64,000 bases of DNA, taken from the NCBI RefSeq assembly GCF_900115955.1, contig NZ_FOYL01000006.1, positions 277,849-341,848 of the forward strand. The letters run 5' to 3'. Each line of letters begins with the position of its first letter. The stretch's first letter is position 1. Positions 1-64,000 of this stretch are shown here, piece after piece. This DNA is from Lentzea waywayandensis (GTDB lineage: Bacteria > Actinomycetota > Actinomycetes > Mycobacteriales > Pseudonocardiaceae). A program made the position numbers and the translations under genes. The notes beneath the pieces are model-generated. The model was not told the DNA's origin and made no database searches. It saw only the letters and a program-made list of their open reading frames with translations.

Positions 1-569
1 TGCTCCCACTCGTAGCGGTGGAACTCGGGCTCGTCGAAGAGCGTGCTGTCGTCGAACTCGCAGGGGATGTCCGACGCGGGGGACTGCCGCAGGTTCGGTG
101 GTGTGGAGGGATCCCAGCGCTCGTAGCACTCCTGCACGTCCACGAAGAACTGCCGGGTCCCGCCGGCGATGTGGTGCGTCGAGATCACGGCCAGCACACC
201 ACCGGGACGCAACGCGGCGGCGCACCGGGCCATGCGGGTGTGCGGATCGAGCCAGTGGAACGCCGTCGCGCACACCACGAGGTCGAACGGCGTGGCGGGC
301 AACGGCCACTCGTCGAAGTCCGCCACGACCACGTGGGCGCCGGGCGCGTGGGAACGGGCGACGTCGGCCAGGTCAGGGCTCAGCTCGACCGCCGTCACGT
401 CGCCCAACGCGGTCAGCGGCAGCGTGGCCTGGCCCGTGCCTGGGGCGATCTCCAGGATTCGCGGGCCGTTCAGGCGTTCGAACAGCTGCGGGGGATAGGC
501 GGGACGGGCCCGGTGGTAGCGGGCCGCGTCCTTTCCGAACGTGGTGCGCAAGTGCTCGCGGTCGGTCAC
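1..569 (-). CDS. SAM-dependent class I methyltransferase (C-terminus off the window)
   Basis: A minus-strand reading frame runs from a GTG at 569 off the left edge, giving about 189 residues. The product begins VTDREHLRTTFGKDAARY and has the class I Rossmann signature: ILEIAPGTGQATLPL is motif I with the glycine-rich SAM loop, TAVELSPD is the acidic motif after strand 2, and VVVADFDEWPL is the motif near strand 3. ALRPGGVLAVIS is the strand-4/5 region typical of the UbiE/COQ5 and Methyltransf_11/25 groups. The substrate cannot be told. The GTG start overlaps the TGA of the upstream carboxylesterase by 4 bp, so the two are probably one operon with coupled translation. The 3' end is missing only because the window starts here. 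Confidence 0.85.
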   Translation of the reverse strand, partial: MTDREHLRTTFGKDAARYHRARPAYPPQLFERLNGPRILEIAPGTGQATLPLTALGDVTAVELSPDLADVARSHAPGAHVVVADFDEWPLPATPFDLVVCATAFHWLDPHTRMARCAAALRPGGVLAVISTHHIAGGTRQFFVDVQECYERWDPSTPPNLRQSPASDIPCEFDDSTLFDEPEFHRYEWE

Positions 570-1705
570 CCGCCGAATTCAAGCGAGCGGGCCGGCAGCG
601 CGTCCATCCCGTTTCGCGCGAAGCCCGCCCACGTGCTCCGGATGGTCTTCGCCAGTTCGGCGTCCGGCTCCTGCCCGGCCAGCATGCCCGCGCCGGCCCA
701 GCCGTCCGGGTCGAACAGGAACGGCAGCTCCATGCAGTGGCACGAGCCCATGGGGGCGTCGGCGGGCGCCCACCGGAAGTTGTAGGTCGCGGCCTGACCG
801 CCCGCCGCCGTCCAGTCCCGCGCCAGCTCACGGGCCCCGAGGGCGAAGATCAGCTCGGTCACCGCCGCCCAGTGCTCACGGCTCGGCACGTACGGGCTGC
901 CGTCGTCGGCCGTGTGCCCGACGAGCAGCTCGACGCGGGACGCCGCCGCGGCGAGGTCGATCTCGTCCAGCACCGGGGCGAACGGCATGCCGCCGGACGG
1001 GGCGAACCGCGGCCCCATCTCGACGATCGCGGCGGCCTGGGCCGCCAGCACGTCGTCCACGGGGGTCGTGGCGTCGACCGAGATCGACGCACGCAGCGCG
1101 GCCGTCATCTCCGCACGTTCGGGACTGCGGGTGCCCAGCGGCGCGCTCTGCAGGATCGCCCGGTGGAACAGGTTCTCGGTATCGGTGAGCATCAGCGCGT
1201 AGACGGAGTCGGCGCCCGCGGACTGCCCGAACGCCGTCACGTTCGCGGCATCGCCGCCGAACGCGGCGATGTTGTCCCGCACCCAGCGCAACGCCGTGAG
1301 CTGGTCGAGCAGGCCCAGGTTGTCGTGCAGATAACCGAAAACGCCGAGGCGATAGCTGACGCTGACCACCACGACGCCTTCGGAGGCCAGCAACGAGGCG
1401 TCGTACTTCGTCGACTCGCCGCTGCCGGTCACGTAGGCGCCGCCGTGGAACCAGACCATCACCGGCAGGCCGGACGCGCCGGCGGGGGCGGTGACCGAAA
1501 GAACCTGGCAGTGCTCGTCGAACGACAGTCCCTCGACCGAGCTGCCGACCAGTGCGGCCAACGAGGACGGCGGCTGCGGGCAGGCAGGGCCACGTTCTCC
1601 GGCGTCGATCACACCGTCCCATTTGTACGGCTCGGGCGCGGCGAACCGGGAAGCTGTCGCATATCGGACACCACGCGCTCGCACGAGACCTTCGGTGATC
1701 GGCAC
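566..1705 (-). CDS. Type-B carboxylesterase
   Basis: A serine hydrolase of about 379 residues in the carboxylesterase/PnbA family, expected to cleave carboxylic esters in the cytoplasm because no signal peptide is seen. PVMVWFHGGAYVTGSG carries the HGG oxyanion-hole motif. GQSAGADSVYAL is the nucleophile elbow GxSxG, and SCHCMELPFLF is the usual position of the catalytic histidine. At 379 residues it is shorter than the roughly 500 usual for the family, as many actinobacterial members are. I chose the GTG at 1705 (VPITEGLVRARG) because a -10-like TAGGAT (minus strand, 1713-1718) lies 7 nt upstream, as for other leaderless genes here. An upstream GTG at 1765 would only add an unlikely 20-residue leader. 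It overlaps the following methyltransferase by 4 bp. Confidence 0.85.
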   Translation of the reverse strand: MPITEGLVRARGVRYATASRFAAPEPYKWDGVIDAGERGPACPQPPSSLAALVGSSVEGLSFDEHCQVLSVTAPAGASGLPVMVWFHGGAYVTGSGESTKYDASLLASEGVVVVSVSYRLGVFGYLHDNLGLLDQLTALRWVRDNIAAFGGDAANVTAFGQSAGADSVYALMLTDTENLFHRAILQSAPLGTRSPERAEMTAALRASISVDATTPVDDVLAAQAAAIVEMGPRFAPSGGMPFAPVLDEIDLAAAASRVELLVGHTADDGSPYVPSREHWAAVTELIFALGARELARDWTAAGGQAATYNFRWAPADAPMGSCHCMELPFLFDPDGWAGAGMLAGQEPDAELAKTIRSTWAGFARNGMDALPARSLEFGG

Positions 1706-1815
1706 GGTCCCGATCCTAGGCGCGTAACCAATTGCACAGCGTCTCGATTCGGCGGGAACGGCCACTTAGGAGGACCATGTAACGGTTGAGCAACGAGACA
1801 AGAGGAGGGCTCCAG

Positions 1816-2862
1816 GTGCGGGCTACGACGATCTACGGCACCCGGGACATTCGCGTTGAGGAGGTGCCGGACGCGGCGATCAAGGAGGCCACCGATGTCG
1901 TCGTCCGGGTCGAGCTCGCGTGCATCTGCGGCAGCGACCTGTGGGCGTACCGCGGCGTGGCCAAGCGCGCGGACGGGCAGCGGATCGGGCACGAGTTCCT
2001 CGGCATCGTCGAGGAGGTCGGCGGGGACGTGAAGAGCGTCCAGGTCGGCGACCGGGTCATCGCGCCGTTCGTGTGGAGCGACGGCACGTGCGCGTACTGC
2101 CAGGCCGGACTGCAGACGTCGTGCCGCGCCGGTGGGTTCTGGGGCAGCAAGGGCAGCGACGGCGGTCAGGGTGAGGCCGTGCGCGTGCCGCAGGCCGACG
2201 GCACGCTCGTCAGGGTCCCCGCGGACGCGCCGGCGTCGCTGCTGCCCGCGTTCCTGAGCCTGTCCGACGTCATGGGCACCGGTCATCACGCGGCCATGGG
2301 CGCGGGCGTCGGTCCCGGCAGCACGGTCGCGGTCGTCGGTGACGGCGCGGTGGGCCTGTGCGGCGTGCTCGCGGCCAAGCGGCTCGGTGCCGAGCGGATC
2401 ATCGCGATGGGCCGCCACGAGGACCGGGCGAAGATCGCGTCGCTCTTCGGCGCCACGGACCAGGTCGCCGAACGCGGTGAGGCCGCGATCGAGCGCATCA
2501 AGGAGATGACCGGCGGCCTCGGGGCGTCGGCCGTGCTGGAGTGCGTCGGCACCGAGCAGTCGTGGGGGACCGCGATGGGCATCGTGCGCGACGGCGGCCG
2601 GATCGGCTACGTCGGTGTGCCGCACGAGATGCCGGGCCTGCCGCTGGGCAAGCTGTTCGGCCGCAACATCGCCATCGGCGGCGGTGTCGCGCCCGTGCGG
2701 GCGTACCTGCCGGAGCTGCTGGCCGACGTGCTCGCCGGACGGATCGACCCCGGTCCCGTGTTCGACCGGACGGTCTCGCTCGACGACGTCGCGCTGGGCT
2801 ACCAGGCGATGGACGAGCGGACCGCCCTCAAGGTCATCGTGCAGCCCCAGATCGCGGGCTAG
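1816..2862 (+). CDS. Zinc-dependent alcohol dehydrogenase (MDR superfamily)
   Basis: A medium-chain NAD(P)-dependent dehydrogenase of about 348 residues. CICGSDLWAYRG and GHEFLGIVEEVG carry the catalytic zinc ligands (Cys, His, Glu). The CAYCQAGLQTSC segment resembles the structural-zinc lobe but has fewer cysteines than classical ADH. VVGDGAVGLCGVLAAKRLGA is the Rossmann nucleotide-binding loop. The GTG at 1816 is chosen because a strong GAGGAGGG ribosome site lies at 1803-1810; the upstream ATG-like starts give only a short arginine-rich leader. Substrate is unknown. Its 3' end overlaps the convergent monooxygenase gene by 29 bp. A close alternative is a threonine or sorbitol dehydrogenase of the same superfamily. 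Confidence 0.88.
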   Translation: MRATTIYGTRDIRVEEVPDAAIKEATDVVVRVELACICGSDLWAYRGVAKRADGQRIGHEFLGIVEEVGGDVKSVQVGDRVIAPFVWSDGTCAYCQAGLQTSCRAGGFWGSKGSDGGQGEAVRVPQADGTLVRVPADAPASLLPAFLSLSDVMGTGHHAAMGAGVGPGSTVAVVGDGAVGLCGVLAAKRLGAERIIAMGRHEDRAKIASLFGATDQVAERGEAAIERIKEMTGGLGASAVLECVGTEQSWGTAMGIVRDGGRIGYVGVPHEMPGLPLGKLFGRNIAIGGGVAPVRAYLPELLADVLAGRIDPGPVFDRTVSLDDVALGYQAMDERTALKVIVQPQIAG

Positions 2863-4321
2863 TCGTCAGGACGTAGTCCTCGGCGCGCACGCGCTTGGTC
2901 CGCATCCAGTACCGCCAGGTGAATCCCGGCCACACGGTGCGGTTCACGCCCTGCGCGTCGAGGTACCAGCTCTTGCAGCCACCCTGGGTCCAGACGCCCT
3001 TGGTGAGCTTCCGCTGGATCTCCTCGTTGAACTCCTGCTGGGCCTCCAGCCGTACGTCCAGCTCCGCTGCGCGGTGTTTGTCGAGGAGCTGGAGGCACTG
3101 CGAGATGTACCGGATCTGCGACTCGATCATGAACACGACCGAGTTGTGGCCGAGCCCGGTGTTGGGGCCCAGCAGGAAGAACAGGTTGGGGAACCCCGAG
3201 ACCGTGATGCCGTAGTAGGTCTCGATGCCCTCCTGACGCCACTGCTTCGCGAGGTCGACGCCGTCCTTGCCCTGGATGTCCAGGTAGTCGAACGAGTCGA
3301 CGACGTGGAACCCGGTGCCGTAGATGATGACGTCGACCTCGTGCTCGACGCCCGCACTGTCCACGATGGACTTCTCGCGCACCTCGGAGACCTTGTCCGT
3401 CACCAGGTCGACGTTCGGGTAGCCCAGCGCCGGGTAGAAGTCGTTGGAGATCAGCACCCGCTTGCAGCCCATGGTGTAGTCGGGCTTCAGCTGCCTGCGC
3501 AGCTTCGGGTCCGGCACCTGCTTCTTCATGTGCCGCAACGCGATTCCCTGCGCGAACTGCATGATCTTCGGGTTGACCGCGAATCCCAGCGCACTCGACT
3601 CCCGCGTCCAGTAGACGAAGTCGCGGTAGAGCCGTTGGGTGAAGGGCAAGGCGCGGAACAGCTTCTGCTCCCAGCCGTTGATCTCGCGGTCGGCCTTGGG
3701 CATGATCCACGGCGGCGTGCGCTGGAAGATCTTCATCGAACCGACCTGGCCCGCGATCTTCGGCACGAACTGGATCGCGGACGCGCCCGTGCCGATGACG
3801 GCGACGCGCTTCCCGGTCAGGTCGTAGTCGTGGTCCCACTGCGCGCTGTGGAACGCCTTGCCGCTGAAGTTCTCGATGCCCGGCAGCTCGGGGACGTTCG
3901 GGATGTGCAACGCGCCGACGCCCGCGACCAGCGCCTGGGCCGTGTAGGTGTCGCCCTGCTCGGTCGTGACGTTCCAGCGCTTGGTCTCGTCGTCCCACTG
4001 CGCACCGGAGACCTTGGTGTTGAAGCGGATGTGCGGCCGCAGCCGGTACTTGTCGGCGACCCGCTGCAGGTAGTCGAAGATCTCGCCCTGCTGGGCGAAC
4101 ATCCGCGACCACCTGGGGTTCATCTCGAACGAGAACGAGTACATGTGCGACGGCACGTCACACGCGCAGCCGGGGTAGGAGTTGTCGCGCCAGGTGCCAC
4201 CGAGGTCGGCGGCCTTCTCCAGCACCACGAAGTCGTGCTCACCGCGGCGCTTCAGCTCGATGGCCATGCCCAGGCCGGAGAAGCCGGTGCCGATGACGAG
4301 CACTTTCGTCTCTCGGTGCAT
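2834..4321 (-). CDS. Flavin-containing Baeyer-Villiger-type monooxygenase
   Basis: A 495-residue FAD/NADPH monooxygenase. VIGTGFSGLGMAIELK near the N-terminus is the FAD dinucleotide fold, and LGGTWRDNSYPG follows as in class I flavoprotein monooxygenases. VIGTGASAIQFVPKIA is the NADPH-binding fold. FSGKAFHSAQW at about residues 153-163 matches the Baeyer-Villiger fingerprint FxGxxxHxxxW. Such enzymes convert ketones to esters or lactones, or oxidise S and N centres; the substrate here is unknown. The gene is divergent from a TetR regulator whose intergenic region holds a candidate operator, so it is probably the regulator's target. Its 3' end overlaps the convergent alcohol dehydrogenase; a functional alcohol-ketone-ester link is only suggested by proximity. 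Confidence 0.9.
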   Translation of the reverse strand: MHRETKVLVIGTGFSGLGMAIELKRRGEHDFVVLEKAADLGGTWRDNSYPGCACDVPSHMYSFSFEMNPRWSRMFAQQGEIFDYLQRVADKYRLRPHIRFNTKVSGAQWDDETKRWNVTTEQGDTYTAQALVAGVGALHIPNVPELPGIENFSGKAFHSAQWDHDYDLTGKRVAVIGTGASAIQFVPKIAGQVGSMKIFQRTPPWIMPKADREINGWEQKLFRALPFTQRLYRDFVYWTRESSALGFAVNPKIMQFAQGIALRHMKKQVPDPKLRRQLKPDYTMGCKRVLISNDFYPALGYPNVDLVTDKVSEVREKSIVDSAGVEHEVDVIIYGTGFHVVDSFDYLDIQGKDGVDLAKQWRQEGIETYYGITVSGFPNLFFLLGPNTGLGHNSVVFMIESQIRYISQCLQLLDKHRAAELDVRLEAQQEFNEEIQRKLTKGVWTQGGCKSWYLDAQGVNRTVWPGFTWRYWMRTKRVRAEDYVLTTSPRSGAAR

Positions 4322-4352
4322 GGGGAAGTCCCTCCGCTCGCGGTAGCTACTT

Positions 4353-4391
4353 CTCGGTAGGTTACCCCGAGTAAGTTACGAGCGGTAGACT
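4353..4391. promoter_or_regulatory. Divergent promoter and candidate TetR operator
   Basis: The 76-bp gap between the monooxygenase and tetR holds a dyad CTCGG-N9-CCGAG at 4353-4371. The octamers TAGGTTAC (4358-4365) and TAAGTTAC (4372-4379) form a direct repeat spaced 14 bp. A -10-like TAGACT at 4386-4391 ends 6 nt before the tetR GTG, suggesting leaderless tetR transcription. Operator function is inferred from position. Confidence 0.5.
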
Positions 4392-4397
4392 CCATTC

Positions 4398-5021
4398 GTG
4401 ACAGCCCCTCGGCGCCGAATGCCCAAAGCCCAGCGCATGGCTCAGATGCTCACCGTCGCTGAGGAGATCTTCGCCGAGCAGGGCTATCTCGCCACTTCGA
4501 TGGACGAGATCGCCGAACGCGTGGGCGTCTCGAAGCCGATGCTCTACGAGTACTTCGGCTCGAAGGAAGGCCTGCTCATCGGCTGCATCCACCGGGCGCG
4601 CACGGAGCTGCGGGAGAAGACCGCGGCGGCGATCGCGGGTGCCGGGAGCCCCGAGGAGTTCCTCCGGCGGGGGCTGCTCGCGTTCTTCGAGTTCATCGAC
4701 GAGCACCGCAGGTCGTGGGCGCTGTTGCGGCAGGAGGCGGCCGTGGCGGTGCCGTCGGCGCAGGAGGAAGTGGAAGGCATCCGTCAGCAGCAGACGGACA
4801 TGATCGGGGCCGTGCTGGCGTCGTTCACGCCGGAGATGGACCCGCTGGAGGCGGAGGCGTTCGCCGAGATCGTCGTCGGCGCGACGGAACGCCTCGCGGT
4901 GTGGATGGAGCGCAGGCCCACGGTGGGGCCCGCGCTCGCAACCGACTACGTGATGGCCGTGATCTGGCCGGGTGTCTCAGCCAGACTCATGAAGCAGCCT
5001 TTACCCGCTCAGCCCGCATAG
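4398..5021 (+). CDS. TetR/AcrR family transcriptional regulator
   Basis: A 207-residue one-domain repressor. The N-terminal helix-turn-helix is classic for TetR: AEEIFAEQGYLATSMDEIAERVGVSKPMLYEYFGSKEGLL at residues about 17-56. The C-terminal helices form the variable ligand pocket. It is divergent from the Baeyer-Villiger monooxygenase and probably represses it and itself through the dyad in between. The GTG start at 4398 sits 6 nt after a TAGACT box, so its mRNA is likely leaderless. Its end overlaps convergent gatD by 35 bp. The inducer cannot be deduced; a ketone or terpene substrate of the monooxygenase is a reasonable guess. Confidence 0.9.
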   Translation: MTAPRRRMPKAQRMAQMLTVAEEIFAEQGYLATSMDEIAERVGVSKPMLYEYFGSKEGLLIGCIHRARTELREKTAAAIAGAGSPEEFLRRGLLAFFEFIDEHRRSWALLRQEAAVAVPSAQEEVEGIRQQQTDMIGAVLASFTPEMDPLEAEAFAEIVVGATERLAVWMERRPTVGPALATDYVMAVIWPGVSARLMKQPLPAQPA

Positions 5022-5694
5022 CGCTGACGGCCGGGAGGTCCAGCGGAGCGAGCTTGGTGCCCGTGGCCCACTCGATCAGCAGGTCCGCGAGCTGCGGGTT
5101 GCGCGGCAGCACCGGGCCGTGCAGGTAGGTGCACAGGATCCGGCCCTGGACGGCGCCCTCGACGCTGCCGTCGTTGCCGGTGCCGACCTTGACGTGTGCG
5201 AGCGGCCGGGCGGCCGGGCCGAGCACGGTGCGGCCCTGGTGGTTCTCGAAGCCGGTCAGCACGCCCTCGAACAGGCCGTCCGCCGGCTCGGCGAGGACCT
5301 CGCCGATCGCGCGGCTGCCGCCTGCGTGCGAGGTCGAGTCGATCAGGCCCATGCCGGGGTGGGTGATGTTGTCGGCACGGGTGAAGCTCTCGCCGAAGAT
5401 CTGGATGCCGGCGCAGACGCCCAGCACCACCGCGTTCTTCGTGACGGCGCGCTGGAGGCCGGGGTGCTCGCGCAGGTGCTTCACCGCCAGCGTCTGCGCG
5501 GTGTCCTCACCGCCGCCGACGACGTAGATGTCGCACGAGTCCGGCACCGGCTGGCCGTAGTTGATCGGCACGATCTCGGCTTTGATGCCGCGCCACGTCA
5601 TGCGCTTCTCGAGGACCACGGCGTTGCCGAAGTCGCCGTACGTGCCGAGGAGATCCGGCAGCACGAGCGCGATCTGGATTGTCGACTCACTCAT
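4987..5694 (-). CDS. gatD: Lipid II isoglutaminyl synthase, glutaminase subunit GatD
   Basis: A 235-residue class I glutamine amidotransferase of the CobB/CobQ-like type. VVLGVCAGIQIFGESF contains the nucleophilic cysteine, and TYLHGPVLPRNPQLAD carries the catalytic histidine. With MurT it amidates the alpha-carboxylate of D-glutamate in lipid II at the inner face of the membrane. The ATG at 5694 (MSESTIQIALVLPD) overlaps the end of murT by 8 bp, so the subunits are translationally coupled. Length and gene order match known murT-gatD pairs in actinobacteria and staphylococci. Confidence 0.94.
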   Translation of the reverse strand: MSESTIQIALVLPDLLGTYGDFGNAVVLEKRMTWRGIKAEIVPINYGQPVPDSCDIYVVGGGEDTAQTLAVKHLREHPGLQRAVTKNAVVLGVCAGIQIFGESFTRADNITHPGMGLIDSTSHAGGSRAIGEVLAEPADGLFEGVLTGFENHQGRTVLGPAARPLAHVKVGTGNDGSVEGAVQGRILCTYLHGPVLPRNPQLADLLIEWATGTKLAPLDLPAVSAMRAERVKAAS

Positions 5695-6934
5695 CAGCGG
5701 CAGCCCTGGCATTCAAGTCGCGGAACGCGGTGTAGTTGGCGATGACCTCGACTGCTCCCGGCGGCATCTGGTCGATGGCCTTCAGCGGGTCGGGCACGAT
5801 CGTGTGCTGGACCTCGGCGTAGGTCAGGCGGACGGCGAGATCGGTCGCGCGCTCGCCGGACGCGATGACCGTGCGGCCCTGCAGGCGTTCGAAGGGGACG
5901 TCCCACAACCACGAGAGGTCGCGGCCGTCGGCCTCGTTGGCGTTGATCACCAGGACGGCCGGGTGGTTGGCCTCCTTGACGACCGTGAGGGTCTCGCTCC
6001 AGCCCGCCGGGTTCTTGCTGAGCAACAGACGCGCGCTGCGGCCGTTGCGCTGGATCGTGCGGTAGCGGCCGCTCACGTTCGAGACGCCGCGCAGACGGCG
6101 GACCGCCTCCTCCGCGGGCACACCCATCGCGTGGGCGGCCGCGGACGCCATGACGGCGTTGGCCTGGTTGAACTTGCCCGGCAGCGTGAGGCGCAGCTCG
6201 AGCTTCTGGTGCTCCGGGGTGATCATCGACTCGTCGGCGGTGATCCAGTTCGGGTGCGGACGCGCGAGGTCGCAGCCCGTGCAGTGCCAGTGCTCGCCCT
6301 GCCAGCTGATCGGGTTGCCGCAGCGGGGGCAGCTCGCCGAGTCGTGGTGCCAGCCGGTGCCGGTGGCGACCCAGACGACCTTGGAGGCGTTCCAAGCCGC
6401 GCTCGTCACCATCACGTCGTCGCAGTTCGCGACGATCGTGCAGTTCTGGAGCTTGTTGACGGCGTCACGCAGCGAGCGCTCGATCGTGCGGACCTCGCCG
6501 ACGCGGTCGAGCTGGTCGCGCGAGAGGTTCAGGATCACCGCGACGGACGGGTTGCTGGCGCCCGCGACGGCGGGGAAGTAGCCCTCGTCGCACTCCAGCA
6601 CCGCGTACGGGGCGTCCGGCTGCTTCGAGAGCGCCGTGACGTGACCATCGGGCATGTTCGCGCCGCTGTGGTTCGTGGCGACCTCGCCCAGCGCGCCCAC
6701 GGCCCTCGCCAGCATCATCGTGCTGGTCGTCTTGCCGTTGGTGCCCGTCACGACGGCGACGTTGCGGCCCTGGGTGAGGCGGTTGAGGGCCTGCGGGTCG
6801 AGCTTCAGCGCAACCCGGCCGCCGATCATGCCGCCGGCGCCGAGGCCCATCTTCTGCGACAGCGTGGAGCTCAGGTTGCCCAGCTTCACGGCGGCTGCGG
6901 TGCGCAGAGGGAGGCGGGCGGGGGAATCGTTCAC
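5687..6934 (-). CDS. murT: Lipid II isoglutaminyl synthase, Mur ligase-like subunit MurT
   Basis: A 415-residue Mur-ligase homologue. VVTGTNGKTTSTMMLAR is the ATP-binding P-loop and ECDEGYFP follows in the central domain. SCPRCGNPI...HCTGCDL is the four-cysteine zinc ribbon that marks MurT. The C-terminal Mur domain includes SGRYRTIQRNGR. It activates the D-Glu carboxylate of lipid II with ATP, and GatD supplies ammonia. The GTG at 6934 (VNDSPARLP) is preferred because a TAACAT -10-like box (minus strand, 6942-6947) ends 7 nt upstream, implying a leaderless message. The frame stays open far upstream but that extension has no Mur homology. Confidence 0.93.
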   Translation of the reverse strand: MNDSPARLPLRTAAAVKLGNLSSTLSQKMGLGAGGMIGGRVALKLDPQALNRLTQGRNVAVVTGTNGKTTSTMMLARAVGALGEVATNHSGANMPDGHVTALSKQPDAPYAVLECDEGYFPAVAGASNPSVAVILNLSRDQLDRVGEVRTIERSLRDAVNKLQNCTIVANCDDVMVTSAAWNASKVVWVATGTGWHHDSASCPRCGNPISWQGEHWHCTGCDLARPHPNWITADESMITPEHQKLELRLTLPGKFNQANAVMASAAAHAMGVPAEEAVRRLRGVSNVSGRYRTIQRNGRSARLLLSKNPAGWSETLTVVKEANHPAVLVINANEADGRDLSWLWDVPFERLQGRTVIASGERATDLAVRLTYAEVQHTIVPDPLKAIDQMPPGAVEVIANYTAFRDLNARAAADE

Positions 6935-7023
6935 CCCGGCGATGTTACCGGCGTTGCTCTTTGCCCCTTTTCGGACGGTCGTTGCGTTGGTGTGAACGGG
7001 GTTCGGTACAACTGATCGCTCAG

Positions 7024-7509
7024 CTAACGACTGAGGGCGCGCAAGATCCGGATGAGCTCCACCGTGGGCAGCTGGCACAGCTGCGCCATGTTCTCCAGGG
7101 CGGGCAGGTCGAGGTGCACGTCGGGTGAGGCACCTGGCGGCAGCGCGTGCAGCCGTCCGGCCGCCCACCGTTTGAGTGGCAGGATCCGCGGGTTGTCGGT
7201 GGCGGCGATCGAGGTGAGGCTCAGCGTCAGGTGGCCGGCGGGGGTGTCGCCGAAGAAGCGTTCGTGCACGCGGGCGAGGACCTCGTGCGCCGGAACGTCG
7301 AGGGCGTGACAGATCTCCACGAGACGCACGACGGAACACTGCCGCGTGCCGAGCTCGTAGGTCGCCAGCGTCTGCAGCGAGATCTCCGTCTGCAGCCGCT
7401 TGTTGAGCTCCTTGCGGGTCCATCCGCGCTGCTTGCGAAGGCTGCGGATCTCATCACCGAGCACGCGCTGGTACGCCACTGTGTCGATTTGGCCGTTCGC
7501 AGTTTGCAC
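7024..7509 (-). CDS. XRE-type HTH transcriptional regulator, BldD-like layout
   Basis: A 161-residue protein. The N-terminal XRE/Cro helix-turn-helix spans residues about 15-75 (LGDEIRSLRKQRGWTRKELN...LQTLATYELGTRQCSVVRL). The C-terminal domain ends DLPALENMAQLCQLPTVELIRIL. The length and two-domain design recall BldD, the developmental regulator whose C-terminus binds cyclic-di-GMP, but the BldD ligand motifs are not evident, so this is a loose comparison. The GTG at 7509 follows a GGAGG ribosome site. A perfect dyad lies just upstream and could be an autoregulatory operator. It sits between the wall genes murT-gatD and lcp. Confidence 0.82.
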   Translation of the reverse strand: MQTANGQIDTVAYQRVLGDEIRSLRKQRGWTRKELNKRLQTEISLQTLATYELGTRQCSVVRLVEICHALDVPAHEVLARVHERFFGDTPAGHLTLSLTSIAATDNPRILPLKRWAAGRLHALPPGASPDVHLDLPALENMAQLCQLPTVELIRILRALSR

Positions 7510-7523
7510 CCTGGTCCTCCACC

Positions 7524-7542
7524 CCGTGAGCGGGTCTCACGG
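7524..7542. promoter_or_regulatory. Perfect 7-bp dyad upstream of the HTH gene
   Basis: CCGTGAG-CGGGT-CTCACGG lies 15 nt before the HTH start codon, in its leader or promoter. XRE regulators often bind such dyads next to their own genes, so autoregulation is plausible. It could also be an mRNA hairpin near the ribosome site. Confidence 0.4.
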
Positions 7543-7625
7543 TGATGGAAGGCGCCAGTGCTTCGTCGCTTACGCAACTTACTGGGAGAATCCCCCGAAC
7601 GGGCTATACATCTCTACTCTGAGTA

Positions 7626-9566
7626 TCAGTTTACGCAGCGCACGCCGTCTGCGGAGATGGGCGGAGGGGCCGCGGGGTCAGCCGGTTGCTGACGCGCACC
7701 GTCCAGGGCGAGTACTCCGGATCCGGTGAAACCCTGCGCGCCGGGACCCGAGTAGTCCGCTCCGAGGAAGACGCGGGCGGCCCCGGCGGGCACGTTCACG
7801 TCCTCTTCGATCTTCAGGCCGCCGAGCGCCTCCTGGACCGCGTTCGCGCCCGCCTCGCCGCCCTTGCCGTAGCGGACGACGGACTTCGCCAAGGCCTCGG
7901 CGTTGCCCGCCTGGCCCTCCTTGAAGCCCTTCGCGACGAGCGACTGGAGCACCTTGCCCGCGAGGCCGGGCTGACCGGAGGCGTTGCGGACGTCGACGGT
8001 CACTGCGGACTTGTCGAACTTGGGGTCCGCCGGGTTCGACGTCGCCGGGGCCTTGCCGAGGTTCTTCACGAACGTGCGCACCTCGGACTCGGTCACCTCG
8101 ACCGCCGAGCCGTCCTCCGGCGTCTGGAGGTCCGGGTTGCCGGTCGGGATCGTCTGGAACGTCATGTTGCCGCCCGTCATGTCCTTCATCTGGAGGGCGA
8201 ACTTGGTGATGTCCCAGCCGTCGTCGAGCACGATCGCGCCGCTGACGGCCTTGATCATGTCGCTGCGCTTGGTGCTGTCGGTGAGCACGCCCGCGGACAG
8301 CATCTTCTTCGCGAGGCCCGCCATGAAGACCTGCTGGCGCACGACGCGGTCGAGGTCGCCCATCGGCAGGCCGTGCCGCTGGCGGACGAACGCGAGCGCG
8401 TTCTTGCCCTCGATGGTCTGCTGGCCGGCGGGGAAGTTCGCGCCGGAGAAGCTGTCGCGGACCTTGTTGTTGAGACAGACGTCGATGCCGCCGACGGCCT
8501 TGGTGATGTCGTAGAAGCCGACCAGGTTGACCTCGGCGTAGTGGTCGATCGTCGCGCCGGTCAGGGTCTGGATGGTCTCGATGAGGTTCTTCGCGCCGGC
8601 CTTGCGCGACTCCATCTCGATCTCGGGTGCGCCCTTGCCGCTGCCCTGGAGCTTCTCGGCGGCTTGACCCTTGGCGTAACCGTAGGCAGAGTTGATCTTG
8701 TGTCGCCCGAACCCGCCCGCGATCTTCACGTAGGAGTCGCGCGGGAACGACACGGCGTAGGCCTTGCCGCTGTCGTTCGGGATGTGCAGCAGGATCAGCG
8801 TGTCGGTGTTGAACCCGCCGTCGTCGCTGCCGCCCGCCTGGAGCTCGTTGAGGATGTTCTGCGGCAGCGGGTTGCCCTTGGAGTCGGTGCGGCTGTCCAT
8901 GCCGACCAGCAGGATGTCGATGGCGCCGTCGGCGGGCTTCTCGCCCGCGTCGGCGAGGTTCAGATCCTGTTTGGTCAGACCGTCGGTCAGCGCCGTCAGG
9001 TTCTGCCACGCGATGCCGGTGACCAGCAGGATCGTCGCGGACAGCATGCTGAGGAAGATCTTGGCGCCGGTGGACGCGCCGCGCTGGGCCGTGCTCGGCC
9101 TGCGGGCGGCGGCGGGCCTGGGCCTCGGCCGGGGCGCCGGAGCGGCGGTCTTGGCCTTCGCGGGGGTGGTGCGGACCGTCGGGCGGTCGGCGACCGGACG
9201 CGGGCGCGGGGCCGACGACGAGGCCCGGCCCGGCTCACGGGAGCGCGGGGGCTCGCGGCGCGGGGGTTCGGCGCGACTGGCCGACTCCCGGCGGGGCGGT
9301 TCGGCGCGGCTGGCCGGCTCCCGGCGCGGAGGTTCGCGGCGGGGCGGTTCGGTGCGGCTCACCGGCTCGCGGCGCGGCGGCTCGGAGCGTTTCGGGGGCT
9401 CGGAGCGCTTCGGGGGTTCGACCCGGCCCGGCTGCCTGCGCGGGGGCTCTGAGCTGCGCGGCGGCACCGGGGGACGGCGGGGCTGACCCGCCTGGGGACG
9501 CGGGGTGGCAGAGGGTCGCCTGGGATTCCCGTTCGGGTCTCCCGGCCGCGGCGGCCGGTTGTCCAC
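7626..9566 (-). CDS. LytR-CpsA-Psr (LCP) glycopolymer transferase with LytR C-terminal domain
   Basis: A 646-residue wall enzyme that attaches secondary polymers such as arabinogalactan-like chains to peptidoglycan. Residues 1-165 are a cytoplasmic tail made of repeated EPPRREP and SEPPKR units rich in Pro, Arg and Glu. A single membrane segment ([19 protein letters not shown]) lies at about 169-187. The LCP domain follows: [38 protein letters not shown] and [11 protein letters not shown] hold the conserved Arg and Asp residues. The C-terminus ([18 protein letters not shown] onward) is a LytR_C domain. The GTG at 9566 follows a GAGGAG ribosome site. It is divergent from glyQS. Confidence 0.92.
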
Positions 9567-9671
9567 ACCCACTCCTCTCAGCACATTCGGGTACACCAAG
9601 TAGACGTGCGGGGCCGCCACTCGGTTGTGCACAGGGTGACACAGTGGCGCAGACCACCCGATCAAGGCCCC

Positions 9672-9709
9672 CTGACCAGCGGTTTTGCCTGCTTCGTAGA
9701 CTCGTCGCC

Positions 9710-9710
<1 letters not shown>
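9672..9710 (+). promoter_or_regulatory. Candidate leaderless promoter of the glycyl-tRNA synthetase gene
   Basis: CTGACC at 9672-9677 and TAGACT at 9697-9702 (19-bp spacer) resemble -35 and -10 boxes. Transcription would begin at about 9709-9710, on the GTG itself. No Shine-Dalgarno sequence is visible before the start, which fits a leaderless message. Confidence 0.5.
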
Positions 9711-12649
<2,939 letters not shown>

Positions 12650-12907
12650 GTCGGGTTGCGTCGCGTTCCTGCGGGGTGGGTCGCGTTTTGTTGGCGGCTC
12701 ACCCCGCGAGGGTGCTCTCGCGGGTCGTGACGAAGTGCGGGGTTGCGATTGGGGCTCACCGCTACCCGGCGCCCTGGGTTCAGACGGCTCGCTTCGCATC
12801 GCCACGCCAGTCCTCGTACGTGGTTGCTTTGCGAGGGCGGGCGCCGGGTGGCACCGCGCCGGGGCGGGTTGCGAGGGCCCGTTCCTGTTCCCGCGGGTGC
12901 CCTGCGG

Positions 12908-13696
12908 CTACTTGATTTCGAAGCTCTGGCCGTAGACCTTCCACTTCAGCGGGGTGTTCAGGTCCAGGTTGCCTGCTTTGAGCCACACGCGTTGTGCCGT
13001 GTCGACGCGGCTCGTGTTCTCGTGTGCGGGCTCCTGCTTCATGGTCCACACGCGGGCGTCCATGAAGGCGTTGAGCCACGTGGTCTCGTTGCCGCCTTGC
13101 GACGGGGGCTTTGCCTTGGCCAGTGCGCGTTTGCGGATGCCGGAGAAGTCCAGGTTGCCCCAGCCGTCGCCGTGCATGACGATCGCGTCGTAGTACGCGA
13201 ACTGGCCGAGTGCGCGCACGCCGTCCGCCTTGGCTTGGCGTACTGCCGGGTTGAAGTAGACGCGGTCGCGTTCGGACTCCTGGGCCGCCTTGAAGACGGA
13301 GTCCTTGGCCGCGGTCTTCCAGTCCTTGGTGTAGTTGGGATCCAGGCCCGCGTGGGAGTCGGTGCCGTTCACCCTGCGCAGCGCGGGGAGGTACTTCTCC
13401 AGCACGTTGCCGGGTTTGCGCTGCTTGTAGAGCTCGACGAGGTCGAGCATGTCGCCGGTGCCGCTGCAGAAGCCGATGATGCCGGCGGTGTAGCCGCGGC
13501 CGTCGTCGATGTCCTCGATGTAGCCGAACTGGGCCTTCCAGTTCGTGGACGAGTTCTCTGCGCTGGACACGATCTGCATCGCGATGTCCTTCATGCGCGG
13601 GTCGTTCAGGTCTGCCGCTTGGGCTGTGCCCGTGGTCGCGGTGGCGAGCGCGACGCACATCAGAACTGCGGCCAGCGTGCGGCCTGGGATCTTCAC
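12908..13696 (-). CDS. csn: Secreted GH46 chitosanase, copy 1
   Basis: A 262-residue endo-chitosanase that hydrolyses beta-1,4 links in chitosan outside the cell. A signal peptide (MKIPGRTLAAVLMC... cut after AQA) covers residues 1-27. The catalytic pair is visible by comparison with Streptomyces N174 Csn: Glu47 in VSSAENSS and Asp65 in IDDGRGYT. GIIGFCSGTGDMLDLV and ALGQFAYYDAIVMHG are further family blocks. It is the most downstream of three tandem paralogues on this strand. Each has its own promoter, and copies 2 and 3 each end in a terminator hairpin, so the copies are probably separate units. The leader is about 30 nt with a GGAGG site. Confidence 0.95.
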   Translation of the reverse strand: MKIPGRTLAAVLMCVALATATTGTAQAADLNDPRMKDIAMQIVSSAENSSTNWKAQFGYIEDIDDGRGYTAGIIGFCSGTGDMLDLVELYKQRKPGNVLEKYLPALRRVNGTDSHAGLDPNYTKDWKTAAKDSVFKAAQESERDRVYFNPAVRQAKADGVRALGQFAYYDAIVMHGDGWGNLDFSGIRKRALAKAKPPSQGGNETTWLNAFMDARVWTMKQEPAHENTSRVDTAQRVWLKAGNLDLNTPLKWKVYGQSFEIK

Positions 13697-13733
13697 GCGT
13701 TCCTCCCGGGGTGTCCCGGGCGGCGGTCCGGCA

Positions 13734-13763
13734 ACGGTAAGGGGTTCGGACCTTCGTCGGCAA
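13734..13763 (-). promoter_or_regulatory. Promoter of chitosanase copy 1
   Basis: On the minus strand TTGCCG (13758-13763) and TACCGT (13734-13739) are spaced 18 bp, placing the start of transcription about 30 nt before the GTG. The block from about 13731 to 13782 is clearly alike in sequence to that before copy 2, so promoter and any operator were duplicated with the gene. Confidence 0.65.
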
Positions 13764-13792
13764 GAGTGTTCATTCGATTACGAACTTGTTGT

Positions 13793-13846
13793 CACACATG
13801 AGAAAGAGGGGCGTCCCTGCTGGGGCGCCCCTCTTTCTCATGTGTG
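13793..13846 (-). terminator. 25-bp stem-loop terminator after chitosanase copy 2
   Basis: Arms at 13793-13817 and 13822-13846 pair over 25 bp with one G-U pair and close on a 4-nt loop. It starts 12 nt past the copy 2 stop codon. There is no U-run, as is common in actinobacteria. It insulates copy 1, whose promoter lies just beyond. Confidence 0.8.
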
Positions 13847-13857
13847 AAACGGCGGAG

Positions 13858-14646
13858 CTAGTTGATCGTGAAGCTGTCGCCGTAGACCTTCCACTTCAGT
13901 GGCGTCTTCAGGTCGAAGTTGCCGGCCTTCAGCCACACGCGCTGCGCGGTCTCGATGCGGGAGACGTCCTCGTGGGCCGCTTCCTGCTTCATGGCCCACA
14001 CGCGGGCGTCCATGAAGGCGTTGAGCCACGTGGTCTCGTTGCCACCCTGCGACGGGGGCTTCGCCTTGCCGAGCGCGCGCTTGCGGATGTTGCTGAAGCT
14101 GGTCTTGTCGCCGCCGTCGCCGTGCACGACGATCGCGTCGTAGTAGGCGAACTGGCCCAGGGCGCGCACGCCGTCGGCCTTGCCCTGCTTCACCGCCGGG
14201 TTGAAGTAGACGCGGTCGCGTTCGGACTCCTGGGCCGCCTTGAAGACGGAGTCCTTGGCCGCGGTCTTCCAGTCCCTGGTGTAGTTGGGGTCCAGGCCAG
14301 AGTGGGACTCGGTGCCGTTCACCCTGCGCAGCGCGGGAAGGTACTTCTCCAGCACGTTGCCGGGCTTCTTCGTCTTGTACAGCTCGACGAGGTCGAGCAT
14401 GTCGCCGGTGCCGCTGCAGAAACCGATGATGCCCGCGGTGTAGCCGCGGCCGTCGTCGATGTCCTCGATGTAGCCGAACTGGGCCTTCCAGTCCGTGGAC
14501 GAGTTCTCCGCGCTGGACACGATCTGCATCGCGATGTCCTTGAGGCGCGGTTCGTCGAGGTTGGCCGCAGAGGCGGTGCCAACCGTCGTGGTGAAGAGAG
14601 CGGCGCACGTCAGCAGCGCAGCCGCGATACGGCCAGTGATTTTCAC
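13858..14646 (-). CDS. csn: Secreted GH46 chitosanase, copy 2
   Basis: A 262-residue paralogue of the adjacent copy 1, to which it is nearly identical across the catalytic domain. The signal peptide is VKITGRIAAALLTCAALF and onward, cut near ASA at residue 27. The catalytic residues by family alignment are Glu47 (VSSAENSS) and Asp65 (IDDGRGYT). The main difference from copy 1 is the loop after ALGQFAYYDAIVVHGDG, where DKTSFSN replaces WGNLDFSG. The GTG at 14646 follows a GGAGGG site. It has its own promoter and a strong terminator hairpin. Confidence 0.95.
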   Translation of the reverse strand: MKITGRIAAALLTCAALFTTTVGTASAANLDEPRLKDIAMQIVSSAENSSTDWKAQFGYIEDIDDGRGYTAGIIGFCSGTGDMLDLVELYKTKKPGNVLEKYLPALRRVNGTESHSGLDPNYTRDWKTAAKDSVFKAAQESERDRVYFNPAVKQGKADGVRALGQFAYYDAIVVHGDGGDKTSFSNIRKRALGKAKPPSQGGNETTWLNAFMDARVWAMKQEAAHEDVSRIETAQRVWLKAGNFDLKTPLKWKVYGDSFTIN

Positions 14647-14696
14647 GAATTTCCCTCCGGGGCAGGGATGTCGGGGTCCCGGGCGGCGTGGGAGCA

Positions 14697-14726
14697 ACGG
14701 TAAGGGGTCCATACCTTTATTGGCAA
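14697..14726 (-). promoter_or_regulatory. Promoter of chitosanase copy 2
   Basis: TTGCCA (14721-14726) and TACCGT (14697-14702) on the minus strand are spaced 18 bp. The surrounding 50 bp align closely with the copy 1 promoter, including the AAGGGGT stretch next to the -10 box. Shared regulation of the copies is likely. Confidence 0.65.
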
Positions 14727-14773
14727 GAGCCTTTACTAATTCGCGAAACGGACATTCGCCGCCAGTCGGCGCA

Positions 14774-14814
14774 TTCCGGCGGAAACGCTTGCCTCGCAAA
14801 CGTTTCCGCCGGAA
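14774..14814 (-). terminator. Stem-loop terminator after chitosanase copy 3
   Basis: Perfect 14-bp arms at 14774-14787 and 14801-14814 flank an inner TTGC/GCAA extension. The hairpin begins 8 nt past the stop codon of copy 3 and separates it from the copy 2 promoter. Confidence 0.75.
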
Positions 14815-14821
14815 GGTCGGG

Positions 14822-15607
14822 TCACCCGATCTCGTAGGCGTCCCCGTAGACGTGCCACTGGAGGGGGCGTTCGAGGTTGAGCTTGCCCTCGTTGAGGAAC
14901 CGGCGCTGCGCCGTGTCGACCCTGCTGGTGTCCTCGTGCGCGGGCTCCTGCTTCATCGTCCACACCCGTGCGTCGAGGAACGCGTGCAGCCACTGCACCT
15001 CGTCGCCGCCCTGGGCCGGCGGGCGCGCGCCGGTGTTGAGCGCGCGCTGGCGGATGCTGGAGAAGTCCAGGTCACCCCAGCCGTCGCCGTGCATCACGAT
15101 CGCGTCGTAGTAGGCGAACTGACCGAGCGCCTGCACGCCGTCCTGCTTCGCGCGGTTGACCGCCGGGTCGAAGTAGACGCGGTCGCGTTCGTGCTCCTGT
15201 GCGCCCTGGAACGTGCCGTCCTGGGCCGCCGACTGCCAGTCTCCCTGGAAGTTCGGGTCCAGGCCGTCGTGCGACGGCGTGCCGTTCACCCGTTCCAACG
15301 CGGGCAGGTACTTCTCCAGGGCGTTGCCCGGCTTCCAGTCGCGGTAGAGGCGGACGAGGTCGAGCATGTCGCCGGTGCCGCTGCAGAAGCCGATGATGCC
15401 GGCGGTGTAGCCGCGGCCGTCGTCGATGTCCTGGATGTAGCCGAACTGTGCGCGCCAGTCCAAAGAGGAGTTCTCCGCGCTGGACACCAGCTGCATCGCG
15501 ATGTCCTTGAGCTGCGGGTCGTTCAGGTCCGCCGCCTGGGCGGTGCCGGGCGTGACGAGGGCCGCCGCGCAGAGAACCGTTGCCGCGAGCCGTGTAAACG
15601 TCTTCAT
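14822..15607 (-). CDS. csn: Secreted GH46 chitosanase, copy 3
   Basis: A 261-residue chitosanase, the most divergent of the three copies. Its signal peptide is MKTFTRLAATVLCAAALV and onward, cut near AQA. Glu45 (VSSAENSS) and Asp63 (IDDGRGYT) are the expected catalytic acid and base. Substitutions such as LYRDWKPGNALEK, DPNFQGDWQSAAQ and RPPAQGGDEVQW set it apart and may tune substrate length. The ATG at 15607 follows GGAG. As the first copy on the strand it may be the ancestral one. It is preceded by its own promoter and a short palindrome. Confidence 0.95.
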   Translation of the reverse strand: MKTFTRLAATVLCAAALVTPGTAQAADLNDPQLKDIAMQLVSSAENSSLDWRAQFGYIQDIDDGRGYTAGIIGFCSGTGDMLDLVRLYRDWKPGNALEKYLPALERVNGTPSHDGLDPNFQGDWQSAAQDGTFQGAQEHERDRVYFDPAVNRAKQDGVQALGQFAYYDAIVMHGDGWGDLDFSSIRQRALNTGARPPAQGGDEVQWLHAFLDARVWTMKQEPAHEDTSRVDTAQRRFLNEGKLNLERPLQWHVYGDAYEIG

Positions 15608-15616
15608 GCCGCTCCG

Positions 15617-15678
15617 TTCCACAGTGGAATCGGCGGCGACGATGGAGCGACCGTAGCGTGGGAGCGCGCGCACGACAA
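15617..15678 (-). promoter_or_regulatory. Promoter and leader palindrome of chitosanase copy 3
   Basis: TTGTCG (15673-15678) and TACGGT (15650-15655) on the minus strand are spaced 17 bp. The leader contains the near-perfect palindrome TTCCACAGTGGAA at 15617-15629, absent from copies 1 and 2. This could be a repressor site specific to copy 3. Confidence 0.55.
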
Positions 15679-15680
15679 GG

Positions 15681-15708
15681 GCCGGCTCACCCTGTCGGGC
15701 GAGCCGGC
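15681..15708 (-). terminator. Stem-loop terminator after the TAP-type peptidase gene
   Basis: GCCGGCTC (15681-15688) pairs with GAGCCGGC (15701-15708), with CCC/GGG stacking inside around a TGTC loop. It lies 10 nt past the peptidase stop at 15718 and just upstream of the copy 3 promoter. Confidence 0.65.
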
Positions 15709-15717
15709 CTCCTGGAG

Positions 15718-17178
15718 TCAGCCAGTTTCAGCTGCGCACTTGACGTCGTTCGGACGTTGTCCGCCGAGCAGGTACTCGGTCACCTTGTCGTTGGCGCACT
15801 TGTTCTTGCCGATCAGGTAGGCACCGTGCCCGCCCTGGTCGACGGTGATCATCGCGGCCCTGTCGCCGAACGCGCGGCGCGTCGACTGGGCGCCGACCAG
15901 CGGCGTCGCGGGGTCGCGCTCGTTCTGCACCAGCAGCACGTTGCGCGGGCCTCGTTCGGACGGCAGGACCTGCCTCTCCACCGGCTTCGGCCAGAAAGCG
16001 CACGGCTGGATGCTCGCGGCGGCCGCGCCGAACATCGGGTGGCGGATGCGGTCGATCTCCACGTTGCGCTCGTACGTGCGTACCGACGACGGCCAGGCCG
16101 AGTCGCCGCACATCACGTTCAGGCGGCCCGCCAGCAGGGCCTGGACGCGGGGGGTCTCCGGGAACTCCTGCGGCGGCTGCGGCTGGCCGGTGTCGTAGGC
16201 CTTCCAGGAGGCGGCGAGGCCCGAGAAGGCCGCGTCGCCGGTGACGTAGAGGGCGAAGAAGGTTCCGAAGCGGAACAGCCTGCCGTCGGTGCCCTCCACC
16301 GACGGCTTCTTGTCGAGCCGTGCGGCCAGGTCGAAGAACTTGGCGCGCACCTGCTGTGGCGTCGTGCCCAGGTTGTACTCGGGGTGCGCCGCCGCCCACT
16401 TGGCGAAGTCGGGGAACGTGTCCTCGACGCCGCGGCCCATCAGCCGGCCGCCTTCGACGTCCCAGCCGCCCTTCGGCAGGTTGCTGTCGATCACGACGCG
16501 ATCGGAGGTCTTCGGGAACAGGGTGGCGTACACCGAACCCAGGTACGAGCCGTAGGAGTACCCGAGGAAGGAGGCCTTCTTCTCGCCCAGCGCCGCACGG
16601 ACCGAGTCCAGGTCACGCGCGATGTTCGCGGTCGTGTTGTAAGGCAGTTCGCCGGCCGAGGACGACCTGAGGCACTGCTCGGCGATCTTCTTGACCTCGT
16701 CGGCGCGCTGGCGCACCTCGGCGGAGTTGTTGGCGTACGGAGGCACGCTGCCGTCCGCCATCTGCTCCTCGGTCATGTCACATGTGGACGGTGAGCTGTA
16801 GCCAAGGCCTCGCGGGTCCATGCCGATCACGTCGTACGCGTCCAGCACGCTCTGCGGCATGCCCAGCGCCTTCAGGTAGAACGGGAACGTCAGGCCCTCG
16901 GCCGGACCACCAGGGTTGGTCAGCAGGATCCCCTTGCGCTTCTCCGGGCTCTTGCTGGCCAGTCGCGAGATCGTCACCTCGGTCCGGCGACCCTCTGGTT
17001 TGCGGTAGTCGAGCGGCAGCTGGAGCTTTCCGCATTCCAGACCGGGAAGCGCCACGTCGGTGGGACAGGCGACCCACTGCACCTCGGGCTTCGGCGCGGC
17101 GGCGGCCGACACCCCCGGCGCCGCCACCAGCCCTGCGGCGGCGGTCACGACCGCGGCCAGAGACAACGTTTTTCGCAT
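15718..17178 (-). CDS. Secreted tripeptidyl aminopeptidase-like alpha/beta hydrolase (S33, TAP C-terminal domain)
   Basis: A 486-residue exported peptidase. The signal peptide MRKTLSLAAVVTAAAGLVAAP is likely cut near SAA at residue 27. The alpha/beta-hydrolase core has the oxyanion segment LLTNPGGPAEGL and the nucleophile Ser208 in FLGYSYGSYLGS. The C-terminal TAP-like domain supplies the catalytic Asp (VQNERDPATPL) and His (QGGHGAYLIG). Such enzymes release N-terminal di- or tripeptides from proteins outside the cell. The ATG at 17178 follows GGAGG at good spacing. It sits with the chitosanases and the subtilisin in a cluster of exported hydrolases, which suggests polymer scavenging. Confidence 0.9.
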   Translation of the reverse strand: MRKTLSLAAVVTAAAGLVAAPGVSAAAAPKPEVQWVACPTDVALPGLECGKLQLPLDYRKPEGRRTEVTISRLASKSPEKRKGILLTNPGGPAEGLTFPFYLKALGMPQSVLDAYDVIGMDPRGLGYSSPSTCDMTEEQMADGSVPPYANNSAEVRQRADEVKKIAEQCLRSSSAGELPYNTTANIARDLDSVRAALGEKKASFLGYSYGSYLGSVYATLFPKTSDRVVIDSNLPKGGWDVEGGRLMGRGVEDTFPDFAKWAAAHPEYNLGTTPQQVRAKFFDLAARLDKKPSVEGTDGRLFRFGTFFALYVTGDAAFSGLAASWKAYDTGQPQPPQEFPETPRVQALLAGRLNVMCGDSAWPSSVRTYERNVEIDRIRHPMFGAAAASIQPCAFWPKPVERQVLPSERGPRNVLLVQNERDPATPLVGAQSTRRAFGDRAAMITVDQGGHGAYLIGKNKCANDKVTEYLLGGQRPNDVKCAAETG

Positions 17179-17232
17179 TAGCAAATACCTCCCCGACGGC
17201 GCGCCCGTCCGGCGCGCCAGAACTGATGAGTG

Positions 17233-17979
17233 TCAGCCCCTCATGCGGACGAGAACGTCCAGCTGGGCTTTGTTGTAGAGCTCGACCAGCACCTTGATGA
17301 CCGTGCGCTTCGCGTGCTCCACACCGCGCGGCGCGTCGCTGTACAGGCCTGCCGCGTCCGGGAACGCGGCGCGTATCTCGGCCATGTACGGCATGGCGCG
17401 CATGCGTTCGGCGAGGCTCTGCCGGGTCTGCTCGTCCGCGTCCTCGGGCAGCGCGTCGAACTCCACCACCGCGGGATCTTTCGAGTAGTCCTTCAGCGTC
17501 TCGGCGTACCTGGCCAGCGTTTCCGGCGAGAGCAGCTGTGCCAGCACGACGGTGAACGAGCGGTCCTGCGGTGACAGGTTCGCCTCCGCGATCATCGCCG
17601 CCACGTCGGGAGGCAGATCGGTCGGCGCCTCCTGGCGCAGGATCAACGCCAGGTCGGTGCGGATCCGTTGCAGCCGTTCGATCGTCGCGGCCAGTTCCGC
17701 GTCGAGCTCGCGCAACGCATCGCCGGGATGTTCGTCCTCGTCACCGAGGTTCGCGATCTGCGTGAGCGACAGGCCGAGATCGGTGAGCCGCTTGATCCTC
17801 ATCACCCGCACCAGATGGGGCACGCCGTAGCGCTTGTAGCCGTTGGCACGGCGTTCGGGCTCGGCGAGCAGGCCCACCTCGTGGTAGTGCCGGATCGTGC
17901 GCACCGTCGTGCCGGCGAGATCGGCCAGCTGGCTGGTGCTCCACCCCACGACGTCTCCCTCTTCGTCCGGCCCTGACAC
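17233..17979 (-). CDS. MerR family transcriptional regulator
   Basis: A 248-residue regulator. The N-terminal winged HTH spans residues about 10-80 (WSTSQLADLAGTTVRTIRHYHEVGLL...RYGVPHLVRVMRIKRLTDLG). A dimerisation helix (LRELDAELAATIERLQRIRTDLALIL) follows, and then a 120-residue C-terminal domain of unknown ligand. The GTG at 17979 lies 5 nt from a -10-like box of a promoter with the 19-bp spacer and central dyad that MerR proteins bind, so autoregulation is likely. It lies upstream of the TAP peptidase but they are separated by 54 bp, so control of the peptidase is possible, not shown. Confidence 0.88.
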   Translation of the reverse strand: MSGPDEEGDVVGWSTSQLADLAGTTVRTIRHYHEVGLLAEPERRANGYKRYGVPHLVRVMRIKRLTDLGLSLTQIANLGDEDEHPGDALRELDAELAATIERLQRIRTDLALILRQEAPTDLPPDVAAMIAEANLSPQDRSFTVVLAQLLSPETLARYAETLKDYSKDPAVVEFDALPEDADEQTRQSLAERMRAMPYMAEIRAAFPDAAGLYSDAPRGVEHAKRTVIKVLVELYNKAQLDVLVRMRG

Positions 17980-17984
17980 GACCC

Positions 17985-18015
17985 AGTTGAAACTATGCCG
18001 CTACGGCACGGTCAA
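17985..18015 (-). promoter_or_regulatory. MerR-type promoter with 19-bp spacer before the merR gene
   Basis: On the minus strand TTGACC (18010-18015) and TCAACT (17985-17990) are spaced 19 bp. Within the spacer, the dyad TGCCG-CTA-CGGCA lies at 17996-18008. An over-long spacer with an internal dyad is the hallmark of MerR-controlled promoters. The GTG of the gene follows 5 nt later. Confidence 0.55.
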
Positions 18016-18070
18016 GGCAGGGCGGATCTTTCAGACGAAGGTGGCGGGGAGAGTCCACTTTCGTCGCAAG

Positions 18071-18105
18071 CGAAAGGCCCCCGTCAAGAACCCGGGGGCC
18101 TTTCG
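18071..18105 (-). terminator. Stem-loop terminator after the subtilisin gene
   Basis: CGAAAGGCCCCCG (18071-18083) pairs perfectly with CGGGGGCCTTTCG (18093-18105) around a 9-nt loop. It lies 15 nt past the protease stop codon. Confidence 0.8.
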
Positions 18106-18120
18106 TTGTCCTACAAGGAC

Positions 18121-19842
18121 TTACAGGAACTGACCACCGCGGGTGACGGCGCCGTAGGCGTCCACGATGCCGTGACCGTAGAAGCCGTTGAACTTCGAGT
18201 CACCTTCACAGGTGGCGTCGAACTCCGGCGAGCGGCCCACGTTGACGTACGAGACAGTGCGCGGGTTCGGGCAGGCGCGCTGCGTCGCGGTCTTGTAGAG
18301 CACCTTCTCGACCTTGTCGGGGTCGAGGGTCAGACCGGGGTTCTTCTTGTCCTTCTTGCCGTACTGGCTGACGATCAGCGCGGCGACACCAGCGGCGTGC
18401 GGGGCGGCCATCGAGGTGCCCTGCAGGAACTGGTAGTAGCCGACCTTGTCGCCCTGCGCGGCCTTCTTCACACCCGCGGCCAGACCGGCCTCGGTGATGT
18501 TGCCGGCCTCGTCGATCGCGCCTTCGGCGAGAGCGACGTTGCGCGGGTAGGTCGACAGGATCAGGTTCTCGTTGGTGCGGTACCACGGCGTGCCGAGGCC
18601 GTCGCGGAAGTAACCACCGGGAGCCGAGATCGCCGTCTGCTCAACGCCGTAGTTCGAGTAGTCGGCCTTGGAGGTCGACGGGCCGAGAGACGACACCGAG
18701 ATGACGTGGTTGCCCTCGGTCGGCAGGTTCAGGCAGGTCGCGTTGTCGACCGGACGCGGACGGTTGTGACCCGGCGGGTAGTTCGGGCTCACGGTGTCCT
18801 GGCGCGGCTTGCCCAGGTCCTCGTGGTTGTTGCCACCGGCACCGATCAGCGTGACACCCTTGCGGTGCGCGTAGTTCAGCGCGCGCTGCACGGTCGCGAT
18901 GATCGTGCGCTGCTCCAGCTGCTCCTCGGCCGAGGCCGTGGGGTCGTTGGCGCAGTTCATGTACCAGGGGTCGACGTAGAACGACATGTTGATGACGTCC
19001 AGGCCGATGTCGGCGCCGTAGGTCAGGGCGTCGACGACGGGCGTCAGGAAGAACGACCCCGCGTCCTGGCCGCCGCGGATGTTGACCAGCGACACGTTCG
19101 GCGCGACACCGGAGATGCCGAAACCGTTGGCAGCGGCGCCGATGGTGCCGGCGACGTGCGTGCCGTGGCCGCCGTCGTCCCAGTTGGCCGGGTCGACGCA
19201 ACCGCGGAACTCACACGGGCCGTCGAACACGCCACCGTCGGAGTCGTTCGGGATGTCGACGGTGAAGTTGCGCGAGAGCTCGTTGTTGAAGTTCGGCGCG
19301 ATGTCCGGGTGGGAACCGTCCACACCGGTGTCGAGAATGCCGACGTACACGCGCTTGTCGCCGGCCTGCTTGGCCCGCGCGATGTTGGAGCGAACGAGGT
19401 TCAGGCCCCACAGGTCGCCGTCGAGCGGGTCCATGCCCGCCGTCGACTTCGACGGAGCAGGAGCCTTGTTCGCCTGCTCGGTCTTGTTCTCCTTCTCGAC
19501 GTTCTCCCGCTTGACCTTCTCGGCCTTCGCCGCGGGCGCGTGCCCGATCGGCTTGGTCCGAGCGGCGCCGACGATCGCGCTCGAAGCGGAAACCTTCTCC
19601 GCGAAGCCGTTCGCGGGCGCCTTGACCGTCAGCAGGCCGACGGCGTCGTTGCTCCGCACGACCTCGCCGCCCGCCGCTTCCACGGCGTCGATCGCGAAGT
19701 CGCGGTTTCCGGGTTCTTCCAGAAGGACGGTGTACTCCGTGGTCGGCCCTGTGGTGGCCGGCGCGGCCCCCGCAGCCGAAGTGCCCGCGGCGATCAGCGA
19801 CACCGTTGCCGCCACCGCCATCACGGTTCTGCGCGTTCTCAC
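18121..19842 (-). CDS. Secreted S8 subtilisin-like serine protease
   Basis: A 573-residue exported protease. A Sec signal peptide covers residues 1-27 and an I9-type propeptide about 35-105, followed by a charged linker rich in Lys and Glu. The catalytic triad is visible: Asp171 in GILDTGVDGSHPD, His226 in GGHGTHVAGTI and Ser in QGTSMAAPHAAGVAAL near residue 480. A cysteine-containing insertion (GPCEFRGCVDPANW) lies between Asp and His. The GTG at 19842 has a GAGGAG site 9 nt upstream. It ends in a clear terminator hairpin. It is part of the exported hydrolase cluster. Confidence 0.94.
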   Translation of the reverse strand: MRTRRTVMAVAATVSLIAAGTSAAGAAPATTGPTTEYTVLLEEPGNRDFAIDAVEAAGGEVVRSNDAVGLLTVKAPANGFAEKVSASSAIVGAARTKPIGHAPAAKAEKVKRENVEKENKTEQANKAPAPSKSTAGMDPLDGDLWGLNLVRSNIARAKQAGDKRVYVGILDTGVDGSHPDIAPNFNNELSRNFTVDIPNDSDGGVFDGPCEFRGCVDPANWDDGGHGTHVAGTIGAAANGFGISGVAPNVSLVNIRGGQDAGSFFLTPVVDALTYGADIGLDVINMSFYVDPWYMNCANDPTASAEEQLEQRTIIATVQRALNYAHRKGVTLIGAGGNNHEDLGKPRQDTVSPNYPPGHNRPRPVDNATCLNLPTEGNHVISVSSLGPSTSKADYSNYGVEQTAISAPGGYFRDGLGTPWYRTNENLILSTYPRNVALAEGAIDEAGNITEAGLAAGVKKAAQGDKVGYYQFLQGTSMAAPHAAGVAALIVSQYGKKDKKNPGLTLDPDKVEKVLYKTATQRACPNPRTVSYVNVGRSPEFDATCEGDSKFNGFYGHGIVDAYGAVTRGGQFL

Positions 19843-20009
19843 CTAGCTGTCTCCTCACACCCGGTCAGGGCTGGATCCAACAACACGGTGCGGCCCCCGA
19901 TTGCCGCCCAAGTTGGACACACTGACACGAAAATTCGCCGCGCATCAGCGCCTTTCGTACGGAATCGAACTGTAGCCGATCGGCAGCGGAGCGTGATGTT
20001 ATGAGAAGA

Positions 20010-20042
20010 AATCTTGACTTAACAAGATTCAAGGACTGGACT
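20010..20042 (+). promoter_or_regulatory. Operator dyad over the -35 box of the sugar-binding protein gene
   Basis: AATCTTG-ACTTAA-CAAGATT (20010-20029) is a perfect 7-bp dyad. It covers a -35 box TTGACT (20014-20019). After a 17-bp spacer, TGGACT (20037-20042) could be the -10, placing the start of transcription on or just before the ATG at 20051. This is the arrangement of a repressor-controlled leaderless promoter. Confidence 0.6.
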
Positions 20043-20050
20043 CCGCGTTT

Positions 20051-21154
20051 ATGCGAAGACGGGTAATGGCATCGTCGGCGTGCCTGCTCTTTCTCCTGTC
20101 AGCCTGTGGTGAAGCAGGTCAGGGGTCTCCGACGCTGCCTACGCGTGGTCCCAAACCAATCGTCGGGGTAATCCTTCCCGACCGAACGACATCCACGCGT
20201 TGGGAAGAGCAGGATCGTCCCCTGCTCACACAGGCGTTCAACTACGCGGACATCGAACCGTTCATGGAGAACGCCGAAGGCGACGAGGCGAAGTTCGCGC
20301 AGATCGCCGACGAGATGATCCGCCGCAAGGTGAAGGTCCTGATGATCACGCCGTTGTCGGCGGCGGGCGGCCTCGCGGTGCAGAAGAAGGCGAAAGCCGC
20401 GAACATCCCGGTGATCGACTACGACCGGGTCACGCTCGGCGGTCAGGCGGAGTACCACGTCGGTTTCGACAGCGTGAACGTCGGCCAGCTCCAGGCGGAC
20501 GGCCTGCTGGGCTGCCTCGGCGACAAGCCGGGCGCCAGCATCATCGAGATCGAGGGCGCTCCGACGGACCACAACGCCACGCTCTTCACCCAGGGTCAGA
20601 AATCGCGGCTGTCCTCGAAGTACGACAGCGGCGCGCTCAAGCTCGTGAAGTCGCAGCCGGTCGCCGACTGGAACAACGACCTCGGCGGGCAGCTGTTCGA
20701 GCAGATCCTGAACGAGAACCAGGGCAAGGTCGACGGCGTGGTCGCGGCCAACGACGGCCTGGCGGGCGCGGTCATCACCGTGCTCAAGAAGAAGAACCTC
20801 GCGGGCAAGGTCCCGGTCACCGGCCAGGACGCCACTGTGGACGGCCTGCGGGCCGTGCTGCGCGGCGACCAGTGCATCACCGTCTACAAGCCGGTGCGCG
20901 ACGAGGCCGAGGCCGCGTCCAGGCTGGCGATCGCCATCGCCCGAGGAGACCTGGAGGGTGCCGATGACCTCGCCACCGGCAACCTGCGGGATCCCGTCGC
21001 GCGGCGTGACATCAAGTCGGTGCTGCTCGGCGCGACGCTGATCAAGAAGGAGAACGTCCGGACGCTGGTCACCGAGGGCATCATCAAGCCCGCGGAGTTG
21101 TGCGCCGGCGACCTCGCCCAGGCGTGCGCCCAGCAGGACATCGTCGGAAACTAG
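20051..21154 (+). CDS. Sugar ABC transporter substrate-binding lipoprotein, orphan
   Basis: A 367-residue periplasmic-binding protein of the XylF/ChvE type (type I fold). The signal MRRRVMASSACLLFLLSAC ends in an LSAC lipobox, so the protein is anchored to the outer face of the membrane by Cys19. KPIVGVILPDRTTSTRWEEQD, MITPLSAAGGLAV, IPVIDYDRV and VVAANDGLAGAVI are family blocks for binding xylose or similar pentoses. No permease or ATPase lies beside it, so it is either a partner for a transporter encoded elsewhere or a sensor. Expression is probably controlled by the dyad over its -35 box. Confidence 0.88.
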   Translation: MRRRVMASSACLLFLLSACGEAGQGSPTLPTRGPKPIVGVILPDRTTSTRWEEQDRPLLTQAFNYADIEPFMENAEGDEAKFAQIADEMIRRKVKVLMITPLSAAGGLAVQKKAKAANIPVIDYDRVTLGGQAEYHVGFDSVNVGQLQADGLLGCLGDKPGASIIEIEGAPTDHNATLFTQGQKSRLSSKYDSGALKLVKSQPVADWNNDLGGQLFEQILNENQGKVDGVVAANDGLAGAVITVLKKKNLAGKVPVTGQDATVDGLRAVLRGDQCITVYKPVRDEAEAASRLAIAIARGDLEGADDLATGNLRDPVARRDIKSVLLGATLIKKENVRTLVTEGIIKPAELCAGDLAQACAQQDIVGN

Positions 21155-21164
21155 TCCGGGAAGA

Positions 21165-21911
21165 TCACGGCCTGTCCTGATCAGGCAGGTCGTGACGTCC
21201 CGAGATGAACTCCTGCACGGCGATCTTCACGCGGATGATCGGTTGCCGGATCCGCGCCTCCCGGCGGTAGGCGCGGGAGAGCTTGCGCGAGCCCTCCGGG
21301 TAACGCCAGCGCGCCCACGGTGAGCCGGGCCTGGCCAGCCGCACGGCGCCCACGGCGGGCACCACCGGCACGAGCAGGCCGAGCAGCCCGGTCCAGATCT
21401 TGCCCTTGAGCAGCGCGACGATCGCGAAGCACAGGTTCACCGAGATGGCGATCAGCCGGAGGGTGAACGTGGACGCCGGCGTCGTCTCCGGGTTGAGCTG
21501 CAACACCTCGTCGTAGCCGAACGGGCGTGCGCCGAGCAGGAACGTCCCGGTGAGACCGACGGCGAGGAACACGGCGTCCACGGACAGCCGGCCGGCCTTC
21601 GTCCAGTACACGTCCCTCAGGTGCAGGATCAGCGCGAACTCGTCCAGCACCAGCGCCGCGCCCACACCGAGAACGGCTGCGGCGGCCAGTCTGGCGCCGT
21701 GCATGTCGTCCGGGATGACGAGGCTCGTGACGCTCGACAACAGCAACAGCACGGTGCCGAACACGACGTGATGCACGTGCGTGTCGCCGTGCACGAAGTT
21801 GCCCGGCCACCAGCGGACCTTCGCCCTGATCAAACGCACGCTGATTCGGATGAACACGAATGTGGTCACCAAGCCGATGAAGAAGAAGAGCAGTCTGTCG
21901 CTGCCGGTCAA
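21165..21911 (-). CDS. Integral membrane protein with HVHH motif
   Basis: A 248-residue protein with about six hydrophobic segments (such as LLFFFIGLVTTFVFIRISV, VVFGTVLLLLSSVTSLVI and IAISVNLCFAIVALL). A conserved-looking GDTHVHHVVFG lies in the first loop, whose histidines could bind metal. The C-terminal 50 residues are basic and soluble. I know similar unnamed proteins in actinobacteria but no function. The TTG at 21911 is the only in-frame start near the first membrane segment, with AGGGGG upstream. It follows the 75-residue RHIM-motif gene by 32 bp on the same strand, so the two may be cotranscribed. Confidence 0.75.
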   Translation of the reverse strand: MTGSDRLLFFFIGLVTTFVFIRISVRLIRAKVRWWPGNFVHGDTHVHHVVFGTVLLLLSSVTSLVIPDDMHGARLAAAAVLGVGAALVLDEFALILHLRDVYWTKAGRLSVDAVFLAVGLTGTFLLGARPFGYDEVLQLNPETTPASTFTLRLIAISVNLCFAIVALLKGKIWTGLLGLLVPVVPAVGAVRLARPGSPWARWRYPEGSRKLSRAYRREARIRQPIIRVKIAVQEFISGRHDLPDQDRP

Positions 21912-21943
21912 GCCGCGGCCCCCTGGGTCAACGACCCTCCAGG

Positions 21944-22171
21944 TTACCGGTCCCGGTAGTTGACGTTGCCCTCTACGTTCCCGATCTGGAACAGGGTGCC
22001 GTGCACGGTGCCGCGGTGCTCGTTGACGACGGACCTACGGCTCTCGTCGCGATCTTTCCGCTTGAGCTCTCGCACGGCGCTGGCCAGGAGATTCTGGACT
22101 AGCGCGGACAGCCCGGCCGCGATCTGCGGTGCCACCTCGACCTTGATCGACAGCGTCATCTGCTCGGGCAC
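21944..22171 (-). CDS. 75-residue protein with C-terminal RHIM-like amyloid motif
   Basis: A small soluble protein. Residues 1-45 are predicted helical (LSIKVEVAPQIAAGLSALV...). The C-terminus, residues 54-70, reads GTVHGTLFQIGNVEGNV. This fits the G-x-V-x-G-x3-Q-x-G-x-V-x-G-x-V pattern of RHIM-like bacterial amyloid signalling motifs known from actinobacteria, and its FQIG resembles the core of animal RHIMs (IQIG, VQVG). The GTG at 22171 has a GGAGG site five nt away, so it is a real gene. No NLR or STAND partner is nearby. The assignment of the motif is by eye. It precedes the membrane protein gene on the same strand. Confidence 0.65.
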   Translation of the reverse strand: MPEQMTLSIKVEVAPQIAAGLSALVQNLLASAVRELKRKDRDESRRSVVNEHRGTVHGTLFQIGNVEGNVNYRDR

Positions 22172-22248
22172 GAGTACCTCCGCGGAGTCATTTGGGATCT
22201 CACGGTATCAGTGAGATCGATGGCTCGACTGAGAGCGGTGGGGCGTGG

Positions 22249-22408
22249 TTGACTGTCGATGGTCGTACGTTGCGTGTTCGTGGATTACCCCGCTCGCGGA
22301 ACGAGGTCGCGAGTGTGTGGTTTCTCCAGGTTCCGGAGAAGGCGCCGTTGTGACCTGACCCGGTGGTCGCGAGCGCGATCCGGCACCTGTTAGAGGAGAA
22401 GTAGCAAG
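22249..22408 (+). promoter_or_regulatory. Long structured leader of the cold-shock gene
   Basis: A TTGACT box at 22249-22254 could be the -35 of the cold-shock gene. The leader then has two short hairpins: CTCGCG/CGCGAG (22293-22298 with 22308-22313) and TTCTCC/GGAGAA (22322-22327 with 22335-22340). Long structured leaders are usual for temperature-controlled csp genes. The -10 is not clear. Confidence 0.4.
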
Positions 22409-22615
22409 ATGGCAGTACAGGGCACCGTCAAGTGGTTCAACGCGGAGAAGGGCTTCGGCTTCATCTCCCCTGACAACGGTGGCGCCGACGTGTTCGTCCA
22501 CTACTCCGAGATCCAGATGAACGGCTACAAGGCTCTCGAAGAGAACCAGCGGGTCGAGTTCGAGATCGGTCAGGGCCAGAAGGGCCCGCAGGCCCAGGGC
22601 GTTCGCGCCGTCTGA
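22409..22615 (+). CDS. Cold-shock protein (CspA family)
   Basis: A 68-residue OB-fold RNA chaperone. RNP1 (KGFGFI) and RNP2 (VFVHY) are both intact, within [19 protein letters not shown] and [10 protein letters not shown]. The protein binds single-stranded RNA and melts secondary structure in the cold. A GAGGAG ribosome site lies 10 nt before the ATG. It is monocistronic, with a long leader and a terminator hairpin immediately downstream. Confidence 0.97.
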
Positions 22616-22651
22616 GTCTGACCGGTCAGCACATCTGATCGGAATCTGACA

Positions 22652-22681
22652 AGCCGCCTGTCCACTATCGGACAAGCGGCT
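22652..22681 (+). terminator. Terminator of the cold-shock gene
   Basis: AGCCGCCTGTCC (22652-22663) pairs with GGACAAGCGGCT (22670-22681) with one mismatch, and a T-rich tail (TTGTCGTATCTT) follows. This is the nearest to a classical intrinsic terminator in the window. Confidence 0.8.
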
Positions 22682-22727
22682 TTGTCGTATCTTGTGCCCG
22701 ATTGATCGCGCTCAGTAGCGTCGCGGC

Positions 22728-23606
22728 ATGGGGAGACTGTTCGTAGCCGCCGTGTTGCTCTTCGTGGCCGGATGCGCCGGTGGTGAAGGTGCGGTGCCAG
22801 GCGGGAGCAAGATCGACGCCCTGCTGGCCAAAGCACCCGTCTACGCAGGTCAGGTGACCCCCGGGTCAGCCGTCGACCGCATCAAGAAACGCGGCGAGCT
22901 GATCATCGGCGGCTCCCAGGACGCCCCCTTGCTCTCGCAGCTCGACCCGATCAGCGGCGAGCTCACCGGCTTCGACGCCTACCTGGGCAAGCTGCTCGCG
23001 CAGTACATCGTCGGCAAGCCCTCGACGGAGCTGCTCTCCGCGACGTCCGAGACCCGCGAACCGTTGCTGGCCAACGGCACCGTCGACGTGATCATCCAGA
23101 CCTACACGATCACCCCGCAGCGGGCCGAGCGCGTGGCGTTCGCCGGGCCCTACTACCAGTCGGGGCAGTCCATCGCGGTGCGCAAGGGCACGTCCGGCAT
23201 CGGCAAGCCCGCCGATCTGGCGGGCAGGACCGTCATCGTCGGCGCGAACACCCCTGGGGTGAAGGCGGTTCAGGACGCGGCGCCCACCGCGAAGATCCTC
23301 GAGTTCGGCTCCGACCCCGAGTGCCTGACGGCGCTGAAGCAGGGCCGCGGCGAGGCCTACGTGCAGGACCAGGCGATTCTCGTGGCCGACGCGTCGAAGG
23401 ACAGCGAGCTCCAGCTCGTCGGCGAGCCTTTCACCGAGGACCCGTACGGCATCGGCATCAAGCATGGCGACGCCGAGTTCACGAAGTTCGTGAACGACTG
23501 GCTGCGCGAGATCGGCAAGTCGGGGCTGTGGCAGGAGGTCTGGAAGCAGACGATCGGCACCGTGGTCACCGGCGACGCGCCGGCGCCACCCGCGATCGCC
23601 TCATGA
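22728..23606 (+). CDS. Amino-acid ABC transporter substrate-binding lipoprotein (SBP_bac_3)
   Basis: A 292-residue extracellular binding protein of the glutamate/aspartate GluB type. MGRLFVAAVLLFVAGC is a lipoprotein signal with lipobox VAGC. KRGELIIGGSQDAPLLS, GFDAYLGKLLAQYIV, TITPQRAERVAFAGPYY and LKQGRGEAYVQDQAIL are family blocks. The ATG at 22728 lies 6 nt after TAGCGT, a -10-like box, so the operon message is probably leaderless. It overlaps the first permease by 4 bp. Together with two permeases and asparaginase it suggests uptake of acidic amino acids or their amides. Confidence 0.9.
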   Translation: MGRLFVAAVLLFVAGCAGGEGAVPGGSKIDALLAKAPVYAGQVTPGSAVDRIKKRGELIIGGSQDAPLLSQLDPISGELTGFDAYLGKLLAQYIVGKPSTELLSATSETREPLLANGTVDVIIQTYTITPQRAERVAFAGPYYQSGQSIAVRKGTSGIGKPADLAGRTVIVGANTPGVKAVQDAAPTAKILEFGSDPECLTALKQGRGEAYVQDQAILVADASKDSELQLVGEPFTEDPYGIGIKHGDAEFTKFVNDWLREIGKSGLWQEVWKQTIGTVVTGDAPAPPAIAS

Positions 23607-24217
23607 GCCTGGTCCTCGAAGGCTTTCTGAACACCGTCGCCCTGACCCTGCTGTCGTTCGCCGGCGCGTTGCTCGTCGGATTGCTGGTGGCTGTCCTGAG
23701 GGTCGTGCCGGTGCCGTTGCTGCGAGGCGTCGGCGCGGTCTACGTCGAGGTGTGGCGGAACATCCCGCTGCTCGCGTGGCTGGTGCTGTTCGTGTTCGGG
23801 CTGCCCGAGGTGGGCGTGAAGATGCCGTTGTTCTGGACGGCTTTCACGGCGATCGCGCTGTACGAGGCGGCTTTCGTGGCGGAGGCGCTGCGGTCGGGTG
23901 TGAACTCGGTGGCGTCCGGGCAGGGCGAGGCCGCACGGGCGCTGGGGCTCTCGTTCCGGCAGTCGTTGCGGCACGTGATCCTGCCGCAGGCCTCGAAACG
24001 CGTCGTGCAGCCGTTGGCGAACATCGCGATCGCGTTGACGATGGCCACGGCGCTGGCCGGAGTCGTCGGCGTGGTGGACATGACCCGTGCGGCGCAACGG
24101 ATCAACCTGGAGCTCGCGCAGCCGTTGCTGGTCTTCACCGGCGTCGGGCTCTGTTATCTGGTGATGGCCGCCGGCATCGGGTTCGGTGCGCGGGTGCTGG
24201 AACGGCGGCTGGCCTGA
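23603..24217 (+). CDS. Amino-acid ABC transporter permease 1
   Basis: A 204-residue membrane permease of the HisM/GluC family with about five membrane segments. ARALGLSFRQSLRHVILPQASKR is the EAA loop that docks the ATPase. The ATG at 23603 overlaps the binding-protein stop by 4 bp, and the stop overlaps the ATG of permease 2 by 1 bp (TGATG). It should pair with permease 2 as a heterodimeric channel. The required ATP-binding subunit is not encoded in this operon. Confidence 0.9.
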   Translation: MSLVLEGFLNTVALTLLSFAGALLVGLLVAVLRVVPVPLLRGVGAVYVEVWRNIPLLAWLVLFVFGLPEVGVKMPLFWTAFTAIALYEAAFVAEALRSGVNSVASGQGEAARALGLSFRQSLRHVILPQASKRVVQPLANIAIALTMATALAGVVGVVDMTRAAQRINLELAQPLLVFTGVGLCYLVMAAGIGFGARVLERRLA

Positions 24218-24984
24218 TGTTCGACGCTCCCGGACCACGGTCGCGCCGCCGGATCTTCTGGGTCTCCGCGGTGTCCGTTCTGGTGCTGGCCGGACTGGTC
24301 GCGCTGGGGTTGCGGCAGTTCGCGGCCGGTGGCCAGCTGGACGCGGACCGGTGGAGGCCGTACCTGACCTGGCCCGTCTGGCGCTATCTGCTCGGCGGCC
24401 TGTGGTCGACGGTGGTGGCGGCGTGTGCGACGGGAGTGCTGGCGATGGCGGGCGGGTTGCTGCTCGCGTTGCGGCCCAACCGGTTCACCCGCGCCTACGC
24501 CGAGGTCATGCGCACGGTTCCGGTGCTGCTGCTCGTGTACGTGATGCTGTTCGTGCTGCCGTCGTTCGGGGTGAACCTGCCGCTGTTCTGGAAGCTCGTG
24601 GTGCCGCTCGCGTTGTCGCACGCGGCCTCCTACGCGGTGATCTTCCGGGCGGGCGTCTCGGCGGTCGATCCCGGCCAGCGCGAGGCGGGGTTGTCGTTGG
24701 GCATGCCGGACGGTGTGGTGACGCGGTTCGTGGTGCTGCCACAGGCCGTGCGGCACATGACGCCGTTGCTCGTGACCCAGGCTGCCAGTCTGTTGAAGGA
24801 CACCTCGCTGGGATATGTCGTGTCCTACACGGAGTTGTTGTTCAACGGGCGGGTGCTTGCGAACTACAACGGTCTGCTGATCCAGACCTTCATCGTCGTC
24901 GCGTTCGTCTACCTCGTGGTCAACCTGGCGCTGTCCAGGCTGGCCCATCGGCTGGAGGCTGCCCGTGCCCGCACTGCTCGCTGA
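24217..24984 (+). CDS. Amino-acid ABC transporter permease 2
   Basis: A 255-residue permease of the GluD/HisQ type. The N-terminus is basic and cytoplasmic, followed by a membrane segment (IFWVSAVSVLVLAGLVAL) and a five-segment core. The EAA loop is GLSLGMPDGVVTRFVVLPQAVR. KDTSLGYVVSYTELLFNGR is typical of glutamate permeases. It is coupled to permease 1 by TGATG and overlaps the start of the asparaginase gene by 20 bp. No ATPase gene follows. Confidence 0.9.
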   Translation: MFDAPGPRSRRRIFWVSAVSVLVLAGLVALGLRQFAAGGQLDADRWRPYLTWPVWRYLLGGLWSTVVAACATGVLAMAGGLLLALRPNRFTRAYAEVMRTVPVLLLVYVMLFVLPSFGVNLPLFWKLVVPLALSHAASYAVIFRAGVSAVDPGQREAGLSLGMPDGVVTRFVVLPQAVRHMTPLLVTQAASLLKDTSLGYVVSYTELLFNGRVLANYNGLLIQTFIVVAFVYLVVNLALSRLAHRLEAARARTAR

Positions 24985-25864
24985 GGTCACCCGGTCCGGG
25001 TTCGTGGAGAGCCTGCACCACGGCAGCGTCGTCGGCCTGCTGCCGTCCGGTGACGTGGGCGTTTCCGTTGGCGCGGTGGAGGACCCGGTGCTGCCGCGGT
25101 CGTGCATGAAGCCGTTCCAGGCGCTGGCGTGCCTGTCCGCCGGAGCACCGCTCGCGGGGCCCGCGCTGGCGATCGCGGCCGGGTCGCACACGGGGGAGGA
25201 CCGGCACGTCGAGCTGGTGACGCGGCTGCTCGGCGAGTTGCCGGTGGGGTCGTTGCGGTGCCCGCCGTCGTGGCCGGAGGACGAGGAGACCCGCCAACGC
25301 GTGCCGGAACCCTCGCGGGTGCGGATGAACTGCTCCGGCAAGCACGCGGCGATGCTGGCGGCGTGCGTGGCGGCGCGGTGGCCGGTCGAGACCTACCTGG
25401 GGCCTTCGCATCCGTTGCAGCAACTGGTGATGCGGACAGTCGAGGAGCTTTCGGGCGAGTCGGTCGCGCACACGGCGATCGACGGCTGTGGTGCGCCGGT
25501 GTACGGGCTGTCGTTGCACGGCCTGGCGCGCGCGATGCAGGGGTTGGTGCGCACGCCCGTCGCCGATGCCATGCGCGGGTTTCCCGAGTACGTCGGCGGA
25601 ACCGGGCACGTGAACACCGTGGTCATGCAGCTGCTGCCGGGCGTGGTGGCCAAGGGCGGCGCGGAGGGCGTGCTGGTGCTGGCGACCAGTGCCGGCCACG
25701 CGGTCGCGGTGAAGGTGCTCGACGGGAATCCCCGCGCCACGACCGCGATCGGGCTCACGGCGCTGGCGGCTCTGGGGTTTGACGTGTCGCCCGCCAAGGA
25801 ATACCTGTCCGTGCCGGTGCTCGGTGGCGGACAGGTGGTCGGGGAGGTACGCGTGGTCTTCTAG
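24965..25864 (+). CDS. Asparaginase (pfam06089, actinobacterial/rhizobial type)
   Basis: A 299-residue asparaginase of the non-classical family that includes thermolabile rhizobial AnsA. It would hydrolyse L-asparagine to aspartate and ammonia in the cytoplasm. SCMKPFQALACLSAGAPL, AAGSHTGEDRHV, RMNCSGKHAAMLAACV and AIDGCGAPVYGLSLHGLA are the conserved blocks, with the Ser-Gly-Lys-His segment and cysteines near the zinc/active site. The GTG at 24965 lies inside the permease 2 gene, which means tight coupling with uptake. The operon thus appears to import and break down asparagine or glutamine. It overlaps a convergent gene by 4 bp. Confidence 0.87.
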   Translation: MPALLAEVTRSGFVESLHHGSVVGLLPSGDVGVSVGAVEDPVLPRSCMKPFQALACLSAGAPLAGPALAIAAGSHTGEDRHVELVTRLLGELPVGSLRCPPSWPEDEETRQRVPEPSRVRMNCSGKHAAMLAACVAARWPVETYLGPSHPLQQLVMRTVEELSGESVAHTAIDGCGAPVYGLSLHGLARAMQGLVRTPVADAMRGFPEYVGGTGHVNTVVMQLLPGVVAKGGAEGVLVLATSAGHAVAVKVLDGNPRATTAIGLTALAALGFDVSPAKEYLSVPVLGGGQVVGEVRVVF

Positions 25865-26301
25865 AACTTCTCGGGGACGTCGAGCATGCCGAGCTGGCTC
25901 ATGACCGTCGCCGTGTCGCCGTAGACCCGTTCGCAGACAAGAACGTCCTTGTCGAAGAGGAAGAAACCGACCATCCTGACCTTGAACGACCGTCCGGTGA
26001 CTTCCTCACCGGTGAGGCTGCCGAGATGCGTGCCCTGAAGCTCGAACTCGAGGATCACCGCGTCGTCCGCGTGGTGGACGTCGATGACCTTGTTGCGCTG
26101 GTCGGGGAACGCGGCGCGAGTGCGTTGCCAGTAGTCGCGAACCGCGTCCACGCCTTCGAGGACCTGGCCGGACGCCATGATCTCGTAGCGGGGGTGCGGA
26201 AACGTGTTCAGGGAGGTGTCGAAGTCGTGTTCGTTCTGCGACTCCATGTGCTCCAAGACGATCGCTTCGCGCAGCGCTCTGAGCGCCTTGGACTCGGTCA
26301 T
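25861..26301 (-). CDS. SnoaL/NTF2-like protein
   Basis: A 146-residue cone-fold protein of the NTF2/SnoaL superfamily. The pattern VLEHMESQNEHDFDTSLNTF...DAVRDYWQRTRAAFPDQRNKVIDVHHADDAVILEFELQGTH matches SnoaL-like polyketide cyclases and steroid isomerase-type proteins. The reaction is unknown and many relatives are not cyclases. The ATG at 26301 has GGAGGG 10 nt upstream. It is divergent from a TetR regulator, and a perfect palindrome lies between, so it is probably TetR-controlled. Its 3' end overlaps asparaginase by 4 bp. Confidence 0.82.
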   Translation of the reverse strand: MTESKALRALREAIVLEHMESQNEHDFDTSLNTFPHPRYEIMASGQVLEGVDAVRDYWQRTRAAFPDQRNKVIDVHHADDAVILEFELQGTHLGSLTGEEVTGRSFKVRMVGFFLFDKDVLVCERVYGDTATVMSQLGMLDVPEKF

Positions 26302-26317
26302 GCCGGCTGACCCTCCT

Positions 26318-26361
26318 ACGTACGCCGTACGTCGCAGGGAAGTTACTCCACGTCGTATGGT
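26318..26361. promoter_or_regulatory. 15-bp palindrome and leaderless promoter between SnoaL and tetR
   Basis: ACGTACG-C-CGTACGT (26318-26332) is a perfect palindrome located between the divergent genes, 17 bp before the SnoaL start. It fits a TetR operator. TATGGT at 26356-26361 lies 8 nt before the tetR GTG and could be its -10, giving a leaderless message. Confidence 0.6.
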
Positions 26362-26369
26362 CTCCGCCA

Positions 26370-27002
26370 GTGTCCTCATCTCGTGAACCGTTGACCCGTG
26401 CGCGCATCGTGGATGCGGCAGTGCGGTTGATCGAACGCGAGGGCGTCGAGGCCGTCTCGATGCGACGCCTCGCCGCCGAGCTGGGCGCGGGCACGATGTC
26501 GTTGTACAACCACGTGCCGAACAAGGCGCTGCTGGTGGATCTCGCGGCCGAGCGGATCATGGCCGACGCGCAGCCGTACACGGTGGACAGCGACGACTGG
26601 CGTGACCACATCCGGGCGCACGCCCGTGCGGTGCGGGAGCTGGCGCGCCGGCACCCCCGCGCGTTCGTGATGCTGGCGACGCGGCGGCTGAGCACCGAGG
26701 CGGGGTTCCGGACGATCGAGTCGGCGCTGATGAACTTCGACCGCGCGGGCTTCCGGGGCGAGATCGCCGTCGGGATGATGCGGGCGATGGTGTCCTACCT
26801 GCTGGGCACGTTGATGAGGGAGGTCGCGACCTCGCCGGAGCTCGGCGGGATCGCGCTGTCTCCCTACGTCGACGTCGACATGGCGGCGTTTCCGTTGTCC
26901 GCCGGGGTTCTCGACGAGCTGGGGACCTACGACCACGACCACGAGTTCGAGTTCGGGCTCGAACTCATGATCGCGGCTCTGGAGCGGTACCAGTCGGATT
27001 AG
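26370..27002 (+). CDS. TetR family regulator with TetR_C-type ligand domain
   Basis: A 210-residue repressor. The HTH is TRARIVDAAVRLIEREGVEAVSMRRLAAELGAGTMSLYNHVPNKALL at residues about 8-54; the SMRRLAAELGAGTMSLYNHV version is typical of the TetR_C_1 subgroup. The C-terminal domain (residues 70-205) should hold a ligand and dimerise. It is divergent from the SnoaL gene with a perfect palindrome in between. The GTG start has no Shine-Dalgarno site but has a -10-like box 8 nt upstream. Its end overlaps the alpha-galactosidase stop by 4 bp. Confidence 0.9.
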   Translation: MSSSREPLTRARIVDAAVRLIEREGVEAVSMRRLAAELGAGTMSLYNHVPNKALLVDLAAERIMADAQPYTVDSDDWRDHIRAHARAVRELARRHPRAFVMLATRRLSTEAGFRTIESALMNFDRAGFRGEIAVGMMRAMVSYLLGTLMREVATSPELGGIALSPYVDVDMAAFPLSAGVLDELGTYDHDHEFEFGLELMIAALERYQSD

Positions 27003-29002
27003 CAGGTGATCCTGAGATCGGCCCAGTCGGCGTGGTCGTAGGACTTGCCGTTGCCGCCGTCCTTGACGATCAGCCGGGTGACCGTGGCGCCGGAGACGTC
27101 GGCCTCCAGCGACTTCGCGGCGTCGGTGCCGGTGACCGGGCCGCTGTCGTGGACCAGCCGGTTGTCGGCCCAGACCTCGTAGCTGACGAGGCTGAGCGGG
27201 TTGACCTTCTTGTCGTCGATGCCGATGGTCGCGGTGAGCTTGGTGCAGTTGCCGCCCGTGTAGTACTCGACGTGGGCGGGTGCGTGCGTGCCGAGACCCT
27301 TCGCGAACACCTTGCCGCGGATCGTGATCGGGCCGCCGTCGCCCTGCTTGGCCTCGCCGTTGGTGGTGTCTGTTTCGACCGGGCCGTGGCCGTTCGCCGA
27401 CCGCAGCCACTTCAGGTCGCTCACGAAGAGTTCGCCCTTCGGGGCCGCGCCGGGTACCAGTGCCTCGGTGGAGTACTGCCTGGTCACCGGGTTGTTCTCG
27501 TGCGGGCTGTGGAAGGTGAAGCTCGCGTTGACCGGGAACCGGCCGGCCTGGGCGTTCTGCGGCACGGTGACCTGCCAGGTGGTCCGGAAGCTCTTCTCGC
27601 CGGGCAGGATCGCCTTGAAGCTGGTCGTCGTGGCTTTCGCGGACCAGCCCTGGGGAACTTGCAGCGTGGCCTGGACCAGGGCGATCGGCAGGCGACCGGC
27701 GTTGGTGACGGACGTCGTGTAGGTGACCGTCCTGCCGGGCTGGACGATCGGAAGTGCGCCTGGGTACAGGACTTCGCCGTTCGCGGCCGTGGTGACCGTG
27801 GGCGGGTATCGGTACCAGTCGTCGGCTTTGCTGACGCGGAACATCGCCGAGCCGTGTGGCGGGAGTGCGGCGCTGATCGCGTTCGCGGTGTGCGTGGTGG
27901 TCTTGGCCCAGAGGTCGCGGACCTTGTAGCCGGATGCCTGGCTCAGGCCGAGCTCTGATGCCGTGGCGGACATGGTGGCCGCGCTGTCGTTCTCGTTGAA
28001 CAGGAGGACGGCCTTGTCGCCGTTGCTGAGCGGCTTGACGAGGACGTGGTTGCCGCCCTCGTTGCGGATCACCTTGCCCTGCAACCCGAGTTTGTCCTGG
28101 TTGACGGCGATGACCTCGCGGTTCTCCAGGATCTCGAACGTCTCCGGGGTGACCTTGCGCAGGTCCGCGCCGATCAGCAGCGGGGCGGCCATGATCGACC
28201 AGAGGCTGAAGTGGCTGCGGTACTCGAGGTCCGTCATGCCGCCGTTGCCGACCTCCAGCATGTCCGGGTCGTTCCAGTGGCCGGGGCCCGCGAAGTCGGC
28301 GAGTTCCATGTTGCGCTTGGCGATCGACACCATGGAGTTCCAGTTGTCGCTGATGTCCCCGGTGGTGCGCCACAGGTGGCCGACGTCCTTCGCCCACTCC
28401 CACGGCTTGTTCTGGCCCCACTCGCAGAGGCTGAACACGATCTTCCGTCCGGTGGCGTTCAGGGCGTCGCGCATCCTGGTGTAGCGGAGTTTCGCGTCTA
28501 CGCCCTGGTTGTTGCAGTTGTCGTACTTGAGGTAGTCGACGCCCCAGCTCGCGAACAGCTTCGCGTCCTGCACCTCGTGGTCGAGGCCGCCCGGGAAACC
28601 GCCTTCCTTGTTGCAGGTCTTGGTTCCCGCGCTCGTGTAGATGCCGAACTTGAGGCCTTTGGAGTGCACGTAGTCGGCGACTGCCTTGATGCCGTTGGGG
28701 AAGCGGACCGGGTGGGGGACGAGGTCGCCGTTCGCATCGCGTTCGGGGAGTGCCCAGCAGTCGTCGATGTTGACGTACTCGTAGCCCGCGTCCTTCAGGC
28801 CCTTGGTGACGAAGATGTCGGCGATGCCCTTGACCATGTCTTCGTTGAAGTCGTTGCGGCAGTGCGTGCTGTTCCAGTTGTTGAAGCCCATCGGCGGTGT
28901 CAGCGCCAGGTCTGGTTTCTGCGCGTGTGCCTGGGGCGTGACGAGGGTGCCTGCGGCGATGAGGGTGGCGACTGCGGCTGTGCGCCATCTGCGGAGATCC
29001 AC
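26999..29002 (-). CDS. Secreted GH27 alpha-galactosidase with C-terminal NPCBM domain
   Basis: A 667-residue exported glycosidase that removes alpha-1,6-galactose from galactomannans or melibiose-like sugars. The signal peptide ends near AHA at residue 27. The GH27 barrel begins LALTPPMGFNNWNSTHC. The nucleophile is Asp161 in YLKYDNC and the acid/base Asp216 in RTTGDISD. A C-terminal beta domain follows, then a linker and an NPCBM carbohydrate-binding domain (about 525-667, DLKWLRSANGHGPVETDTT to DWADLRITC). The GTG at 29002 has GGAG nine nt upstream. A LacI-like half-palindrome lies in the promoter, but no regulator is adjacent. Confidence 0.92.
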   Translation of the reverse strand: MDLRRWRTAAVATLIAAGTLVTPQAHAQKPDLALTPPMGFNNWNSTHCRNDFNEDMVKGIADIFVTKGLKDAGYEYVNIDDCWALPERDANGDLVPHPVRFPNGIKAVADYVHSKGLKFGIYTSAGTKTCNKEGGFPGGLDHEVQDAKLFASWGVDYLKYDNCNNQGVDAKLRYTRMRDALNATGRKIVFSLCEWGQNKPWEWAKDVGHLWRTTGDISDNWNSMVSIAKRNMELADFAGPGHWNDPDMLEVGNGGMTDLEYRSHFSLWSIMAAPLLIGADLRKVTPETFEILENREVIAVNQDKLGLQGKVIRNEGGNHVLVKPLSNGDKAVLLFNENDSAATMSATASELGLSQASGYKVRDLWAKTTTHTANAISAALPPHGSAMFRVSKADDWYRYPPTVTTAANGEVLYPGALPIVQPGRTVTYTTSVTNAGRLPIALVQATLQVPQGWSAKATTTSFKAILPGEKSFRTTWQVTVPQNAQAGRFPVNASFTFHSPHENNPVTRQYSTEALVPGAAPKGELFVSDLKWLRSANGHGPVETDTTNGEAKQGDGGPITIRGKVFAKGLGTHAPAHVEYYTGGNCTKLTATIGIDDKKVNPLSLVSYEVWADNRLVHDSGPVTGTDAAKSLEADVSGATVTRLIVKDGGNGKSYDHADWADLRITC

Positions 29003-29043
29003 TTGCGCGCGCTCCAATCTGCGGAGTGCGGCGGCAGGGCTTC

Positions 29044-29060
29044 ATGTAAACGTTTGTGTA
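29044..29060 (-). promoter_or_regulatory. LacI-family-like operator before the alpha-galactosidase gene
   Basis: The sequence ATGTAAACGTTTGTGTA has the AAACGTTT core (29048-29055) with a central CG, as in LacI/GalR operators. It is 42-58 bp upstream of the gene and next to the expected promoter. A LacI-type repressor encoded elsewhere is implied. Confidence 0.45.
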
Positions 29061-29070
29061 ACGCGCGCGT

Positions 29071-29104
29071 CAAGGGGGCGGAACCTGTCGGCTCCGCCCC
29101 CTTG
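29071..29104 (-). terminator. Stem-loop terminator after the acyl-CoA dehydrogenase gene
   Basis: CAAGGGGGCGGA (29071-29082) pairs perfectly with TCCGCCCCCTTG (29093-29104) over a 10-nt loop. It lies 16 nt past the stop codon at 29120. Confidence 0.75.
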
Positions 29105-29119
29105 CGTCTCGTTCGGTGC

Positions 29120-30808
29120 TTACGGGCGCATCTCGTACCGGCCGGACAGCGCCTCGACCTGCTGCCAGACGGCGTCGAAACGGGCCTGGTCGACGTGCGG
29201 CTTGCGGATCTGCGCGACGGCCCACTGCTGCTGGGCCTCGGTGCTGCTGGCCTTGCCGTGCAGGGCGGTCGCGTAGCCGGCGAAGTCGCGGACCAGGACG
29301 TCGAAGATCTGGTCGAGGACGTTCTGGTCGGTGCCCGTGATCTTGGCCTGTTCCAGGACCAGCTGGCCGTAGACGACCAGGGTGAACAGGTGGCCGAGGT
29401 TGAGCAGGAAGTCGAGGTCCTTCTGCTGGTCCGCGTCCGGCGCGGCGGTGGTGAGCAGCGTCTTGATGGCGTTCGCCTGCTCGTGGAACAGCGCCACGTT
29501 GGGCAGGTGGGCGTGCTCGGTGTAGATCGGCTCCCAGTCGTGGAACTGGATCTTGCCGAGGCCGCGCGCGGGGCCCTGGTGCCAGAAGAAGTCGTCGTCG
29601 GTCGCGTCGTGCCGCGTCGGGACCTCGTCGTAGGCCTTGGGGTTGAAGAGGTAGTTCGGCATGAACTTGAGCACCAGGGCCAGGTTCACGTGCACGGTGC
29701 CTTCGAGCTTGGGCAGCGCGCGGATGTCGGCCGTGGCGCGGGTGAAGTAGGTGTCCTTCTCGAAACCCTTGGCGGCGATGACGTCCCAGAGCAGGTCGAT
29801 GACGTTCTCGCCCTCGCTTGTCACCTTCATCTTGGTGATGGGGTTGAAGAGGAGGTAGCGGCGGTCGTTCTCGTCGGCGCTGCGGAAGTAGTCGACTGAC
29901 CTGTCCGCGAAGAGCTTCATCGCGGACAGGCGCGCGTAGGCGTCCACGAAGTTCTGGCGCACGTGCGGGAAGTTCGTGACCGGGTTGCCGTAGAGGATCC
30001 GGTTGTGGGCGTGGGTGATCGCCTCGTAGAAGGAGTGCTCGCAGATGCCGATGCTGGCCGTGCAGAGGTTGAACTTGCCGACGTTCACGGTGTTGAGCGC
30101 CGCGCTGAACGCGTCGGGGCCGCGGTGCAGGACGTCCGCGTCGGTGATCGGGTAGTCGTCGAGGCGGAACTCGCTGACGAACATCTGGCTGTCCACGACG
30201 TTCTTGACCAGCTTGAAGTTCTCGTGCTGGCTGTCGACGGCGAAGAAGACGTACTCGTCGGAGTCCGCGAGCTTGCCGAAGACGCTGACCATGCCGGCGA
30301 CGTTGCCGTTGCCGATGTAGTACTTGCTGCCGCTGGCCCGGTAGCCGTCATCGGTCTTCGTGACGATCATGTCGGTGCTGTAGACGTCGGCGCCGTGCTC
30401 CTTCTCGGAGAGGCCGAACGCGAAGACCGCGCCGCTGTCGAGGAGGGCCGCCGCCTTCTGCTTGGCCTCCTCGTTGCCGCTCATCCAGATGGGGCCGAGG
30501 CCGAGAACCGTGACCTGCCAGGCGTACCAGTACTGGAGGCCGTAGAAGCCGAGCACCTCGCTGAACGCGGCGTTGCGGGCGGCGTCCCAGCGCTTCGTGC
30601 CGTCGACGCTCGCGGGCGTGCAGAAGGTGGCGAAGAGCTTCTCACGCTTCACGAAGTCGAGGAACTCGGTGTACCAGACCTTGTCCTGCGCGTCCGCGAT
30701 GAGCTGCCGCTTGCCGCGGGCCTCGAACCAGTCGACGGTCGCCCTGAGCAGGCGCCGCGTCTCGTCGTCGAGGTGGGCGGGGTCGTAGTGGTTCGGGTCG
30801 AGCAGCAC
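29120..30808 (-). CDS. Acyl-CoA dehydrogenase family protein
   Basis: A 562-residue flavoenzyme of the acyl-CoA dehydrogenase/oxidase fold, somewhat longer than the roughly 390 residues of classical family members because of a C-terminal extension. FAFGLSEKEHGADVYSTDMIV and YRASGSKYYIGNGNVAGMVSVFGKL are the middle beta-domain motifs near FAD. The later helical domain includes GFEKDTYFTRATADIRALPKLEGTVHVNLAL, where the arginine and the EGT motif fit the active-site helix. It probably acts in beta-oxidation of an acyl-CoA of unknown chain length. The GTG at 30808 follows a GGAGG-like site. It is monocistronic, with its own terminator. Confidence 0.88.
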   Translation of the reverse strand: MLLDPNHYDPAHLDDETRRLLRATVDWFEARGKRQLIADAQDKVWYTEFLDFVKREKLFATFCTPASVDGTKRWDAARNAAFSEVLGFYGLQYWYAWQVTVLGLGPIWMSGNEEAKQKAAALLDSGAVFAFGLSEKEHGADVYSTDMIVTKTDDGYRASGSKYYIGNGNVAGMVSVFGKLADSDEYVFFAVDSQHENFKLVKNVVDSQMFVSEFRLDDYPITDADVLHRGPDAFSAALNTVNVGKFNLCTASIGICEHSFYEAITHAHNRILYGNPVTNFPHVRQNFVDAYARLSAMKLFADRSVDYFRSADENDRRYLLFNPITKMKVTSEGENVIDLLWDVIAAKGFEKDTYFTRATADIRALPKLEGTVHVNLALVLKFMPNYLFNPKAYDEVPTRHDATDDDFFWHQGPARGLGKIQFHDWEPIYTEHAHLPNVALFHEQANAIKTLLTTAAPDADQQKDLDFLLNLGHLFTLVVYGQLVLEQAKITGTDQNVLDQIFDVLVRDFAGYATALHGKASSTEAQQQWAVAQIRKPHVDQARFDAVWQQVEALSGRYEMRP

Positions 30809-30953
30809 TGGCGCCTCCTTGCGTCTCTTCTTTTGGACGCTACCAGTGAGTAACTTGTGGGTCTACGTGGGGTTTCCCTCGCGCTCAGAAATTGTCAGAC
30901 CCCCGGCGTAACGTGCTCCGCATCACATCTTCTGACTGGGAGGCTGCGTTGCG

Positions 30954-32033
30954 ATGACGGTGGTCGTGGCGATCGGTACGCGCAAAGGACTGTGGCTCGC
31001 CCGCAGTGAGGATCGGGTCACGTGGCAGGTCGACGGGCCGCACCACGCGATGCAGGAGGTGTACGCGGTCGCGTTCGACTCTCGTGAGGGTCTTCGCCTG
31101 ATGGCGGGTGTGTCCTCACCGCACTTCGGTCCCGGCGTGTCCATTTCGGACGACCTGGGCGCCACCTGGGAGGAGTCCTCCACGCCGCCGATCGCGTTCC
31201 CGGTGGACGACGCGGCTCTGGAACGCGTCTGGCAGCTTCAGCCCGCTCCGGCCTCGCAACCGGGCGTGGTCTACGCGGGCACCCAGCCCTCGGCCCTGTT
31301 CAGGTCGTCGGACGGCGGCCGCTCGTTCGAGTTCGTCGAGGGCCTCTGGAACCACCCGCACCGCCCGGAGTGGGAGGCGGGCTTCGGCGGCCAGGCCGTC
31401 CACACGATCGTGCCCGACCCGGTCGACCCGGACCGGATGCTGGTGGCGATGTCGACCGGCGGCGTCTACCGCACGGCCGACGGCGGCAAGTCCTGGGAGG
31501 CCCGCAACAAGGGCATCAAGGCGTACTTCTTCCCAGACCCGTGGCCGGAGTTCGGCCAATGCGTCCACAAGGTCGCACAACACCCTGCTCTGGCTTCGCG
31601 CTTCTACGCCCAGAACCACCACGGCGTCTACCGCAGCGACGACGGCGGCGACACCTGGCAGTCCATCGCCGAGGGCCTCCCGACGGACTTCGGCTTCGCG
31701 ATGGTCGTCCACCCCCACGACCCGGACACGATCTTCACGTTCCCGATCGAGGCGGACGGTCGCCGCTTTCCACCGGAAGGCAAGTGCCGCGTCTACCGCT
31801 CCCGCGACGCCGGCTCGTCCTGGGAGGCTCTGGGCGAAGGCCTCCCTGACGCCTTCTGGACAGCCGTGATGCGCGACGCCATGTGCACCGACGACGCCGC
31901 GGTCCCCGGCGTCTACTTCGGCTCCCGCTCAGGCGAGGTCTACGCCAGCCCGGACGAGGGCGACACCTGGCACCAGGTAGCCGCCCACCTCCCGGACGTG
32001 ATGTCGGTCCGAGCCACGGTGATCCCGACGTGA
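30954..32033 (+). CDS. BNR/Asp-box beta-propeller protein
   Basis: A 359-residue cytoplasmic propeller with six Asp-box motifs of form SxDxGxxW: SDDLGATW, SSDGGRSF, TADGGKSW, SDDGGDTW, SRDAGSSW and SPDEGDTW. Such boxes occur in sialidases and sortilin-like proteins, but the sialidase arginine triad is not evident and no signal peptide is present. The ATG at 30954 has GGGAGG upstream. The stop overlaps the GTG of a MoaD-like gene by 4 bp. I recall that this pair recurs in many bacteria, but its role is unknown. Confidence 0.82.
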   Translation: MTVVVAIGTRKGLWLARSEDRVTWQVDGPHHAMQEVYAVAFDSREGLRLMAGVSSPHFGPGVSISDDLGATWEESSTPPIAFPVDDAALERVWQLQPAPASQPGVVYAGTQPSALFRSSDGGRSFEFVEGLWNHPHRPEWEAGFGGQAVHTIVPDPVDPDRMLVAMSTGGVYRTADGGKSWEARNKGIKAYFFPDPWPEFGQCVHKVAQHPALASRFYAQNHHGVYRSDDGGDTWQSIAEGLPTDFGFAMVVHPHDPDTIFTFPIEADGRRFPPEGKCRVYRSRDAGSSWEALGEGLPDAFWTAVMRDAMCTDDAAVPGVYFGSRSGEVYASPDEGDTWHQVAAHLPDVMSVRATVIPT

Positions 32034-32314
32034 AGGTCACCGTCCTGATCCCAGGCGTCCTGCGCAACGCCACCGACGGCGCCGCCCACCTGGACGTGGA
32101 CGTCCCAGACCCAGCCACCCTGGGAGCCGCCCTGGACGTGCTGGCAGACACCTACCCAGCCCTCGACCGCCGCTTGCGAGACGAACAGTCCACCCTCCGC
32201 CGCTACGTGAACTTCTACGTCAACGGCGAGGAGTGCCGCCGCCTCTCCGGCCCAGCGACCCCACTGTCGGCAGGCGCCGAGATCCAGATCCTGCCCTCGG
32301 TAGCGGGAGGCTGA
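32030..32314 (+). CDS. MoaD/ThiS-like ubiquitin-fold protein
   Basis: A 94-residue beta-grasp protein. It begins VKVTVLIPGVLRNATDG and ends SVAGG; the terminal Gly-Gly is what a sulfur carrier needs for adenylation and thiocarboxylation. YVNFYVNGEECRRL and SAGAEIQILPSVAGG are the usual MoaD blocks. No MoaE, MoeB or ThiF partner is in the window. It is translationally coupled (GTGA) to the BNR propeller gene, so the two probably act together. Alternatives are a true molybdopterin synthase small subunit or a protein modifier. Confidence 0.85.
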   Translation: MKVTVLIPGVLRNATDGAAHLDVDVPDPATLGAALDVLADTYPALDRRLRDEQSTLRRYVNFYVNGEECRRLSGPATPLSAGAEIQILPSVAGG

Positions 32315-32410
32315 CGCCAGGCCGAGCCGGGGTGCGCCGTACCGGGGATGGCGGCGCACCCCGGCCGGGTGCCTGGCCACGCCTCGTGCGCGGGGCCGGC
32401 CGGCGCCGCG

Positions 32411-32474
32411 GCTGCTGGTGGACGCGGCTGCTGGTGGACGCGGCCGGTGGTGGACGCGGCCGGTGGTGCACGCG
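32411..32474 (+). repeat. Four tandem 16-bp units
   Basis: Two copies of GCTGCTGGTGGACGCG and two variants GCCGGTGGTGGACGCG / GCCGGTGGTGCACGCG lie head to tail at 32411, 32427, 32443 and 32459. The 16-bp period is not a multiple of three, which argues against coding. Confidence 0.9.
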
Positions 32475-32500
32475 GCTGGCGTTATCGGCCACCCGCCAAG

Positions 32501-32825
32501 CGGCCTCGACTCGGCGGCCTCGACTCGGCGGCCTCGACCCGGCGGCCTCGACCCGGCGGCCTCGACCCGGCGCTCCTGGACCGGCGCCCCGACCCTTCGG
32601 CCCTGGATCGGCGGCCCTGGACCGGTGCTCTCCGACCTGGTGCCCTCCGACCTGGCGCCTCCGACCTGGCGCCTCCGACCTGGCGCCTCCGACCTGGCGC
32701 CTCCGACCTGGCGCCTCCGACCTGGCGCCCCCGACCTGGCGCCCCCGACCTGGCGCCCCCGAACCGGTGCCCCCCGAACCGGTGCCCCCGAACCGGTGCC
32801 CCCCGAACCGGCGCCGCTGGACCGG
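32501..32825 (+). repeat. GC-rich minisatellite of 14-15-bp units
   Basis: About 23 head-to-tail units. The first block is CGGCCTCGACTCGG and CGGCCTCGACCCGG (five units from 32501). A degenerate middle follows. Then come at least five CGCCTCCGACCTGG units (32656-32725), three CGCCCCCGACCTGG or CGCCCCCGAACCGG units, and TGCCCCCGAACCGG units of 14 or 15 bp to 32825. Variants are grouped, as expected from slippage or local gene conversion. Confidence 0.9.
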
Positions 32826-32906
32826 CCAGCTCTCGATCGGCTCCCCTGAACCAACCAGCCTTCGGTAGGTTCCCCCGAGCGAGCCCGCCCCCGTGAGCCG
32901 AAGCGG

Positions 32907-33866
32907 CTAGATCAGCAGGAGCGACTTGCCCAGCGTGGCGCGTTCCTCCAACGACCGATGAGCCTTCTCGGCCTCCGCCAACGGGTACGTCGCACCGATC
33001 ACCGGCCGAAGTCGGCCCTGCGCCGTGAGCGCGAGCGCCTCCGTGTGGAGCTCGCGCAAGGTCGCCGGGTCGGGTGCCCCGGCTGCCAGCACGTCGTCCA
33101 CGTGCACTCGCCGCCGGCTTGCCAGCTCCGGGTCGATGTCGGCGAACCCGCCCGAACTGCCGTAGGTGACGAAGCGGCCGCCGTCGGCGACGGCCTCGAA
33201 CACGGCCCTGCCGAGCGCTCCTCCCGCGCCGTCGAAGGCGAGGCCGACTCCGTCCGTCGCCTCGCGGACCTGGTCCTGCCAGCCGTCGAGCGAGTAGTCG
33301 ACGGCGAGTTCCGCGCCCAGTTCGCGGCTCAGTGCCAGCTTGCGTTCGCCGCGGGCCGCGGCGATCACCCGTGCGCCGGCGTCGCGCAGGAGTTGGACGA
33401 GCAGCGAGCCCGCGCCGCCCGTCGCGGCCGCCACCAGGACCCACTCGTCCTTCGGGATCTCCACGCGGCGGGCCAGCAGCAGTGCGGTGGCGCCGTCGTG
33501 CACCATGGCCGCCGCCTCTGCCGAGCTCAGGCCGTCGGGGACCGCCACGATCTCGTCGGCCGGGAAGAGCGTCTGCTCCGCGTAGCCCCCGGCGCCGCGG
33601 CTGAGGACGCGACGACCCAGCCATGCCGGATCCACGCCTTCGCCAACCGAGAGCACGTGCCCGACGCCGCCTCCGCCGGGCACGTAGGGAAGGGTCAGCG
33701 GGAAGTACTCGCCGCCCCAGCCGCCGCGCAGCAGCGTGTCGAGGAGGATCACGTCGGCGACCTCCAACGCCACCACGACCTGGCCCGGACCTGCTACCGG
33801 CTCGGGAACCTCTTCCACGCGGAGTACCTCGGGTCCGCCGAACTCGTGCACACGGACAGCACGCAC
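32907..33866 (-). CDS. NADPH:quinone oxidoreductase-like MDR protein
   Basis: A 319-residue zinc-free medium-chain reductase of the QOR family. VRAVRVHEFGGPEVLRVEEVP is the canonical N-terminus. VLVAAATGGAGSLLVQLLRDAGA is the NADPH-binding loop (AAxGGxG). VDYSLDGWQDQVREATDGVGLAFDGAGG follows as usual. The GTG at 33866 is preferred: it gives the family N-terminus, and a promoter with a 19-bp spacer lies between it and the preceding ammonia-lyase gene. The frame is open to a TTG at 33944, but that would start upstream of the promoter. It probably responds to a redox or electrophile signal through a MerR protein. Confidence 0.9.
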   Translation of the reverse strand: MRAVRVHEFGGPEVLRVEEVPEPVAGPGQVVVALEVADVILLDTLLRGGWGGEYFPLTLPYVPGGGGVGHVLSVGEGVDPAWLGRRVLSRGAGGYAEQTLFPADEIVAVPDGLSSAEAAAMVHDGATALLLARRVEIPKDEWVLVAAATGGAGSLLVQLLRDAGARVIAAARGERKLALSRELGAELAVDYSLDGWQDQVREATDGVGLAFDGAGGALGRAVFEAVADGGRFVTYGSSGGFADIDPELASRRRVHVDDVLAAGAPDPATLRELHTEALALTAQGRLRPVIGATYPLAEAEKAHRSLEERATLGKSLLLI

Positions 33867-33906
33867 CGCAACCACATCCCCCAACTCGATCAACTGGTCG
33901 CGTCCC

Positions 33907-33937
33907 ACCGTAGAAGCTCCAGTTTGGTGGAGATCAA
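33907..33937 (-). promoter_or_regulatory. MerR-type promoter of the quinone oxidoreductase gene
   Basis: On the minus strand TTGATC (33932-33937) and TACGGT (33907-33912) are separated by exactly 19 bp. The spacer holds the dyad CTCCA-N6-TGGAG (33917-33932). Over-long spacers with such dyads are twisted into use by MerR-family activators (for example SoxR-type). No merR gene is adjacent. Confidence 0.65.
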
Positions 33938-33944
33938 GGCTCAA

Positions 33945-35411
33945 TCAGCAGGTGGCGAAGTCGTCCAGGAGTGCCGAGGCCACCTCGACGTCCGGGCTGA
34001 GCTGGCGGTCGGACATGTCCGGGTTGAGCTTCGACTCGGCGGTCTCGAAGGCGGACCGCAGTGCCGGGGTTTGAGGGGTGATGCCGCGTAGTCGCAGAGC
34101 ACGGACGGCGGCGACGACCTCGCAGGCGAGGACGAGGCGGAACGCGGTCAGGGAGCGCAGGGCCTGGGATGCGGACTGGAAGGCGAAGCTCGAGTTCTCC
34201 TCCTGGCCGCGCGACACCACGGCGTTGCCGATGCTCGCGGGTTCGGCGAGGGTGCGGACCTCGGCGAGCGCCGAGTTGGCGCTGTATTCGAGGATCATCA
34301 CGCCCGAGCTGCCGGGGACGCCCTCCGCCAGGAACGGGCGCAGGCCGGTGAAGCTCGGTTCCACCAGCGTCGCCAGGCGGGCGGTCGAGATGTGGCCGGT
34401 GTGCAGCATCGACAGCCGGAGCCGGTCCAGCGCCTGGCCCAGGTACGCGCTGTGGAAGGCGCCGTGGTGGTAGGCGGCGTCGTCCTCCGGGCCGAAGTGG
34501 TCGGAGACGATCAGCGGGTTCTCGGCGGCGGCGTTGAACTCGACGTCCAGGACGCGGGCGAGGTCGGTGGCGGCGTCGACGGCCGGGCCGTGGATCTGCG
34601 GGAAGCAGCGGTAGCCGAACGGGTCCTGGATGCGTGCGGCCGGGCGTGGCGGGTCGCCGATCAGGCGGCGCATCTCCGCGGCCACCGCGACCTGGCCTGG
34701 GTGCGGGCGGCCCAGGTGGACGCGTTCGTCGTAGGCCTCGGCGGCTCCGTCCACCGCGAGGAACGACAGCGCGGCTACCACGTGTGTGGCCTTGAGCAGG
34801 TGGTGCGCGTCCTGCCAGGCCAGGCCCGCCATGCCGATGGTGAGCGCATTGCTGCTGATCAACGCCAGCGCGTCGCCCGAGTCGAGCTCGATCGGGTCCG
34901 GGGTCTGGGTGGAGCCGAGCCAGTAGCGCTCGCCGAGCAGGGTCAGGCCGGTCTCGGCCAGCGCGGTCAGGTCGCCGGTGCCGATGGCGCCGTACTCGTG
35001 CACGCCGGGGTAGCAGCTGCTGTTCAGAGCAGCCAGCAGCGCGTCGGCCACGGCTCTGCGCACGCCGGCGCCGCCCGCGAGGAGTTGGTTGAGGCGCACG
35101 ACCATCATGGCGCGCACCTGTTCCTCGGGGAGCATGCCGCCGAGTCCGCCCGCGTGGCTGCGCAGCAGGCGCAGGCCGTGCTCGGCCCAGCCTTCCGTGC
35201 TGACGATCTGGTCGCGGTTGGCGCCAACACCGGTCGTGCGGCCGTACACCTGTCGTCGCACCACGAGCCGCTGGCTCGCTCCCCACGACGCTTCGAGGCG
35301 TGCGACGCCATCAGCGTGCAGCGCTACCGGGGAGTGGTACCGCGCGACGCGCACCACGTCGTCGGCGCTGAGGGACTGACCGTCCAGCACGACAGGGGAG
35401 TCTTCGACCAT
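33945..35411 (-). CDS. Aromatic amino acid lyase (HAL/PAL) homologue with altered MIO triad
   Basis: A 488-residue homologue of histidine/phenylalanine ammonia-lyases. Tyr56 in YGRTTGVGANR matches the catalytic tyrosine loop. YRCFPQIHGPAVDA, FNAAAENPLIVSD and SRGQEENSSFAF match the lower active-site blocks. The MIO-forming Ala-Ser-Gly is replaced by Gly144-Thr145-Gly146 in YGAIGTGDLTAL, and LINGT is replaced by LISSN. The self-made MIO electrophile may therefore form poorly or not at all. The ATG at 35411 is divergent from the SNF2 gene with 30 bp between. The frame extends far upstream antisense to SNF2, but that part is not homologous. Confidence 0.85.
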   Translation of the reverse strand: MVEDSPVVLDGQSLSADDVVRVARYHSPVALHADGVARLEASWGASQRLVVRRQVYGRTTGVGANRDQIVSTEGWAEHGLRLLRSHAGGLGGMLPEEQVRAMMVVRLNQLLAGGAGVRRAVADALLAALNSSCYPGVHEYGAIGTGDLTALAETGLTLLGERYWLGSTQTPDPIELDSGDALALISSNALTIGMAGLAWQDAHHLLKATHVVAALSFLAVDGAAEAYDERVHLGRPHPGQVAVAAEMRRLIGDPPRPAARIQDPFGYRCFPQIHGPAVDAATDLARVLDVEFNAAAENPLIVSDHFGPEDDAAYHHGAFHSAYLGQALDRLRLSMLHTGHISTARLATLVEPSFTGLRPFLAEGVPGSSGVMILEYSANSALAEVRTLAEPASIGNAVVSRGQEENSSFAFQSASQALRSLTAFRLVLACEVVAAVRALRLRGITPQTPALRSAFETAESKLNPDMSDRQLSPDVEVASALLDDFATC

Positions 35412-35441
35412 GGCACCAATGTGAGCACATAGGGTTCGGAG

Positions 35442-38417
35442 GTGCTCGTACTGCATGGCCTGTGCACGACCGACGGCGTCCTCGCGCTGTGGGCCGAAGA
35501 CTCCGGGCTGCCCGCACGCAGCGAGAGCACGCGACGGGACGCACCGCACCCGTTCGCGGCGACGGCCGAGTCGCTGGCCGCCGCGCTCGGGCAGGAACCG
35601 CTCAAAACGACCACGCGGGCGTTGCTGTTGCCGTCGTTCTCGTCGGGTCCGATGGCCTCGCCCGAGCTGGTCCGCGACCCGCTGACGGCGGGACGGGCGC
35701 CGCGCGGCAAGGTCCAGCTGCGGCAGTGGGGTGTCCCCACGATCCGTCTCGACGGCGCCCCGGAGCTCGGCGGCGAGATGCGGCTGAGCGACTCCGCGCG
35801 GTTCGTGTTCGACGTGGCAGGGTTCGCCGCCGACCTGGTCGACCGCGGCCGCGTGCTGCCCTCGGTCGCGCCGGAGCGGGCCGTCGCGCGGTGGGTGCCG
35901 GTGTTGTCGGGAACGGACTCGGCGCGGTTCGCGGCACTGCAGGCCGCGATGCCGCCCGCCTGCCGGTGCGAGGAGATCGTCAGCGACCCCGCAGAGCTGG
36001 TGCGCGCGGCCCTCACGACCGCGGTCGACGAGCAGGTGCGGAGCCGGTTGAACGGCACGGCGCTCGCTCCGGCACGACGTGGCCGCGTGACGACGGCGGA
36101 GTCGTGGCTCGCCGCGCTCACCAGCGAGCCCGCGTTCGACGCCGACCCGGTCGAGCTCTACGAACTGCGCGAGCACCTGGACCGCTGGCGGGACAGCGCG
36201 GGCAACGAGAGCCCGGTGCGAACGTGCTTCCGGCTGCGCTCGCCCGAGCAGCGCGAGGACGACGAGTGGGCCATCGAGTTCCTGCTGCAGGCCGTCGACG
36301 AGCCGAGCGTTCTCGTGCCCGCGCACCAGGTGTGGTTCGCGGACGACGGCGTGCTGCGGCGCTGGATCCCGGCACCTCAGGAACACCTGCTGGCCGACCT
36401 CGGCCGCGCGAGCAAGCTGCACCCCGAGCTGGACGAGGCGTTGCGCGGCTCGCACCCGGCCGAGATGGAGGTCGACGCGGAGGGTGCGTACCGGTTCTTG
36501 ACCGCGGCGCCGGTGCTGGCGCAGGCGGGGTTCGGCGTGCTGCTGCCCTCGTGGTGGCAGCAGACGACGAAACTCGGCCTGAAGCTCACCGCGAAGAGCC
36601 GCGGCACGGCCGGAACCGTCGCCAAGGAGAGCGAGATCGGCCTTAAGTCCATTGTGGACTACAAGTGGGAGCTCGCCCTCGGCGAGGACACGCTGACCGA
36701 TGCCGAGCTGGCCGAGCTGGCCAGAGCCAAGGTGCCGCTGGTCAAGGTGCGCGGCCAGTGGGTGCAGGTCGATCAGAAACGGCTCGCCGCGGGACTCGCG
36801 TTCCTCAAGCGCGGCGGCGGGCAGATGACCGCCGCCGAGATCATGCTCCACAGTGGACTCACCGAGGAGGACGAGAGCCTGCCGCTCCCGCTGATGTCCG
36901 TCGAGGCCGACGGCTGGCTCGGCGACCTGCTGTCCGGCAAGGCCGACGAGCAGATCGAACCCGTTGAGCCGCCGGCGAACTTCCTCGCGCAGCTGCGCCC
37001 GTACCAGCAGCGCGGCCTGGCCTGGCTCGCGTTCCTCGACAAGATCGGCCTGGGCGCGTGCCTCGCCGACGACATGGGCCTTGGCAAGACCGTTCAGCTG
37101 CTGGCGCTGGAATCGTTGAACCGCAGCCACGGCAAGAGGCCGCCCACGTTGCTGATCTGCCCGATGTCCGTCGTCGGCAACTGGCAACGCGAGGCGGCGC
37201 GGTTCACCCCGGAACTCTCGGTGCACGTGCACCACGGCGCGGACCGCCTGGACGGCGACGCGCTGCGCGAAGCCGTGGAGAGCAACGACCTCATCCTCAC
37301 CACCTACGCGCTGGCCGCCCGCGACGCCGACGCGCTGAGCGACCTCACCTTCGACCGCGTGGTGCTCGACGAGGCGCAGAACATCAAGAACAGCGCGACC
37401 CGCCAGTCCCAGGCCGTGCGGCAGATCAAGGCACGCCACCGCGTCGCGCTGACCGGCACACCCGTCGAGAACCGCCTGGCCGAACTCTGGTCGATCATGG
37501 ACTTCGCCAACCCCGGCGTGCTGGGCACGGTCAACACGTTCCGCGCCCGCTTCGCCGTCCCGGTGGAGCGCCACAACGACCAGGACGCCGCCGCCCGCCT
37601 GCGCAAGATCACGAACCCGTTCGTGCTGCGCCGCGTGAAGACCGACCCGCGCATCATCAGCGACCTGCCCGACAAGGTCGAGATGCGCCAGCTGTGCAAC
37701 CTCACCACCGAGCAGGCCTCGCTCTACCAGGCCGTAGTCAACGACATGCTGGAGAAGATCGAGGAAGCGGAAGGCATCGGCCGCAAGGGACTGGTGCTCG
37801 CGACCATGTCGAAGCTCAAGCAGGTCTGCAACCACCCGGCCCACTTCCTCGGCGACGGCTCCCGCGTCGCCGGCCGCTCCGGCAAGCTCGCGCGTCTGGA
37901 GGAAGTGCTGGAGGAAGTGCTCGCCGAGGGCGACAAGGCGTTGTGCTTCACCCAGTTCACCGAGTTCGGCAGCATGCTCGTGCCCTACCTGGCCGCGCGC
38001 TTCGACACCGAGGTGATGTTCCTGCACGGCGGCACGAACAAGGCCTCCCGCGACCGCATGGTCGAGCGCTTCCAGGACAGGAAGGGCCCGTCGCTGTTCC
38101 TGTTGTCCTTGAAAGCGGGCGGCACCGGCCTCAACCTCACCGCCGCCAACCACGTGATCCACCTGGACCGCTGGTGGAACCCGGCGGTCGAGGACCAGGC
38201 GACCGACCGCGCGTTCCGGATCGGCCAGCGCCGCAACGTGCAGGTGCGCAAGTTCGTCTGCATCGGCACGCTGGAAGAACGCATCGACGCCATGATCGAG
38301 GAGAAGCGCGCCCTGGCCCAGCTGGTGGTCGGCGCCGGCGAGAACTGGCTCACCGACCTGTCCACCGCGCAACTGCGGGACCTGTTGACGCTGTCCGGGG
38401 AGGCCATCGGTGAGTGA
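35442..38417 (+). CDS. SNF2-family DEAD/DEAH-type helicase
   Basis: A 991-residue ATPase of the bacterial SNF2 (HepA/YwqA-like) group. Residues about 1-450 are the bacterial SNF2-associated domain. The helicase core begins LRPYQQRGLAWLAFLDKIGLG. Walker A is DDMGLGKT and motif II is DEAQNIKN. TGTPVENRLAELWSIMDF (motif III), SLKAGGTGLNLTAAN (V) and QATDRAFRIGQ (VI) are all intact. It likely translocates on duplex DNA or remodels bound proteins. The GTG at 35442 lies 6 nt after TAGGGT. The stop overlaps the SWIM gene by 8 bp. Confidence 0.93.
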   Translation: MLVLHGLCTTDGVLALWAEDSGLPARSESTRRDAPHPFAATAESLAAALGQEPLKTTTRALLLPSFSSGPMASPELVRDPLTAGRAPRGKVQLRQWGVPTIRLDGAPELGGEMRLSDSARFVFDVAGFAADLVDRGRVLPSVAPERAVARWVPVLSGTDSARFAALQAAMPPACRCEEIVSDPAELVRAALTTAVDEQVRSRLNGTALAPARRGRVTTAESWLAALTSEPAFDADPVELYELREHLDRWRDSAGNESPVRTCFRLRSPEQREDDEWAIEFLLQAVDEPSVLVPAHQVWFADDGVLRRWIPAPQEHLLADLGRASKLHPELDEALRGSHPAEMEVDAEGAYRFLTAAPVLAQAGFGVLLPSWWQQTTKLGLKLTAKSRGTAGTVAKESEIGLKSIVDYKWELALGEDTLTDAELAELARAKVPLVKVRGQWVQVDQKRLAAGLAFLKRGGGQMTAAEIMLHSGLTEEDESLPLPLMSVEADGWLGDLLSGKADEQIEPVEPPANFLAQLRPYQQRGLAWLAFLDKIGLGACLADDMGLGKTVQLLALESLNRSHGKRPPTLLICPMSVVGNWQREAARFTPELSVHVHHGADRLDGDALREAVESNDLILTTYALAARDADALSDLTFDRVVLDEAQNIKNSATRQSQAVRQIKARHRVALTGTPVENRLAELWSIMDFANPGVLGTVNTFRARFAVPVERHNDQDAAARLRKITNPFVLRRVKTDPRIISDLPDKVEMRQLCNLTTEQASLYQAVVNDMLEKIEEAEGIGRKGLVLATMSKLKQVCNHPAHFLGDGSRVAGRSGKLARLEEVLEEVLAEGDKALCFTQFTEFGSMLVPYLAARFDTEVMFLHGGTNKASRDRMVERFQDRKGPSLFLLSLKAGGTGLNLTAANHVIHLDRWWNPAVEDQATDRAFRIGQRRNVQVRKFVCIGTLEERIDAMIEEKRALAQLVVGAGENWLTDLSTAQLRDLLTLSGEAIGE

Positions 38418-39237
38418 GCACTGGTCGGGCGATCGCCCCCGCTACGGCAAGACCATCAAGGTGGACAACGGTCTCAAGGCGACGAGCAAGCGCGGTGACA
38501 TCGGCGCCACCTGGTGGTCGCGACGGTTCATCGAGGTGCTGGAGTCGTTCGGCATGGGCGGCCGGCTGACCCGCGGCCGCAACTACGCGCGGCAGGGCCA
38601 GGTTCTGTCGTTGTCGCTGTCCACGAGCATGGTCATCGGCCTGGTGCAGGGCTCGCGTCCCACCCCGTACAAGACGCGGATCGCGATCAAGTCGTTCACC
38701 GGCCAGGAATGGCAGCGCATCGAGCACGCCCTGGCCGGGAAAGCCCTGTACGCGGCCAAGTTGCTGGCCGGCGAGATGCCCGCCGACATCGAGACGCTGT
38801 TCGCCTCGCTGGGGCTGCGGCTCTTCCCCGCGACGCAGCGCGAGCTGACGATGGACTGCAGCTGCCCGGACTGGGAGGTGCCGTGCAAGCACCTCGCCGC
38901 CACCTGCTACCTGCTGGCCGAGTCGTTCGACAAGGACCCGTTCGAGATCCTCGCCTGGCGTGGCCGCGGCCGTGAGGAACTGCTCGACCGCCTCCGCGCG
39001 CTGCGTGGAACCGTGCGTTCCGCTGTGGCTCGCGAGGAGGCGCCGCCGCTGACGAGGTGCCTGGACACGTTCTGGCAGAAGCAGACCGCCACGAGCATCA
39101 ACCTCGGTGACCCGACCGCGGCCGTGCGCGCGGACGCGGTGCTCGATCAGCTCGACGGTGTGCCGATCACGGTGGGCCGGTCGTCGCTGGCCGACCTGTT
39201 GCGTCCGGCGTATCTCGCCTTGAAACCCGGCGACTGA
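38410..39237 (+). CDS. SWIM zinc-finger protein, SNF2 partner
   Basis: A 275-residue protein with a SWIM finger, CSCPDWEVPCKH (CxCx7CxH), at about residues 149-160. The N-terminus (GDIGATWWSRRFIEVLESFGMGGRLTRGRNYARQGQV) is typical of the family. SWIM domains bind DNA or protein. It overlaps the SNF2 gene by 8 bp, like the ywqA-ywqB pair of Bacillus, so the two should work in one DNA-handling complex. Which process they serve is not established. The 3' end is 14 bp from the convergent esterase gene. Confidence 0.9.
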   Translation: MSEHWSGDRPRYGKTIKVDNGLKATSKRGDIGATWWSRRFIEVLESFGMGGRLTRGRNYARQGQVLSLSLSTSMVIGLVQGSRPTPYKTRIAIKSFTGQEWQRIEHALAGKALYAAKLLAGEMPADIETLFASLGLRLFPATQRELTMDCSCPDWEVPCKHLAATCYLLAESFDKDPFEILAWRGRGREELLDRLRALRGTVRSAVAREEAPPLTRCLDTFWQKQTATSINLGDPTAAVRADAVLDQLDGVPITVGRSSLADLLRPAYLALKPGD

Positions 39238-39251
39238 ACCGGGTCGTGTGA

Positions 39252-41435
39252 TCAGATCCGGCCGAGGCGCAGGAACACCGACTCGCCAGGAGCGTCGTCC
39301 AGACCGTCGTTGTCCACGACGCCGACCAGTCGCTGGAACGGCCCGCCGCCGATCACGGCGAGGCCTTCCGGCTTGTCGTGCGTGGCGGCGCCGTCCGCCT
39401 TGAGCGCAGGAACGAGGTCCCTGGCCTGCTTCTTGGACACCAGCGGCTTCTCGGTGCCGGCGGGCACCGGCGTCAGAGCGCCGATGTCGACGCGGTAGAC
39501 CTTCTTGGTCTTGGCCGCGTCACCGCGCTGGTTGTCGCGTTCGAGGATGAGCAGCGTGCGGTCGTTCAGCGCGGTGATCTCGGACAGGCCGATCCACGCA
39601 CCGGCCTGCGGCGCGTCGAGCGGGTACGCGGCGAACGCCCACTCACCGGTCGCCGGAGTGAACCGCGCCAGCGTGGCCTGGCCGGGCCTGTCGGCCTTCC
39701 ACTCGCGCTGCACGGCGAGCCACACCTGCTCGGACCTGCCGCCGCCGATCACGGTCACGCCTTCGAACCCGTTGCCGGTGGCGGTCTTCGCGATCGCCTC
39801 CGGCAGCGGGATCTCCCTGACGACAGCGCCGTCCGTGCTCACTTCCACGAGCAGGTTCGGCTTCTGCTTGCCGTCACCCTCGACCGCGACCCAGTAGCCG
39901 CCGCCCTTGCGCGCGGCGATGCCCTCGCCGTCGTAACCGACCGGCTTGCCGTCCTTCGTGAGCGTCAGCTCCTTGCGGACCTTCGCTGGTGCCGACACGG
40001 TGTCGATGGTCAGGATCCGGGTCGGGCTGTAGGCCGCGTCCGTCACGGCGACGACGTCGCGGTGGTTGCCCGGGATGCCGGAAAGTCCCGACAGCGCACC
40101 GAATCCGATGCCGTCCGACACGATCGACGGCGTGCCCTGGTTGTGCGCCAACGACAACGCCAGCGGCTTGCGGGTCAGGCGGTACCCGCTGAGCGACGAG
40201 CGGATGCCGTCCGCGGCCGAATCCTCCTCCGCCGCGACGACGAGCGTGCCGGTCGCGGGAATCGGCAGCAGGCCCTCCGGTCCGACGCCGGTCGGCAGCG
40301 CCTGAAGGAAACGCGGCCTGCGCGGGTTGTTCACGTCGTACACCGCGACGAGGTTCGCGCGTTCCATGCCGACGAACGCGTACCTGTCGCGCCCGAACGT
40401 GGCGACGGCCAGGCCTTCCGGCTCGACGCCCTTGTTGTCCGACCGGCCGTCCGGGTACTGCCCCTGCTTGCCGGCGATCTGCTGAAGCTCGTTGCCCGAG
40501 GAGAACACGACCTTGCCGGAGTCCGCGTCGAAGATCGTCCACGTGCGCGAGCCGCCGACGTAGTCACCCTCGTCGGCGGTGCCGAGCGTGTGGTCGTCCA
40601 GCCAGGCGACGGCGTCGGGCTCACGGGCGGCGGTGATGGTCTCGCTGGGCGAGAACTTTCCGTCGTCCGCGGTGTCGATGCCGCTCACCGTGGCCGTGCC
40701 AGCCGAGAAGTGCTTCACGAGCCTGCCGGAACGCAGGTCCACGATCGCGATGTGGTTGTTCTCCTGCAGCGTCACCGCCACCTGGTCGCGCCCGTTGATG
40801 CTGACGTACTCCGGCTCCGGATCGGTCGGCGCGACCTGCGCGATCCCGGTCAGCTCGACCTTGCGCAGCTGCCACGACGCCGGCCCGCGCCCGACCAGGT
40901 CGACGATGGTCAGGAAACCCGCGGGGGCCTGCGGGATCGCGCCTTCGTCGACGTCCTCGTCGCGCTCGTTCTCGATCGCGATGGCCGCGTACCGGCCGTC
41001 CTTGGAGATGTCGATCGAGTCCGGCTGGCCACCGAGGTCGTGCGTGGCCACGACTTCCCGCTTGCCGAGATCCACGACCACCAGCACGCCAGACGGCTCG
41101 GCGAACGACTTCGACGTGTTGACCGCGACCAGCGCGAGCCCGCCGATGACGTCGACGGACGTCGGCTCACCGGGCATCGGCAGCACACCGTCCGGCGTGA
41201 GCTTCTGACTCGCCTTGGCGAACCCGATCCGGCGACCGGGCGAGTCGGTGTAGACGACCAGCTTGCCGTCCGCGGTGGCGGCGGCGATCTCGGCGGCCGT
41301 GTGCTCACCCGGCGAGCTGTTCCGGAACACCGACATCGTGTCGAAACGCTGGAACCGTGCCGGCACGGACGCCTCGGCGGGCGCGGCCGACACGAGCAAC
41401 ACCAAGGCCACCAGGCCTGTGCACAACCGGACCAC
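39252..41435 (-). CDS. Secreted choice-of-anchor/esterase-like phytase-family protein
   Basis: A 727-residue exported protein. The GTG at 41435 starts a signal peptide (VVRLCTGLVALVLLVSA, cut near AEA) and follows GAGGAG. Residues about 30-440 form a WD40/YVTN-like propeller (choice-of-anchor I type: PGRRIGFAKASQKLTPDG, LVVVDLGKREVVATHDLGG, IAIVDLRSGRLVKHFSAGT). Residues about 460-727 match the esterase-like activity of phytase domain: GYDGEGIAARKGGGYWVAVEGDG, GNGFEGVTVIGGG, LSEITALNDRTLLILERDN and HDKPEGLAVIGGG. The likely activity is phosphoester or lactone hydrolysis outside the cell, unproven. Confidence 0.85.
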   Translation of the reverse strand: MVRLCTGLVALVLLVSAAPAEASVPARFQRFDTMSVFRNSSPGEHTAAEIAAATADGKLVVYTDSPGRRIGFAKASQKLTPDGVLPMPGEPTSVDVIGGLALVAVNTSKSFAEPSGVLVVVDLGKREVVATHDLGGQPDSIDISKDGRYAAIAIENERDEDVDEGAIPQAPAGFLTIVDLVGRGPASWQLRKVELTGIAQVAPTDPEPEYVSINGRDQVAVTLQENNHIAIVDLRSGRLVKHFSAGTATVSGIDTADDGKFSPSETITAAREPDAVAWLDDHTLGTADEGDYVGGSRTWTIFDADSGKVVFSSGNELQQIAGKQGQYPDGRSDNKGVEPEGLAVATFGRDRYAFVGMERANLVAVYDVNNPRRPRFLQALPTGVGPEGLLPIPATGTLVVAAEEDSAADGIRSSLSGYRLTRKPLALSLAHNQGTPSIVSDGIGFGALSGLSGIPGNHRDVVAVTDAAYSPTRILTIDTVSAPAKVRKELTLTKDGKPVGYDGEGIAARKGGGYWVAVEGDGKQKPNLLVEVSTDGAVVREIPLPEAIAKTATGNGFEGVTVIGGGRSEQVWLAVQREWKADRPGQATLARFTPATGEWAFAAYPLDAPQAGAWIGLSEITALNDRTLLILERDNQRGDAAKTKKVYRVDIGALTPVPAGTEKPLVSKKQARDLVPALKADGAATHDKPEGLAVIGGGPFQRLVGVVDNDGLDDAPGESVFLRLGRI

Positions 41436-42112
41436 TGGTCCTCCTCGAACAGCTCGGAGGCGCGCAGTGTGGCTGATCGAGTCGTCCGCGGGGTGAACGT
41501 TCGCTGATCTTCTGGGGTGGTTCGGGTTCAGGGCGGACGGCATCGCTTGGGGGAGTGGGCAGATCGGGCTGGAGGGGCCTCCTTTCTGCATCGACTGCCT
41601 CAGCGGCCCGAGGGAGATTTGGGGTTGAGGCGGGTGATTCGGGGCGAGGGAGCGGTTTCTGGTTGAGAGGTGGTTGGGGGTGCGTTGAAGCGATGCGTCG
41701 GCTGAAGGGCTGTGGGATGCCGTGGCTGCGGGATCCGTTGGGGGCAGGTGTGAGCGCGGCGCGACCTGGATCGTGGCGCGCGTGGGTCAGGCCTTGGCCG
41801 CCGGTGGCGAGAGGTGGCCGGGTGCCGATGTCGCGGGATCCGTTGGGGGTGCTGGGGTTCGGGCGCGTTCAGGCGCGGGAGGCAGCGTGGCTCGGATCGT
41901 GGGCGGCGGCGGGTGAGGGTTGTGCGCCAGCGGCGCGGGACAGCCTGAAGCCGCGGGTGCTAGCAGGGAAGGGTGGGCCGTGCACCCGTTGGGCGCTGTG
42001 CGGTCCGGGCGCGGTGGCGGGTGTGCGCGGAGGGCGAGGCGGCTCGGGTCACTTGGCGGACGGGTTGGTGGTGAGTGGGTGGGCGGCTGCGGGGCCGCCC
42101 TTGCCCGGAGGG
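41436..42112 (+). other. 677-bp G-rich intergenic stretch
   Basis: No gene is supported. The plus strand is strikingly richer in G than C, a skew unlike the coding DNA around it. Frames are open on the plus strand, but their products are Gly/Arg/Trp-rich with no family features, and the longest runs antisense through glsB. A 17-bp direct repeat and other degenerate copies are present, so decayed duplicated DNA is possible. Confidence 0.55.
41728..41848 (+). repeat. Direct repeat with 104-bp period
   Basis: GCGGGATCCGTTGGGGG occurs at 41728-41744 and again at 41832-41848. Downstream of each copy a looser GGATCGTGG match follows at about 41770 and 41897, suggesting a degenerate tandem duplication of roughly 100 bp. 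Confidence 0.6.
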
Positions 42113-42385
42113 TCAGCGGTGGAGTTTCGGCCTGGAGCGGTTGGCCAGCAGGGTCACGCCGGCGCCGGCGAGGCCTACCTGCAGGGCCAGTTCGATCCAG
42201 TCGATTCCCGGGGTGTTCGCAACGCCCAGGACGGTGGCGGCCGCGGTGCCCAGCAGGGCGGCGACGATGCCTACGAGGATGGTCGCGAGCAGCGAGACGT
42301 GTTGCCTGCCTGGGATCACCAGGCGGCCCAGGCCGCCGATGATGGCTCCGAAGAGCAACGCGGTGAACAAGCCGCCGATTTCCAC
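42113..42385 (-). CDS. GlsB/YeaQ/YmgE family stress membrane protein
   Basis: A 90-residue protein with three hydrophobic segments (LFTALLFGAIIGGLGRLVI, LLATILVGIVAALLGTAAATVLG, IELALQVGLAGAGVTLLA). GAIIGGLGRLVIPG is the transglycosylase-associated-protein signature of the GlsB/YeaQ family, linked to general stress and envelope homeostasis. The GTG at 42385 follows GGGGGT. It is flanked by a G-rich non-coding stretch downstream. Confidence 0.88.
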   Translation of the reverse strand: MEIGGLFTALLFGAIIGGLGRLVIPGRQHVSLLATILVGIVAALLGTAAATVLGVANTPGIDWIELALQVGLAGAGVTLLANRSRPKLHR

Positions 42386-42448
42386 TGTTTACCCCCTGAG
42401 ACTCTGGTGCTTGCTACTCCAGGGTCCGCTTGGCGCGGGGCCCGCGAA

Positions 42449-42931
42449 TCAGGTCTTTCCCTGAGTGGCCCCTGACTTTCCCCCTAGCAGCACGGCGGCT
42501 GTGGCGGAGAGCTCGCGGCCGGGGACGTCCGGATCGCAGCCCACCCTGGCCAGGCGGGCGCGGATGGCGGTGGGGGAGCGCTGCATGTCGTCGGCCAGGG
42601 ACCTGATCAGCGTGGGAGAGGGGGCGTCGGTCGGGGTGAGCCAGGTGGTGCGCAGTTCGGTGTCGAGGGATTCGGTCCAGGGCTGGTTGGCGTTCGCGTG
42701 GCGGGACGCGCGGCTGCGCAGGCGTGTGTGGGCGCCCAGGACGCGGGCGAGGAGCTTGCCGATCGTGGTGCCGCCCTCGACCGGCAGCCGGAGGCGGCCG
42801 TCCGCGACCACCTCGCCAGAGTCGAGCGAGCCCAGCAGGTCGAGCACCATCGATTCGTCGGAGTCGGTCGTCGCGCTCAGCCGGTAGTTGACCTCGCCGA
42901 GCTTGATCTCGTTGTGGAAGGTGGATGTCAT
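42449..42931 (-). CDS. Hypothetical protein with a C-terminal HTH-like segment
   Basis: A 160-residue protein I do not recognise. The first half (MTSTFHNEIKLGEVNYRLS) looks like a small beta domain. The second half ends TLIRSLADDMQRSPTAIRARLARVGCDPDV, which resembles the helix-turn-helix of helicase-associated or Myb-like modules with the phrase SPTAIRARLARVG. It is 63 bp upstream of glsB on the same strand. DNA binding is a guess. Confidence 0.6.
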   Translation of the reverse strand: MTSTFHNEIKLGEVNYRLSATTDSDESMVLDLLGSLDSGEVVADGRLRLPVEGGTTIGKLLARVLGAHTRLRSRASRHANANQPWTESLDTELRTTWLTPTDAPSPTLIRSLADDMQRSPTAIRARLARVGCDPDVPGRELSATAAVLLGGKSGATQGKT

Positions 42932-43025
42932 GGGGTCGACGTTAGGGAGGGGGTCTGACGCTTTTTCCGGGTTGGGTCTCTGGGGATGCCGTTGTGCGGC
43001 GGGAGTTCACTCGAAGGGGTGGGGG

Positions 43026-44090
43026 TCAGCCCGAAGTCACGGCACTTCGACCGGTACCGATGTCGGCGCGGTCGGCGGCCGCACGTCCCGCACCCCATCC
43101 CGCGGCTGACCGCACCGTCACGCGTGAGGTGCGCGTACGCGTGAACATCTGCTCGAACAACGTGTCCACGGCCTGCTTGCGGTCCGCGAGCACCGGCAGC
43201 AACCGCTCGTCCGAGGCGATCGGGTCGTCCGGGGAGACCGGCGCGGCCGCCATGGCCTCCAGCCGCTCCCCGATCCGGGACGCGTACGCCACCAGGAACG
43301 CCTTCCGGAACGGCCGCGAGCGCGCCTCGCTGCCCTTCCCCGCCGGTCCACCGATGGCCACCATTGCCCGTGTCGCCTGCACGAGCAGAGACGTCGACAG
43401 GAGCTCCACGCTCTCCAGGTCCACCTCGTCACCCACCAGAGCGACGAACCCGAACGCGTCGTAGGCCACCGCCCGCGACCGGAACGCCTCCGAGACCACG
43501 TGCACGAGCTGCGATTTCTCCTTGAAGTAGCTCTTGTCCAGCCACATCCGCCGCGACGTCGCCTCCGCCGGCAGGTCCGCGTCGAGCATCGCCCGCTCCA
43601 GCGCGTGCCGGTTCATCAGCTCCTGCGCCTTGGCCGACAGCGCCTCCGCCTCCTCGGGGAACGCCGTCGACTCGGCCTTCGCGAGCAGCCCCCGGACCCG
43701 GTTGAGCACCTTCGGGTCCAGCCCCGCGCGCACGGCGGACATCAACACGTCGCCCGGCAACGGCAGGATGTGCGGCAACGAAGGCAACCGCCCGAGGAAC
43801 TTCAACAGGTCAGCGGCCGTGCGGTTCGCATAGGCCCGTGTCTCGATGTGGCGCGTTGCCCACGCCTCCAGCAGTGGCCCCTCCCACCACACGGAGGCGC
43901 CGATCTCGTCGAGCTGACGCTGCCACCGCGGATGCACGGTCGCCGCGGCATGCGGCGAACAGGACAAAGCGATCACGTCCACCGCGAGGGACGCGGCCGA
44001 CTCGTCGAGCGAACGCGACACGATCTCGCGAAGGTCGTACGGCAGCCAGCCGCGCTGCCAGAGCGCGTCGACCGCTTTCACCAGTTCCAC
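43026..44090 (-). CDS. DUF2786 domain protein
   Basis: A 354-residue protein. VRGLLAKAESTAFPEEAEALSAKAQELMNRHAL (about residues 145-177) is the DUF2786 core. The C-terminal half (LVHVVSEAFRSRAVAYDAFGFVALVGDEVDLE onward) is the extension that usually follows it. No function is established for the family. The GTG at 44090 gives a plausible N-terminus (VELVKAVDALW). The C-terminal 130 residues are closely similar to a truncated copy at 58408-58818, so two related genes existed in this region. It is divergent from folP2. Confidence 0.8.
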   Translation of the reverse strand: MELVKAVDALWQRGWLPYDLREIVSRSLDESAASLAVDVIALSCSPHAAATVHPRWQRQLDEIGASVWWEGPLLEAWATRHIETRAYANRTAADLLKFLGRLPSLPHILPLPGDVLMSAVRAGLDPKVLNRVRGLLAKAESTAFPEEAEALSAKAQELMNRHALERAMLDADLPAEATSRRMWLDKSYFKEKSQLVHVVSEAFRSRAVAYDAFGFVALVGDEVDLESVELLSTSLLVQATRAMVAIGGPAGKGSEARSRPFRKAFLVAYASRIGERLEAMAAAPVSPDDPIASDERLLPVLADRKQAVDTLFEQMFTRTRTSRVTVRSAAGWGAGRAAADRADIGTGRSAVTSG

Positions 44091-44152
44091 GCCACGCAGT
44101 ATGAGACGTCCGCCATGTGCGAAGGTCGGGGACCACCTGGTAGACACGGGAT

Positions 44153-44977
44153 GTGATCGAGCTCCAGTTCCGCGGCCGGACCGTCGTCCGCGACCACGCG
44201 CTGGTGATGGCGATCATCAACCGCACGCCGGACTCGTTCTACGACAAGGGCGCCACCTACGCCGAGGACGTGGCCATGGAGGCCGTGCACCGCGTCGTGG
44301 ACGAGGGCGCGGACATCGTGGACATCGGCGGTGTGAAGGCAGGCCCCGGCGACCTGGTCGACTCCGGCGAGGAAGTGCGCCGCGTCGTGCCGTTCATCGC
44401 CCGCGTGCGCGCCGCCTACCCGGATCTGATCATCAGCAGCGACACCTGGCGCGCCGACGTCGGAAGGCTCGTCTGCGAGGCCGGTGCCGACCTGCTCAAC
44501 GACACGTGGGCGGGTGCGGACCCACAGTTGGCCGAGGTCGCCGCGGAGTACGGCGCCGGCTACGTGTGCTCGCACACGGGCGGTGCGCGGCCTCGCACGC
44601 GTCCGCATAGGGTTAGTTATCCGAACCTCGTCGCGGACGTCATCGCGGAGACGACGACGCGCGCGGAGCGGGTGGTCGCGCTCGGTGTGCCTCGCAAGAG
44701 CGTGCTGATCGACCCCACACACGACTTCGGCAAGAACACATGGCACAGCCTCGCGCTGGTGCGGCACACGGACGAGCTGGTGGCGACCGGGTGGCCGGTG
44801 CTGATGGCGTTGTCCAACAAGGACTTCGTCGGGGAGACCCTCGGCGTGGAACTGCACGAGCGCGTCGAGGGCACCCTCGTCGCGACCGCGATCGCGGCGT
44901 TGGCGGGCGCCGCGGTCTTTCGCGCGCACGAGGTGGCGCGCACCAGACGAGTACTCGAGTCCGTCGCTCGACTCTGA
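44153..44977 (+). CDS. folP2: Dihydropteroate synthase homologue, FolP2 type
   Basis: A 274-residue TIM-barrel protein of the DHPS family. MAIINRTPDSFYDKGATY is the version of the DHPS signature found in mycobacterial FolP2; true DHPS has N-V-T-P-D-S-F-S-D-G-G. DIVDIGGVKAGPG and ISSDTWRADVGRL also match FolP2. FolP2 of Mycobacterium leprae reportedly lacks DHPS activity, so a role in folate synthesis is doubtful. The GTG at 44153 lies 6 nt after a TAGACA box and has no ribosome site, so it is probably leaderless. A hypothetical gene follows after 14 bp. Confidence 0.85.
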   Translation: MIELQFRGRTVVRDHALVMAIINRTPDSFYDKGATYAEDVAMEAVHRVVDEGADIVDIGGVKAGPGDLVDSGEEVRRVVPFIARVRAAYPDLIISSDTWRADVGRLVCEAGADLLNDTWAGADPQLAEVAAEYGAGYVCSHTGGARPRTRPHRVSYPNLVADVIAETTTRAERVVALGVPRKSVLIDPTHDFGKNTWHSLALVRHTDELVATGWPVLMALSNKDFVGETLGVELHERVEGTLVATAIAALAGAAVFRAHEVARTRRVLESVARL

Positions 44978-44991
44978 GCTGGAGGTAACAG

Positions 44992-45930
44992 GTGGACGAC
45001 GTCTTCGCCCGGTTTTCGGACGACCGGTGGGACGACTTCCTCGACGAACTCGACAAGATCCGCGTGAGCGTGGTGGATCCTGCGGAACGACAGCAGATGA
45101 AGGCGACCGCGCGCCGCGACGCACGAGAGGCGGGCACTCAGCCGCTGCTCGTGCGGATGGCCCTCGCGGACCACTACCTCAACCTGCTCGCCATCGGCGT
45201 GTGGGCGGGCGACGAGAGCTGGCGTGCCGATCTGCGCGACCTGGTCGTCTCTCTCGTGCCCGAGGACGACGAGTCACGTGACGACGCCCTGCTGAGCTCT
45301 GTCATCGCCGTGGTGCTCGCACAGCTGCTGCAGGACGCACGCCTGCGCGGCGGTTCCGAGGCCGATGTCATCGCACGGTCGGCGTGGGAGAAGGCCCAGG
45401 AGTGGGCGGCCTACGCGGAGGACCGTCACGTGGAACGGCTCCTGTACGCCTCCACCGAGGCCGGTGCGCGCGTCGTGACTGCGTCGGAGGTGCAGGAGGT
45501 CGTCGAGCTGGCCACGGCCGCGGCGGACGACCAGCACGCCGAGACGATCGCCGCACTGGAGACGGAAGGCTTCACCGCGGAGTTCATGAACGGCGTGTGG
45601 GTGGTGGAGGGCGAGTTCCGCAACGCCGTGCGTGCCGCTGCGCGCGCGATCACGCTCACGGGCCACGGCTGCGTCCTCGCGCGCAACATTCGGTCGTCGG
45701 CCGTGATGTTGTGGCACGAGAACACTCTCGCCATGGCGGACTCGAAGGTGCCGCGCTGGCGCGTCTACCCGATCCTCGCGCCTGTTACGCCGCAATCGAA
45801 GTTTTCAGGCGGTGAAGGTCTCCCGTTCACCCGTGAGACACACCCGTTGGCACCCGCTCCAGAAGTCGTGCGCCGGTTGGCCGACGCCGTTGGTGTCAAC
45901 CTGTCCCATCTGCTGGCTGCATTGCGGTGA
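44992..45930 (+). CDS. Hypothetical 312-residue protein, cotranscribed with folP2
   Basis: I do not recognise this protein. It is soluble and acidic. Residues 1-160 are helical and rich in Asp, Glu and Arg. Residues about 190-260 look alpha/beta (FTAEFMNGVWVVEGEFRNAVRAAARAIT, GCVLARNIRSSAVMLWH). The C-terminus (PEVVRRLADAVGVNLSHLLAALR) looks like a small helical tail. The GTG at 44992 follows GGAGG and lies 14 bp past folP2, so the two are likely one operon. Confidence 0.7.
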   Translation: MDDVFARFSDDRWDDFLDELDKIRVSVVDPAERQQMKATARRDAREAGTQPLLVRMALADHYLNLLAIGVWAGDESWRADLRDLVVSLVPEDDESRDDALLSSVIAVVLAQLLQDARLRGGSEADVIARSAWEKAQEWAAYAEDRHVERLLYASTEAGARVVTASEVQEVVELATAAADDQHAETIAALETEGFTAEFMNGVWVVEGEFRNAVRAAARAITLTGHGCVLARNIRSSAVMLWHENTLAMADSKVPRWRVYPILAPVTPQSKFSGGEGLPFTRETHPLAPAPEVVRRLADAVGVNLSHLLAALR

Positions 45931-45941
45931 AAGGGTGATCT

Positions 45942-45972
45942 TTGCCTTTCCGCTACCTCGACTCGTTATCTT
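45942..45972 (+). promoter_or_regulatory. Leaderless promoter of the 94-residue gene
   Basis: TTGCCT (45942-45947) and TTATCT (45966-45971) are spaced 18 bp and are good matches to the housekeeping promoter. The -10 ends about 7 nt before the ATG at 45979, so translation would begin at or next to the transcript's first base. Confidence 0.6.
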
Positions 45973-45978
45973 GGTGTC

Positions 45979-46263
45979 ATGCCCAGATTTGCCGAGTTCG
46001 ATGTGGAAGGCCTGCGTAAATCCAGCGCCGTCGCCGACTTTCCCTGGTCAGAGACGTGGGTCACGTTGATCCGCGTTGATGCCAAGGGAGTTGTGCGGCA
46101 AGCCAAGTCGTTGACCGAGAAAGCTTCTTTGCTGACTGTCGCGTCAGACAAGGACTTGGTCATCGCGTCCTGCCCCGAGATTTACGCGGTCGACGACCTG
46201 GTGGCGGCCCGTGCCGCTGTCAGGGCTTCGGTCGCACGCGAAATGATCCCAAGCCTCGGATGA
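45979..46263 (+). CDS. Hypothetical 94-residue protein
   Basis: A small protein of unknown family beginning MPRFAEFDVEGLRKSSAVADFPWSET. It appears to be alpha/beta with no membrane segment. Reality of the gene is supported by a good -35/-10 pair placed for leaderless translation. Its last 44 bp overlap the convergent P450 gene. Confidence 0.6.
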   Translation: MPRFAEFDVEGLRKSSAVADFPWSETWVTLIRVDAKGVVRQAKSLTEKASLLTVASDKDLVIASCPEIYAVDDLVAARAAVRASVAREMIPSLG

Positions 46264-47272
46264 ATGACTCCCGCCACTCGGGCTCAGCGGCGAGCACGAG
46301 TTCCGGGAATCGCCGAAGGAGCGTTCCGAACGCGATCTCGCCCTCGATACGCGCGAGCCGTGCCCCCACGCAGTAGTGGATCCCGTGACCGAACCCGACG
46401 TGTGGGTTTCGACCCAGCTGCAGCACGTCCGGATCTGAGTACCGGGACGGATCCCGGTTCGCCGCCCCAAGTGAGACGGTGACCTGCGAAGATCTCGGAA
46501 TCGTGACCCCTCCGATCACCACGTCGGCAGTGGCGACACGACCCAGGCCCAACGCGAACGGACCGTCGTGGCGCAGGAACTCCTCGACGGCCTCCGGAAT
46601 CAGGATCGGATCGTCGACCAGCGACCGCTTCAGGGCGGGATCGCGCAGCAGGGCGAGCACACCGCTGCCGATGAGCTGCGAGGTCGTCTCATGGCCTGCT
46701 GTGATGAGCAACACAAGTGTGCTCACGAGGTTCGGCTCGTCGCGGAGCTCGGTGATGACGTCGTCACCGGGCTCCTTGGTGTGCACGAGATCCTGCGCGT
46801 ACGCCGTGAACCTGCCGTAGGCCTCGGCCATCGTCGCCGGTGCGAGCAGCTCCGCGGTCAGCTTCCGGACCACGTCTCTGTCCTCTTTGGGCACACCTAG
46901 GAGTTCACATATGACAGTGATCGGCAGCGGATAGGCGAACGTCTCGATGACGTCCACCTCCTCCGCGCCCTGCCACGCGTCGAGCAGCTCGTTGGCGATC
47001 TCCTCGATGCGTGGCCGTAGCGCTTCCATCCGCCGTGTGGAGAACGCGCGCGCGATGGGCTTGCGCAACCGGGTGTGCTCCGGTGGGTCGGTGTGGTTCA
47101 GCATGCCGCCGGGCATGATGGTGCTGCTGAGATCAGGGTGGCTGAGGGCTTGCACGACGTCGTCGTAGCGGCTGATCATCCACGACCTCTGGCCGTCCGG
47201 GGTCTCGATCAGCGCGGGACCCCGCTCGCGCCACTCGTCGAAGTACGGGGTCGGATCGGTGAAGAAGCTCAT
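46220..47272 (-). CDS. Cytochrome P450
   Basis: A 350-residue haem monooxygenase, a little shorter than the 400 usual for bacterial P450s because the N-terminus is short. The I-helix has LLITAGHETTSQ, the K-helix EEFLRHDGP (ExxR), and the haem loop is HVGFGHGIHYCVGARLAR with the proximal cysteine. The ATG at 47272 gives the sequence MSFFTDPTPYFDEWRERGP, which matches the usual start region of many CYP105/107-like enzymes. Ferredoxin and reductase partners are not adjacent. It is divergent from a LuxR regulator, so it may be regulated by it. Confidence 0.92.
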   Translation of the reverse strand: MSFFTDPTPYFDEWRERGPALIETPDGQRSWMISRYDDVVQALSHPDLSSTIMPGGMLNHTDPPEHTRLRKPIARAFSTRRMEALRPRIEEIANELLDAWQGAEEVDVIETFAYPLPITVICELLGVPKEDRDVVRKLTAELLAPATMAEAYGRFTAYAQDLVHTKEPGDDVITELRDEPNLVSTLVLLITAGHETTSQLIGSGVLALLRDPALKRSLVDDPILIPEAVEEFLRHDGPFALGLGRVATADVVIGGVTIPRSSQVTVSLGAANRDPSRYSDPDVLQLGRNPHVGFGHGIHYCVGARLARIEGEIAFGTLLRRFPELVLAAEPEWRESFIRGLGSFRVRPKP

Positions 47273-47315
47273 GCGGTCATCGTGGTGTTCGCGCTGCTCA
47301 GAGGCATGAGTAGGC

Positions 47316-47350
47316 GATCACCCATCTTGGCGGCGCGGATCACCTAGCCT
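47316..47350. promoter_or_regulatory. Direct GATCACC repeats between P450 and luxR
   Basis: GATCACC occurs at 47316-47322 and 47338-47344, exactly 22 bp apart, which is two helical turns. TAGCCT (47345-47350) lies 6 nt before the luxR GTG and can serve as its -10. The repeats are well placed for a dimeric regulator acting on both genes. Confidence 0.5.
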
Positions 47351-47356
47351 GACGGG

Positions 47357-49639
47357 GTGGGGTGGCCGTTCGTGGGGAGGGACGCCGAGCTCACCGCGGT
47401 CAGGCGTGCGGTGCGCAGTGCCGGGCTGATCGTGGCGGGTCCTGCCGGAGTGGGCAAGACACGGCTGTTGGACGAGGTCGAGTGCGACGTCCGGCTGCGT
47501 GCGACAGCGGCGATGTCGGAGATTCCACTCGGCGTGATGGCGCCCTTCTTGTCATCGGTCGATCCCTCGCCGTTGGCGATGTTGACCGCCGCACGGACCG
47601 CGTTGCGCGATCGCATCGTGGTGGTCGATGACGTTCATCTGCTCGATGACGCGTCAGCAGGACTGCTGCACCAACTCGTGCACCACCGGGAAGCCGTCGT
47701 GGTGGCGACGCTGCGCTCGGGCGAACGCGCGCCGGAACCGGTCGTGGCGCTGTGGAAGGACGAGCTGCTGCCTCGCATCGAGCTCGAGCCGCTCGGACGT
47801 GCCGCGGTCGTCGAGGTGCTGGAGACCGTGCTCGGCGGAGTGCTGGACAGCGCGACGGCCGATCGGTTGTGGACGGCGTCAGCTGGAAACATGTTGCTGC
47901 TGCGAGAGATGCATTTCGCTGCGCAGTGGGTGTCGCACGGCGGCGTGTGGTCGTTGGACGGCCCGCTGCCGTTGTCGCCACGGCTGGTGGAACTGATCGA
48001 GGTTCACCTCGCAGGGGTGCCCGCCGAGGAACGCCGGGTGCTGGAGCTGCTCGCGTTCGGCGAACCGCTGGACCTGGCCGCGTCGGAGGCGTTGGACGGG
48101 CTCGTGACCGTGACCGATGAGGGACTGAGGCTCGCGCATCCGTTGTACGGAGAGGTGTTGCGCGCGCAGTGCCCTCCCCTGCGCAAGCGCAACCATCAGC
48201 GGTACCTGGCTTCCGTGCTCGACGATCCGTTGCGAGTAGCCGTGTTGCGTCTGGACAGCGGTACGGCAGACGATCCCGCACAGCTGCTGAGAGCCGCGAA
48301 TCTCGCCAGCGCGACGGGTGGTGTCGTTCTCGCAGAACGGCTCGCACGTGCCGCATGGTCTGTCGGTGGTGGTGTGGAGGCGGCACGGCAGTTGGCTTAC
48401 GTGCTGGTGTTCACGGATCGCGCGGAGGAAGCCGAGGAGGTCTTCGCGTCGGTGGCGACCGACGACGACCCGATCGAGGTCCGCACCATGCGCGCGATGA
48501 ACCTCGGATGGGCGCTCGGGCGCACCGAGGAAGCCGCGGAGATGATCGTGATGCCAGCGGGCAGGGCCGCGCTCCTGTTCTTCGCAGGCAAGTACGACGA
48601 GGCTCGTGCGCTGCTCTCGGACGCCGATCCGGGTGAGGCGGCGATCCTCGCGATGATCGACGTGGTGCAGGGCAGGTACACGGGGCCGTTCCCGGTCGTC
48701 CCGCCGAATCCCGAGGTCGGTCTGGGCGCCGAGATGAACGCGTTCTCCGAGGTGTTCGTGCACGCCTTGCACGGTGAACTGGCTCGTGCGGAACGTCTTG
48801 CCGTGCAAGCGCATCGGGAGAAGGCCGAGTGGGATTCCATGCGGTCGAGCTGGGCCGTTTCGTGTGCCGGCCTGGCACGGGCGGGTGGCCGTTTGCTCGA
48901 AGCGCGGCGCTTGCTGCGAGAGGCGCGGCCCGTGCAGCCGTTCGTGCGGCTCTGCGAACTGGCCCACGTGGAATCGTTGCTGGGCAACGACGCGCGTGCA
49001 CTGCTCGCTGAAGCGGAAGAGCTGGCGCCGCCAGGAATGCGCCCGTACGGCATCGGACTGTGGCAGGCGCGGATCTGGGCGGGTGGAACGTCGCCGTTCG
49101 AGGCGGCGCAGGACGCTCGGGCGCATACCGAGTTCGCTGCCGAGGCGGTGTTCCTGCACGAGGCCGTCCGGCTCGGACACGCCTCTGACGCCCTCGAAAG
49201 GCTGCGGGAGCTCGCCTCCACGACGACCGGGCTGCTGGTCCCGGTGTACGCCGCACATGCGGAGGCGTTGGTGCGCAACGACTCCGGAGCGTTGGAAGAG
49301 GTGGCCGCGCGGTTCGAGAAGGCCGGGTACGTGCTGTTCGCGGCGGAAGCTGCCGCAGCGTCAGGCAATCGCGCGCTGGCCGGGCGGCTGATCGGCCTGT
49401 GCGAGTACGCACGGACGCCCGCGTTGGCGAGGATGACGCTGACGTCGCTCACCCGCCGTGAGCGCGAAGTGGCCGTGCTCGCCGCACGGGGTCTGACGAA
49501 CAAAGAGATCGCCGAGTCGTTGGTGATCTCCGTGCGGACCGTCGACAACCACCTCTCCAACGCCTACGCGAAGCTCGGCATCACGACCCGCGGTGAGCTC
49601 GCGTTGGTCCTTACGGATGACCTCGGCGGCCGGGGATAA
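47357..49639 (+). CDS. LuxR-family regulator with AAA ATPase domain (LAL type)
   Basis: A 760-residue regulator, short for the LAL group (usually 850-1000). FVGRDAELTAVRRAVRSAGLIVAGPAGVGKTRLLDEV holds the Walker A motif near residue 28; RIVVVDDVHLLDD is Walker B. The middle third is TPR-like helices. The C-terminal HTH is LTRREREVAVLAARGLTNKEIAESLVISVRTVDNHL at about residues 693-728. The GTG has no ribosome site but a -10 box 6 nt upstream. It is divergent from the P450. Confidence 0.92.
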   Translation: MGWPFVGRDAELTAVRRAVRSAGLIVAGPAGVGKTRLLDEVECDVRLRATAAMSEIPLGVMAPFLSSVDPSPLAMLTAARTALRDRIVVVDDVHLLDDASAGLLHQLVHHREAVVVATLRSGERAPEPVVALWKDELLPRIELEPLGRAAVVEVLETVLGGVLDSATADRLWTASAGNMLLLREMHFAAQWVSHGGVWSLDGPLPLSPRLVELIEVHLAGVPAEERRVLELLAFGEPLDLAASEALDGLVTVTDEGLRLAHPLYGEVLRAQCPPLRKRNHQRYLASVLDDPLRVAVLRLDSGTADDPAQLLRAANLASATGGVVLAERLARAAWSVGGGVEAARQLAYVLVFTDRAEEAEEVFASVATDDDPIEVRTMRAMNLGWALGRTEEAAEMIVMPAGRAALLFFAGKYDEARALLSDADPGEAAILAMIDVVQGRYTGPFPVVPPNPEVGLGAEMNAFSEVFVHALHGELARAERLAVQAHREKAEWDSMRSSWAVSCAGLARAGGRLLEARRLLREARPVQPFVRLCELAHVESLLGNDARALLAEAEELAPPGMRPYGIGLWQARIWAGGTSPFEAAQDARAHTEFAAEAVFLHEAVRLGHASDALERLRELASTTTGLLVPVYAAHAEALVRNDSGALEEVAARFEKAGYVLFAAEAAAASGNRALAGRLIGLCEYARTPALARMTLTSLTRREREVAVLAARGLTNKEIAESLVISVRTVDNHLSNAYAKLGITTRGELALVLTDDLGGRG

Positions 49640-49670
49640 CGCTCGGCACGGGTCCGAACGACATTCCGGC

Positions 49671-50816
49671 ATGAGCAACGGGTACGCGGTAGTCGACGTC
49701 GAGACCACCGGACTTTCACCTGGTCAGCACCACCGGGTTAGCGAGGTCGCCGTCGTGCACCTCGACGCGTCCGGCCGCCGGGTGGACGAGTGGTGCACGC
49801 TGGTCAACCCGCGCCGCGACCTCGGCGCCCAGCACGTGCACGGCATCAGCGCCGCGGACGCCCGGCGCGCGCCCGAGTTCGCCGGTATCGCCGGTGAGCT
49901 CGCCGCGAGGCTGTCGGGACGGGTGCTCGTCGCGCACAACCTGTCGTTCGACCTGCGGTTCCTGCGGGCCGAGTTCGCGAGGCTCGGCCACGAGCTCTTC
50001 GCGGAGGGGCTCTGCACGATGAACCTCGCCGGCCGGTATCTCGGTGCCACGTCACGGTCGCTCGCCGCGTGCTGCGAGGTGGCCGGCGTGCCGATGGGCA
50101 CCGCGCACTCCGCGCTGCACGACGCGCGGGCGTCCGCGGGGCTGCTGGCGCGTTGCCTGGACCGCGTCGGGGACGTGGAGCCGGTGCGCCTGACGGTGCC
50201 GCGAACCCTGAACGCGTTCGCCGTGCAGCGCAGTCACCCCCACGGAGCCGAACAGCACTTCCTGTCGAAGCTCGTGCGGCTGCTGCCTCGGGTGGAGACC
50301 GCGTCGGGCGACGAGTACCTCGACGTGCTCGACCGGGCGCTGGTCGACCGGCACCTGACGCTGGAGGAACAGGAAGAGCTGCTCGAAGTGGCTCGTGCGC
50401 TCGATCTCGGCCTGCCGCAGGTGATGGAGCTGCACCGCGGCTACCTCGCCGCGCTCGCCGACGCCGCCTGGGAGGACGGCCGGGTGACCGCGGACGAGGA
50501 GGCGGACCTGCGGCTGGTCGCGTCGTTGCTCGGCGTGGACGTCGCCGGGGTGCTGCGCAGGCCGGTACGGCTCTCGCCGGGTGATCTCGTCGTCTTCACC
50601 GGCCAGATGCGCGAGGGCCGTGACGTCTGGGAGAGCCGGGCGCTGTCCGCCGGGCTCACCGTGAAGGCGGGCGTGACGAAGAGGACCGCGGTGGTGATCG
50701 CGGCGGACCCGGACTCCATGTCGGGCAAGGCGGACAAGGCGCGCACGTACGGGATTCCGGTCGTGTCCGAGGACCTGTTCGCCGGTCTGCTCGGTCAGCT
50801 GAGCGGGTCGGCATGA
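49671..50816 (+). CDS. DEDDh exonuclease with C-terminal BRCT domain
   Basis: A 381-residue protein. Residues 1-170 are a DnaQ-like 3'-5' exonuclease: VVDVETTGLSPG (D, E), VLVAHNLSFDLRFLRAE (D) and AHSALHDARASAGLLARCL (H, D) complete the DEDDh set. Residues about 220-300 form a helical TerB-like region (LEEQEELLEVARALDLG...LADAAWEDGRVTADEEADL). Residues about 305-378 are a BRCT domain (LVVFTGQMREGRDVWESRAL). This suggests repair or end processing. The ATG at 49671 opens the exonuclease domain directly. It is coupled (ATGA) to the next gene and converges on the Wadjet operon. Confidence 0.88.
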   Translation: MSNGYAVVDVETTGLSPGQHHRVSEVAVVHLDASGRRVDEWCTLVNPRRDLGAQHVHGISAADARRAPEFAGIAGELAARLSGRVLVAHNLSFDLRFLRAEFARLGHELFAEGLCTMNLAGRYLGATSRSLAACCEVAGVPMGTAHSALHDARASAGLLARCLDRVGDVEPVRLTVPRTLNAFAVQRSHPHGAEQHFLSKLVRLLPRVETASGDEYLDVLDRALVDRHLTLEEQEELLEVARALDLGLPQVMELHRGYLAALADAAWEDGRVTADEEADLRLVASLLGVDVAGVLRRPVRLSPGDLVVFTGQMREGRDVWESRALSAGLTVKAGVTKRTAVVIAADPDSMSGKADKARTYGIPVVSEDLFAGLLGQLSGSA

Positions 50817-51298
50817 GCGCGATGGACCGGGTGGCCGCGCTCATCCAGGAACGCAACCGCATCGACGCCGAACTGTCGGCGTGCATCGGGCGGCCCGCGT
50901 TGACCGGGCACCTCGGTGCGTGGATCGCGGCGCAGGTATTCGGCGTCAGCGACGGCAGGCTCGGCGACGGCCGGACCGTGGGCGTCCGGTGGTACACGAA
51001 GCGGGAAGGCCTGCTGGACATGAAGGAGCAGGGACCGGACTTCTACCTCGTGCTGGCCGGGCCGAAAGCCGAGCCGGTCGGTTCCCGTGGCACGACCAGG
51101 CCGTTGGTCGTCGACGCGGTCTACCTGTTCGACGCGGCGACCGTGGTGGCCGACCTCCGGTCACGTGGCGTCAAGATCAGCACTCAGGCCAGCGTGCGCA
51201 CGGAACTGTGGGACGCCGCGGAGATCTACCCGCGGCGCAACCCGTCGTTCCAGCTAACTTCCGAGCAACGCGAACTGCTGGCGTTGTTCGGAAGTTAG
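50813..51298 (+). CDS. Hypothetical protein, DUF6998-like
   Basis: A 161-residue protein starting MSAMDRVAALIQERNRIDAEL, followed by GRPALTGHLGAWIAAQVFGV, GVRWYTKREGLLDMK and RPLVVDAVYLFDAATVVADLRSRGVK. From memory this resembles the DUF6998 family, with a restriction-fold-like look (alpha/beta with conserved E and K), but that is uncertain. It overlaps the exonuclease/BRCT gene by 4 bp (ATGA) and jetC by 4 bp at their 3' ends, so it is squeezed between a repair-like gene and a defence operon. Confidence 0.7.
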   Translation: MSAMDRVAALIQERNRIDAELSACIGRPALTGHLGAWIAAQVFGVSDGRLGDGRTVGVRWYTKREGLLDMKEQGPDFYLVLAGPKAEPVGSRGTTRPLVVDAVYLFDAATVVADLRSRGVKISTQASVRTELWDAAEIYPRRNPSFQLTSEQRELLALFGS

Positions 51299-54200
51299 TC
51301 ATCGGCCGTGAGGCTGTGCCCGTCCCACGTGAAGCGCACGGTCGTCACGGCGTCGTCTCCGTCCGTGCCGGTCGTGAGCTGGTGGATGGCGATGCCGGTC
51401 AGCTCCCGGTAGTCGCACCACTCGTGGTCCGACGTGAGCACCAGGTCCAGGTCGAAGTTGACCAGCAGTTCCAGCAGCTGGCCCCGGTTGGTGGCGTCGA
51501 CGCCGACGAAGACCTCGTCCAGCAGGATCAGGCGGGGTGCGGTCGGGGTGGCGTGGTAATGCGCGGCCGCCGCGGCGAACAGCGGGAGGTGCAGCACGAT
51601 GGCCTTCTCGCCGCCGGACAGGGCGCCGTGCACCCGTTTGGTGACCGGGACCCAGCCTTCGCCTCTGTCCACCTTCACGACGAACTGGTGCCACGTCGTG
51701 TAGTCCAGCACCTGGGCGAGTTGTTGTTCCCAGCCCGTTGCGGAGTCGTGCGCGCGTGCTTCTTCCACGCGCTCGCGGAAGAACTGGTGCAGCAACGCGC
51801 GTTCGTCGTCGTTCAGGTCTGATCGCAGCAGGAGATCGCGGGCCTCTCGGGTGCCCGGCGGTAGCTGGGGATCCACCTGCCAGTCGAGCTGCACGCGGAT
51901 GCCGGACGCGGTTTGGACGCGCTCCAAGCGTTGGTTCATGGTGCCGACCAGCTCGGAGGCGCCCTGGATGCGTTGGGCGATGTGCCTGCGCGTGTCGCCG
52001 GTGAGGGTCTGGTCGAAGAGGTCGCGTTCGACGTCCGTGATGTGCGTGCACACGCGGTCGCGTTCGGCCTGCAACCTCTGAAGCAGGGCGTGCGCACCCA
52101 TGCGCACGCCGTCCAGCGTTGCGGTCAGAACCGTGACGTCGTCGTCGGGGTCGAGCGACAGGTCGATGCGGCCTGCCAGTTGCTGCCGGGCCTGGTGCAC
52201 GGCGAGACCGAGGCGGGACTCGAAGTCGCGGATCAGGCGCGGATCCACGATGTCGTCGGGCACCTCACCGGCGTCGGCGGGCAGGTGGCCGCTGGTCAGA
52301 TGCCGGTAGCGGGCATCGGCCGCGTCACGCGCGACAGTGGCTTCCGCGGCACGTGCGGTGTCGGTCTTGCGCTTTTCCTCCAACGTGCCGAGTGTGCGCG
52401 CCAGACCGGTTTGCTTGTCCTGGAGCGTTTCGCGTTCCTCGGCCAACGTGAGCGCCTTGGCGCGCAACGTGATGAGCTGCTGGTCGAGGGCGTGGAACTC
52501 CGAGCCGGCGGAACGTTCGACGGTCTCCAGCGTGATGGCGAGGTCGGCGGCTTCCTGGTGACGGGCTGCCGACGTCTCCTCGGCCTCGTCGGCCAGCGCG
52601 CTGCTCACCGACGCACGGTTGCCGGCGTCGATCGACAGCGCTTCCGCGGCGAAGGCGTCGTGACGGTCGTCGAGCCAGCAGTGGCCCGTGCTGCCGAACG
52701 CGGCCAGCACCTCCAGGTCGGGCACCTCGGTGCTCAGGGTGTGCCGGGCGACGGCGGCCTCCGCGTCGGAGACCCGCCTGGTCGCGGCCGCGACGGCGTC
52801 CTTCCTCGCCGCGCACCGCAGCTGGGCCTTCGTGCGCTGGTCCTCGGCGATCTCGATCGGGTCCGCCGAGGGTTGCCGGGCCAGTTCGCCGGCCAGGGTC
52901 GCCCGGCGCACCGCGATCTGGTTCAGCGCGGCGTCCACACCGGACAGATCGGTGGCGAGCTGTTCGATCAGCCCGGTGAGCTCGGCGATGCGGCCCGCGC
53001 GGGCGCGTTTGCGCGCGTCGGCGCCGATGTAGGTGGGGAAGGGCTTGGTCCAGCGGCCGTGCGCGTTGGCCAGGCGCCACGTCCCGTCCGCGCCGATCGC
53101 GACGGCGTGACCGGTGGCCGTCTCGCCGAACGCGATGCCTTCCAGGAACCGGTAACAGCGCTCGTCGTCGGTGACGAGCACCTCCAGCAGCGTGTAGCCG
53201 GGAGCGGGAGGCGCCAGCGTCGGTTCCACGAAACGGTCCTGGTTGGGGAGACCGAACGAGTTGTCCGCCGCGAGCCACGCGTCGAGCAGGCCCGAGGCCT
53301 CCAGCGCCGCCTCGACCGCACCGCACACGGCCGTGGGCGTGCCGGGGCGGAAGTCGACCAGACGCCACAACGGAGCGCCTGCGGCGGAAACGCGGTAATC
53401 GTCGGCGCGTGTGTACGGCGCGGGCGGCGGCACGTCGACCTGGTTGGCGAGCTTCTCGCGGATGGAGTTGTACTGCGCGAGCTGGCCGTTCAACGCCGTG
53501 CGCGTCTCGTCCAGGCGCGCCTCGATGCGGCTGAACTCCTCGCGGGCGAGAGCGGCGGCCTCGACGATCTCGCTGTGTTCGGACACGTTCAGCTCGGAAC
53601 AGCCGTGCGCCCACGTCTCGAAGTCCGCGCCGAACTTCGCGAACGCTTGGTCGAACGCCTGCTGCGCCGCGACCTCCGCCTCCGTGGCGAGGTCGAGCTC
53701 GTCACGGGTTTCCTCAAGGCGTTGGCGTGCGGCGTCCCGTGCGTCGACGACCCTCTCGTGCGCGGCAACGGCACGCATGATCGAGCTGATCTCGGTGGAA
53801 CGGGAGTCGACGGCGGCGGTGAGCAGCTGCCGTCCCGCCCGCGCGTCTGCGCCCGACTCGATCTCCTCGAACACCGACCGCATACCGGCGTGCTCGGCGG
53901 CTTCCCGTGCGATCACGACGGAACGCCGCAGCTCATCGGCGCGTGCGGCCGCGTCCGCCTTTGCCTGCCCGGCCTGTTCGTCGTCGGCAACGGCCCGTGC
54001 GCGCAGTTTCGCGGCGTGCTCGGCGGCCTCCGACGCGCGCAGGGTCGCGGCGGAAAGCTGCTGCCGCAACAGGTCGAGCTGCTTGCCCTCCTGGTAGGCG
54101 GGCAGGTCGGAGATGCCGGAGATCTCCGCGTCGACCGCGCTCGCCTCGCGTCCCAGCGCCGCGAGCTGGTCGAACGCCTCGTCGGTCAGCGTGATCTGGC

Positions 54201-55068
54201 GCTGGTAACGCCGTTCGCTCATCCGCGCGGCCCGCGTCAGGTCCTCGAGCTGTTCGGTCGACGACTCCAACGCCCTTGCGGCCACTCCAAGAACGCGCTG
54301 GGCGTAGACGCGCTGCACGTCCGCGAGCCGTTCGGCGGTGGTGATCTCCTCGTCGAGCCGCCGCAGCCCCTCGCGCTGACGGTCGAGCCGTTCGAACCCC
54401 TCGGCGATCTCGGTCAGATCGGACTGGTCCAGCGGCGGAAGTGCCTTGGACAGCAACGAGGACAGCACGCTCGGGTCGAGCCGCTCGGACAGCTTCGGCG
54501 TGCGCAGCTGAAGCAGCGCGGTGATCAGCGAGTCGTACCGTTGCTCGGTCACGCCGGGGAACAACGTTGTCCGCACCGTGTGGCGGTAATCGGCCGGTGA
54601 GGCGTGCACAACGCCGTGTTCACCAATCGCCGCAACGAGATCGGTCTTGGTCAACGGGCGCCCGGCCTCGTTCACCAGCGCCAGATCGCCGACCCGCAGC
54701 GACGTCGTGAAGTACGTGGCCGAGACGTTCGACGTGTTCGTGGTGGCCTGAAGCCGCGCACCGCACGTGAACCACTGCTCGCCGTGCTGGAACTCCAGCC
54801 ACACGTACCCGACGCGCGTGCTGCCCTGGTTGCCCTCGCCCATTAGGTTCCAGTGCATCGTGCGGTCCGCGCTGCCGAACGTCGACAGCCGGTGCGGACG
54901 CAGGTTCGCGTCGAACAGATACGGCAGCAGCAGCTCGAGCGCCTTCGACTTGCCCGTGCCGTTGGGACCCCGGAGCAGCAGTCTGCCCTGGTAGAACGAG
55001 AAGATCTCGTCGTAGTAGCGCCAGACGTTGATGATGCCGGCGCGGCTGGGTTGCCACCGGTCAGTCAT
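51295..55068 (-). CDS. jetC: Wadjet JetC: SMC-like ATPase (TIGR02680 family)
   Basis: A 1257-residue SMC/MukB-like ATPase, the motor of the Wadjet anti-plasmid complex. The N-terminus (MTDRWQPSRAGIINVWRYYD) leads to Walker A GPNGTGKSK near residue 35. Two long coiled coils (about 290-500 and 720-980) flank a hinge region. The C-terminal signature motif is ALSGGEKAIVLHLPLF, and Walker B is LILLDEVFVGVD. The complex extrudes loops of circular DNA and JetD cleaves it. The ATG at 55068 has GAGGAG and overlaps jetB by 8 bp. The gene appears intact. Confidence 0.93.
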   Translation of the reverse strand: MTDRWQPSRAGIINVWRYYDEIFSFYQGRLLLRGPNGTGKSKALELLLPYLFDANLRPHRLSTFGSADRTMHWNLMGEGNQGSTRVGYVWLEFQHGEQWFTCGARLQATTNTSNVSATYFTTSLRVGDLALVNEAGRPLTKTDLVAAIGEHGVVHASPADYRHTVRTTLFPGVTEQRYDSLITALLQLRTPKLSERLDPSVLSSLLSKALPPLDQSDLTEIAEGFERLDRQREGLRRLDEEITTAERLADVQRVYAQRVLGVAARALESSTEQLEDLTRAARMSERRYQRQITLTDEAFDQLAALGREASAVDAEISGISDLPAYQEGKQLDLLRQQLSAATLRASEAAEHAAKLRARAVADDEQAGQAKADAAARADELRRSVVIAREAAEHAGMRSVFEEIESGADARAGRQLLTAAVDSRSTEISSIMRAVAAHERVVDARDAARQRLEETRDELDLATEAEVAAQQAFDQAFAKFGADFETWAHGCSELNVSEHSEIVEAAALAREEFSRIEARLDETRTALNGQLAQYNSIREKLANQVDVPPPAPYTRADDYRVSAAGAPLWRLVDFRPGTPTAVCGAVEAALEASGLLDAWLAADNSFGLPNQDRFVEPTLAPPAPGYTLLEVLVTDDERCYRFLEGIAFGETATGHAVAIGADGTWRLANAHGRWTKPFPTYIGADARKRARAGRIAELTGLIEQLATDLSGVDAALNQIAVRRATLAGELARQPSADPIEIAEDQRTKAQLRCAARKDAVAAATRRVSDAEAAVARHTLSTEVPDLEVLAAFGSTGHCWLDDRHDAFAAEALSIDAGNRASVSSALADEAEETSAARHQEAADLAITLETVERSAGSEFHALDQQLITLRAKALTLAEERETLQDKQTGLARTLGTLEEKRKTDTARAAEATVARDAADARYRHLTSGHLPADAGEVPDDIVDPRLIRDFESRLGLAVHQARQQLAGRIDLSLDPDDDVTVLTATLDGVRMGAHALLQRLQAERDRVCTHITDVERDLFDQTLTGDTRRHIAQRIQGASELVGTMNQRLERVQTASGIRVQLDWQVDPQLPPGTREARDLLLRSDLNDDERALLHQFFRERVEEARAHDSATGWEQQLAQVLDYTTWHQFVVKVDRGEGWVPVTKRVHGALSGGEKAIVLHLPLFAAAAAHYHATPTAPRLILLDEVFVGVDATNRGQLLELLVNFDLDLVLTSDHEWCDYRELTGIAIHQLTTGTDGDDAVTTVRFTWDGHSLTADD

Positions 55069-56131
55069 TGAGCTCCTCGACCGCGTACCTGGCTGCGGCG
55101 GGCAGCCTGTGAACGGTGCCGTTCTCCGTGCGAGCGAGCCCGAACATGTGCAGCAGTTCGAGCCCGTCCGCCGCGAGTCTGCCCGCGCCACCGTCCGACT
55201 GGTAGGCGTTGGCCCACGTGCGGAACTTCGTGAGCAGCTCGCGTGTTTCCTCGACCAGATCCTCGGTGGCCGCCGGACCTTGTGCCAACCGGTCGAGCAA
55301 CAACAACGCGGCGACCTTCGCGTTGTTGTCGTCGTCCGGGAACCTCGTGTCCGTGGCGATCGCATCGGCGTCCACCACGAGATAACCCTCGGCGCGTTCC
55401 TCCAGCGTGCAGCCGGCGAGCCCGATGCCCGTCTGGACGACCTTGCGCCCGGCCGGTGAGGCCAGGAACGCGAGTTGGCTCGCGTTCAGCTCTTCCTTGT
55501 AGACCACGGGATCGTCGATGAGCCTGCGCATCACGGAGTGCCGTTGCCACAGGCTGCGATGCGCGTTGTCGTAGCGGGTCTCGCGGGTGAGGTCCGCGAT
55601 CGTGTCCACTGTGGAGGGCGGGACCGGCGCGGCGAGAAGGCGCGTGATGAGCGTCGGGTCCGCGCGGACGTGCTCGTCGGTCTCGACCGCGCCGTGTTCT
55701 TCGAGGAACGTCAGCACGTCGTTGAACGCGTTGCGGTCGCTGCGCCTGGCCGGGTCGAACTGGATGCCGTCAGTGGCCGCGTGCTTCGTGCGCGTGGTCA
55801 GCTCGTCGAGCGTCATCGTCGGCGTGGCCAGCAGTTCCGCGCACACGAGACACAGCAGGATGTACCGCCGCCGGTCGAACGCCGGTCGCGTGCGATCAGG
55901 CCGTTGCGTGGTCTTGAACAGACGCGCGTATCCGGCGCGTGGCTCGACGTGCACACGCCAGCCGCAGTAGTAGTCGAACCACTTCACGATCGGTTCGCGG
56001 CGCCTTCTGATGAGGTCGAACCCGTCGTGGTCCAGCCTCGCGGTCAGCAACGGACGCGCGAGCAGCAGACGAACACCACGCGCCACCTCTTCGCTCTCCA
56101 GCCGTGCGAGCTGGTTCCCCGTGCGGCTCAT
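55061..56131 (-). CDS. jetB: Wadjet JetB: kleisin-binding WHD subunit (TIGR02678/DUF2398)
   Basis: A 356-residue subunit, the MukE-like KITE protein of the complex. KWFDYYCGWRVHVEPRAGYARLFKT and RRRYILLCLVCAELLATPTMTLDEL are its typical blocks. TLEERAEGYLVVDADAIATDTRFPDDDNNAKVAALLLLDRL follows in the second winged-helix domain. The ATG at 56131 overlaps jetA by 4 bp (ATGA). It links the JetA kleisin to JetC heads. It appears intact. Confidence 0.92.
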   Translation of the reverse strand: MSRTGNQLARLESEEVARGVRLLLARPLLTARLDHDGFDLIRRRREPIVKWFDYYCGWRVHVEPRAGYARLFKTTQRPDRTRPAFDRRRYILLCLVCAELLATPTMTLDELTTRTKHAATDGIQFDPARRSDRNAFNDVLTFLEEHGAVETDEHVRADPTLITRLLAAPVPPSTVDTIADLTRETRYDNAHRSLWQRHSVMRRLIDDPVVYKEELNASQLAFLASPAGRKVVQTGIGLAGCTLEERAEGYLVVDADAIATDTRFPDDDNNAKVAALLLLDRLAQGPAATEDLVEETRELLTKFRTWANAYQSDGGAGRLAADGLELLHMFGLARTENGTVHRLPAAARYAVEELND

Positions 56132-57528
56132 CGGCTCTGCACGTCGATCACGTAGTCGGGCCCGCTCAGCGTGCCCTTCTGGGTGGTCATGGTCGCCCAG
56201 CCACGCGCGTTGCGCAGGTTGATCTGCATCCGCCCGTCACTCGTGCCGGCGGTGCGCGTGCCCGTGCTGTCCGGATCGCTGCCGAGCGCCCGCCCGACCA
56301 GGTCGATCAGCCGGTGGAACGTGTCGTGGTCGAGGTTGGTGAGCGTGGAGATCCGGACTGCTCCGTCGGTCTGGATCTGCGACCAGGCGTATTCGAGCTC
56401 CTCGCGTTCCTTCTGCGCCCGTTCGCGGCGGTTGCGGCGCACCTCGTCGACGTTGCGGACCTTGCCGGTGGCGCCGATGTGCTCCTGCTTGCCGGTAGCG
56501 CGCAGCTGCGGCGACACGGGCACCGGCGGCGTGTTGTGCCACGCCTCGCCGCTCGGCATCAGCTCACCGTCGGCGTGCGCGAGGTGCGCGTGCCGAGCGG
56601 ACCACAGCCCGAACGCGGCGTTGAACAGCTCGTGCGCCTCGTCCTCGGTCTCGGTCCTCGCGAACCACCGCGCCAGCGCCCGGAAGTCCGCCGCTGTGTT
56701 CGTCGGCTTGCGCTGCTCGCTGATCCGGTCCAGCACCCGGAGCAACTGCACGATCGCCTTGCGCGACACGTCCTGCAGTTCGTCGACGCGCGGCGGGTTG
56801 TCGTGAAACCAGCTCTTGAGGCTGCTCCAACGCTCTTTGCGCTGCTGAAGCCACAGCTCGTCGTGGAGGAGGCCGGCGCCGTTGCGCGCGCGTTCGTGCA
56901 GCTCGGTCGCGTCGATGCTCGCGATGGTGTCGCGGATCTTCTGCTTGCGCGCGTCCAGGTCCGCGATGAAGTCGCGCAGGTAGGTGACCGTCGTGCGCTT
57001 GACGTCCTGGAACGTGGCGAGGTCGGTCTGCTCGTCCCTCAGGAGTCTTTGCAGGTCGGCGTTGAACCGCGTCGTGCCGGTCTCGAAGGCTTCGAGGTGA
57101 CCTTCGAGCTGGGTGAGCGTGGTGAAACTGCCGCGGTCGTCCAGCGGCCTGCTCAGGTTGTCGAGGTGGGTCGCGATCGCGTCGAGCACCGCGGTCTGCA
57201 GCGAACCGTTGCTGCTGAGGGTGTCGAGCGCCTGTTTGACGCCCGCGAACGCGGCCTCGCCGAGCTTGGTGAGCCCGTAGCGGTTCTGCGTCGCGTCCAG
57301 CAGGCCCCACCCACGGAGAGCGTTGAGGGACGCCTGGAGCTCGTCGTCCGTCACCTGCTCGGACCAGCCGACGGAGCGGAGCCGTTGCTGCACGTCATCG
57401 GCCGTGAGGACGGTCTGCAGGCGCTCGTTCGCCACCCCGAACACGCGCATCACTGCAGTGTGCAGCTCCGCGTGGGCGGTCGTGGTGAAGCGGAACAGGT
57501 CCGCGGGCACCCGTGGAAACGTCGTCAC
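56128..57528 (-). CDS. jetA: Wadjet JetA: kleisin-like subunit (TIGR02677/DUF2397)
   Basis: A 466-residue kleisin (MukF-like) subunit. VTTFPRVPADLFRFTTTAHAELHTAVMRVFGVANERL is the family N-terminus with a winged-helix domain. FNADLQRLLRDEQTDLATFQDVKRTTVTYLRDFIADLD is the central helical bundle. The GTG at 57528 is chosen because TACGGT (minus strand, 57536-57541) ends 7 nt upstream, which fits a leaderless operon start; the GTG at 57537 would lie within that box. It is the first intact gene of the jetABC operon and follows truncated jetD by 54 bp. Confidence 0.92.
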   Translation of the reverse strand: MTTFPRVPADLFRFTTTAHAELHTAVMRVFGVANERLQTVLTADDVQQRLRSVGWSEQVTDDELQASLNALRGWGLLDATQNRYGLTKLGEAAFAGVKQALDTLSSNGSLQTAVLDAIATHLDNLSRPLDDRGSFTTLTQLEGHLEAFETGTTRFNADLQRLLRDEQTDLATFQDVKRTTVTYLRDFIADLDARKQKIRDTIASIDATELHERARNGAGLLHDELWLQQRKERWSSLKSWFHDNPPRVDELQDVSRKAIVQLLRVLDRISEQRKPTNTAADFRALARWFARTETEDEAHELFNAAFGLWSARHAHLAHADGELMPSGEAWHNTPPVPVSPQLRATGKQEHIGATGKVRNVDEVRRNRRERAQKEREELEYAWSQIQTDGAVRISTLTNLDHDTFHRLIDLVGRALGSDPDSTGTRTAGTSDGRMQINLRNARGWATMTTQKGTLSGPDYVIDVQSR

Positions 57529-57535
57529 CTGTGCC

Positions 57536-57541
57536 ACCGTA
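57536..57541 (-). promoter_or_regulatory. -10-like box of the jetABC operon
   Basis: TACGGT on the minus strand, 7 nt before the jetA GTG. It suggests that jetABC has its own leaderless promoter and can be expressed independently of the jetD remnant. No convincing -35 was found. Confidence 0.45.
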
Positions 57542-57582
57542 GCTGGCGTTGTAGGGCTTTCGGGTGACAGGGCGGGCGGCTA

Positions 57583-58425
57583 TCAAGACGACAGATCGTT
57601 CAGGAGGTCGTCCAGCACGAGTTCCTCCTCGATACGACGGTTCGTGTGGCTCATCGCCGTCGCCAGAGCAGGATCCCAGCGTGCTTCGACCGGTGCGCCG
57701 GTCAGCGGACGGCCCTCACCGGCAGCGAGGTAGGACGCGGTGTCGAAGCGCCACGGCGTGAAAGGCACGCGATCGTGCAGCACGTTGGCGATGCGGACGC
57801 CGCCCCAGTCGAAGTCGCCGTGGTAACGCAGGGTGCCGTGCGCGGAGACGATCAGGCGGAGCAGATGCATCACCGCGGCGCTGGGCTGACCGCTGGTGCA
57901 CACCAACGGCGGGCAGGACGGCCCGAGGTGGTCGGCCGCGGTCGCCACGACGACCGGGTTCTCGCAGACGAACACGTCCAGTGCGGCCAGACGTGGAGGA
58001 TCACGGACGAGCTGGCGCAGGGTGAGGTGCACCGGTTGACCTAGCCACGCTTCCAGGCCTTGATGGCCGCCGAAGCCCAGGGTGATGACCGTGGTGGACA
58101 GCTCGTCGCGCATCAGGCCGACCGATGCCCACACCTCTCGACGCCATTCGGCGCCGCTGCCGTCCGGCAGACCGCTCAGGACGCGTGCGGCCCGAAGTGC
58201 CAGCGTCGCCAACGGACGATCATCGTCCAATGAGTGGGCATCACCGGTTAGTCGTGCGGCGAATCGTCCGATCGGCTCGCCGGGCGACGGCAGGTTCGTC
58301 ACGACGACGTTCACCTTGGTCAGCAGGTCGGCCGCGGCCTGTGGAGTGGCAGTGAGGCGTTTGACCAGGCCGCTCAGACGCAGCGAGAGTGCCCACGAAG
58401 CGAGACGTGGATCGTCCAGCTGGTC
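57583..58425 (-). pseudogene. jetD: Wadjet JetD (TIGR02679/DUF2399) with missing N-terminal part
   Basis: About 280 C-terminal residues of the Toprim nuclease JetD. The Toprim core is intact: VFVCENPVVVATAADHL holds the catalytic Glu and TLRYHGDFDWGGVRIANVL the Asp-x-Asp. DPRLASWALSLRLSGLVKRL is the first recognisable JetD sequence. Upstream the same strand is antisense to an inverted DUF2786 fragment, so roughly 100-130 N-terminal residues are gone. The frame stays open to a GTG at 58623, but the extra 65 residues are not JetD. Internal initiation could still make a Toprim-only protein. It lies upstream of jetA, whereas jetD usually follows jetC. Confidence 0.8.
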
Positions 58426-58818
58426 GGTGAGTCGATGGACCTGGAGATCACCGAGCTGCTGGCCACCTCGCTGCTGGTCCAGGCCACCCGTGCGATGGTG
58501 GCCGAAGGCAGCCAGGCCACTCGGGCCGGAACGTCTCGCACCCGGTCGTTCCGGCAGTCCTTCCCGGTCTCGTACGCCACGCGCATCGGGGAACGGCTGG
58601 GCGAGGCCGGTGTCCTGGCGCACGATCCGGTCGAGGACGAGCGACTGTTGCCAGTGCTGGCCGAGCGGTCACGAGTGGTCGAGGAGACGTTCGACAAGAT
58701 GTTCAGCGATCTCGTCCACAGGTCGGCGACAGTCACCAACGGTGCCAGGTGGGAAGCGGGCCGGGCGGCCGCCGATCGCGCGGACATCACTGTCGGGCGC
58801 CAAGCCGTTGACGCCTGA
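58408..58818 (+). pseudogene. 3' fragment of a DUF2786-type gene, inverted against jetD
   Basis: About 137 codons (WIVQLVGESMDLEITELLATSLLVQ to the TGA at 58816) align with the C-terminus of the complete DUF2786 gene at 43026-44090, whose matching part is FVALVGDEVDLESVELLSTSLLVQ and onward. The DUF2786 core is absent. The fragment begins where jetD homology stops, so one breakpoint at about 58408-58425 destroyed both genes. Confidence 0.8.
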
Positions 58819-58848
58819 GCACCACCGGCTCGACTCGCCGGGGCTTGA

Positions 58849-59061
58849 TCACCTGATGTCGAGCAAGCGTGTCGGCCGGGTCAGCAGCGAGGAGTCGCTG
58901 GTGAACCTCTGCTGCACGCCGTAGGCGTCAGTGACGATCGCGCTGCAGCTCCAGTGGGTGCCCAGGACGAGCCAGTTGCGCTCGCATTGGATGTTCTCGG
59001 TTTGGGCGACCGCGGCGCCGTACGCGCACAGGGCGAACCAGTCAGCGTTGGTGACGTCCTT
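58849..59061 (-). pseudogene. Remnant of a second small membrane-protein gene copy
   Basis: About 70 codons ending at a TGA (58849-58851) read ENIQCERNWLVLGTHWSCSAIVTDAYG. They resemble residues 45-75 of the adjacent intact gene (ERISCARNWWAFGALWHCNATIVADDG). The frame continues directly from the stop codon of that gene, and no start codon or N-terminal part remains. It is a decayed tandem paralogue. Confidence 0.7.
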
Positions 59062-59508
59062 TCACACCACCGGGTTCTTGTCGCGGAACATGCGGAACGT
59101 GATGAAGAGCGCGACTACCGGAATGCCCATGAGGGACAGCATGTACGCGACCTTGTTCGGGTCTCTGCGTTCGGCGAGCGCCCACTCCGCGCTCGCCTGG
59201 GAAGACCGCCCGGAACGTACGCGGTTGTTGGTCATCGGCACGCGGTTGCCGATGTCGGCTGGCGTGAGCGAGGAGTTCTTGTTGCTGTACGGGTACTGCC
59301 TTCCATCGTCAGCGACGATGGTGGCATTGCAATGCCAGAGGGCGCCAAAGGCCCACCAGTTGCGTGCGCACGAGATTCTCTCCGCGTAGCCCTTCGGATC
59401 GCCGCCTGAGCCAGCTTCGCCGTCGAAGAACAACGTGCCTGCGTGGGCGGTGTACAGGGCGACGATCCAGAGAACGGCGGCGATGGCGATCCGCCTCGGT
59501 TTGGTCAC
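59062..59508 (-). CDS. Small membrane protein, possibly DUF6346
   Basis: A 148-residue protein with membrane segments at both ends (IAIAAVLWIVALYTAHAGTLFF and VAYMLSLMGIPVVALFITFRMF). The loop between them has cysteines in SCARNWWAFGALWHCNATIV. From memory it fits DUF6346, seen in Pseudonocardiaceae. It overlaps the WXG/PPE-like gene by 4 bp, so it belongs to that ESX-accessory operon. A decayed copy follows. Small membrane proteins downstream of ESX substrates sometimes give immunity; this is inference only. Confidence 0.75.
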   Translation of the reverse strand: MTKPRRIAIAAVLWIVALYTAHAGTLFFDGEAGSGGDPKGYAERISCARNWWAFGALWHCNATIVADDGRQYPYSNKNSSLTPADIGNRVPMTNNRVRSGRSSQASAEWALAERRDPNKVAYMLSLMGIPVVALFITFRMFRDKNPVV

Positions 59509-60794
59509 GAGCCTTCCTTGTGGCCGCCGCCTTCAGCCTTGTTCAGCTCTTTCGACAGTTCCTTCGCCGGATGGACGAGGTCGCCCCAGTTCGGCATCAG
59601 GTGGCTGATGTCCCTGCTGGACACCGCGCGCACCCAGTTCTGGCCGTCGAGCAGGCCCTTGCTCATCGGCGCGTCCACCCGGTCGGCTGCTCGGCCGAGG
59701 CCGGACTGGGGGTCGCCCATGTTCTCCTTGCGCGTGGTCAGAGGGGGCTGGTTCATCGTCTCGTAGAAGTCCTTGACCGCCTGCTTGCGAGCCGGGCCGT
59801 TCTCCTTCACGCGGGCTGCCCAGTCGTCGACCTTCTGGGTGGTGCGCTGGGCGATGTCGTCGACTTTGTTCATCGCGTTGTCGACACCGTCTTGGATGCG
59901 CCTGCTCGCGTTGCCGAGGCCGTCACCGATGTTGTCGAGAGAGTCGGCCCTGGACACCCTCGTTGCCGAGTCGGAGGCGAGCTCTGCCGCCCGCTGGTTG
60001 CCGTAGCGGCTGTTCGGCATCTGCCTGCTCAGGGCCGCGAGGTCGTCGGCTTGCTTGCGCATCGCGGTTGCGGCTTTCTTCGCCAGCGAGCCGAGCTTGT
60101 CCAACGCTTTGAACAACTTGGCGACGAACCGGGCGATCTTGGTGCCGATCTCGACTGCCTTGGTGACGGCTCGGGTGATGAAGGCCGCGATGGAGGCGCC
60201 CGCGGTCGGGATCGCCGACGCAGCGGCCGGAATGCCCCACATCAGCAGGGTGCCTGCCAGGTCGGCCAGCAGATCGCGAATCAGCGCCCTGGTCGCGGCG
60301 ACTACCGCGCCGGCCACCTTGATCTTGTTCGCGGCGGACGAGGCGGCGGCCGCCGACCCGCGGAGTTGCGCCGCGAGATTGGTGCAACGGGTGCCATAGG
60401 CATCGGCGGCGTCGCCCGTCCACTCGACGAGCGTCTTGGCATGGGACTCGTAGGCGTTGGCCTCGTCGCTCAGGCGTTTGGAGATGTTCTCCCAGGTGGT
60501 GCCGATCGCTTCGATGGCCGGTGGATCACCCATGAGCTTGTCGAACGGTTCCCGGATGAAACCGACGTTCTCGATGATCCAGCCCACGACCGACGAGGCC
60601 AGCGTGCCCAGCGGGTCGGTGAGGAAGCCGGCGACGTCCAGTGCCAGCGCGGCCCCGTCGATGCCCAGCGCGACCGGATCGATGGTCTTGCCTTCGGCGA
60701 AGGGCATGACCAGGTCCTCGGCGGTGTCGAACATGCCTGCGCCGGCGAGCCGCTTCTTGTCGTCTTCCTTCTGCGCGACCAAGGGATTGCTCAT
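59505..60794 (-). CDS. WXG100/PPE-like ESX-associated protein
   Basis: A 429-residue protein with the helical-hairpin region of type VII secretion substrates at about 95-150 (TWENISKRLSDEANAYESHAKTLVEWTGDAADAYGTR, with W-T-G). Hydrophobic Ala-rich helices (TLLMWGIPAAASAIPTAGASIAAFI) and a long helical region follow. The C-terminus (GDPQSGLGRAADRVDAPMSKG onward) is polar and carries no toxin domain I can name. The ATG at 60794 overlaps the EspC-like gene by 4 bp. It may be secreted or be a scaffold for a toxin. Confidence 0.82.
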   Translation of the reverse strand: MSNPLVAQKEDDKKRLAGAGMFDTAEDLVMPFAEGKTIDPVALGIDGAALALDVAGFLTDPLGTLASSVVGWIIENVGFIREPFDKLMGDPPAIEAIGTTWENISKRLSDEANAYESHAKTLVEWTGDAADAYGTRCTNLAAQLRGSAAAASSAANKIKVAGAVVAATRALIRDLLADLAGTLLMWGIPAAASAIPTAGASIAAFITRAVTKAVEIGTKIARFVAKLFKALDKLGSLAKKAATAMRKQADDLAALSRQMPNSRYGNQRAAELASDSATRVSRADSLDNIGDGLGNASRRIQDGVDNAMNKVDDIAQRTTQKVDDWAARVKENGPARKQAVKDFYETMNQPPLTTRKENMGDPQSGLGRAADRVDAPMSKGLLDGQNWVRAVSSRDISHLMPNWGDLVHPAKELSKELNKAEGGGHKEGS

Positions 60795-61092
60795 CGGTCC
60801 ACCCCCTGTATGGCGGCGCGGTTGCCTTCTTCGGCCTGGCGGTAGGTCTCAGCCGTCGAGCACAACTCGTCACCGGTTGCCTCGAAGGCCTTGGGGAGGG
60901 CGGCGAGAAGGGCCTTGGCGTCGTCGAGCTCCTCGTTGAAGATCCACGACCACGCTTGGCAGAGTTCACCCATCACGTTCGGACCGAGGCTCGTCTGGGA
61001 GGCGGACACTGCCTCCTGCAGGGCGAGACCTGGCCGACGAGCATCTTGCCGTGGGCGGAGACGGTCTCGGCCTGGGTCTGGAAGCCGGTCAT
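60791..61092 (-). pseudogene. EspC-like ESX protein gene with a frameshift
   Basis: The ATG at 61092 overlaps the YbaB stop (ATGA) and encodes MTGFQTQAETVSAHGKMLVGQV. The remainder of the protein (ALQEAVSASQTSLGPNVMGELCQAW to GVDR) lies in another frame up to the stop at 60791. One base is missing at about 61026-61031. Correcting it gives 100 residues, the usual size of an EspC/WXG100 protein, and full coupling to both neighbours. It may be a real mutation, a sequencing error or programmed slippage. Confidence 0.75.
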
Positions 61093-61541
61093 CGCAGCAC
61101 CGAGTTTCCGCCGAAGTCGTCTTCATCGCCCTGTGGCGGTGCGGGACGCCCTGGCGCGGGCTTCGGTTCCTCGACCGTGCCCGCCGGGTCGATGACGGCG
61201 ATTCCCTGTTCGACCTGTTCGCGCAGGAAGGCCATGCCTTCGCCGTCACCGAGGATAGGACGCATCGTGTCCTCGATCTTGCGGGCGGCCTCGACCTGGG
61301 CGCGGCGAATGGTGTCCATGATCGTGCGGCCCAGTGCTGTGTGGCCCAGGTCGTCGGCGCGCGGAGTCAGCTGGAGCGACTCGATGCGGCCGCCTGATCC
61401 GACGGTGATGATGACCGAGCCGTCCGGGCTCTGGGCTTCTGTGCGGGACTCGCGGAACGCGGTCTGAATGGCATCGGCCTGTTCCTGGGCTTGCTGGAGG
61501 CGCTGTTCGAAGCTCACGAGATACTGGTGCGGATCGGTCAC
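61089..61541 (-). CDS. YbaB/EbfC family protein of an ESX-accessory operon
   Basis: A 150-residue protein with the YbaB/EbfC nucleoid-associated fold: VSFEQRLQQAQEQADAIQTAFRESR is the first helix and GSVIITVGSGGRIESLQLTPRADDLG the central sheet. The C-terminal 40 residues are a Pro-rich tail. YbaB-like proteins head ESX-accessory operons (YbaB, EspC, WXG/PPE) in many actinobacteria, as here. The GTG at 61541 lies within an inverted repeat CGATC-GAAT-GATCG (61541-61554) shared with the divergent gene. Confidence 0.85.
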   Translation of the reverse strand: MTDPHQYLVSFEQRLQQAQEQADAIQTAFRESRTEAQSPDGSVIITVGSGGRIESLQLTPRADDLGHTALGRTIMDTIRRAQVEAARKIEDTMRPILGDGEGMAFLREQVEQGIAVIDPAGTVEEPKPAPGRPAPPQGDEDDFGGNSVLR

Positions 61542-61591
61542 GATCGAATGATCGCATTCGTTCGGACTCTCCGCGCACGGTTCGGCACAAT
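61541..61591. promoter_or_regulatory. Divergent promoter region of the ybaB and 183-residue genes
   Basis: CGATC-GAAT-GATCG (61541-61554) is a perfect 5-bp dyad at the ybaB start. CACAAT (61586-61591) lies 6 nt before the ATG at 61598 and could be a -10 for leaderless expression of the rightward gene. Confidence 0.4.
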
Positions 61592-61597
61592 GCGTGC

Positions 61598-62149
61598 ATG
61601 GTCAAGCCGCTCGTCACTCGGGAGATGCGGGAACGCGCTCGTCGCATGCCCAACAACTGGTTGCACGTGGTCGATCCCGCCTACGACGGTGGTTCGGGCG
61701 AGTCGGTCATCGGGCGATATCTCGTGGACGCACAGGGTGAGATCACTGATCAGTACGTGCCGAATCCCCGTTATCGGGTACGGGAGATCAGCTTCGAGAA
61801 CGACCTCGAGTCGTTGATGTACCTCGTGCACCGCGGGTACGCGGACAAGGCGGAACTGGTCGACGCGGTGCTGGCGGCCGAACTCGTGCTGCCCGCCGAT
61901 CCCACTCTCGAACCGAGAAAGCATCTCGTCGTGCGCAAGGACGTTGTGGATGTCTTCGCGTCGGAACGAGCTCGGCCGCGTGACTGGCCGCCGCATTGGC
62001 ACCGGTTCAGCGGAGTTGAGCTGGCTGTGGTCGTGGACGCGCTGGAGCAGCCGGTCACGGTGCTGGTGACCGCGCAGGGCGGGGTTCAGTTCGAGGTTCC
62101 AGGCGAGTTGCTCGTGGACGGGCTGCGTTCGGTGATCACGATGGGGTGA
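61598..62149 (+). CDS. Hypothetical protein next to the ESX-accessory operon
   Basis: A 183-residue soluble protein of unknown family. It begins MVKPLVTREMRERARRMPNNWLHVVDPAY. LHVVDPAYDGGSGESVIGRYLVDAQGEITDQYVPNPRYR and VEQ-like later parts look like a T7SS-associated protein, but I cannot name a family. The ATG at 61598 lies 6 nt after a -10-like box. It is divergent from ybaB, so it may share its control. Confidence 0.7.
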   Translation: MVKPLVTREMRERARRMPNNWLHVVDPAYDGGSGESVIGRYLVDAQGEITDQYVPNPRYRVREISFENDLESLMYLVHRGYADKAELVDAVLAAELVLPADPTLEPRKHLVVRKDVVDVFASERARPRDWPPHWHRFSGVELAVVVDALEQPVTVLVTAQGGVQFEVPGELLVDGLRSVITMG

Positions 62150-62212
62150 TCCACGTGGTGGCGTAGAGCCACGAACGGGTCGCGTTGCGCCGATCGGCCT
62201 AGTCTCCCGCCC

Positions 62213-62845
62213 ATGCGGACGAGGCTGACCCCCATGCAGCAGGCGGTGGTGGACGCCGGGCGCCCCTTGCCGCAGCTGACCGATCCGCTGGAGGTCGAGC
62301 TCCAGGTCAGCTCGTTTGCGGGGCCGTTCGCCGACAACGAGGAGTTGTGGGAGGTCGTCGTCCGGCATCTCGAGGAGGTGCCGAGCCGGCGTAGTGCGGC
62401 GTTGCTGACGGCGTTGGGGCATTTGCTTCCTGGGCGGCCAGGGGTGTGGGCGCAGGAGGCCGCGCGGCGTCAGGACGAGCCTCAGTGGGATCTGGGAGCG
62501 CTCACATTTGGCGAGTGCTGGATCGGTGATCGGTCGATCGACGCGGGATATCTGGCACTGCTGTGCAGTTATTCGTACGGGGACTCGCCGCACGCGATGG
62601 TTTTCATGATCGATGAAATCAGCGGGAGTCTCACGCGGCACGCGTTTCTCACTCGGCAGGTCGAGGAGGCGCTGGCTCGGCTGCGGGACGAGATGCGGTT
62701 GGAGCTGATCACTCCGGTGGCGGCTCACTGGCTGCTCAGCCGCAGCTACGACCGGTTCGAGCGGCGGCCTGGGCTTGGGGTGAGCATGGACGTTCATCAG
62801 ACTCGGCTGGTTGCGCGCAGGAGAATCGCACTGGCGATGAACTAG
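62213..62845 (+). CDS. Hypothetical 210-residue protein
   Basis: A soluble protein of unknown family. It begins MRTRLTPMQQAVVDAGRPLPQL and has a helical N-terminus. The central part (CWIGDRSIDAGYLALLCSYSYGDSPHAMVFMIDEISG) is a likely beta sheet, and the basic C-terminus ends RRIALAMN. The ATG at 62213 lies 7 nt after a TAGTCT box, again a leaderless pattern. It may be partner to the preceding gene; they are 63 bp apart. Confidence 0.65.
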   Translation: MRTRLTPMQQAVVDAGRPLPQLTDPLEVELQVSSFAGPFADNEELWEVVVRHLEEVPSRRSAALLTALGHLLPGRPGVWAQEAARRQDEPQWDLGALTFGECWIGDRSIDAGYLALLCSYSYGDSPHAMVFMIDEISGSLTRHAFLTRQVEEALARLRDEMRLELITPVAAHWLLSRSYDRFERRPGLGVSMDVHQTRLVARRRIALAMN

Positions 62846-62960
62846 GTGGCCTGTGCGAATCGCAACGTGGTGATTCATCCGACTGTGCAGAGTGTCTGTA
62901 GCTCGATCGTGGCTCGGCTATTACTGTCCGAGTTGTCGATCACAGGGCGGAGGGATGATC

Positions 62961-64000
62961 ATGACCGCTCTACTCGGGCGCGATGATCAGGCCCTCAGTC
63001 GTGTCCCTGACCAGGCGCGGCACCCTTGGTTGTCGGTCGCGACCCAGCGCTTCGGGCAGACGACCGCGCTGAGTCAGTTGTTGCTGGGCGCGACCCTCGG
63101 CTTCGGCATGTCGTTCTGGGACGCGTTCATCGCGCTCACGATCGGGGCCGTGCTCCTCAACGCCGTGGCGATCGCCGTGGGGGTCATCGGGCAGCGGGAA
63201 GGGCTTTCCACGGCCATCCTCACTCGGTGGACCGGGTTCGGGCACGCCGGGTCGGCGGTGCTCGGGCTGATCATCGCCCTGTCGTGCACCGGGTGGTTCG
63301 GGGTGCAGACGGGGCTGGCCGGAGCGACGCTCGCCGGGGTCGCCGGGGTGTTGCCGGCGCCGGTGTGGTCGTTGCTCTTCGGCATCGCGGTCACGGTCAT
63401 CGCCGCCTGTGGCGTGCGGTGGATGGCGTGGACCTCGTACGTGGCGGTGCCCGCGTTCCTGGCGTTGTTGCTCTGGCTCGTGCTGACGAACGTCAACGAT
63501 GTCAGCGCTGCCATCGCCGGTCCGGCGCCGGGGCCGCCGATCGGGATGCTGACCGCGATCACGCTGGTCACCGGCAGTTTCATCGTGGGTGCGGCGGTCG
63601 CGCCGGACATGACGCGCTTCAACCGCACCGAGTGGGACGTCGTCAAGCAGACCGTTCTGGGGATCACGCTCGGCGAGTGGGTCATCGGCCTGGCCGGGGT
63701 GGTGCTCGCTCGCGGGGTCGGTACCACCGACGTCATGGGCGTCATCAGTTCGTCCGGTGGCTGGATCGGCGCGCTGATCGTGGTCACGGCGGTCTTGAAG
63801 ATCAACGACTGGAACCTCTACTCCGCCTCGCTCGGGATCGTGAACCTCGTCGACGCCGTGTTCGCCATGAGGATCAGCCGGGCGCAGGTCACGGTCATGG
63901 TGGGGTGCGCGGGCAGCTTCCTCGCGGCGGCGGGGATCGTGAACCAGTTCAGCCACTTCCTGGTGCTGCTGGGCGTAGTGTTCCCGCCCGTCGCCGGGAT
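62961..64000 (+). CDS. Purine-cytosine permease family transporter (CodB-like), C-terminus off the window
   Basis: At least 346 residues in an open frame to the right edge. MTALLGRDDQALSRVPDQARHPWLSVATQRFGQTTALSQLLLGATLGFGMSFWDAFIAL opens an NCS1-type fold with 12 expected segments. Later blocks are GFGHAGSAVLGLIIALSCTGWFGVQ, RWMAWTSYVAVPAF, TGSFIVGAAVAPDMTRF and LKINDWNLYSASLGIVN; the last two are substrate-site motifs of CodB-like transporters. It would import cytosine or an allantoin-like base with H+ or Na+. GGAGGG lies 6 nt before the ATG at 62961. The 3' end is cut by the window. Confidence 0.88.
   Translation, partial: MTALLGRDDQALSRVPDQARHPWLSVATQRFGQTTALSQLLLGATLGFGMSFWDAFIALTIGAVLLNAVAIAVGVIGQREGLSTAILTRWTGFGHAGSAVLGLIIALSCTGWFGVQTGLAGATLAGVAGVLPAPVWSLLFGIAVTVIAACGVRWMAWTSYVAVPAFLALLLWLVLTNVNDVSAAIAGPAPGPPIGMLTAITLVTGSFIVGAAVAPDMTRFNRTEWDVVKQTVLGITLGEWVIGLAGVVLARGVGTTDVMGVISSSGGWIGALIVVTAVLKINDWNLYSASLGIVNLVDAVFAMRISRAQVTVMVGCAGSFLAAAGIVNQFSHFLVLLGVVFPPVAG

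What the first reader, a model, noticed from the sequence alone, without database searches (positions are those of the whole stretch)
51295..58425. Type II Wadjet locus with jetD first and truncated
The sequence shows intact jetA, jetB and jetC (kleisin, KITE and SMC-like subunits), each overlapping the next. The JetD Toprim nuclease gene lies upstream of jetA and lacks its N-terminal arm. In known systems D follows C. A Wadjet that keeps loop extrusion but has a shortened nuclease could be inactive, or could act without cleavage. The separate jetA promoter suggests jetABC can still be expressed.
Basis: partly seen in the sequence, partly recalled or inferred. Interest (0 to 1): 0.82.

Follow-up and report, generated by a model that had tools for sequence, protein, structure and literature searches.

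The report
Plasmid-cutting complex that dropped its nuclease
In the soil bacterium Lentzea a DNA-looping defence complex is kept intact although its DNA-cutting partner is gone; the cut-short nuclease gene beside it is a leftover of a different, neighbouring defence operon, and a second genus has lost the nuclease independently, which suggests that these motors now do something other than cut plasmids.

Summary
In detail: intact type II jetA, jetB and jetC on the minus strand, preceded by a jetD that has lost roughly its first quarter. The interpretation needs changing. (1) D-first order is ordinary. (2) The truncated jetD was never this jetABC's own nuclease: it derives from a second operon, A'B'C'D, still complete upstream in four of 24 Lentzea genomes. 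The window shows a deletion scar (about 58,420) fusing the jetD remnant to the tail of a DUF2786 gene. (3) None of the 23 Lentzea genomes that keep jetABC has an own jetD for it, yet jetABC is intact in 22 and under purifying selection, while the neighbouring A'B'C'D was lost about 12 times on the tree. (4) A separate Amycolatopsis clade (18 genomes) also has intact jetABC without an own jetD; 13 of the 18 have no JetD-family match anywhere. (5) The one JetD present in all 24 Lentzea belongs to yet another Wadjet and has lost its Toprim acidic residues (22 copies aligned). Best reading: type II Wadjet motors repeatedly converted into nuclease-free SMC complexes, probably acting on DNA without cleavage. 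A precedent is proposed for P. aeruginosa MksBEF. The function is inferred, not shown.

The parts
51295..55068 (-). jetC (SMC subunit, 1257 aa); Walker A GPNGTGKS, signature LSGGEK and Walker B LILLDEVF intact
   Evidence: TIGR02680 939 bits; PADLOC JetC2; start MTDRWQPS shared with relatives; motifs in 23 of 23 Lentzea rows
55061..56131 (-). jetB (KITE subunit, 356 aa)
   Evidence: TIGR02678 224.5 bits; open in 21 of 21 related Lentzea loci extracted
56128..57537 (-). jetA (kleisin, 469 aa, GTG start)
   Evidence: TIGR02677 346 bits; GTG start shared with 20 of 21 relatives
57583..58421 (-). jetD remnant: C-terminal part with the Toprim ENP and GDFD motifs; about the first 105-110 of 388 residues are gone; relic of an A'B'C'D operon
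   Evidence: TIGR02679 positions 87-382; full-length 388-aa relatives; kinship with C'-linked jetD
58409..58421 (.). deletion junction joining the jetD remnant to the DUF2786-gene tail
   Evidence: blastn breakpoints; sequences side by side, about 2 bp in common at the join by eye
58419..58818 (+). 3' tail (about 130 aa) of a DUF2786/DUF7168 gene that is 448 aa in L052; its 5' part was lost in the same event
50813..51298 (+). convergent 161-aa ORF of unknown family overlapping the jetC end; found in many but not all Lentzea loci
49593..50816 (+). exonuclease-domain protein (RNase_T) with a weak BRCT match, convergent neighbour, not found in all relatives
47357..49639 (+). LuxR-type regulator that marks the shared chromosomal site (19 of 21 Lentzea jetABC loci)

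Best explanation
This is a chromosomal type II Wadjet motor (kleisin JetA, KITE JetB, SMC ATPase JetC) that has no nuclease of its own and has been kept that way throughout Lentzea. The truncated jetD in front of it is the decaying end of a separate A'B'C'D Wadjet operon that once lay directly upstream; a deletion removed A'B'C' and the start of jetD and also cut into a DUF2786 gene. Shown: gene content, ancestry of the jetD remnant, absence of an own jetD in the clade, intact ATPase motifs, purifying selection, a second D-less clade in Amycolatopsis. Inferred: the complex still hydrolyses ATP and extrudes or bridges DNA, and now serves a purpose that needs no cleavage, most likely as an extra condensin on the chromosome, as proposed for MksBEF of P. 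aeruginosa; holding or silencing plasmids without cutting is the main alternative.
For: Full-length jetD beside jetABC in 4 of 24 Lentzea genomes, in each as A'B'C'-D-ABC with jetD (388 aa) overlapping the C' stop by 4 nt. Remnants in 6 of 24, nothing recognisable upstream in 13 of 24, jetABC itself broken in 1 of 24. The remnant in G011, of the deepest Lentzea branch, is of the same D type, and G014 keeps a jetA' piece 93% identical to A'. D relatives outside the genus follow a C' gene (57-79% identical to C', 32-40% to this JetC) in 22 of 22 readable loci. jetABC open in 22 of 24 Lentzea (21 loci plus the window; not G011, G020). Two separate D-less clades, 23 Lentzea and 18 Amycolatopsis rows, each with SH-aLRT 100 and nested among D-bearing relatives. 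In 13 of the 18 Amycolatopsis genomes no TIGR02679 match at E 1e-3 and no PF09664 match over the cut-off. dN/dS of A, B and C: eight pairs without own jetD 0.025-0.315, four D-bearing pairs 0.110-0.251. On the Lentzea tree full A'B'C'D-type jetD was lost about 12 times while jetABC stayed (Dollo count, tree as drawn). The kleisin ScpA is also present (8 of 8 genomes tried), so this is probably an additional complex.
Against: No functional data. 'No own jetD' rests on family matches and on surroundings of some 5-10 kb; an unrelated nuclease elsewhere is not excluded. The remnant jetDs show dN/dS 0.12-0.17, hardly above the full-length ones (0.11-0.12), as expected if truncation is recent, or if the fragments still have a use. 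In 4 Lentzea genomes a full jetD adjoins jetABC and could serve it. The tree was made with a quick method, with warnings on long branches, and some forks used for counting losses are weak. G011 has a split jetC and G020 a broken jetABC. Smc and ScpB were not searched.
Confidence: 0.62

Rival explanations
1. JetD is supplied in trans or shared: jetABC uses the jetD of the neighbouring A'B'C'D operon or of another Wadjet in the genome.
For: Four Lentzea genomes have A'B'C'-D-ABC on one strand; in three Amycolatopsis loci (L205, L206, L221) an A'B'C'D-type jetD lies about 3.5-6.3 kb upstream of the D-less jetABC on the same strand, and in a fourth genome (G160) about 10.5 kb from jetB.
Against: 10 Lentzea genomes have no JetD match other than the divergent contig-C10-type one, whose Toprim residues are lost in all 22 Lentzea copies aligned; 13 of 18 Amycolatopsis genomes have no TIGR02679 match at E 1e-3.
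Confidence: 0.1
2. jetABC is a dying remnant of an ordinary Wadjet that has lost its nuclease and is on the way out.
For: The jetD next door is decaying; G020 has a broken jetABC, G011 a split jetC, and a related locus (L197) has a broken jetC without jetD.
Against: Open frames in 22 of 24 Lentzea, ATPase motifs in 23 of 23 and 18 of 18 JetC rows, low dN/dS in pairs without own jetD; old clade (JetC down to 71% identity to the window's within it). A D-bearing relative (L224) has a split jetC as well.
Confidence: 0.08
3. jetABC still restricts plasmids or phage DNA without cutting, by extruding and compacting small circles so that they are not expressed or inherited.
For: Type of motor and its preference for small circles in cleaving Wadjets (passages of PMC10586767); the same paper treats Smc5/6 as acting on viral DNA, with a legend, seen in part, that speaks of preventing viral gene expression.
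Against: Shared chromosomal site and presence in 23 of 24 genomes of the genus look like a housekeeping gene set; no direct test.
Confidence: 0.25
4. A non-homologous effector encoded next to jetABC has replaced JetD.
For: An exonuclease-domain gene and a 161-aa ORF lie convergent to jetC in many Lentzea.
Against: Neither is found in all Lentzea loci, neither has a match in the 38 loci of the Amycolatopsis and other set, and of the genes called in one Amycolatopsis locus (L189), jetABC apart, only one, a 450-aa ORF found in 5 of 18, also matches Lentzea loci (5 of 21).
Confidence: 0.07

Closest known systems
Wadjet type II (JetABCD; TIGR02677, TIGR02678, TIGR02680, TIGR02679)
   Same: JetA, JetB and JetC families, gene order and overlaps; PADLOC type II models; only solved relatives by sequence are JetC and JetA of 9qe0/9qe1
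   Different: No own JetD nuclease in the Lentzea clade; the adjacent jetD is a relic of another operon
MksBEF of Pseudomonas aeruginosa
   Different: That complex is described as MukBEF-like; this one matches the DUF2397/DUF2398 type II families, and the loss here happened at least twice in actinobacteria
MksBEFG of Corynebacterium glutamicum (Wadjet type I)
   Same: Actinobacterial SMC-kleisin-KITE complex beside Smc-ScpAB
   Different: Has its nuclease MksG and acts on plasmids, not on the chromosome (passages of PMC10123090 and PMC7083940)
A'B'C'D type II Wadjet of Lentzea and other genera of the family
   Same: Same four families; source of the jetD remnant
   Different: 33-34% identical to the window's A, B and C, A-B-C-D order, complete nuclease, complete in only 4 of 24 Lentzea

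Membership tests
Wadjet type II | JetA (DUF2397), JetB (DUF2398) and JetC (TIGR02680) present and complete | tested here: met
Wadjet type II | Complete JetD nuclease encoded with jetABC | tested here: not met
   Adjacent remnant lacks profile positions 1-86 and is of A'B'C'D descent; the other JetD of the genome belongs to another Wadjet on contig C10
Wadjet type II | Toprim active-site residues in JetD | tested here: met
   ENP and GDFD remain in the window remnant, but on a fragment from another operon; the C10 JetD lacks them
Wadjet type II | Restriction of small circular plasmids by cleavage | not testable with these tools
   needs an assay
MksBEF-like nuclease-free condensin | SMC, kleisin and KITE without nuclease, ATPase motifs intact | tested here: met
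MksBEF-like nuclease-free condensin | Sequence membership of the MksB/MksE/MksF families | tested here: not met
   Best matches are the type II families and no Mks-named model is among the hits; PADLOC also lists JetC1 at 1.9e-15 and JetB1 at 8.7e-5. No separate Mks model was searched
MksBEF-like nuclease-free condensin | Role in chromosome organisation | not testable with these tools
   needs deletion, ChIP-seq or Hi-C

The most novel reading that the evidence does not exclude
Type II Wadjet has been turned into a nuclease-free SMC complex at least twice (Lentzea, Amycolatopsis) by loss of jetD, and in Lentzea and another genus of the family (group g8) a third complex has taken another route: its JetD is kept under purifying selection but its Toprim catalytic residues are gone (Glu to Arg or His, DxD to DxT or DxS). 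In Lentzea both genus-wide Wadjet complexes would then be non-cutting, so the anti-plasmid motor is a recurrent source of new chromosomal or silencing condensins.
Probability: 0.5. Interest if true: 0.78.

Novelty: new variant of a known kind. Interest (0 to 1): 0.62.

Why it matters
[quoted passage not shown] Here the step is seen in repeated form: neighbouring clades with and without jetD, decaying jetD remnants, and a motor that outlives its nuclease. That makes it testable in soil bacteria what a Wadjet motor does once it can no longer cut.

Tried and rejected
Order as the oddity: rejected, D-A-B-C and A-B-C-D are both common. Frameshift instead of truncation: the three minus frames above 58430 were read by eye and the upstream 2.5 kb searched with full-length JetD; no N-terminal part was found. 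A substitute effector shared by the two D-less clades: no gene common to most loci of both (genes of one Amycolatopsis locus, called by a simple script). Loss of a JetD docking site: of columns conserved in D-bearing relatives, Lentzea has lost 32 of 228 in JetA and 23 of 163 in JetB, against 13 of 239 and 9 of 168 in a D-bearing control clade, but in JetC 24 of 442 against 28 of 459; four smaller control clades lost 0-5 per protein. Much of the Lentzea loss sits in a few contiguous stretches; the Amycolatopsis clade lost 13 of 228, 3 of 163 and 8 of 442 (JetA against JetC p 0.009). Suggestive only. Plasmid search with the junction: no match. Structures: no PDB relative of full-length JetD or of JetB by sequence. 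Literature: the listings (10 of 16 shown; 12 of 511 shown) gave no title or abstract start on a nuclease-free type II Wadjet or a JetD without Toprim residues; passages of four papers were read. Most subscription papers are not held.
Full report
Observation. The four genes lie on the minus strand in the order D-A-B-C, at about 58421-57583, 57537-56128, 56131-55061 and 55068-51295, with short overlaps between A, B and C. They match TIGR02679, TIGR02677, TIGR02678 and TIGR02680 above the curated cut-offs and the PADLOC type II models. The JetD match covers profile positions 87-382 only. Full-length JetD of this type in Lentzea is 388 aa, so about the first 105-110 residues are missing; the Toprim motifs ENP and GDFD remain.

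Nature of the truncation. DNA similarity to the jetD of L041, L047, L048 and L050 ends at window 58420-58421; from 58409-58419 on, the sequence matches the 3' part of a + strand gene in L037, L045, L052 and L053. In L052 that gene is 448 aa with DUF2786 and DUF7168 domains. Both genes lost their 5' ends at one point, which is what a deletion gives; about 2 bp are common at the join by eye.

Relatives in the genus. Named contigs show that the genus is Lentzea. All 24 genomes searched have JetC over the TIGR02680 cut-off. The window's jetABC is found in 23 of 24, with JetB 71-92% identical to the window's in the other 22; in the 24th, G020, it is broken. In the 21 loci the site is shared: LuxR-type regulator in 19, the exonuclease-domain gene in the other two; the surroundings of G011 were not checked for this. 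jetA, jetB and jetC are open in 22 of 24: 21 loci plus the window; G011 has a split jetC. A full-length jetD adjoins jetA in 4 of 24 (G001, G007, G009, G015), a remnant in 6 of 24 (G000, G005, G011, G014, G018, G019), nothing recognisable within about 2.5 kb in 13 of 24.

Whose jetD is it? In the four genomes with a full-length jetD another type II set, A'B'C', stands directly upstream, and jetD overlaps the C' stop by 4 nt in all four. A', B' and C' are 33-34% identical to the window's A, B and C. Outside Lentzea the 23 best returned loci of this jetD type (52-65% identical) were examined; in the 22 where the upstream gene could be read it is a C'-type SMC gene, 57-79% identical to C' against 32-40% to the window's JetC. 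By contrast, the proper relatives of the window's ABC (L058, L109, L110, L112-L115, L117, L119) carry another jetD, 39-44% identical to the window's, although their A, B and C are 47-62% identical to the window's. So the remnant is the end of an A'B'C'D operon. G014 still has a jetA' piece (93% identical to A') in front of its jetD remnant, and the remnant in G011, from the deepest branch of the clade, is closest to this D type, 71% over 28 residues. A'B'C'D was therefore probably present in front of jetABC in the ancestor; counted that way, full-length jetD was lost 12 times on the tree as drawn, some forks being weak.

Two nuclease-free clades. A tree of concatenated A, B and C (78 rows, quick method, LG+G4, with long-branch warnings) puts the 23 Lentzea rows in one clade (SH-aLRT 100), sister to four A-B-C-D loci including Saccharopolyspora, and 18 rows of genus group g11 in a second clade (SH-aLRT 100) nested among D-A-B-C loci. 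g11 is Amycolatopsis by the equal contig length of G187 and A. xylanica. Of the 39 non-Lentzea loci read, 18 form this clade, 15 have a jetD next to jetABC (7 D-first, 8 D-last) and 6 have none complete, two of these running into a contig end. In 13 of the 18 genomes TIGR02679 has no match at E 1e-3, nor in two further relatives, G180 and G165; G161 has one very weak match. PF09664 has no match over its cut-off in those 15 genomes; 11 of the 15 show hits at E 0.2-0.8, as do 6 of 14 control genomes below the cut-off. Five of the 18 have a JetD: in G122, G120 and G131 it lies about 3.5-6.3 kb upstream of jetA behind a C'-type gene, in G160 about 10.5 kb from jetB, in G171 about 1.5 Mb away.

Selection. 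dN/dS by a Nei-Gojobori script on 18 pairs: eight pairs without own jetD 0.025-0.315 for A, B and C; four D-bearing pairs 0.110-0.251; the other six (remnant, mixed, or with A'B'C'D adjacent) 0.070-0.268. Walker A, signature and Walker B motifs are present in all 23 Lentzea and 18 Amycolatopsis JetC rows (one Walker B missed by the pattern is MILLDEVF). The motor is thus maintained without its nuclease. jetD pairs with a remnant show 0.12-0.17, full-length pairs 0.11-0.12, so the truncations are recent or the fragments are not free of constraint.

The other JetD. Each of the 24 Lentzea genomes has one more Wadjet (in the window's genome at C10:53028-62047) with JetC over its cut-off in most, JetA just below its cut-off and a divergent JetD. 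In the 22 Lentzea copies aligned and in 8 copies from genus group g8 the Toprim glutamate is Arg (29) or His (1) and DxD is DxT (29) or DxS (1). The two remaining Lentzea copies (G011, G020) were not in that alignment but also show DxT; the G011 copy is broken. Eighteen more distant copies keep DxD, 7 of them also the glutamate. This JetD is under purifying selection (0.124-0.277, 8 pairs), and its JetC has the ATPase motifs without a stop in 20 of the 20 loci tested; the copies of G002, G011, G012 and G017 were not tested. Ten Lentzea genomes with intact jetABC have no other JetD match than this one, which makes supply of an active nuclease in trans unlikely there.

Mechanism. For type I Wadjet, JetABC extrudes the plasmid and JetD cuts when extrusion is complete (passages of PMC12647877 and PMC10586767). 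With the motor kept and the cutter gone, the simplest inference is an ATP-driven DNA extruder without cleavage, as in MksBEF of P. aeruginosa, which likely lost JetD and contributes to chromosome organisation (PMC10586767 passages). ScpA is present too (8 of 8 genomes tried). Whether the D-less complex acts on the chromosome or silences circles cannot be decided from sequence.

Limits. Presence and absence rest on family models and on 5-10 kb of surroundings; genomes are drafts in part; the non-Lentzea loci read are a chosen part (39 of 84); the function is not shown.

Noticed in passing
L034 8023-9048 (own genome C10:61022-62047) and L226-L255: The JetD of the second, genus-wide Wadjet has lost the Toprim glutamate (Arg or His) and the second aspartate of DxD (Thr or Ser) but is under purifying selection: a conserved pseudo-nuclease JetD. 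11 of 18 more distant relatives have lost the glutamate while DxD is kept.
   Followed up: partly
L205, L206, L221 (Amycolatopsis group) and L035, L041, L043, L048 (Lentzea): In both genera an A'B'C'D-type Wadjet lies just upstream of the nuclease-free jetABC in some genomes. Why the same two kinds of complex meet twice is unexplained.
   Followed up: no
JetB of Lentzea loci, window about 55.9 kb: Most Lentzea JetB lack an arginine-rich stretch (RRxRSxRAP) that is conserved in D-bearing relatives, and JetA lacks a conserved stretch near residues 74-94 of the Saccharopolyspora protein; G017 still has most of the JetB stretch.
   Followed up: partly
window 59062-61541 minus: A cluster with a PPE/WXG100-like 429-aa protein (sub-threshold matches) and a DUF6346 protein; DUF6346-like ORFs recur several times next to jetABC in some Lentzea (L038, L049, L051, L053). 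Perhaps a variable secreted-effector region; not tested.
   Followed up: no
L196, L197, L199 (Amycolatopsis group): Further states: jetD pieces in front of jetABC (L196), a broken jetC without jetD (L197), jetABC without jetD (L199).
   Followed up: partly
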